NCBI GenBank assembly: GCA_002404055.1
Contig: DHIZ01000245.1
Span: 1 to 27,489, forward strand
Direction of reading: 5' to 3'
Length of the DNA: 27,489 bases
Origin: Chloroflexi bacterium UBA4733
GTDB taxonomy: Bacteria > Chloroflexota > UBA4733
Part shown: piece after piece, positions 1-27,489 of the stretch
Position numbering within the stretch: the stretch's first letter is position 1
How the letters are laid out: the number at the start of each line of letters is the position of its first letter
Program-made: the position numbers and the translations under genes
The notes under the pieces: model-generated
Told to the model about the DNA's origin: nothing
Seen by the model: only the letters and a program-made list of their open reading frames with translations
The model's database searches: none

Positions 1-12
1 TAAACTGTCATG

Positions 13-1746
13 TCAACATGAACCATGTCTAAAGTGCGGATTCGGGCGGCAATCCAGCCCGGTGAGTTGAGCGATTGCGACCGGCGTGGGTGATGGTGGC
101 ACGGGAGTTAGCGTTGGCGGTATCAATGTGGAAGTTGGACGAACCGGTGCGGCCGAAGGAATCACTTGTGTTGGTGGTTTTGCCGTTGCCGTCGGCGGCA
201 GGAGCGTCGATGTTGCTGGGATTGAAGTCGCGCTTGGCGGCCCGGTAGTTCCGGTCGCAGAAGGAATAACGACCGGAACCGGGACCGACGTCGGCGTGAA
301 ACTTGAGGCGACAGTCGCTGTACCAGTTGGCCGCGGCACCGGCGTTGCCGTCGGTAGTACCGGTGTGGGCAAGGGTGGGACGACTGTCGCTGTCGGCGCG
401 AGAGCACTCGCGGCTGGCTGCACCGTTCGTGGTAGAGGCGCGGCAGCGGCAAGCGTGGTCGTGTTGGCAGCATGCACTCCCTGCCACGCTCGGACTCCAC
501 CCCCGGCCAGCAGCAAGAGAATCAGCACGGCGAGGACGGCCACCAGAGGACTGGCCAGCCAGCCACCGATAACGCCGTGCTGCCGTTTGTTGGCCTGCAA
601 GTGCTGTTCCGCATCGGCCAGCAGCGCCGCCGCCGTCTTGCCCTGCCGTGTGTAGCCCGGCTGCCGTTGCACGACGACCGCCAGCAACTCCCGCGCCGCC
701 GCCCACTCGCCTTGCTCATAGGCCGCCACTGCGGCGTCGAACCAGGTGGCGAGTTCAGCCGCTGACCGGTCAAACGTCGACGCAGGCTGGGGCTCCGTAA
801 TGGCGTCGGCACGGACTCGGCTTGCCGCGTCTTCCATTCCGACTGGAAGCGCCACCAGCCAGTCACCGAAGGTGGGGCAGTCGGCCAGTGTTTCGCTCTC
901 CCAGACCTGCGTGAACAGGTCGGACGAGGCGTTCCCCCAGCGCTCGCGCAAGGCAGCGACCAGGGTGCGGTAGCGTTCACCCTCTTGTTGCAGTTCGTCC
1001 GGGGCGAAGTAGCTCTCGCCCCAGGCAGTTTGGCGCACCTCCTCCTCGCACCAGCTCAGCATCTCGGCGATCAGCACCGCGCCGGCGAAGCGATCGGCGT
1101 CCGGCTGCCAGAGGCCAGCGGAGGCCGTGCGATGGGCGTAGCCGGGCGATCCGGCGGGGAGGAGCAGCGGGCGGTCCAGACCGGGACCGAAGAGTTGTTC
1201 CACGTCGACCAGTTCAACCGGCGAGTCGGCAGCGGATGCCAACACCGGCAGGAGCACGTTGGGACCGGAGAGGTCGCCGTGGGCCAGGCCTCGCTCTTCC
1301 AGCCCGGCCAGCACGTGCGCCAGGCCGCGCGCCAGGGTCAGGCTCTCTGCAGCGGTCAGTTCCCTAACGCCTGCCACGATGTCGAACCAGCTTGGACCGT
1401 CGATCCAGGGCATCAGCACGGCATAGGTGAGGTCCGGGTAGGCGTGGAGCAGGTCGGCGTAGCGGCGCGCGCCGAGCACCGTGCGGCGGCAGACGCGCAG
1501 ACCGGGCAGGTCGGCGTGGCCGGCCAGACGTTCCGCCAGCGTCACGAGGGTCGGCACGCGGTTGCGCGGCTTGAACACCTTCAGGGCAAAGCGGGCGTTG
1601 TCGCCAGCATCAACGATCAACTGGTACACGGTGGCCTGGCGGCCTTCCTGACCGTAGGGTAGTTCGCTGACCTGGGGATGGGGAGCCACGCGATAGGCAA
1701 TGCCGTCGATGGTCAGGACATCACCGACACCGAACTGTGTCGCCAT
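13..1746 (-). CDS. Membrane-anchored protein kinase-like protein with TPR-like segment and Thr/Pro-rich tail
   Basis: A 577-residue protein with an N-terminal kinase fold. K56 (in ALKVFKP) fits the ATP-binding lysine and HGDLSGPN (156-163) is a recognisable catalytic loop with D158 and N163. D181 in DVEQ takes the place of the usual DFG aspartate. An APE-like SPGYAH follows at about 200-205. Residues 330-385 look like one or two TPR helices. A transmembrane helix lies at about 394-417, followed by roughly 130 residues of Thr/Pro/Ser/Val low complexity, presumably outside the cell, ending in a two-cysteine tail. The ATG at 1746 is preceded by a strong AGAGGAGGAGG. It lies 75 nt downstream of the VWA gene on the same strand, so the two are probably one operon. 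Kinases of this kind occur with VWA proteins and PP2C phosphatases in TerY-P-type modules (family knowledge); no phosphatase is in the window. Substrate unknown. Confidence 0.85.
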   Translation of the reverse strand: MATQFGVGDVLTIDGIAYRVAPHPQVSELPYGQEGRQATVYQLIVDAGDNARFALKVFKPRNRVPTLVTLAERLAGHADLPGLRVCRRTVLGARRYADLLHAYPDLTYAVLMPWIDGPSWFDIVAGVRELTAAESLTLARGLAHVLAGLEERGLAHGDLSGPNVLLPVLASAADSPVELVDVEQLFGPGLDRPLLLPAGSPGYAHRTASAGLWQPDADRFAGAVLIAEMLSWCEEEVRQTAWGESYFAPDELQQEGERYRTLVAALRERWGNASSDLFTQVWESETLADCPTFGDWLVALPVGMEDAASRVRADAITEPQPASTFDRSAAELATWFDAAVAAYEQGEWAAARELLAVVVQRQPGYTRQGKTAAALLADAEQHLQANKRQHGVIGGWLASPLVAVLAVLILLLLAGGGVRAWQGVHAANTTTLAAAAPLPRTVQPAASALAPTATVVPPLPTPVLPTATPVPRPTGTATVASSFTPTSVPVPVVIPSATGTTGPPSATSIPATSTLLPPTATAKPPTQVIPSAAPVRPTSTLIPPTLTPVPPSPTPVAIAQLTGLDCRPNPHFRHGSC

Positions 1747-1821
1747 CCGTCCTCCTCCTCTTGCCGCTTCGCGCCGCTACCGTGTGCCACTCGACATGTG
1801 GAAGCCCAGACTCACCAGGTC

Positions 1822-2519
1822 CTAGTTGGTGCCGGGTAGCATCATCAGCGCACCGGGCGCCAGGTGGTAGCCATACTCGCTCAGCCAACCCCGATACTGC
1901 TCCGGCAACGGCGACGACATTGAACGCAGCCGGCGGCCATAGTCGTTGCGCAGGCGGGTGGAAGCCAGGATTCCGGGCCAGGCATTGACATCGCGCACCG
2001 GTTCGGGGAGGACATCATCGGAGATGAAGATGTTCTCCACCAGCACCGGCCCGTCAGGGACGCGCATGGCCATGATGCGTTTGGCGATCTTCTCAGGGTC
2101 GGCCCCGATGAACTCGCCATCGGTCAGGTGGCAGACCAGCGGCGCCGGGCAATCCTGCATGCCGGGCAGTTCCGCCCGCAGCAGCGTCTCGGCTTCCAGG
2201 AAGGCCGCTGCCGTGTCGGTGGTAAGGCGGGACTCAACTCCGGCACACCAAGGTGAGCGACAGCGTCGATCTTCTGCACGCCGGGCAGCAGATCGTAGAC
2301 CTTGTCGCTGTAGGCGTACATGGCAACGCGGTAGCGCGGCGAGAGCAGCGCGCCGCGCGTGCTGCGGAAGACCATCTGCTTCAAGGTTTCCCGCAAGGCA
2401 TTGGTCACAACATCGACCCGGCGTCGCTTGCCCAACGGCAGGGTCATCGAGGCGCTGATGTCGATGAGGTAGATGACGAGCGCCGGCGTCTTGCTCGTCG
2501 CGAACACTTCCTTCGGCAC
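1822..2519 (-). pseudogene. VWA-domain protein (TerY-like), split by a frameshift
   Basis: Two overlapping reading frames together make one von Willebrand factor A domain of about 232 residues. The first frame starts at a GTG (2519) preceded by GAGAGGG and carries the MIDAS motif D20-I-S22-A-S24. It loses similarity after VPELSP near 2230. The second frame carries the continuation TTDTAAAFLEAE, then the second MIDAS aspartate in HLTDGEF, and ends at 1822. The frames meet between about 2215 and 2240, right at the MIDAS threonine loop. One missing base (or two extra) restores a continuous protein. Either the gene is broken or the base call is wrong; the intact-looking sequence on both sides favours a recent lesion or an error. 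VWA domains bind metal and mediate protein contacts; the partner is probably the kinase downstream. Confidence 0.75.
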
Positions 2520-2741
2520 GGCTTCCCTCTCAACCGTCTGGCCCCAGCCGCGCGCACCTTGCGCCGAGCTTCCGGCAGTTCACGGCTGCGCTGCTCGGCT
2601 ACGCCTGGCATCGGTGATCTGGGCATGCTTGCAGGCTGAGGCTCACCGCGCAAACCTGGTTGCTCCCGGCACAGTATACAGGGCACCGTCGGACTTTGGC
2701 CGCGCGGTCCGCCCCCGTGCCTGCCTGTGAACGTGGCGGTT

Positions 2742-2778
2742 GGCGAACTCAGCGGCCTGTGCTTTGGCACCGTTCGCC
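2742..2778. other. Hairpin in the 297-bp gap 2520-2816
   Basis: Perfect 7-bp arms GGCGAAC (2742-2748) and GTTCGCC (2772-2778) enclose a smaller GTGC/GCAC pairing. It sits just beyond the stop of the minus-strand isomerase gene (2817) and could be its transcript end, although no T-run follows. Nothing else coding was recognised between the VWA start and this gene. Confidence 0.3.
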
Positions 2779-2816
2779 TGCGCCGGCCATGTGGACTGGT
2801 GTTCGCGGACTCACCG

Positions 2817-3659
2817 CTACCTGCCCATGAACCGCCGCACGTAGGCCGCGCTGGCCGGCACTTCGGCCTCTTCCAGGCTGTGCATGACCAGCGCGCCGTC
2901 GTAACCGCTCTGCCGGAGCAGTTGGATGTAGCGCGGATAGTTGAGGACTCCGGTTCCGGCGGCGGGTCGGACACATTCAGTCCCACCTGGGTCCGGTGCG
3001 CGCACGTCTTTGGCGTGGGCGAAGACGATATATGCGCCGACGTGCTGGAACACATCGTCCAGCACGGCATCCATGTCGGCAAGCATGTCCGGCTGGAAAT
3101 AGTTGGCGGGGTCCATCACGATGCGCAGGTTAGCTGACTGCACTTCCTCGATCAAGCGCTGGGCCTTGGGAGCAGTGTCGATCACATTGACCACCTCCGG
3201 CTCGAAGGCGATGGTCACATTGCGCGCCTCGGCCGCCGGCAGCAGCTGATCCAGCGCGCGCCGGAGGTCGGCCCACGCCGCCGGCAGGGCATTGTCCGGG
3301 TGGTGCCGCCACATGCTGCGCGGGTTGCGCGTGCCGGTGCAGGCGGTGACAACGTTGCAGCCGAGGGCCTGACACCAATCCAGCAACAGCGGATATGCGG
3401 CGATGTTCGCTGCCAGGCGTGCCGGGTCTGGGTCAATCATGTTGAACGTGCCGGAGACCGCTGCGATGGCGATGCCGTTGCCGGCGAACGCCTTGCGGAT
3501 GCGCGCCGCCTGGGCGTACACGACAGGACCCGGCTGCTCCGGCAACCCTGCCGAGGTGAGGTCCAGTTGCACCGACGACAGGCCGAAGCTGCCAACGGCG
3601 TCCGCCACCGCTTCGATAGTCGCCTGGTGAAGATGCTTGGTCATGAGGCCCAGTTGCAC
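2817..3659 (-). CDS. Sugar phosphate isomerase/epimerase-like TIM-barrel protein
   Basis: A 280-residue protein of the xylose-isomerase-like TIM barrel family (AP endonuclease 2 superfamily). Diagnostic stretches are the strand-end acidic residues in IAFEPEVVNV and IVMDPANYF, then VFAHAKDV and the final GYDGALVMHSLEE, which together supply the usual metal-binding Glu/Asp/His set. Length is normal (270-300). The start is a GTG at 3659; an ATG five codons on (3644) is possible and neither has a strong ribosome site. No signal peptide, so cytoplasmic. The next upstream gene on the strand is the UbiA-family transferase, 60 nt away, and the two may share a transcript without an obvious functional link. 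The exact sugar is not deducible. Confidence 0.85.
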   Translation of the reverse strand: MQLGLMTKHLHQATIEAVADAVGSFGLSSVQLDLTSAGLPEQPGPVVYAQAARIRKAFAGNGIAIAAVSGTFNMIDPDPARLAANIAAYPLLLDWCQALGCNVVTACTGTRNPRSMWRHHPDNALPAAWADLRRALDQLLPAAEARNVTIAFEPEVVNVIDTAPKAQRLIEEVQSANLRIVMDPANYFQPDMLADMDAVLDDVFQHVGAYIVFAHAKDVRAPDPGGTECVRPAAGTGVLNYPRYIQLLRQSGYDGALVMHSLEEAEVPASAAYVRRFMGR

Positions 3660-3719
3660 GCTTGTTCCCGATCCGCTCTGTGCGCCGACGTTGCCGATTG
3701 TAGCAGCGGACGGAACCCG

Positions 3720-4652
3720 TCAGGAGCGGAAGTAGTACAGCACCCCGATGGCGGTGACACCCCACAGCGCAATCGTTATCAGCAGAGGACGGTCCTGCAG
3801 CAGCAGTTCATCCGGGTTGCCGCCGCCGTCGCGACGGTGGATCAGCAACAGGTAGCGAAAGACGGCGTAGAGCACAAACGGTATGGTCAGCATCATGGCG
3901 TGGTTGCTGGGTACCGTCTCCCCGAAAAAGGTGTAGAGCGAGTAAGCGACGACCGTAGAGGAGGTGACCACCGAGATCAGCTCTTCCAGCAGTTCCGGTG
4001 AGTACTCATTGAGCGTTTGCCGGTATGTGCCCGCGTTCGCGCCGAGCAGGAGGAGCTCATGTCGCCGTTTAGCGAGGGCCAGAAACAGCGACAACAGCGC
4101 CGCGCAAACCAGCAGCCAGGGCGACAGTGAGGCATGAACCACCGCCGCGCCGGCCGCCGCCCGAATCACGAAGCCGGCGGCAATGGCAAAGACATCAAGC
4201 AGCACCAGGTTCTTGAGACCCGCCGAATAGGCGAACATCACGGCCATGTAGGCGGCGCCAAACGCGGCAAAAGCAGGCGTCAACCAGAAGGCGGTTACCA
4301 ACCCGCCGCAGGCAAGCACCAGCGTGCCGCCGACGGCCCACGGTACCGGCAAAGCGCCGGAGGCGATCGGGCGAAAGCGCTTGCGTGGGTGGGCACGGTC
4401 GCGTTCGACGTCCGCAATGTCATTCACCAGATAGACCACACCGGTCAGCGCGCAGAAAATGAGAAAGCCGATGCCTGCCCGCAGGAAGCTCCTGCCATCA
4501 AAAAGTCGCCCCACGCCGACGAGCCCCGCGAACAGCACGCCATTCTTGGTCCACTGCTTCGGTCGCAGCGCCCGCAGCAAGGGCAGCAACGGCACGGCCG
4601 GCGCAGCCACTGTAGGAGTATCCACCAAACGCTCCAGGTTTCGGGCCGGCAC
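3720..4652 (-). CDS. Decaprenyl-phosphate phosphoribosyltransferase-like UbiA-family membrane enzyme
   Basis: A 310-residue polytopic UbiA-superfamily prenyltransferase. The opening LRPKQWTKN (29-37) and the aspartate motif NDIADVERD (77-85), followed by HPRKRFRPIASG, are typical of the Rv3806c/DPPR-synthase branch, which moves phosphoribose from PRPP onto a polyprenyl phosphate as the first step towards decaprenyl-phospho-arabinose. About eight or nine hydrophobic helices are visible. The conserved LKNLVLLDVFAIAAGF stretch supplies the second aspartate region. The best start in frame is a GTG at 4652; no convincing Shine-Dalgarno precedes it, so the true start could lie a few codons inside. 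It is divergent from the enolase-superfamily gene across a 151-bp gap. No arabinosyltransferases are in view, so the final lipid product is an inference. Confidence 0.85.
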   Translation of the reverse strand: MPARNLERLVDTPTVAAPAVPLLPLLRALRPKQWTKNGVLFAGLVGVGRLFDGRSFLRAGIGFLIFCALTGVVYLVNDIADVERDRAHPRKRFRPIASGALPVPWAVGGTLVLACGGLVTAFWLTPAFAAFGAAYMAVMFAYSAGLKNLVLLDVFAIAAGFVIRAAAGAAVVHASLSPWLLVCAALLSLFLALAKRRHELLLLGANAGTYRQTLNEYSPELLEELISVVTSSTVVAYSLYTFFGETVPSNHAMMLTIPFVLYAVFRYLLLIHRRDGGGNPDELLLQDRPLLITIALWGVTAIGVLYYFRS

Positions 4653-4749
4653 TGAGAAATAGGTTCCGGCCCCGAACGCACAGCATACCGCCGATCTTCC
4701 TCCCAGCCGCCGGTCAGGCTACCGTGCTACGGAATAGGCAACCGGACGA

Positions 4750-4769
4750 CGTAGGGGCAGGCCCCTACG
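4750..4769. repeat. Perfect 9-bp inverted repeat in a divergent promoter region
   Basis: CGTAGGGGC (4750-4758) and GCCCCTACG (4761-4769) are separated by AG. It lies between the divergent transferase and dehydratase genes, directly before a TACAAT (4775-4780) that would serve as the -10 of the rightward gene. It may be an operator or a copy of a dispersed palindrome. Confidence 0.5.
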
Positions 4770-4803
4770 GACGCTACAATCCTCCGCAGAAAGGAACCAT
4801 CAT

Positions 4804-5886
4804 TTGAAAATCACTGATGTCCGCAGCACCGTCCTGGTTACTCGCTCCATCATCGTGCAGGTCTTCACCGACGAGGGACTGGTCGGCGTGGGCGAGTGCA
4901 GCCCGATGCATGCCACCCTGATCTCGACGTTCGTCGACACGGTGCTCAAGCCGCGCGCGCTCGGGCTCGACCCGCGCTGTGTCGATGAGGTCTGGAGCAG
5001 CATGTTCTACGCTCCTTACAAGTTAGGCGTGCAGGGCGCGCACCTGGAGGCGATGTCGGGAGTGGATATCGCCTGCTGGGACATCCTGGGCAAGGCGACC
5101 GGCATGCCGATCTGGCAACTGCTGGGCGGGCGCTACCGGGAACGCGTGACGATGTACAAGAGTATCGGCGGCGGCATGCGCCTGACGCCTGCCGAGATGG
5201 CGGCCAAAGTGGAGCAGGCGCTGACCGAAGGCTTCCGTGCCGTCAAGATCCGCATGGATTGGGGTCCAGCCCGCCAGGATGTCGACCCTGCTAAGGACCT
5301 CGCCATGTTCCGGGCCTGCAAGCAGGTGACGGGTGACGACGTGCTGCTCAGCTTCGACCCGAACAACGGCTACTCCGTCAGCACGGCCATCCGCCAGGGC
5401 CGCCGTTTTGAAGACCTCGGCATCTACCACTACGAGGAGCCGGTGGCGCAGTACGACTATGCCGGCATCGCCCAGGTCGCGCAAGCCCTAGACGTGCCCG
5501 TCGCCGCCGGTGAGCACGAGTACACGCGCTGGCAGTTCCGCGACCTCATCGAACAGGCCAAAGTCGATATCATCCAGCCCGACATCGTCAAGAGCGGCGG
5601 CATCACCGAAACGCGCCGCATCGCCGTGCTCGGCGACACCTACAACAAACCCTTCGTCCCACACCAGACCCAACCCACGATCGGCACCGCGGCCAACCTG
5701 CACCTGATCGCCTCCCTCATCAACGCCAACCGCCCCCAGGAATACACGGGACAGAACCCTCGCCTCGACTCCCTATTCCGAGACCCACTGCAGTTCACCG
5801 ACGGCCAGATCACCGTGCCGACCGGTCCGGGCCTCGGCCTGGAGCTGGTGGAAGGGGCGCTGGAGCGCTTGAAAAGTCAGGACTAA
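4804..5886 (+). CDS. Mandelate racemase/muconate lactonizing enzyme family protein (probable sugar-acid dehydratase)
   Basis: A 360-residue enolase-superfamily enzyme with both the capping domain (1-about 120) and the barrel. The barrel carries K148-x-R150 at the end of the second strand, the three metal ligands D185, E211/E212 and E237, the D260 of the His-Asp pair and H287. That places it in the mandelate racemase subgroup, whose members remove a proton next to a carboxylate; most are sugar-acid dehydratases. R150 replaces the second lysine of mandelate racemase itself, which argues against racemase activity. The TTG start at 4804 follows AAAGGA at a good distance. Its stop overlaps the stop of the convergent HIT gene. 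Substrate is not deducible, though the sugar regulon nearby suggests an aldonate or uronate. Confidence 0.88.
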   Translation: MKITDVRSTVLVTRSIIVQVFTDEGLVGVGECSPMHATLISTFVDTVLKPRALGLDPRCVDEVWSSMFYAPYKLGVQGAHLEAMSGVDIACWDILGKATGMPIWQLLGGRYRERVTMYKSIGGGMRLTPAEMAAKVEQALTEGFRAVKIRMDWGPARQDVDPAKDLAMFRACKQVTGDDVLLSFDPNNGYSVSTAIRQGRRFEDLGIYHYEEPVAQYDYAGIAQVAQALDVPVAAGEHEYTRWQFRDLIEQAKVDIIQPDIVKSGGITETRRIAVLGDTYNKPFVPHQTQPTIGTAANLHLIASLINANRPQEYTGQNPRLDSLFRDPLQFTDGQITVPTGPGLGLELVEGALERLKSQD

Positions 5887-6392
5887 TCGGTGCCAAACCG
5901 TGAATCCCCTGGTCGCCCGCCCCACGCCTCCCGTAGCACCCTCCACGTCTCATCCAACGCTTGCGGTATGAGCCGGGTGTCGCTCACGACAGACATAAAA
6001 TTCGTGTCGCCGCCCCAACGCGGCACGACGTGCATGTGTAGGTGATCGGCGATGCCGGCGCCGGCCACCTCGCCCAAGTTCATGCCGATGTTGTAGCCGG
6101 ATGGGTGCATCGTGCGGCTCAGGGCATCGACCGCCATGCGCGTGAAGGCGAAGGTCTCCTGGGCAACCTCCGGGGCCAGGGTCAACAGGTTCGCCGTGTG
6201 CTCGTACGGCACGACCATGACGTGGCCGTTGTTGTATGGGTAAGCATTGAGGATGACGAAGCAATACTGCCCCCGCGCCACGACGTACACGGCAGCGTCG
6301 TCCGCCGCCTGGGCAGCGGCGCAAAAGACGCAGCCTGCCGACTTGGGGCCGGCGATATACACCATGCGCCAGGGCGTGAACTTTACTTCCAT
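5883..6392 (-). CDS. HIT family nucleotide hydrolase/transferase (Ap4A phosphorylase-like)
   Basis: A 169-residue histidine triad protein. The catalytic motif H117-L-H119-M-H121 is intact, with H119 the expected nucleophile; N-N-G-H57 is the other conserved block. C21 and C24 (CVFC) probably bind zinc with later histidines, as in bacterial and archaeal HIT proteins that begin with a TPWRM element like this one (residues 6-10). Members cleave dinucleoside polyphosphates or nucleoside phosphoramidates. The ATG at 6392 is 10 nt from the stop of the upstream aminotransferase gene, so the two are probably co-transcribed. Its end overlaps that of the dehydratase on the other strand by 4 bp. Confidence 0.92.
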   Translation of the reverse strand: MEVKFTPWRMVYIAGPKSAGCVFCAAAQAADDAAVYVVARGQYCFVILNAYPYNNGHVMVVPYEHTANLLTLAPEVAQETFAFTRMAVDALSRTMHPSGYNIGMNLGEVAGAGIADHLHMHVVPRWGGDTNFMSVVSDTRLIPQALDETWRVLREAWGGRPGDSRFGTD

Positions 6393-6402
6393 ACAGCGGC
6401 GA

Positions 6403-7740
6403 TTACGCGCCGACCGGAACGGGCGATTCGACGGCGCGGCAGACCTCTGCCAGGATGGTCAGCGCCTGCTCGATCTGCTCGCGCGTGATGATCAGCGGCG
6501 GCGCCAGGCGCAAGACGTTGCCATGTAAGCCGATCGGCGCGATCAACAGCAGGCCACGGCGGGCCGCCTCCGCCACTATGGCCGCCGCCCGCGCGGCGTC
6601 CGGCGCATTGGATCCCGGTTCGACGAGCTCGATGCCCAACACCAGGCCCTGGCCACGCACGTCGCCGATCCAGGGGTGCCGCCGCTGCAGCGCGCGGCAG
6701 CCCTTGATGAGCAATGTGCCCATTCGTTCGGCGTTCTCCCAGAGCCGCTCGCGCATGATGATCTCGATGTTGACCAAGGCAGTCCGAGCACAGAAGGGAT
6801 TACCGCCGTGGGTACTCGACATGGTTCCCGGACCCAGGCTATCCATGATCCGCGACTCCCCTAGCAGCGCCGCCACGGGTAAGCTGCTGGAAATGCCCTT
6901 GCCCAGGCAGAGCAAGTTCGGCGTGATGCCGTAATGCTCGAAGCCGAAGAGCTTGCCGGTGCGCCCGAAGGAGGCCTGCACCTCGTCGATAATCAGCAGG
7001 ACGTCGTGGTCACGGCACCAGCGCTCCAAGGACTGCATCCACGACGCCGGCGGAATGATGGAGCCGGCGCCGCCCTGGTAGGTCTCCGTGATGACGGCGG
7101 CAATGTCGTGCTCGGTCTCACAGTCGATCACTTCTTCGAAATAGTCGAAGCAGGAGAGACTGCACGGACCGCCACGACACCAGGTGCAACGGTACTCGTA
7201 GGGGAATGGAGCATGGACAACGCCCGGCAGGTAGGGACCGAAGCCGCGATTGCCGGCGCCGCTGCGCTTGCCGCCCAGCGACAGCGCCCCCATCGTGCGT
7301 CCGTGGAAAGCGCCGTGGAAGGCCACAATCTCCGAGCGTCCCGTGTACTTGCGGGCGACCTTGATTGCCGCTTCCGTCGCTTCGGAACCGGTGGTGAGGA
7401 TCAACGCCTTATCCAGGTTTGGCGGCGTGATCTCGACCAACTTCTGGGCAAGAAGTGGACGATAGGTGTTGGGGAAGTCGTAACAGTTCACCGCCTGATC
7501 GGCTTGCTCGCGCATGACGGCCACCAGTTCGGGGTGGGAATGTCCCACATTCGCCACCAGCACGCCGGAGGTCATATCCAGAAATGTGTTGCCGTCGACG
7601 TCTTCCACCCAAACGCCCTCGGCGCGCTGCCAGACGACCGGCGCCTGCTCGCTCATGCTCCCCGGCTCGTAGCGGTGGGCAAGGTCAAGGTATTGCCGCC
7701 CCTTCGGCCCCGGCAGTTCTGTCCGTACGCTTGGTTGCAT
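6403..7740 (-). CDS. Class III PLP-dependent aminotransferase (4-aminobutyrate/acetylornithine type)
   Basis: A 445-residue fold-type I aminotransferase. Visible marks are TTGSEA (116-121) for phosphate binding, FHGAFHGRT (141-149), the cofactor aspartate D252 in IDEVQ and the Schiff-base lysine K281 in LGKGISSS. Family members move an omega-amino group (GABA, ornithine, beta-alanine, diamines) to 2-oxoglutarate or pyruvate. The ATG at 7740 is preferred because AGAGGG lies nine bases before it; an ATG three codons earlier (7749) sits on top of that site, and longer in-frame extensions have no family similarity. Residues 185-197 hold four cysteines spaced C-x2-C-x4-C-x3-C, unusual for the family. 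The HIT gene follows 10 nt downstream. Confidence 0.92.
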   Translation of the reverse strand: MQPSVRTELPGPKGRQYLDLAHRYEPGSMSEQAPVVWQRAEGVWVEDVDGNTFLDMTSGVLVANVGHSHPELVAVMREQADQAVNCYDFPNTYRPLLAQKLVEITPPNLDKALILTTGSEATEAAIKVARKYTGRSEIVAFHGAFHGRTMGALSLGGKRSGAGNRGFGPYLPGVVHAPFPYEYRCTWCRGGPCSLSCFDYFEEVIDCETEHDIAAVITETYQGGAGSIIPPASWMQSLERWCRDHDVLLIIDEVQASFGRTGKLFGFEHYGITPNLLCLGKGISSSLPVAALLGESRIMDSLGPGTMSSTHGGNPFCARTALVNIEIIMRERLWENAERMGTLLIKGCRALQRRHPWIGDVRGQGLVLGIELVEPGSNAPDAARAAAIVAEAARRGLLLIAPIGLHGNVLRLAPPLIITREQIEQALTILAEVCRAVESPVPVGA

Positions 7741-7956
7741 CGTGTTCATCCCTCTATACCGTCCGAAGCGATGGTAGCACGCAGGCGCAAACGGCCGAAA
7801 GCGCTGGCAGCCACAGGGTGTGCCACAGACCCAGTCGTAGGCCGAGGCCTCGGCCATCTATGTTCAGCCGCCGCCATTGGCGACCGTCCTGCATAAAGGA
7901 TCGCCGCTTGAGACCTTGGACAAGGGGGGACTACTCCGCTCTGTGCGCACTCCCTG

Positions 7957-9477
7957 TTACGGCTGGAGATGGGCTTTCAGGTACGCGTCTGCAGCGGCCG
8001 ATGCCTGAGTCGCTGCCTGTTGCATCGGCATTTGACCCTTCCAGCCAGGACTGAGGTTATCACTCACCAGCTTCTCAATATCACTAGAATCGACCGTGAT
8101 GAGCCGCTTGTACGGGTACTTTGTCAGGATAGTACCCATGGTTTCTGGATGCTCCAGTCGCGGAGCAGCGTCTTTTAGCTGCTTGCTGAAAACGGCCTGA
8201 GCGGCGGCCGTGAATGGAACGGCGACGAGAGAGGCGGCGTCAACCTCCTGGCCGCCTTCGCCAGCAAGAAACGTCATCCACTGCCAGGCAGCTTGTCGGA
8301 TGCGCTCACTCAGTCCTGCCGCAACAGTGTAGGACCAGATTGTAAAGTCGCTGGCATATCCTCTCTTGCCTTTTGGATAGGGTGCGAGGCCCCAGGTAAA
8401 GCTGTCGATGGCCTTGTAGAGGCCAAGACCCGTCGTCCAGCGAGTGGTCATCGCCGCCTTGCCTTGCATGAATGCCTTGTCAGCGTCCATGCCTGTTCCC
8501 TTCAGGACGGATGGCGTGGTCAGGTGGTACTTGGCGTCCAGATTGTAGAGGAAATCTAACGCCTCAACCGAGTCGGGCTGGGCATAATTGCAGACAGTGG
8601 GGCGCCGTGTGTCATCGAATTCGCTGCCCCCGTTGCTGTCCATCCACAGGTAGTCGAGACCGAATCCCGTCACACCGACCTGCTGCGTGGTAGTTCCGCT
8701 TACTCTGGTGAGCTTCTGGGCACTACTGAGAAAGCGGTCCCAGGTCCATTGGTCCTGCTGCCAAAGCTCGTAAGGGGAGGTGAGGCCGGCAGCGTCGAAT
8801 AAGTCGCGATTGTAGAAGAAGCCGGCAGTGAAGGCACTGCCGGTAACGCCGTACAGCTTGCCATCGACGGTCATGTCATCGAAGGCGGCTGGGGAGATGG
8901 CGCTGCGCTGGAAGGTGCGGTCCTGATTCGCTAAGGGCGTCAAATCCTCACTGATGTGCAACGTCAGAACGTAGCCGCGGATAAGGCCATGGTCGGCAAT
9001 GAACGTTTGTGGGGGCGTGCCGCCGGCGAAGGTGGTACGGATCTTGGTACTGTAATCAGCCCAGTTGACCACGTTGATCTTGATGCCTGGCGACTTCGCT
9101 TCAAAAGCGTCGGCGAGCCTTTGGAAGCGCGTTTGGTAGGTGACGTCGCCCCAGTGGGGAAAATCGAGCGTGATCGTGGCGCCGCCGAGGGCCGGGGTTG
9201 TCGACGCCGCGCTGGTGGCGACGGTTGCCGCTGAGGCGGCAGCGCTCGACGTGGCGCTCCGAGCCGTCGTCTGCGCTGTCGTCGCGCTCCCGGCGGCGCT
9301 TGCCGCGAGCTGCCTGCTCGTAGACGTCGCGGCGGTTGTCGCCGGACCACTCCCACCGCCACAGGCGGCCAGGACACCGACGGCGAGCGCGGCCGTGAAC
9401 TGGGCAGTACCGCGGAGGAGGGCGCGGCGCGTGGTCCGAGCGGATGGCCTGGTAACAGGGACGCTGTCGTTGCCCAT
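7957..9477 (-). CDS. ABC transporter sugar-binding lipoprotein, Tat-type (paralogue 1)
   Basis: A 506-residue extracellular solute-binding protein of family 1. The N-terminus has a twin-arginine RRALLRG (17-23), a hydrophobic helix and the lipobox LAAC with C39, followed by a Gly/Ala/Ser/Thr linker to about residue 90. The mature domain begins with ITLDFPHWGD and aligns along its length with the protein at 14282-15757: shared blocks include GTPP.TF, SPYELW/SPYDLW, D.WTWD, RW.TGL/RWITGI, EGGQE and the C-terminal YL.AH. The ATG at 9477 follows GAGAGG; the frame stays open a further 119 codons upstream, but that part reads antisense through the oxidoreductase gene's end and the promoter. An operator-bearing promoter lies 51-84 bp upstream. 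No permease or ATPase gene is adjacent, so its membrane partners are elsewhere. Confidence 0.92.
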   Translation of the reverse strand: MGNDSVPVTRPSARTTRRALLRGTAQFTAALAVGVLAACGGGSGPATTAATSTSRQLAASAAGSATTAQTTARSATSSAAASAATVATSAASTTPALGGATITLDFPHWGDVTYQTRFQRLADAFEAKSPGIKINVVNWADYSTKIRTTFAGGTPPQTFIADHGLIRGYVLTLHISEDLTPLANQDRTFQRSAISPAAFDDMTVDGKLYGVTGSAFTAGFFYNRDLFDAAGLTSPYELWQQDQWTWDRFLSSAQKLTRVSGTTTQQVGVTGFGLDYLWMDSNGGSEFDDTRRPTVCNYAQPDSVEALDFLYNLDAKYHLTTPSVLKGTGMDADKAFMQGKAAMTTRWTTGLGLYKAIDSFTWGLAPYPKGKRGYASDFTIWSYTVAAGLSERIRQAAWQWMTFLAGEGGQEVDAASLVAVPFTAAAQAVFSKQLKDAAPRLEHPETMGTILTKYPYKRLITVDSSDIEKLVSDNLSPGWKGQMPMQQAATQASAAADAYLKAHLQP

Positions 9478-9527
9478 GGGTGGCCTCTCGTTTCTCAGGT
9501 GAGGATGCCTCCACAAGCAGAGGCTAG

Positions 9528-9561
9528 CGCGTATACTAGCATGTGAGGATAATGGCGTCAA
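9528..9561 (-). promoter_or_regulatory. Promoter and operator (site A) of the first binding-protein gene
   Basis: On the minus strand TTGACG (9556-9561) and TAGTAT (9533-9538) are spaced 17 bp. The -10 lies inside a 20-bp palindrome, CGCGTATACTAGCATGTGAG (9528-9547, plus strand), the same sequence class as sites B, C and E. The -35 overlaps the stop codon of the oxidoreductase gene. The arrangement predicts repression by the GntR/LacI-type regulator. Confidence 0.7.
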
Positions 9562-10568
9562 GATTGGGGATGGGAATGAGCGATGGCCGCCCGCTGTCCA
9601 TCCTGGCCGCTGTGGATCGCGGCAGCGATCAGCGCTAAGGTCCCGAGGTTGGCCTTCCCGGAGATCGGCGTCGGCGCCCCGCTGAGGACGGCAGCCGTAA
9701 AGTGGTCGAGGACGACCTGCTCCGGGCGTGGCCCCTGCTCCGCCGCTAGTTCCTGGCGACCGCCGCCCGGCAGCCTGGCATAGAGGCCGCCGGCGTCCCA
9801 GCACAGCGCCCCGCGCTCGCACTCGATGCGCCACTCGAACAGGTCGTCCACGGAGGTGAAGGCGCCGGCGTAGGCGACCTCCAGTCCCCCCGCGAAGGTG
9901 ATGGCGGCCGTGACGGCGCCGCCCTGGTAGCGACTCCAGGGCGGATCGAAGCTGCGTGCGCTGATCGCCTCCGCCTCCCGACCGAAGACGGCGCGCATGT
10001 CATCGAAGTGGTGGACCGACATCTCCACGAGCATGGCGTGCGGCATGGTGAAAGCGCGCGGGTCGGGCCGGCGACGGTGGTGTACCATCGTGGCATAGCC
10101 AGGCGTGCCGAACTCGCCGGAGGCCAGCGCCGCGTGTAAGGCGCGCTGCTGCACGTTAAAGCGGTACTGCTGCGCCACGACGATCTGCCGGTGTTGCGCT
10201 TCGGCCAGGGCGACCAGCTCCTCGGCTTCCGCGAGCTGGTGGACGAAGGGCTTCTCCACCAGCACGTGCTTGCCGGCTTCCAATGCCAGGCGGATGAAGC
10301 GACCGTGCAGCGCCGATGGCGTGACCACCACCACGGCATCGGCCGGCACAGCGCGCAGCGCCTCTGCAAGGTCCGGAAAGCAGGCGTCGGTGGCCAGGCC
10401 CGTCATCGTGCATGCCCTGGCCAGGTTGTCCGTGTTCACGTCAACCAGGCCCACCGAGCGCCAGCGCTCGTCCGCGGCCATCAGCCGCAAGGGCCACTCC
10501 CCCCGCCCGGCGACGCCGACATGCACGGCACGCAACGGAGACGCATGGGACGCGGATACCACCATCAT
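9558..10568 (-). CDS. Gfo/Idh/MocA family NAD(P)-dependent oxidoreductase
   Basis: A 336-residue sugar or inositol dehydrogenase-like protein. An N-terminal Rossmann fold starts at VHVGVAGRGEW (15-25; the usual glycine-rich turn is altered), and E105-K106-P107 is the family's EKP motif with the conserved lysine. The C-terminal alpha/beta domain carries SVHHFDD (184-190), whose histidine and aspartate fit the substrate site. Enzymes of this family oxidise or reduce sugar hydroxyls. ATG at 10568 overlaps the stop of the upstream cupin gene in an ATGA, so the two are translationally coupled. It belongs to the operator-controlled sugar regulon. Sugar not identifiable. Confidence 0.9.
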   Translation of the reverse strand: MMVVSASHASPLRAVHVGVAGRGEWPLRLMAADERWRSVGLVDVNTDNLARACTMTGLATDACFPDLAEALRAVPADAVVVVTPSALHGRFIRLALEAGKHVLVEKPFVHQLAEAEELVALAEAQHRQIVVAQQYRFNVQQRALHAALASGEFGTPGYATMVHHRRRPDPRAFTMPHAMLVEMSVHHFDDMRAVFGREAEAISARSFDPPWSRYQGGAVTAAITFAGGLEVAYAGAFTSVDDLFEWRIECERGALCWDAGGLYARLPGGGRQELAAEQGPRPEQVVLDHFTAAVLSGAPTPISGKANLGTLALIAAAIHSGQDGQRAAIAHSHPQS

Positions 10569-11770
10569 GTCAGCTCCTCTCCAGCAACTGCCGGCGGTTC
10601 AGACGCCGCCGGTGGGACATTGGCAAAGGCCGGGTTGAAGGGCGCTTTGCCGGCGGCACTGCGGGCAATGATGGCGTCGACATAGCACTCGTTGCCCGGT
10701 TTGAAGCCTGGCAACGTCACCACGTTGGCCAGCACATCCAGCCCACGGTGTCCGGTGTCCGGCGGAATAACGACGACGTCGCCCGGCCGGAGCGGTGTTG
10801 CCTCAAAGCGCTCCCAATTGTCGATATCCGGGAAGCTGTGGAGCATGGCTCGGCGGCCGGCGGTATGCAGCCCCAGCGCCCCGGGGTCGAGCACGAAGTA
10901 GAGTTCGCATTGCGGCTTGCCGCCGCCGACGGCCTGCGCCGGGTGATAGTGGGTGCGGCTCTGTTCGGCAGCGATGTTGACGACGTGGCTGTTCAGCCGG
11001 TTGCGTCCGTCGCCTGTGGCAGCTCCCGCCTCGGTAAACCAGGTCAGCGGTAAGCGGCGAAAGGCGTCGAAGCCCGGCGCGCAACCTCCCGCCGTATCAC
11101 GTAGATAGGGCAGCCGCCGCGTCGCGGAGCAATGGGTCGTGGCGGCCTCGCCATCCTCGATGCACCAGAGGCGCACGTCGCCCCGGCCGCGCAGCGGTCG
11201 GTCGCGAGTCGCCACGAGCTGGTCCCCACAGGCGATGGGCTCCCAACCAGATTGCTGCCTGGTAGACCAACCCAGGCGTCCAGCCTGGGCGAGGACGTAG
11301 CGGAGAGCGTCACCTGCCGGCCCGGTTGCCCAGTGTTCGGTACTGCCGCAGGCTTCGCGCAGCCGCCAGAAGTCGCCCATGGGGTCGCCAGCATAGACTC
11401 GACCGTCGAACCGGCCCAGCAGGCCGTCCACGGCAGCACGTGCTGTTGGCGCCACGGCATCGCGCTGCCGGGAGAGGGTGGTCAGCGCCTCGCGCACCTG
11501 CGGAGCGAGCGGATCCGGTGCATAGACCGCCGGCAAAGGCGCGCTGTCGCCTTCCTGTGTGCGGTAGCCGCGCTCCAGCCAGATCGCAGCGGATCCCCGC
11601 TCGAGCCAGGCATAGATCACGCCTGACGTGCTCAGGAGCCACTCCCCTTCAAGAGTCTGCGCGCTCAGCGCAAAGCCGGGATTGTGCGCCGCAAAGGCCG
11701 CCTGGACGCAGTCCAGTGCAGGACCTCCAGTGATGCTGCCTTTGATAATGTCAGGCATGCTGTTCCCCAT
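10565..11770 (-). CDS. Unrecognised protein with a C-terminal cupin-like domain
   Basis: About 401 residues. I do not recognise the first two thirds; it is soluble, rich in Trp, Arg and Gly, and has no signal peptide. The last third reads as a cupin: SRTHYHPAQ followed by QCELYFVLDP supplies a His/His/Glu metal site, and PGDVVVIPPDTGHRGLD the second cupin motif with its histidine. Such domains bind sugars or act as isomerases and dioxygenases. The ATG at 11770 has AAGGGACAGG just before it; ATGs at 11785 and 11758 are alternatives. It overlaps the following oxidoreductase by 4 bp (ATGA), and its promoter carries operator site B, so it is the first gene of a two-gene unit in the sugar regulon. 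A sugar-binding or lactone/epimerase role is possible but unproven. Confidence 0.8.
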   Translation of the reverse strand: MGNSMPDIIKGSITGGPALDCVQAAFAAHNPGFALSAQTLEGEWLLSTSGVIYAWLERGSAAIWLERGYRTQEGDSAPLPAVYAPDPLAPQVREALTTLSRQRDAVAPTARAAVDGLLGRFDGRVYAGDPMGDFWRLREACGSTEHWATGPAGDALRYVLAQAGRLGWSTRQQSGWEPIACGDQLVATRDRPLRGRGDVRLWCIEDGEAATTHCSATRRLPYLRDTAGGCAPGFDAFRRLPLTWFTEAGAATGDGRNRLNSHVVNIAAEQSRTHYHPAQAVGGGKPQCELYFVLDPGALGLHTAGRRAMLHSFPDIDNWERFEATPLRPGDVVVIPPDTGHRGLDVLANVVTLPGFKPGNECYVDAIIARSAAGKAPFNPAFANVPPAASEPPAVAGEELT

Positions 11771-11795
11771 CCTGTCCCTTGCCATCAAGGGCGAC

Positions 11796-11843
11796 TGCGT
11801 ATACTAGCATACGCACTTTACCCGGCAAGGACCGATCCGTCAA
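11796..11843 (-). promoter_or_regulatory. Promoter and operator (site B) of the cupin/oxidoreductase unit
   Basis: The most symmetrical copy of the operator, TGCGTATACTAGCATACGCA (11796-11815), matches its own reverse complement at 18 of 20 positions. Two promoter readings are possible on the minus strand: TTGACG (11838-11843) with TAAAGT (11815-11820), 17 bp apart, which puts the start site inside the operator; or TTGCCG (11823-11828) with TAGTAT (11801-11806), 16 bp apart, in the same register as sites A, C and E. Either way a bound regulator would block transcription. Confidence 0.75.
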
Positions 11844-11871
11844 CCGGGCATCCGATGGCTCTACCGGCGAG

Positions 11872-13053
11872 CTAATCCGCGCCGGACGGCGCGACTGACC
11901 CGGTGAGCGCCGTGTACGGCGGGGCTGTCGACTCGCGGACGATGAGGGTCGGCTCGATGACATCGGCCTGCGCCGGCAACGCTGTTCCCTTCCAGACGGC
12001 CTCAATCAGCCGGAGCAGCAGTCGCGTTGCCCGCAGGCCAAACTCCACATGCGAGGTCCGAGCCGTCGTGAGGGCGGGATGCAGCGCTCGCGCTTCGGGA
12101 ATGTCGTCGACGCTCACGACGCTCAGATCGCTGGGGATGCTCCGGCCACGCGCCGCAATTGCCCGGTAGGCGCCGATGGCCAGAGAATCGCTGGCCACCA
12201 TGAGCGCGGTCAACTCACCGCCGTCCGGGCGCTGCAGAAGCTCCCGTACCGCTAGCTCTCCGCTCTCTGCGCTGAAGTCGGGAGTCGGCACGATCAGACC
12301 CGCATCCAGCTCGATCCCTGCTGCCGCCAGGGCGGCACTGTAGCCCTGAAACCGCTCCTCATGGAGCACGCGCGAGCGTGTTGATGCCACGAAGCCGATA
12401 CGCCGATGGCCGAGCCCCAGCAGATGGTCCACGCCGAGACGGACGGCCCGTTCCTCGTCGGCGATCACCGCAGATGCCGAGCGGCCAGGCAGGTGGCGCT
12501 TGACGAGCACGTAGGGAAACGTTGACCGGTCCAGGATATCGAGCTCCTGCGCCGAGATGTCCCCTGCGGACCGCACCAGCACGCCATCGGTGGTGTGTTC
12601 CTCGCGGGCGGTTGCAAGCCAGTTCGGTAGTTCCTCAGGCTGGGCGAGGTAGGCGAGCCCGAGCGCGGCGCTGGAGTCCCAGGCCGCCTCGGCCACCCCT
12701 CCCACCAGCTCACCAAAGGCGCTGGCGATCATCTGATGGCCACGCTGCTGGGCCTCCTTGAACTCCAAGATCAAGAGCGTGACATGCTTGCGCGGCCCCT
12801 CTGCTCGCACGAAGGTTCCGATGCCATTGCGGCGCTCAATGAGTCCGGCGCGGACTAACTCCAGCATCACCCGTCGTGCCGTCACGGAACTGACGCCGTA
12901 CTGGACTGCCAGCTCCCGCTCCGAAAAGAACGCCGCGCCAGGAACGATCTCGCCTTGGCGGATGGGGCGGGCGAGCAACTCCACTAACTGGACGTACAGC
13001 GGCGTGAAGGACTGTCGATCAAGGTCAGCGGGCGATGTACCGAGCATGAGCAT
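11872..13053 (-). CDS. GntR/LacI-type chimeric transcriptional regulator (AraR-like architecture)
   Basis: A 393-residue regulator. Residues 13-83 are a GntR winged helix-turn-helix: PLYVQLVELL, then SERELAVQYGVSSVTARR and the wing IERRNGIGTFV. Residues 90-375 are a LacI/periplasmic-binding-protein-type effector domain (TDGVLVRS, HLLGLGHRRIGFV, ALMVASDSLAIGAYRA, SVVSVDDIPEA). The same fusion of DNA-binding and sugar-sensing parts is known in Bacillus AraR. Effectors are usually mono- or disaccharides that release the protein from DNA. The ATG at 13053 was chosen; another is at 13047. A 20-bp operator overlaps its own promoter 39-58 bp upstream, so it is probably autoregulated and controls sites A, B and E as well. 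Confidence 0.92.
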   Translation of the reverse strand: MLMLGTSPADLDRQSFTPLYVQLVELLARPIRQGEIVPGAAFFSERELAVQYGVSSVTARRVMLELVRAGLIERRNGIGTFVRAEGPRKHVTLLILEFKEAQQRGHQMIASAFGELVGGVAEAAWDSSAALGLAYLAQPEELPNWLATAREEHTTDGVLVRSAGDISAQELDILDRSTFPYVLVKRHLPGRSASAVIADEERAVRLGVDHLLGLGHRRIGFVASTRSRVLHEERFQGYSAALAAAGIELDAGLIVPTPDFSAESGELAVRELLQRPDGGELTALMVASDSLAIGAYRAIAARGRSIPSDLSVVSVDDIPEARALHPALTTARTSHVEFGLRATRLLLRLIEAVWKGTALPAQADVIEPTLIVRESTAPPYTALTGSVAPSGAD

Positions 13054-13091
13054 AATGAGCCTAGCCTACCATGACCGCACACGTGCGCCAC

Positions 13092-13125
13092 CGCGTATGC
13101 TAGGATATGCGCTACGGAAGTGGAA
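13092..13125 (-). promoter_or_regulatory. Promoter and operator (site C) of the regulator gene
   Basis: Minus-strand TTCCAC (13120-13125) and TAGCAT (13097-13102) are 17 bp apart. The -10 sits at positions 6-11 of the palindrome CGCGTATGCTAGGATATGCG (13092-13111; 16 of 20 positions symmetric), as in sites A and E. This indicates autorepression. Confidence 0.65.
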
Positions 13126-13177
13126 CCGCGCTCGACTGGGCCCGTCTCTCCGCGGCGCGCAGCCGGCGGGCATCCTG

Positions 13178-14179
13178 CTACAGCCAGCGTTGCATCCAAG
13201 GCAAGGCTTTGCGGCCGCTGAAGGCGTGGCCGCCATCGAACACTTCCATCTCGCAGCGATCAGCGCCGCCGAGCAGATCATAGGCGCGCCGCACGATGGC
13301 GAACGCCTCCTGGGCGCCTTCCACGGGGAAGCCCGTGTCGCGCTTTCCCGTCTCCACCAACAGGGGGCGTGGCGCAATCAGTGCAGCTATGTCGCCCATC
13401 TCCGCGTACTTCAGGATGCCCGGTACGTAGCCGCAGTTACAGTGCTCCACGGCAAAAAAGGTCTGACGGAAGGTATTGAGGAAGCCGCTGATGACGGCCG
13501 CCTGGATTCGGTCGTCCAACGCCGCGAGGTAGAGCGTCATCTCGCCACCCAGGGAGAGGCCGACACAGCCGATGCGATCGGAAATCACCTCGGGACGGCT
13601 CTGGAGGAGGTCGACGGCGCGTTGCAGATCCCACAGCCGTCGACCCATGATAGTCTGACCGAGCAGTTGCAGCTTCAGGTTGGTGAGCCGGTAGCCCTTC
13701 GCAGCATCGCCCCCGGCGAACTGCTGGCGCTCGCCGAAGCCGAGGTGTTCGGGGGCCAAGGTCACAAAACCGGCCTCGGCGAAACGAACGCCGTAGTCCT
13801 GAGTCGTGCCTTTCTGGGCCACAGCCTCCTTTCCGAGGCCGTGGCCCGGCGGGCACAGCACTGCCGGCCGGGGGAGAGACACATCCTTGGGAATTAGGAG
13901 ATAGGCAACCGCCGAGACGCCGGCCGCCGTGTCGTAAACGATCTTTTCCCGGCGGTAGGCCTCTTCTACCTGCACGTCCACGGTGCGCGGATTCAGCGGG
14001 ACGCGGGCGTCGTCGCCAGGTGCGCCGAGGAGGTCCGCGAGGCGACCGCGCAACGCCCGGCGCCATTCCTCCCACTCGGCCTGGTCGGTCGCTCGGAAGC
14101 GCAGCAACTGGGGATGCTCATCGTAGTATCGGTCGAACCACTCCGGTTCAAGCTGCAGCTGTTCGGCTAGATCGTCCAC
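13178..14179 (-). CDS. Alpha/beta-hydrolase of the acetyl xylan esterase/dienelactone hydrolase type
   Basis: A 333-residue serine hydrolase. The nucleophile elbow is G207-L-S209-L-G-G, the acid is probably D281 (GKRDTGFP) and the histidine H318 (DGGHAF). Residues 100-115 (PRPAVLCPPGHG) give the oxyanion loop. No signal peptide, so it acts in the cytoplasm, presumably on imported acylated sugars. The GTG at 14179 follows GAAGGGA at a good distance. It lies 102 nt downstream of the second binding-protein gene on the same strand, with a stable hairpin between them, and upstream of the regulator's own promoter. Acetyl ester removal is the likeliest reaction by family; the true substrate is open. 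Confidence 0.87.
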   Translation of the reverse strand: MDDLAEQLQLEPEWFDRYYDEHPQLLRFRATDQAEWEEWRRALRGRLADLLGAPGDDARVPLNPRTVDVQVEEAYRREKIVYDTAAGVSAVAYLLIPKDVSLPRPAVLCPPGHGLGKEAVAQKGTTQDYGVRFAEAGFVTLAPEHLGFGERQQFAGGDAAKGYRLTNLKLQLLGQTIMGRRLWDLQRAVDLLQSRPEVISDRIGCVGLSLGGEMTLYLAALDDRIQAAVISGFLNTFRQTFFAVEHCNCGYVPGILKYAEMGDIAALIAPRPLLVETGKRDTGFPVEGAQEAFAIVRRAYDLLGGADRCEMEVFDGGHAFSGRKALPWMQRWL

Positions 14180-14200
14180 GTTGTTCCCTTCGGTTGGTTG

Positions 14201-14222
14201 GCCGGCAGCACCCGCTGCCGGC
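14201..14222. repeat. Perfect 9-bp stem-loop after the second binding-protein gene
   Basis: GCCGGCAGC (14201-14209) and GCTGCCGGC (14214-14222) flank ACCC. It lies between the binding-protein stop (14282) and hydrolase start (14179). No T-run follows, so it is more likely an RNA 3'-stabilising or attenuating hairpin that raises binding-protein mRNA over the downstream gene, as is common in transporter operons. Confidence 0.55.
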
Positions 14223-14281
14223 TACGCATCGACCCTGGCGCCGGGGCTGGGACCGCGCAGGATGCCGCTCCGGCCGGCTGC

Positions 14282-15757
14282 TCAGAACGTTTGCGGGTGC
14301 GCCTGCAGATAACTGTTGACCTGCTCCGTCGCAGCCGTGGTCGTTGTCTTCGCGTCGCTCTTGCCGGCCCAGAAGGGTGCCATGTTCTGATTGAGCAGTT
14401 TGCTGATGTCAGTCACGTCTACGGAGATGAGCCGAGAATTCGGGTAGGCGTTGAGAATCTCCGAGATCGCCTCGGGGTGCTCCATCTTCGGCAACTGCTG
14501 CAGAGCTTGCGTGAAGACGGCTTGCGCCTGCTTGGTAAAGGGAACGGCACCGAGATCCTTCGCCTCCATCTCCTGACCGCCCTCGCCGGTGTACCACTTG
14601 AGCCACTGCCAGCCGGCGTCGCGCCGGCTGGCATTTGTCAGACCCTTGGCCATGCCGTAGGCCCAGTGCGTATAGTCCGACGCATAGGCCTGCTTCTTCG
14701 CGTAGGGGACGGCGCCCCAGGTAAAATCCTGGATGGCTTTGAAGTTGGCGATGCCGGTGATCCAGCGCGACATGGTGGCTTGCTTCCCATTGGTGAAGGC
14801 GGTCGTGGCGTCCTTCTGCCCAGAGTCCTTGTAGAAGTTGGCGTCGTAAATCCGGTACTTGTTTCCCATGTCGTAGGAGAACTGGAGACCGGCCATGTCG
14901 ACGTCAGTGTCGTAGAGGCACTTCGTCGGCGCCTTCACGCTATCGTATTCCTGGCCCCCCGCCGTGTTGATCCATAGACGGGAGAGGCCGAGGTCCGAGC
15001 CTTGCTGCGTCGTTTTGGTGCCGTCACGCTTGGTCAGCTTCGTCGCCGCCTCGATGTAGACATCCCACGTCCACTTATCCTGCTTCCAGAGATCGTATGG
15101 TGAATCAAGGCCGGCCTGCCGGTAGAGGTCGGCGTTGTAGAAGTACACGTTGGTAAAGGCCCACCCCGCCAGAGCAAACAGCTTGTCACCCATTATCAAA
15201 CCTTCACGGGTGACCGCCGGCAAGGCGTTCAGGTCAAAGCTCTTATCCTGGCGAGCAAAGGGTTGAAGATCATCGAGCATGCCTTTCTTGGCATAGGAGA
15301 ACACGAGCTGATGGTCAGACCAGAATGTGGTTGGCGGCGTGCCGGCGGCGAAGAGGGCGGTCAATTTCTTGTCGTAGTCGGACGCAACCGGCACCGGTGT
15401 GATCTTCCGCTCGGCATACTGCTTCTCGTAGGCGTCGATCTTGTGCTGCTCCTGCGCTTCGTAGATGGTCGGCTCACCCCAGTTGGGGAAAAAGAAGTCA
15501 ATGGTACTGGACGATGTAGCCGCTGCTGCCTTGGTGGGAACGGCGGCCGGCACCGGAGTGGCCGCGATGGCGGACGATGCAGCGAGGCTCGGCGTCGTCA
15601 CCGAGGCAGTGACCGCGGCAGTGGTCGCCGGCGCGCCGCAGCCCGCGAGCACCCCGATCCCCGCGCCGCCGGCCATACCTGCCGCCAACAGCAGCAGGCG
15701 ACGTCGGGACAGTGCCACCTTCGTGTTTCCGGGTCCAGCGCCAGCCAGTCGTGCCAT
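14282..15757 (-). CDS. ABC transporter sugar-binding lipoprotein, Tat-type (paralogue 2)
   Basis: A 491-residue family 1 extracellular solute-binding protein, paralogous to that at 7957-9477. Residues 18-20 are RRR before a hydrophobic helix, and LAGC with C40 is the lipobox, so export is probably by Tat or Sec with lipid anchoring; a low-complexity linker follows. The mature domain has the shared blocks SPYDLWKQDKWTWD, RWITGI, EGGQE and a C-terminal YLQAH. The ATG at 15757 follows GGAAAGGA and gives a standard signal peptide. The frame is also open from an ATG at 15832 with its own AAAGGAG, which would add 25 residues with no family similarity. Its promoter appears to be at site E, giving a leader of about 250 nt. 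No permease gene is nearby. Confidence 0.92.
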   Translation of the reverse strand: MARLAGAGPGNTKVALSRRRLLLLAAGMAGGAGIGVLAGCGAPATTAAVTASVTTPSLAASSAIAATPVPAAVPTKAAAATSSSTIDFFFPNWGEPTIYEAQEQHKIDAYEKQYAERKITPVPVASDYDKKLTALFAAGTPPTTFWSDHQLVFSYAKKGMLDDLQPFARQDKSFDLNALPAVTREGLIMGDKLFALAGWAFTNVYFYNADLYRQAGLDSPYDLWKQDKWTWDVYIEAATKLTKRDGTKTTQQGSDLGLSRLWINTAGGQEYDSVKAPTKCLYDTDVDMAGLQFSYDMGNKYRIYDANFYKDSGQKDATTAFTNGKQATMSRWITGIANFKAIQDFTWGAVPYAKKQAYASDYTHWAYGMAKGLTNASRRDAGWQWLKWYTGEGGQEMEAKDLGAVPFTKQAQAVFTQALQQLPKMEHPEAISEILNAYPNSRLISVDVTDISKLLNQNMAPFWAGKSDAKTTTTAATEQVNSYLQAHPQTF

Positions 15758-15814
15758 GCCATCCGTCCTTTCCTCGTAGCATCCGATCAGGGAACCAGCG
15801 TCTAAGGGTGCTAC

Positions 15815-15834
15815 TGCGTATACTGAGGGCATTT
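15815..15834. promoter_or_regulatory. Operator half-site (site D)
   Basis: TGCGTATACT (15815-15824) matches the left half of the regulon palindrome exactly, but the right half (GAGGGCATTT) does not. It sits 58-77 bp before the ATG at 15757 and has no -35 at 17 bp, so it is probably an auxiliary or decayed site, not the promoter operator. Confidence 0.45.
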
Positions 15835-16018
15835 CCTAACTCCTTTTGGGAGCGCTTCAGGTGTGAAATGTACCGATCGCAGTACCCGCGACGGCCTCTC
15901 CCAGTTCGATCAAGGCCAGTGTGGTAGCCACCGTGGCACCAAATTGGCGTCAATTAGCCGTTGCGGGTAGCATCGCCAGACCTATAAGAGGCTATAATTA
16001 GAGTTAGGAAATACCCTC
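15825..16018 (-). promoter_or_regulatory. Leader RNA of the second binding-protein gene, ends pairing over 18 bp
   Basis: GAGGGCATTTCCTAACTC (15825-15842) and GAGTTAGGAAATACCCTC (16001-16018) are inverted copies. In the minus-strand transcript they form 18 consecutive pairs including one G-U, closing a 158-nt loop. The 3' arm contains the ATG at 15832 and begins within the AAAGGAG before it, so pairing would hide that start. Transcription from site E would begin at or very near the 5' arm. The rest of 15758-16392 has no recognisable gene apart from the short element at 16057-16198; a perfect TATAAT (15993-15998, plus strand) lacks a -35. A riboswitch, an RNA switch or a remnant of a small transposable element are all open. 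Confidence 0.5.
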
Positions 16019-16048
16019 TATACTAGCATACGCGGCCCCGCAAGTCAA
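16015..16048 (-). promoter_or_regulatory. Promoter and operator (site E) of the second binding-protein gene
   Basis: Minus-strand TTGACT (16043-16048) and TAGTAT (16020-16025) are 17 bp apart, with the -10 at positions 6-11 of the palindrome CCTCTATACTAGCATACGCG (16015-16034). This is the same register as sites A and C. The start site would fall near 16013, about 255 nt before the coding region. Confidence 0.65.
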
Positions 16049-16056
16049 TGGGCAGC

Positions 16057-16198
16057 GGTACGAGAAGTGCGCCACAAAGTTTCGCAGTGCCCGCTTGCCT
16101 TCCTCAGAGGAATGGGGCGAACGCACGGTGTCGCACTGGATCTCCCCCCTGGAGAGCGACCGAGGGGCGCGAAAACTTGTGGCGCACCTCGGTACGAG
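16057..16198. mobile_element. MITE-like element with inverted ends and an 8-bp target duplication
   Basis: GGTACGAG occurs in direct orientation at 16057-16064 and 16191-16198. Between them lie inverted arms of 19 bp with two mismatches: GTGCGCCACAAAGTTTCGC (16067-16085) and GCGAAAACTTGTGGCGCAC (16169-16187). The roughly 126-bp interior codes for nothing recognisable. Inverted ends bounded by a direct duplication are the mark of a non-autonomous transposon; an 8-bp duplication fits IS256- or IS66-like families, but the parent is unknown. A structured RNA is the alternative. Confidence 0.6.
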
Positions 16199-16392
16199 CC
16201 AGGGCTAATTCATCACGTCAGGGTTGGCCGCGGGCGAGGACGAGGCTGGCGCCGCGGTCCAGCCATTGGCGCTGCTGCCAGATTAACAGGGTCGGTGGGG
16301 CCGTCGGATCAGGCGCGAGGGCGAGCAGAGGGGGAAAAGGCGCCTTCCGGCATGGCATGCTGGAAGACGATGGCGGAACAGTTTGAAACAAG

Positions 16393-17181
16393 GTGGCAGT
16401 CCTGATCCAGTCACCCCCAATCGTCCATCAGGTACCGCGCCGTTCCGTGCCCCGGCGCAACAGTGGTCGGGCCCGCCTTCTCTTTTGGCGCTTGGCCGCC
16501 ACGGCCGTGACCCTTGCTCTGGTCGCGGTACTCAGCGCCATTGCCTACCTGGCTTCGCTGCCCTCGGTCGCCGATGCGCAAACGCGGGTCGCAGCGCTGC
16601 TGGCGCAGCACGGCGGCGTGCCGGCAGCGACAGCGCCAATCAGAGTTGCCGAAGCCACCGTGGCCGTTGAAGATCACCGTTTCTACCTGCACCACGGCAT
16701 CGACTCCCTGGGTCTGCTGCGCGCCGCCTGGGACCTGGCAACCACCGGATCACCTCATGGGGGTGCAACCATCACCGAGCAGCTCGCCCAGGCGCTGTAC
16801 TCGGCTAACGACAATAGCGTGCAGGCACACCTGGAAAAGGCTGGCCTGGCGCTCAAGCTGGAACAGCACTACTCCAAACAGGAGATCCTGACCATGTATC
16901 TGAACTCCGTCTACTATGGCGACGGCCAGTGGGGCATCGTGCAGGCGAGCCATACTTTCTTCGGTGTTGCTCCGACCGCGCTCTCCTGGGGCGAAGCCAG
17001 CATGCTGGCCGGCCTCCCGAATGCCCCGTCCGCCTACGATCCGCTGCATCACTACGCTCTGGCCCGCGAACGCCAGCGCCTCGTCTTGATCGCTCTCGTG
17101 AACAACGGCACCCTATCCCGGGCCGCGGCTGCGGCAACCTATGCCCAGCCACCGCACTTGGCGGCTGGAAGGGCGGGATGA
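16393..17181 (+). CDS. Monofunctional peptidoglycan glycosyltransferase (GT51)
   Basis: A 262-residue membrane-anchored transglycosylase that polymerises lipid II. A single transmembrane helix lies at about 31-54, followed by the GT51 motifs: E93-D-H-R-F with the catalytic glutamate, GGATITEQLAQ, SKQE154-IL-MYLN with the second glutamate, then EASMLAGLPNAPSAYDP. There is no transpeptidase domain and the length fits MtgA-type enzymes (about 240). The start is a GTG at 16393 with only a weak ribosome site. It converges on the antitoxin gene 31 bp further on. The MITE-like element upstream may have brought or disrupted its promoter; I see no clear promoter nearby. Confidence 0.92.
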   Translation: MAVLIQSPPIVHQVPRRSVPRRNSGRARLLFWRLAATAVTLALVAVLSAIAYLASLPSVADAQTRVAALLAQHGGVPAATAPIRVAEATVAVEDHRFYLHHGIDSLGLLRAAWDLATTGSPHGGATITEQLAQALYSANDNSVQAHLEKAGLALKLEQHYSKQEILTMYLNSVYYGDGQWGIVQASHTFFGVAPTALSWGEASMLAGLPNAPSAYDPLHHYALARERQRLVLIALVNNGTLSRAAAAATYAQPPHLAAGRAG

Positions 17182-17211
17182 AGTATGGTCCGGTATCGAC
17201 CGGGCCGGTCG

Positions 17212-17592
17212 TCATTTCGTTACTTCGTTGTGGGCGATTCCGGCAGATGCAGCATCACGCTGTGTCACCGCAGCTCGTAAGCCAGCACTGCCGCCGAACT
17301 GGGCAACCAGATGGTCGAGGCTTGCATAAAAGTGGTCGACATCTATGGTGTCGATACCGCGGCGATCCAGCTCCTTCATCACATGCTCGATGCTTAAGCC
17401 TGCCTGACTGGCCGCTTCGCTCAGGTTGAGTCGATGGTCCACGAAGTCACGAATCGCCTGTTCTAACCGATATCGATCAAGGCCATCAAGCACAAGTTTG
17501 CGCAACAAGGCGCCCTCAGCCAGATGTTCCCGAGCGCTGAACTCCCGGATCGCGGCACTCTCTTCAGCGCTCAAGCGCACCGACTTCGTCAC
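17212..17592 (-). CDS. Antitoxin with ribbon-helix-helix-like start and UPF0175-like HTH
   Basis: A 126-residue protein. Residues 4-35 (KSVRLSAEESAAIREFSARE) look like a ribbon-helix-helix, and RLNLSEAASQAGLSIEHVMKEL is the UPF0175-like helix-turn-helix usual in antitoxins of DUF3368 PIN toxins. It follows the PIN gene on the same strand by 80 nt or less, giving toxin-first order, the reverse of the common arrangement. The GTG at 17592 has only AGAAGAG before it. A much stronger AAAGGAGGT (17619-17627) would serve an in-frame ATC at 17613 that adds INTQKRP. Function: DNA-binding antitoxin neutralising the PIN RNase and repressing the operon. Confidence 0.8.
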   Translation of the reverse strand: MTKSVRLSAEESAAIREFSAREHLAEGALLRKLVLDGLDRYRLEQAIRDFVDHRLNLSEAASQAGLSIEHVMKELDRRGIDTIDVDHFYASLDHLVAQFGGSAGLRAAVTQRDAASAGIAHNEVTK

Positions 17593-17672
17593 CGGTCTCT
17601 TCTGCGTATTGATTTCGTACCTCCTTTTCCCGAAGACTTCGGATCACTCTCCCTTGGTTGGTGACAATGCCC

Positions 17673-18188
17673 TTACGGGGATCGCAACTCGCGTGTCAGT
17701 CCGGCTAGCACGATCACTGCTTCACGAACGACCCGGCGTGCAGCGAGGGATACCCGGAGTATCTCCCGAGTCTGCTCATATGTTAGCCGCCCTTGGTCGT
17801 ACAGAAACACCGCGAAGGTCGGCGAGTCGACAACCCGCAGACGCAAGGGACCACGGCTGAAGTGACGGGCCTCACTGTTATCAATCAACAGCATGCATCC
17901 ATGCAAAGCGGCAAAGGCGATCGCCTGGTTCTCTCCGGCATAAAAGCGTGCAAACGTCCCGGCGGGCTCGACGATTTCAACGAGGTCTTTCCCGTGCCAC
18001 TCCTCGAAGACGGTGGCAGCCTGTGCCGGAACTGACTGACCAAGCGTGAAAGTGATCTCACGTGCAACCTCGACCGGAGCCTTCAGGACGAAGTAATCCG
18101 GCAGGTACTCCAAGAGTCCCGATCGCTCGGCATTGATCCAAAACGAGGCGTCGATTACTGCGACCTCAGGTGCAGCTACTTGAGACAT
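17673..18188 (-). CDS. PIN-domain toxin, DUF3368-like (predicted RNase)
   Basis: A 171-residue PIN-fold protein. D13 in VIDASFWI, E86 in GENQAIAFA and D103 in LLIDNSEAR are the acidic metal ligands of a PIN nuclease; the GE-x-A-I-A and LIDN-x-AR blocks match DUF3368. These toxins cut RNA and are held by UPF0175-like antitoxins such as the one just downstream. The ATG at 18188 places the first aspartate at the usual distance. Longer starts at ATG 18215 or TTG 18221 exist without better ribosome sites. The promoter should lie in the 130-bp gap shared with the divergent HNH gene. Confidence 0.85.
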   Translation of the reverse strand: MSQVAAPEVAVIDASFWINAERSGLLEYLPDYFVLKAPVEVAREITFTLGQSVPAQAATVFEEWHGKDLVEIVEPAGTFARFYAGENQAIAFAALHGCMLLIDNSEARHFSRGPLRLRVVDSPTFAVFLYDQGRLTYEQTREILRVSLAARRVVREAVIVLAGLTRELRSP

Positions 18189-18318
18189 AATGATGCAAGT
18201 GTAGCCACTTTGCATGCTCAATGGTGGCGGCTCGACCGCTTGGGGGCACCCAGTCGCGGAGACTGCCTAACTTGCTGAAGCAGCGAGGACACGATAGCGC
18301 TGCCCTTGCTCCAGGGAG

Positions 18319-18768
18319 GTGAGCCGGACCTACGTTCCCAAAGCGTTACGTGAGCGGGTGAGCACTGCGGCACACTGCCGCTGTGGCTATTGCCTGACGG
18401 CGGAGGCGATCGTTGGTACGCCAATGGAAATTGACCATATCGTTCCCGAATCACTCGGTGGATTGACAGAAGACGACCACCTCGGGCTGTCATGTGCCCT
18501 CTGCAATCAGCACAAGGGCAATCGCATCGCCGCGCCGGATCCGGTGACCGGGGAGCGTGTTCCCCTTTTCGACCCGCGTCGCCAGCGCTGGCACGAGCAT
18601 ATCGCCTGGACCACCGAACAGGACCGCATCGTCGCTCGCACGTCCGTCGGACGGGCAACGCTGGTTGCGCTCGATCTCAATCGCTCCTCCTTGGTCAGTG
18701 CGCGCAAAGCCTGGACGGCCGTCGGATGGCGTCCGCCGGCAGACGGGACACGGTCAGGGCAGCGCTGA
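18319..18768 (+). CDS. HNH endonuclease
   Basis: A 149-residue HNH protein. C22-G-Y-C25 and C59-A-L-C62 form the zinc site that braces the nuclease core E-I-D39-H40-IVPESLGG and N63-Q-H65-KGN. It is a stand-alone small HNH of the kind scattered in mobile and defence regions. The GTG at 18319 begins the family's usual SRTYVPKALRERV, but its AGGGAG touches the start codon, so initiation may be inefficient. It is divergent from the PIN toxin. A small frame overlapping its end (18726-18914) may be translated with it. Confidence 0.9.
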   Translation: MSRTYVPKALRERVSTAAHCRCGYCLTAEAIVGTPMEIDHIVPESLGGLTEDDHLGLSCALCNQHKGNRIAAPDPVTGERVPLFDPRRQRWHEHIAWTTEQDRIVARTSVGRATLVALDLNRSSLVSARKAWTAVGWRPPADGTRSGQR

Positions 18769-18914
18769 CCAACGCACCCTTCGCGCCGATCGCTCCCGCG
18801 CTGGTGGCGGACCCCACCCATCGCGCCAACGCCCAACGGATGCGGACGGAGATTCGGGCAATGCTGGGACCCGCGACTGCCGGCACGTTGCTGGAACGGC
18901 TCCGGGTGGAGTAA
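18726..18914 (+). CDS. Possible small protein overlapping the HNH gene
   Basis: A 62-residue frame beginning MASAGRRDTVRAAL, overlapping the last 43 bp of the HNH gene in another phase. It has an even helix-forming composition (NAQRMRTEIRAMLGPATAGTLLERL) unlike an antisense shadow. No ribosome site is obvious. I do not recognise it; a small partner of the nuclease or chance are both possible. Confidence 0.3.
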   Translation: MASAGRRDTVRAALTNAPFAPIAPALVADPTHRANAQRMRTEIRAMLGPATAGTLLERLRVE

Positions 18915-19048
18915 CCGCCGGCACCGACGGTTGGTTAGCGCCCTTTCGGTCGGCGTCGACTGAGTGAATTCCCCACTCCACATCAAGCACTTGCCCCCGA
19001 CACAACCTTGGACGGACCAGGGGACGCGGAGGGAAGCGACGTCGAGCC

Positions 19049-19288
19049 CTATACCGCCGCTAGTTTGCTCTCATAGGCGTAGACGGGGGCCGTATGAGCC
19101 GGTCTGGCGCTTTTGAGTACCTCTCGTACTCTGTCCAGCGTGCCAGCCTCGAACACGGTCTCGCCGCACAGGGCACAGACCTGGGCCGGGATGCCCTCGA
19201 CCACAACGGTGCTTCCATGGTACTCGAAGGCTCTGCTAACCGTCGTGCGCGTGTACTCGCCCACACAACCTTTGTTTTCGCACTTCAT
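19049..19288 (-). CDS. YgiT-type zinc-finger antitoxin (MqsA N-terminal-like)
   Basis: A 79-residue protein with the two cysteine pairs of the YgiT finger, C3...C8 and C38-A-L-C41-GE, and the family's strand VVVEGIPAQVC between them. It lacks the HTH of full-length MqsA. The ATG at 19288 follows GAGAGAGG and overlaps the stop of the DUF4258 toxin gene in TGATG, so the two are translationally coupled. YgiT/DUF4258 is a known toxin-antitoxin pairing. The antitoxin binds and blocks the toxin. Confidence 0.88.
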   Translation of the reverse strand: MKCENKGCVGEYTRTTVSRAFEYHGSTVVVEGIPAQVCALCGETVFEAGTLDRVREVLKSARPAHTAPVYAYESKLAAV

Positions 19289-19629
19289 CACTGCTGACCT
19301 CTCTCGGTCGGATTCCTCCATTTTGGTTCTTTCGGCTCGTAGACGGTTATAACGAGTAGTCTTGCCAATGCTGTTGTAACGACTATGTGGACGTTGCGCC
19401 TCTCGGCTGTTTTGCCGCTCATCAGGCAGCACGGTCCTCGTCTATGCTCTGGATAGTTCTCCAACAGCTCCCCGTTTATCAAGGCCTGTCTTACATCCTG
19501 CTCGCTGAAGTCCTCGGCCAGCGCTTCCCTCAATCCGTGATCGGAGTAGGCTATGTTGCCGACACCATAAGCAAGCTCACGGACCCTGCTTGTCACTTGC
19601 TCTGCGTTAGCCGGGTCGAGTCTGCTCAA
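19288..19629 (-). CDS. DUF4258 family toxin
   Basis: A 113-residue RelE-like protein of the DUF4258 family. Typical features are YSDHGLREALAEDFSEQDVRQALINGELLENYPE in outline, then CCLMSG and the C-terminal strands HIVVTTALARLLVITVYEP. Members pair with YgiT-type antitoxins, as here, with toxin first and a one-base overlap. The start chosen is TTG at 19629, with GGAGGG about eleven bases before it. Presumed action: ribosome-associated mRNA interference, by family. Confidence 0.85.
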   Translation of the reverse strand: MSRLDPANAEQVTSRVRELAYGVGNIAYSDHGLREALAEDFSEQDVRQALINGELLENYPEHRRGPCCLMSGKTAERRNVHIVVTTALARLLVITVYEPKEPKWRNPTERGQQ

Positions 19630-19856
19630 TCTACCGCTGCCCTCCGCCGCTTACGTCCTCATTGCCATCTCCCTCGCCGTATGGGTCTGCGAGCCAATGC
19701 AGTCACGGTACCACGTGCCGGTTGTTGTGGGACGCATCTTGGCGGTTGGCGCCGCCATAATGCGCTCCCTTTGCTGTTCACAGCTCTGGTGTGAAAGGGA
19801 CCAACATGCATCAGTGACGCTACCGCGCATCCGTGGGGCCGCTACGTCGGCAAACG

Positions 19857-20990
19857 CTAGGTAGTCCCCGGCGCTGCCGGCAGCCACTCCCGCTGCCAGC
19901 GGTCCTCGATCCCTGCTCGCCACGACTCGCAGGCGGCCGTCAGCTCGGCGACAACGTCGGGATGCTGGTCGCGCAGGTTGTGACGCTCTCCTGGGTCAGC
20001 GTCCATGTCGGCCAGGTGAACGTCGTCCTCCGGCGGCCCGCCCTCCACCAACCGCCCTTTGAGCACCAGCTTCCACCGGCCGTCACGCACGGCGGTCTGC
20101 TCTTCCATCTCCCAGAAGATCCTCCCGTGGGGGCTCGGCGCGCCTTTGGCGAGCATTCCCAGGATATCCTGCCCATCCACTTCGTAGCTCGCCGGGTCAC
20201 CGCCTGCCATCTTGAGGAAGGTAGGGAAGATATCGATTGCCGCGCCGACCTCCTCAATCACCTGGCCGCCAGGAATGCCGGCCGGCCAGCGCAGCGCGGA
20301 GACCATCGCCGCCATGATGCGTCGTTCGGGCGATAGTCCCCGGAAACGATCCAGATACTCGGGCGGGGCGTGCAGCGGCCAGTGCGGCGCGTTGAAGGGC
20401 ACATAGAGAAAGAAAGGCTGGTCGCCGCTGGCCTGGGGAGCGTTCCGCAGGAACGATACTGCGTGTTCCGTGATGAGGTGCGTCAGATAGTGACCGTTGC
20501 GGAACGCCTCCTTACCGTTGTGCCAGAGATCGTGCACCGGCGGCGACGGGGGCGACTGCCTGCCATAGTACTACAGGTGAGAGTAGTAATCGCTGGCGCC
20601 GGCCAGAAAGCCGAATGACTCGTCGAAGCCATGCTCCTCCGGCCGGTGTCCGGCGGCTAGGCCGAGGTGCCATTTGCCCGTGATCGCCGTGCGATAGCCG
20701 AGGCGACGCAGCGCGGTCGCCAGCGTCGAGACGCTCGGCGGCAAGCCGGTGGCCGTGCGGTGTCCAGCGAGGATCGCGCGGACCCCTGCGTTGCCGGGGT
20801 AGCGTCCGGTCAGCAAGGCGGCCCGCGACGGTGAACAGACGGGGGCGTTGGCGTACCACTGCGTCAAGCGGACACCGGCTACCGCGAGCGCGTCCAGGTG
20901 CGGCGTTTGCACGTCCGCACCGCCCATGCACGACAGGTCGCCATAGCCCTGGTCGTCAGTCAGGAAGACAATGAAGTTCGGTCGTGCCAC
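19857..20990 (-). pseudogene. Sulfatase pseudogene (nonsense codon and internal deletion)
   Basis: Reads as an arylsulfatase in one frame from GTG 20990 (AGAGGAG six bases before). It has the metal aspartates D12 and D13 (TDDQGYGD), the formylglycine signature C52-S-P-S-R and K106-W-H108. A TAG at 20571-20573 stops it after 139 residues; the same frame continues with YYGRQSPP and VHDLWHNG, as expected of an intact enzyme. Further on, the text jumps from ERRIMAAMVSAL to RWPAGIPGG near 20290-20300: the roughly 60 residues that carry DNGG and the GGK/GGIRVP segment in relatives are missing, in frame. Two independent lesions make inactivity almost certain. Ancestral role: hydrolysis of sulfate esters from sugars or sulfated polysaccharides. 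Confidence 0.88.
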
Positions 20991-21087
20991 TCCCCACTCC
21001 TCTTCTAATTCCACCTGGCCCAGGCGGCCACTATCCAAGCGTCGCACGCTCGGGTGGTGAGCGCCGCCAGACCGTGTTTGCATCGTT

Positions 21088-21117
21088 TGACGTTGTATGC
21101 TAACCTGCCTGACGTTG
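21088..21117 (+). promoter_or_regulatory. Direct repeats before an antitoxin gene
   Basis: TGACGTTG occurs at 21088-21095 and 21110-21117, 22 bp apart, about two helical turns, just ahead of the ribbon-helix-helix antitoxin's AGGAGG. The spacing suits cooperative binding of the antitoxin to its own promoter region. No clear -10/-35 pair was settled on. Confidence 0.3.
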
Positions 21118-21131
21118 AGGAGGTTGTCCCG

Positions 21132-21389
21132 GTGAAGGAAGTCACCATTTCGGCCCGTGTTTCGGAAGAACTGAGCCAGCAGATCACGACGCTCGCCCAG
21201 GCGCTGCGACGGAACCGTTCGTGGGTCATCGAGGAGGCGGTCCGCGGCTATATCCAGTCCGAGCAGCAATTCATCAAGGCGGTGCAGGAAGGCATCCGCG
21301 CCGACGACGCTGGCGATGTCGTATCGCACGATATGGTGATGGCGGAAGCCGAGGCGCTACTGGGCGACGAAAGGACCAGCGAGCGGTAG
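21132..21389 (+). CDS. Ribbon-helix-helix antitoxin (ParD/CopG-like), module 1
   Basis: An 85-residue protein. VTISARVSEELSQQITTLAQALRRNRSWVIEEAVRGYI is a typical ribbon-helix-helix, with the DNA-contact strand at residues 4-9; the tail (AVQEGIRADDAGDVVSHDMV) is the part that would wrap the toxin. The GTG at 21132 follows AGGAGG by eight bases; the frame is open further upstream but without a ribosome site. Its TAG overlaps the toxin's GTG by one base, so the toxin is coupled. The antitoxin neutralises the ParE-type toxin and represses the pair. Confidence 0.9.
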   Translation: MKEVTISARVSEELSQQITTLAQALRRNRSWVIEEAVRGYIQSEQQFIKAVQEGIRADDAGDVVSHDMVMAEAEALLGDERTSER

Positions 21390-21679
21390 TGGAGATCGTC
21401 TGGACCGCTCCGGCGCGACGTGACCTTCGAGCGCATCTGGTCTATCTGGCCGAGCGCAGCCCCCTGGCCGCCCGGAAGACGCACGCGGCCATCCGCGAGG
21501 CGGTGGAGCGCTTGGCCGATTTTCCCCAGCGCGGCCGGCCGGGGCGGCTGGAGGGGACCCGCGAGACGGTCGTCGCCGGCACGCCTTATCTCGTGGTCTA
21601 TCGCACCAGAGAAACGAGCCGGCGCATCTTACGCGTGCTCCATGGCGCGCAAGACTGGCCCCCAGCCAGCTCTCAGTAG
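21389..21679 (+). CDS. ParE/RelE-type toxin, module 1
   Basis: A 96-residue toxin of the RelE/ParE superfamily. IVWTAPARRDLRAHLVYLAERSPLAAR is the N-terminal helix pair; FPQRGRPGRLEGTRE and LVVYRTR plus RVLHGAQDWP are the conserved core and C-terminus. Begins with a GTG overlapping the antitoxin stop. ParE toxins poison DNA gyrase and RelE toxins cut mRNA at the ribosome; which applies cannot be told here. Similar in layout to the module at 22328-22856. Confidence 0.9.
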   Translation: MEIVWTAPARRDLRAHLVYLAERSPLAARKTHAAIREAVERLADFPQRGRPGRLEGTRETVVAGTPYLVVYRTRETSRRILRVLHGAQDWPPASSQ

Positions 21680-21705
21680 AGCCGCGTCACCGAATCGTGC
21701 CGACT

Positions 21706-22101
21706 TCAGCAGCGTCGCCGCTGGTCAGCGATCTGTTTCCAGCGCAAGAGCAATGGCCTTTTCCGCCGTGCGTTCCTGGCCGGCCTTCTTGATGGCGGCC
21801 GCACCGGCACCCAGCGCCACGCGGCCAGGGACAGCGCAGAAGCAGTCGCCGCGGCGTCGACGAACCGTGGCTGCTCTTGCCTGGTTGCCACTGCCGAGAA
21901 AGCCTCGGCGGCGGCGGCGAGACCAAGCGCGGTGACGAGGTGGCGCAGGATCGCCTGCTGGGGAACGTGCCGCTCGCCACGCTCCAGGTCGCTGAGGCCC
22001 CGCACGCTCATGCCGGCCCGCTCGGCGAGTTGCTCCTGGGTCAGCCGTGCAGCCAGGCGATGGCGGTGCAGCAACTCCGCGAACGTGGGCGGCGTTGCCA
22101 T
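21706..22101 (-). CDS. Truncated XRE-family HTH protein
   Basis: A 131-residue protein. Residues 5-70 are a good XRE helix-turn-helix (FAELLHRHRLAARLTQEQLAERAGMS in outline, then RGLSDLERGERHVPQQ). This head normally precedes a long ATPase/TPR domain in actinobacterial and Chloroflexota regulators. Here it runs into an Arg-rich stretch without similarity and stops. Start ATG 22101 follows AAGGAAGAGG. Probably a 5' remnant after loss of the rest, squeezed between two toxin-antitoxin modules; a short DNA-binding protein is possible. Confidence 0.65.
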   Translation of the reverse strand: MATPPTFAELLHRHRLAARLTQEQLAERAGMSVRGLSDLERGERHVPQQAILRHLVTALGLAAAAEAFSAVATRQEQPRFVDAAATASALSLAAWRWVPVRPPSRRPARNARRKRPLLLRWKQIADQRRRC

Positions 22102-22327
22102 CGCCTCTTCCTTTGCCCGAACCTGGCCGACTGTTCTGCCGGACGTTCGTGTGGCTGCCGTGCCAGCAAGTATAGCAAGCGCGATAGACAAGCACGGCGA
22201 TAGCATGTTTATTGGCGGCGCAGGGCGGAGCCCCTGGGATGGACAGGAGATGTCGCGGGATGCGTTTCGCCCTTCGGCGATGCTCGTACAATGTGGATCA
22301 CAGCGACGGTAGGGAAGGAATGGCGAC

Positions 22328-22585
22328 ATGGCATCCGGTGGTGCGGGTCCCGTGATCTCGGTCGAAATGCCGGCCGATCTCGCCCAACGTCTTGAAGGGC
22401 TGGCGATCGCAACCAACCGGCCAATCACCGAATGGGTAGTTCAGGCAGTGGAAGACCTCATTGCGCTACGTGACTGGCAAGCGCAAGCCATTCAAGAGGG
22501 AATTGATGACGTTGGGCGGGGAGACGTTGTCAGCCATAGCGGCGTGGTTCGCTTACTGAATGACTGGGACGCCGATTCCGATTGA
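22328..22585 (+). CDS. Ribbon-helix-helix antitoxin (ParD/CopG-like), module 2
   Basis: An 85-residue protein with a short Ala/Gly head, then VISVEMPADLAQRLEGLAIATNRPITEWVVQAVEDLI, a ribbon-helix-helix. The tail AIQEGIDDVGRGDVVSHSGVV resembles that of module 1, so the two antitoxins share ancestry. ATG 22328 has AAGGA upstream, and TACAAT (22288-22293) could be its -10. It overlaps the toxin frame by 26 bp. Confidence 0.9.
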   Translation: MASGGAGPVISVEMPADLAQRLEGLAIATNRPITEWVVQAVEDLIALRDWQAQAIQEGIDDVGRGDVVSHSGVVRLLNDWDADSD

Positions 22586-22856
22586 GTGGTCACGTTCCGC
22601 GGTACGGGACCTGCGTCGAATCCGGTCGCGCATCAAGTCGGGCTCATCGCAGGGCCTTGGAGATAGCGCTCGCCTGGTCGTGGCGGCGGCGGAGATACTG
22701 GCCGACCATCCCTACATCGGGCGATCTGGCCGCGTTGTCGGCACACGCGAACTCGTCATATCCACGACACCGTTCATCATCGTTTACCTGGTTCGGGATG
22801 ATAGCGTCTTCATCGTACGTGTGCTCCATCACGCGCAACAGTGGCCACCCACGTGA
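22560..22856 (+). CDS. ParE/RelE-type toxin, module 2
   Basis: A 98-residue RelE/ParE toxin: IEWSRSAVRDLRRIRSRI, then DHPYIGRSGRVVGTRELVI and IIVYLVRDDSVFIVRVLHHAQQWPP. It matches module 1 at the GR.GR..GTRE and RVLH.AQ.WPP blocks but has diverged elsewhere. ATG 22560 lies inside the antitoxin's 3' end, consistent with coupled translation. Confidence 0.9.
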   Translation: MTGTPIPIEWSRSAVRDLRRIRSRIKSGSSQGLGDSARLVVAAAEILADHPYIGRSGRVVGTRELVISTTPFIIVYLVRDDSVFIVRVLHHAQQWPPT

Positions 22857-22969
22857 ACGCGCCTGGGCGATCGGCCCGTCTTTCGTTGTCGCGCCGGGCG
22901 GTCTGAGGATCAGGCGCGTCGAGCCGAACCAACTCTCGATTGGGGATCAGGCACGGCGCCCCTGTTCGC

Positions 22970-23047
22970 CTAGTGGGTCACGCCGCAATTAAATTGGGTT
23001 TCTCACGAGAGGCGACAATCTCAGCTATTTGTCGCGTGACCCACTAG
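22970..23047. mobile_element. 78-bp inverted-repeat element (MITE-like)
   Basis: CTAGTGGGTCACGC (22970-22983) and GCGTGACCCACTAG (23034-23047) are perfect 14-bp inverted ends. Taken with TA dinucleotides at both edges, it could be a Tc1/mariner or IS630-type miniature element. An inner pair GCGACAA/TTGTCGC adds a second hairpin. No coding capacity. Confidence 0.5.
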
Positions 23048-23131
23048 TAGTCCGTCATGCGTACTTTGAACAGTTGCTGGGTCGAGGTTGAGCGCGGTGG
23101 TACCGGCCATTTCAGCCTTGACAGGCTACTA
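23045..23131. mobile_element. Second inverted-repeat element, abutting the first
   Basis: TAGTAGTCCGTCA (23045-23057) and TGACAGGCTACTA (23119-23131) are inverted with two mismatches over 13 bp. The element shares its left edge with the 22970-23047 element. Its right end supplies the last codons and the stop of the truncated gene at 23112-23618. Confidence 0.45.
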
Positions 23132-23618
23132 GTTGGCAACAGAACTGAACATATGGCCACCAGAAATTGAATGGATAGGTACTTGGGGGCGTGCAACTCA
23201 ACGACCAAAGGGCCCGTTGATCGAGCATGGGGTAGGGCGCCTCACGGTGAAGCGTTCCGACGTGGAGCAGGGCAAATGCGACCGAGACGCCAACACCCGA
23301 GAGAGTAACCAATACCTCGACCCGAATCGCTTCAGGTGTGTCTGCCGCGAGCGCTTCTCTGGTTGCCTTGGCGATCTCATCCTCGGAATTGGCCTCCAGG
23401 TTTTGAAACAGCCCTGGGAACCGCGGCAGGAAGGCCTGAAGCTTCCAGTTTGCTACGGTCAGGAAGTCCGCACGGGTATACTCGCCATCCCGTTGAACTC
23501 CCGCCGCGACCTCTCCGACGACAACCCACTCCGGGTCATCGTCTCGCAATTCTTCTACATAGCGCTTGGCCCAGTAAGGTATGTCCGGCAAGGGGATACG
23601 GCATGTAAATGTTGGCAC
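23112..23618 (-). pseudogene. HhH-like DNA-glycosylase-fold protein, 3' end replaced by an inserted element
   Basis: Up to the insertion the reading frame is convincing: a start GTG at 23618 with AGAGG, then YTRADFLTVANWK and, near residue 105-140, LSGVGVSVAFALLHV, a helix-hairpin-helix followed by PMLDQRALWSLS and FNFWWPYVQFC. I recall small uncharacterised proteins with this pattern; function unknown. The last residues, VACQG and the stop, lie in the inverted-repeat element at 23045-23131, so the natural C-terminus is lost. No continuation is recognisable beyond the elements. It may still make a shortened protein. Confidence 0.6.
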
Positions 23619-24057
23619 GCTCTGCCTCTACTCCTGCCATAGTCTCATTCAGCGAGCGGTTGTCACCAACTCCAGATCACTCTACTGAAACAAGCCTTGC
23701 ATAGCGTTGCTGCTCTTGATGGCGTCCCGCCCAAGTTCTGGTCCGTATAGTATTTGATCGTCCACGATCCCGTCAAGCGCCCGATTGAAGCGGCGAAAGT
23801 GCTACACGGCGCCCGGTCGCCGTCCATCATGCTCGGCTACGCCGCGCCATCCGGGACTTTGTTGGCATCGCAACTCAACCGATCACGCCGATGCTCAATA
23901 CCTTCAAGGAGCGATCCGAGCGTTGCCGTCGTGTGGGCGCCCATCCTCTGGACCGGCAGACCAATCGAGGTCTGCCTCTTGCTTGCAGTTCGCTGCGTTG
24001 GCCGGTACCCTAGGCACGGACTAAACACAGCATCTCAGCGGATACAAAGGGAAGGAT
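23619..24057. other. 439 bp without a recognisable gene
   Basis: Reading both strands I find open frames but none with family similarity or a good ribosome site. The stretch lies between the truncated gene and a small membrane-protein gene and may be eroded sequence. Confidence 0.4.
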
Positions 24058-24246
24058 ATGACGTTGCTCAAGGGAATACTCAAGGTTGGCCTTATCGGCT
24101 GTGGCTCATTTGTGGCGTTGATGGTTCTGCTGGTGGCAGGGCTGCTGGCCTGGGACTACATCGACCAGAAGATGGCCGAACGCGAGGAGAAGAAGGCCGC
24201 TTCTAGCGGCGGTCCGGCGTCGGCGGTGGTAACCAACCCCGCATAG
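24058..24246 (+). CDS. Small single-pass membrane protein, unrecognised
   Basis: A 62-residue protein. A hydrophobic helix spans about residues 10-32 (GLIGCGSFVALMVLLVAGLLAW), followed by a charged KMAEREEKK stretch and a small polar tail. The ATG at 24058 follows AGGGAAGGA closely, and a hairpin after the stop looks like a transcript end, so a real gene is likely. No homologue known to me. Confidence 0.7.
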   Translation: MTLLKGILKVGLIGCGSFVALMVLLVAGLLAWDYIDQKMAEREEKKAASSGGPASAVVTNPA

Positions 24247-24253
24247 GGAGCAA

Positions 24254-24291
24254 AGCCCCCATCCAATTCGCTACGGCATTGGGTGGGGGCT
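24254..24291 (+). terminator. Probable transcript-end hairpin
   Basis: AGCCCCCATCCAAT (24254-24267) pairs with ATTGGGTGGGGGCT (24278-24291), 14 bp with one G-T step, eight bases after the small membrane protein's stop. Only a short TTG follows, so it may be a weak or bidirectional terminator. Confidence 0.6.
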
Positions 24292-24332
24292 TGAAACCAT
24301 TGCCACAATTGCCACAGATGAGGGGAGACGGC

Positions 24333-24737
24333 ATGGCCACTGGTACGCTGCGCAACGTCGTGCGGGTCGAGGACGGTATGGACTTCAGGGGCAACGGCGG
24401 ATTGGTCAAGCGCGTGCTCTATCCCGAGACCTGTGGTTGCCAAAACGCCACGATGGCGGTCGTCTACCAGAACCCCGGCGAGGAAGTCCGCATCCACCAG
24501 CACCCGGAAGAGGAGCTCTATTACGTCGTCGTCGGCAAAGGCCGTATGACACTGGGCGACCAGGAGTTCGCCCTGGAGCCAGGCGTTGCCGTCTACATCC
24601 CCGGCGACGTACCACACGGCCAGACCTGCACTGGCCACGAAACGCTGAACATCGTCTGCGTGATCGCCCCGCCCTTCGCCCGCCGCCTGGCCCGCGAGGC
24701 GAGTCTGGCAGGACCGGCTTCAGCTCCCGGCGAGTGA
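24333..24737 (+). CDS. Single-domain cupin protein
   Basis: A 134-residue cupin. IHQHPEEELYYVVVGKGRM carries the first motif (two His and a Glu) and PGDVPHGQTC the second with its histidine, a complete metal site. The ATG at 24333 follows GAGGGGAG; an earlier in-frame ATG at 24279 has no ribosome site and lies in the hairpin. Could be an isomerase or a ligand-binding protein; no neighbour points to a substrate. Confidence 0.88.
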   Translation: MATGTLRNVVRVEDGMDFRGNGGLVKRVLYPETCGCQNATMAVVYQNPGEEVRIHQHPEEELYYVVVGKGRMTLGDQEFALEPGVAVYIPGDVPHGQTCTGHETLNIVCVIAPPFARRLAREASLAGPASAPGE

Positions 24738-24831
24738 GCCGCTGCGGAAAGCACGGGATTGTGTACAGCGTAGGGGATAGCGCTCACGTCATCTCCTGCA
24801 CGGACCGATCACGCCGATTGGAGGTATTCGT

Positions 24832-25437
24832 ATGGCGCCCCGCACCCTCGCTCCGTGGGCCGAAGCCGTCCCGCAGCAGGCCGACCTGATGACCGCCGAC
24901 GAGCTGCTGCACCGCCATGATGACTTCTGGTCATTCGAGCTCGTTGAGGGGAGACTGGTCCGAATGCCGCCGGCAGGGTTTGACCACGGGACTCTTGAGG
25001 TTGATCTCGGGTCGGTATTGCGTTCGTTTGTCATCGCCCGGGCCTTGGGCGGCGTCGCAACCGGTGAAACCGGCTTCACGCTGAGTCGCCCCGGCGAGCC
25101 GGATACCGTGCTCGGGGCGGACATCGCGTTCGTCCGAGCAGGGCGGCTCCCGCCGCGCGGCAGTCTGGAGCGCCGGGGGTTCTTGCGCCTCGCGCCGGAC
25201 CTGATCGTGGAGGTTGCCTCGCCGGACCAATACCATCCCGAAATGGCAGAAAAGGCACGCATGTGGCTCGCCGCCGGCGTTCGATTGCTCTGGCTTGTCT
25301 GGCCGCGCTCCAAGCAGGTCGAGGTCTGGCGACCGGGAAGCGATGTGCCAGTGGCAACGCTGGGTGGCGCTGATGCGCTTGATGGTTTGGACGTCGTGCC
25401 CGGCTTCTTCTACCCCGTGAGTCGGCTGTTTGAGTAG
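24832..25437 (+). CDS. Uma2 family (PD-(D/E)XK-like) putative endonuclease
   Basis: A 201-residue protein of the Uma2/DUF820 family, a restriction-endonuclease fold abundant in cyanobacteria and Chloroflexota. Marks are FELVEGRLVRMPP, LGADIAFV with the aspartate, PDLIVEVASPD with the glutamate, and AEKARMWLAAGVRLLWLV with the lysine helix. ATG 24832 follows GGAGG. Often found in many copies and with mobile sequence; the biological role is unsettled. Confidence 0.9.
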   Translation: MAPRTLAPWAEAVPQQADLMTADELLHRHDDFWSFELVEGRLVRMPPAGFDHGTLEVDLGSVLRSFVIARALGGVATGETGFTLSRPGEPDTVLGADIAFVRAGRLPPRGSLERRGFLRLAPDLIVEVASPDQYHPEMAEKARMWLAAGVRLLWLVWPRSKQVEVWRPGSDVPVATLGGADALDGLDVVPGFFYPVSRLFE

Positions 25438-25493
25438 ATTAGAGGTTTCACCAAAGGGTACCGCCTGCGTTGCCTGGCAGTCCCGACGTTCCC

Positions 25494-25523
25494 TTGACGG
25501 GGCAGCCTTGAATACGGGATAGT
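25494..25523 (+). promoter_or_regulatory. Candidate promoter of the carA gene
   Basis: TTGACG (25494-25499) and GATAGT (25518-25523) are 18 bp apart, giving a leader of about 80 nt before the carA start. No attenuator hairpin with a T-run was found in it. Confidence 0.45.
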
Positions 25524-25609
25524 TTGTTCTCAGATGCATGCGTTGACCGACTGCGCGTGCCCGAAGGGTGAAACGCGCAAGCGCTCTGCCTACTGCTGCT
25601 GGGGGTTGC

Positions 25610-26731
25610 ATGGCCTTACTCGCACTGGAAGACGGCGCCGTTTGGGAAGGTGACGGCTTCGGTGCCGTCACCGAGCGCGTCGGTGAAGTCGTTTTCAATA
25701 CCGCCCTCTCCGGCTACCAGGAGGTCCTCACCGATCCGTCCTACTCTGGCCAGATGGTGGTGATGACCGCCCCCCAAATCGGCAACACCGGCATCAACTT
25801 GGAAGACGTCGAATCGAGCCGGCCGGCAGTCGAAGCCTTCCTCGTGCGGGAACTCAGCCCCGTCGCCTCCAACTGGCGCAGCAGCCAAGCGCTGGCCGAT
25901 TACCTGGCGGCCGGCGGTGTGCCCGGCATCTCCGGCATCAACACGCGGGCCCTGACCCTGCACCTGCGCACCTACGGCGCGCTGCGCGGCGCGATCTCCA
26001 CGCTACCGGACGCCGACGCGCGGGCGCTTGTCGCCGCTGCCCGAGCCTGGCCCGGCCTGGGCGGACGTGACCTGGCTCAGGGCGTGTCCTGCACCGCACC
26101 CTACGCCTGGAGTGACGCCGGCGATGCCCAGTGGGGACTTTCGGCACAGGCCACGGGAGTACGGCCGCGGGTTGCGCTCTTTGATTACGGCGCGAAACGC
26201 AACATCATGCGCCGCCTGACTGCCCTTGGCTGCGACGTGATGGTGATGCCGGCTGCCACCAGCCTGGACGCTGCCGACGAGTTACAGCCTGCCGGCTGGG
26301 TGCTCTCCAACGGCCCCGGCGACCCGGAAGGGCTGCCTTACGCCGTCCAAACGACGGAGCGCCTGCTGGAACGCGGCTCGCCCACGCTCGGCATTTGCCT
26401 GGGCCACCAGTTGATCGGTCTGGCCTTGCAGGGCCGCACCTTCAAACTGAAGTTCGGTCACCACGGGTCCAACCAGCCGGTGAAGGAACTGGGCAGCGGC
26501 AAGGTCCGCATTACTTCGCAGAACCACAACTATGCAGTCGATCCTGCCAGCCTGCCGGCGATGGCGGAGTTGACGGAACGCAACCTCAACGACGGCACGC
26601 TGGAAGGGCTACGCCTGCGCGATCGGCCGGTGTGGGCGGTGCAGTATCACCCCGAAGCGTCGCCAGGTCCGCACGACGCCGACGACGTGCTCGCTCAGTT
26701 TGTCCGCCATCTACAGGAGCCCGCCGCCTGA
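25610..26731 (+). CDS. carA: Carbamoyl-phosphate synthase small (glutaminase) subunit
   Basis: A 373-residue protein. It frees ammonia from glutamine for the large subunit, feeding pyrimidine and arginine synthesis. The N-terminal domain has the CarA signatures VFNTALSGYQEVLTDPSY and GI.GINTRALT. The class I glutaminase has LSNGPGDP, the nucleophile in LGICLGHQLIGLA and the His/Glu pair in QYHPEASPGP. Start: ATG 25610 fits the family's length; a GTG 42 bp upstream touches its own AAGG and is less likely. carB follows after 36 bp. Confidence 0.97.
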   Translation: MALLALEDGAVWEGDGFGAVTERVGEVVFNTALSGYQEVLTDPSYSGQMVVMTAPQIGNTGINLEDVESSRPAVEAFLVRELSPVASNWRSSQALADYLAAGGVPGISGINTRALTLHLRTYGALRGAISTLPDADARALVAAARAWPGLGGRDLAQGVSCTAPYAWSDAGDAQWGLSAQATGVRPRVALFDYGAKRNIMRRLTALGCDVMVMPAATSLDAADELQPAGWVLSNGPGDPEGLPYAVQTTERLLERGSPTLGICLGHQLIGLALQGRTFKLKFGHHGSNQPVKELGSGKVRITSQNHNYAVDPASLPAMAELTERNLNDGTLEGLRLRDRPVWAVQYHPEASPGPHDADDVLAQFVRHLQEPAA

Positions 26732-26767
26732 TGCGCCGGCGGCACACCAGGGTTAGCGAGGTTCCGA

Positions 26768-27489
26768 ATGCCACGCCGTGACGACTTGCGCTGCGTCCTG
26801 GTCCTCGGCTCCGGCCCGATCGTCATCGGCCAGGCCGCCGAGTTCGACTATTCCGGCACCCAGGCCGTCAAAGCGCTGAAGCGTGAAGGCTTGCGCGTCG
26901 TGCTCGTCAATTCTAACCCGGCGACGATCATGACCGACCCGGAGCTGGCCGATGCCACCTACGTTGAGCCGCTCACCGTGCCGGTGCTGGAGCAGATCAT
27001 CGCCCACGAACGTCCCGACGCGCTGCTGCCGACGGTCGGTGGGCAGACAGCGCTCAACCTGACGGTCGAGCTGGCGGAAGCCGGCGTGCTGGAGCGCTAC
27101 GGCGTCCAACTCATCGGCGCTTCCATCCGCGCCATCCAGGTCGCCGAAGACCGCATCCTCTTCAAGAATGCGATGGCGGCGGCGGGGATGGAGATGCCGC
27201 GGGGCGGCGAGGTCCAGGCGCTGGCCGAAGCGAAGGCACTGGCGGACGAGCTCGGCTTTCCGCTTCTTTGCCGCCCTTCCTTCACGCTGGGTGGCACCGG
27301 CGGCGGCATCGCCTACTCCTGGACCGACCTGGAGGCAGTGGTGGAGCACGGGCTGCGCGAGAGTCCGATCCATCAGGTGCTGATCGAGGAGTCGGTGCTG
27401 GGTTGGAAAGAGTTCGAGCTGGAGGTGATGGCCGACAGCGCCGGCGGCTTCGTGGTGGTCTGTTCCATCGAGAACGTCGACCCGATGGG
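26768..27489 (+). CDS. carB: Carbamoyl-phosphate synthase large subunit, 5' part (runs off the window)
   Basis: The first 240 codons of a protein usually about 1,070 residues long. It begins [20 protein letters not shown] and continues with [37 protein letters not shown], the ATP-grasp [12 protein letters not shown] and [17 protein letters not shown], all standard for the N-terminal carboxyphosphate domain. ATG 26768 follows AGCGAGG by a short spacer. It uses bicarbonate, ATP and ammonia from CarA. Confidence 0.97.

Follow-up and report, generated by a model that had tools for sequence, protein, structure and literature searches.

A described regulator close to the one studied here is AraR of Bacillus subtilis, which joins a GntR winged helix to a LacI/GalR-type sugar domain and uses several palindromic operators in promoter regions (excerpts of PMC4494728 and PMC4218819). 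The AraR operator consensus, At(T/A)tGTaCGTAcaa(A/T)T, has the arrangement GT-N4-AC (PMC4218819, excerpt), and sites of the FadR and HutC types fit the general GntR form NyGTNxACNy with x = 2-4 nt (PMC4494728, excerpt). Within these families the same guanine contact is made by Arg48 of NagR, Arg45 of FadR and Arg41 of AraR, as given in an excerpt of PMC4333415. Sites of the LacI family, from which the sugar domain derives its name, carry a central CG pair for 1173 of the 1251 transcription factors with even palindromes (PMC4052901, excerpt). GntR-LacI hybrids, operators placed on promoters and autoregulation are already known; what is new in the locus described below is the letters of the operator.

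We analyzed a stretch of 27,489 nucleotides of Chloroflexi bacterium UBA4733 (contig DHIZ01000245.1), referred to here as the window, in which four CTAG-centred sites (A, B, C and E) lie in front of genes of one cluster. We consider it probable that these sites serve as operators for the GntR-LacI regulator whose gene lies at 11872-13053; by occupying the predicted -10 element, this protein would act as a repressor. This reading draws on a motif that stands far above chance, the two domains of the regulator, the promoters predicted at A and E, and the presence of the motif core upstream of the regulator's ortholog in a second genome, G758.

The gene cluster and its regulator

All genes of the cluster lie on the minus strand. 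In order of coordinates they encode an extracellular solute-binding protein (binding protein 1, 7957..9477; PF01547, E 2.2e-30), whose second-best PDB match is the arabino-oligosaccharide-binding protein 6rjy (E 3.6e-22); a Gfo/Idh/MocA-type oxidoreductase (9558..10568; PF01408), whose open reading frame overlaps the cupin gene by 4 bp; a two-domain cupin-like protein to which no function was assigned (10565..11758); the regulator (11872..13053); an Abhydrolase_7 or acetyl-xylan-esterase-like hydrolase (13178..14179; PF12715, E 7.8e-20; PDB 3nuz, E 2.3e-14); and a second extracellular solute-binding protein (binding protein 2, 14282..15757; PF01547, E 3.2e-19 when scanned from 15760). As judged by eye from the list of open reading frames, the two solute-binding genes within 7957-15757 have no obvious adjacent gene for a transporter permease. 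A Pfam scan of the cupin-like protein returned no family above cut-off, with Cupin_2 only at E 0.075; its AlphaFold model has a pLDDT of 88.6, and the nearest PDB folds are oxalate decarboxylases at TM < 0.4. The family of this protein has at least 404 members, labelled only hypothetical among the matches listed.

The initial annotation had recognized a GntR/LacI-type regulator at 11872-13053, and Pfam finds both domains, an N-terminal GntR winged helix (PF00392, E 2.4e-14, residues 19-82) and a C-terminal LacI-type Peripla_BP_3 domain (PF13377, E 1.6e-32, residues 208-376); among the best 25 of 35 NCBIfam families, none reached its cut-off. The protein shares this architecture with the AraR subfamily. 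It also resembles LacI-family regulators in its sugar-binding domain, in the even palindrome and in a local regulon that would include its own gene (PMC4052901, excerpt), but the LacI helix-turn-helix is absent from its Pfam hits and a GntR domain stands in its place. When the DNA-binding domain was compared with solved structures, NagR/YvoA ranked first (4u0y, E 1.9e-13), a putative transcriptional regulator second and AraR third. The likeness to NagR (YvoA) and HutC extends to Arg38 of NagR, which aligns with Arg46 of the window regulator, whereas the UTRA domain of that group is missing from the Pfam hits. A search of 5.8 billion proteins retrieved eight relatives at 44-69% identity besides the window's own entry (P0001), followed by a gap and then by more distant proteins at about 30-46% identity.

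The binding proteins, one of them near an arabino-oligosaccharide binder, together with the acetyl-xylan-esterase-like hydrolase, the oxidoreductase and the two-domain cupin, suggest that the signal sensed by the regulator may be a product of plant polysaccharides.

Four sites with shared letters

The palindromic sites and the half-site reported in the initial annotation were all found at their positions, and the four full sites are close to one consensus. No strand is assigned to the full sites. Site A (9528..9547; CGCGTATACTAGCATGTGAG, 25.2 bits) lies before the gene of binding protein 1; site B (11796..11815; 28.9 bits), before the cupin gene, is an exact match to the consensus; site C (13092..13111; CGCGTATGCTAGGATATGCG, 27.6 bits) precedes the regulator gene; and site E (16015..16034; CCTCTATACTAGCATACGCG, 24.5 bits) precedes the gene of binding protein 2, in whose leader the half-site D (15815..15824, plus strand; TGCGTATACT) is found. 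As had been proposed, each of A, B, C and E stands before a gene, and in every case that gene and the promoter direction are the same, on the minus strand.

Scores were obtained with a profile made from the full 20-bp sequences of A, B, C and E, so that their 24.5-28.9 bits include the contribution of each site to its own profile; the best of all other places in the window has 11.0. In a leave-one-out comparison the sites still scored 19.5-24.1 bits, against at most 12.3 anywhere else in the window, and 200 windows simulated with a first-order Markov model never exceeded 16.8. The tetranucleotide CTAG at the centre is scarce in the window, with 22 occurrences seen against about 91 expected from base composition. 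Symmetry is less uniform: 9 of 10 positions pair in B and 8 of 10 in C, but only 6 of 10 in A and in E, and by this measure A and E are ordinary while B and C are strong palindromes. The case for a common motif therefore rests on the shared letters more than on symmetry.

Fitted to the GntR form NyGTNxACNy, the window sites agree only with x = 10, a wider spacing than the 2-4 nt of the FadR and HutC types. They have GT-N10-AC around CTAG where the AraR operator has GT-N4-AC, and they are centred on CTAG where most LacI sites are centred on a CG pair. The initial annotation did not recognize this operator from any described regulator, and our search of open-licence literature, in which titles and the beginnings of abstracts were covered, likewise did not find its letters in print as a bacterial operator.

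Other repeats were seen in the same region. The side of half-site D and site E form an inverted repeat (15815-15842 / 16001-16034) with 18-nt arms that are 94% complementary and left edges exactly 200 bp apart, and the 5' end of the leader RNA of binding protein 2 could pair with the D side. We do not claim a structured leader, since its folding z was -1.9 and 10 of 200 shuffles were equally stable; an Rfam scan of the window gave zero matches. Half-site D was also considered as a second promoter and set aside, no -35 being seen there by eye. A further inverted repeat, 22 nt long and 86% complementary (16064-16085 / 16169-16190), lies just beyond promoter E, and a palindrome of another sequence, CGTAGGGGCAGGCCCCTACG, with 9 of 10 pairs, lies between two genes at 4750-4769.

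Predicted promoters within the sites

A generic sigma-70 scan that was blind to the motif and took its background from shuffles covered 7.6 kb and found five sigma-70-like sites where 1.0 was expected. Two of these are promoters A (9533..9561, minus strand; TTGACG-17-TAGTAT, also found by script) and E (16020..16048, minus strand; TTGACT-17-TAGTAT), each with a TG ahead of the -10, a match of 9/12, and the -10 within the palindrome. Their -35 elements match at 5/6 positions, a level reached by 0.3% of window positions. In the initial annotation A, C and E each had a -35 at a spacing of exactly 17 bp from a TAGTAT or TAGCAT; this stands at A and E, but the hexamer at C, TTCCAC, matches at 2/6, a chance level reached by 41% of positions. 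At B it had allowed the same register at 16 bp, and a script does find TTGCCG-16-TAGTAT there (11801..11828, minus strand), with a -35 match of 4/6 that 2.7% of positions reach. It competes with another promoter from the generic scan, TTGACG-17-TAAAGT (11815..11843, minus strand), which abuts the operator and ends on the first base of site B. On the opposite strand no site has a -35 above 2/6 at 17 bp. From the scan and the frequencies of the -35 matches, a promoter inside the operator is secure at A and E, ambiguous at B and unsupported at C.

Counted from the end of TAGTAT or TAGCAT, the start codon lies 42 nt away at B and 43 nt away at C; site A, with the start codon at 9477-9475, has 55-56 nt and site E has 262 nt. 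Gene order would assign binding protein 1 to A, the regulator to C, the cupin gene with the overlapping oxidoreductase gene to B, and binding protein 2, probably with the hydrolase, to E. Gene spacing suggests that the pairs behind B and E are operons.

In the proposed mechanism a dimer of the regulator would bind the palindrome and keep RNA polymerase off by steric hindrance, covering the -10 element at both A and E and, at B, either that element or its edge. Release of the regulator from DNA would follow when the LacI-type domain takes up a sugar or sugar acid, and through C the regulator would limit its own synthesis. Sites of this kind could serve as small, tight switches.

A missing arginine and a changed putative operator

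The residue of the window regulator that aligns with the guanine-contacting arginine (Arg41 of AraR, Arg48 of NagR) is Ser56. In the close full-length proteins this position holds Ser, Thr, Ala or Val (8 of 8), and Ser in the G758 ortholog, whereas in the more distant GntR-LacI proteins it is Arg in five of six and Glu in one. On the side of the DNA, operator positions -5/-4 are A-T in all eight half-sites, while NagR reads G-G there (PMC4333415, excerpt). With the arginine absent and A-T at these positions, protein and DNA depart from the family at a matching place, and one departure may have caused the other. An arginine-guanine contact that is widely shared would here have been lost in nature together with a change in the operator, which opens the GntR reading code to tests by single swaps. 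For a group of sugar-sensing regulators whose operators our searches did not find described, the sites also offer a readable operator together with a predicted partner protein.

The ortholog in G758 and the alternative explanations

We searched for the regulator in overlapping sets of 158, 400, 41 and 29 Chloroflexota genomes, which gave 1, 3, 1 and 1 matches, respectively, at E 1e-60 or better; in the largest set four candidates were scored per genome, so misses are possible. G758 holds a close ortholog (216 of 362 aligned residues identical), and this was the one ortholog locus read; of the other matches, G157 encodes a longer, related type and G605 a weaker one (E 9.7e-78). Among genome contigs, 43 loci were at best 42-43% identical (Rubrobacter records) and none was a close ortholog; the viral contigs searched gave none, and the 2473 plasmid records, all below 60% identity, were set aside.

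In G758 the regulator gene runs divergently from a BNR-repeat gene, behind which come genes for a binding protein and an oxidoreductase. Upstream of the regulator stands CTTGTATGCTAGCATGAATG, which scores 17.9 bits against 9.5 for the next place in 20 kb and is the single match to GTATNCTAGNATR in 5.6 Mb; a control with the reversed pattern also has one match, elsewhere. The minus strand there carries TTGCAC at a spacing of exactly 17 bp from TAGCAT, the distance seen at A and E, although this -35 is weak (3/6, reached by 14% of window positions). Because the score is close to the best of 5.5 Mb of simulated sequence (16.8), the control has a match too, and the outer GCGTAT arms are missing, the weight of the G758 site rests on its place and not on its score. 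With two mismatches allowed there are 7 places in G758 against 11 for the control, and thus no further regulon there. Across the 400 Chloroflexota genomes the 18-bp core had no exact match and one with a single mismatch, and a hand count of motif places gave 32 in 30 genomes against 48 for the reversed control; 20 of the 32 were read, none with a relative of the regulator nearby. The core thus recurs upstream of the G758 ortholog, and in the 400 genomes it is seen only at background level.

That match bears on the strongest alternative, in which the sites are operators of another regulator encoded elsewhere and the local GntR-LacI gene is merely one of its targets. The local protein does lack the arginine responsible for reading the usual GT box, yet the only core match of G758 sits upstream of G758's own ortholog, and local LacI-type regulators commonly control their own genes (PMC4052901, excerpt); we regard this alternative as unlikely. 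Less probable still is that the sites resemble one another mainly as members of one promoter class with an extended -10, TATGCTAGTAT, and that their symmetry is incidental. The limited pairing in A and E agrees with it, as does G731, where TTGACG-18-TAGTAT occurs with the same TATGCTAGTATA and no relative of the regulator lies in its 3 kb, but the strong symmetry of B and C, the YGCGTATRCT arms outside the -10, and the palindrome retained at C, where the -35 does not exceed chance, speak against it.

GCGTAT/ATACGC pairs beside the G758 regulator were considered as further operators and rejected, the arm pattern GCGTAT-N4-6-ATACGC occurring 185 times in that genome (control 0). Many copies are paired about 33 bp apart (for example L055 16735-16785), and they constitute a REP-like repeat family. 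Similar arms can therefore be repeats in this phylum, but that the window palindromes are such dispersed repeats, near promoters by accident, is very improbable, since the G758 copies lack CTAG and, among those listed, nearly always have 4 bp between the arms, GCGTAT-Nx-ATACGC (x = 0 to 12) is seen just once in the window, at site B, and every window site stands before a gene of the same direction, two of them with a fixed -35 spacing. Operators of the local regulator remain our preferred reading of the four sites.

A related clade of longer regulators

A longer regulator with the same two domains was found in five genomes of Rubrobacteraceae kin (5 of 39 in the order) and in the Chloroflexota genome G157, and it carries Val where the guanine-contacting arginine would sit. 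Near these genes we found a different palindrome, TTAGTGTACTAA, which is likely the operator of the Rubrobacteraceae-kin clade. It occurs at six places in four of the nine genomes searched, 1.6-4.8 kb from the regulator (reversed control 0): L057 4758 (plus strand), L058 15194 (minus), L059 11981 and 6910 (both minus), and L002 200 and 5271 (both plus). Since G001 and G249 hardly differ in this region, the independent sites number fewer than six. The palindrome overlaps a predicted -10 at four of the six places (TTGACA/TTGACC-17/18-TATATT) and does not at the other two. G399 and G157 encode the longer regulator and have no exact TTAGTGTACTAA; in G399 a near copy, CATAGTGTACTAA, is found at TTGACA-17-CATAGT immediately ahead of the regulator.

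We advance, tentatively and at slightly less than even confidence, a broader reading: regulators of the window's clade, which lack the guanine-reading arginine, would read a CTAG-centred GT-N10-AC fused to the -10, and the related clade would use the same layout with the letters TTAGTGTACTAA. Operator and promoter would then share letters, and the repressor would take the place where the polymerase opens the DNA.

The regulator is preceded in G001 and G249 by a gene that encodes, or resembles one encoding, a GH28 polygalacturonase (Pfam on the G001 copy) and in G203 by an SDR gene, which hints, as a lead only, that the longer-regulator clade might sense pectin or uronate. A further difference from the window regulator is a C-terminal match to short-chain dehydrogenases in four of the seven longer regulators scanned; G203, G173, G157 and P0009 show the match, that of P0009 falling below the Pfam cut-off, and G001, G249 and G399 do not. 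The GntR-LacI regulators with this extension (L048, L049, L047 and P0009) represent an unusual fusion.
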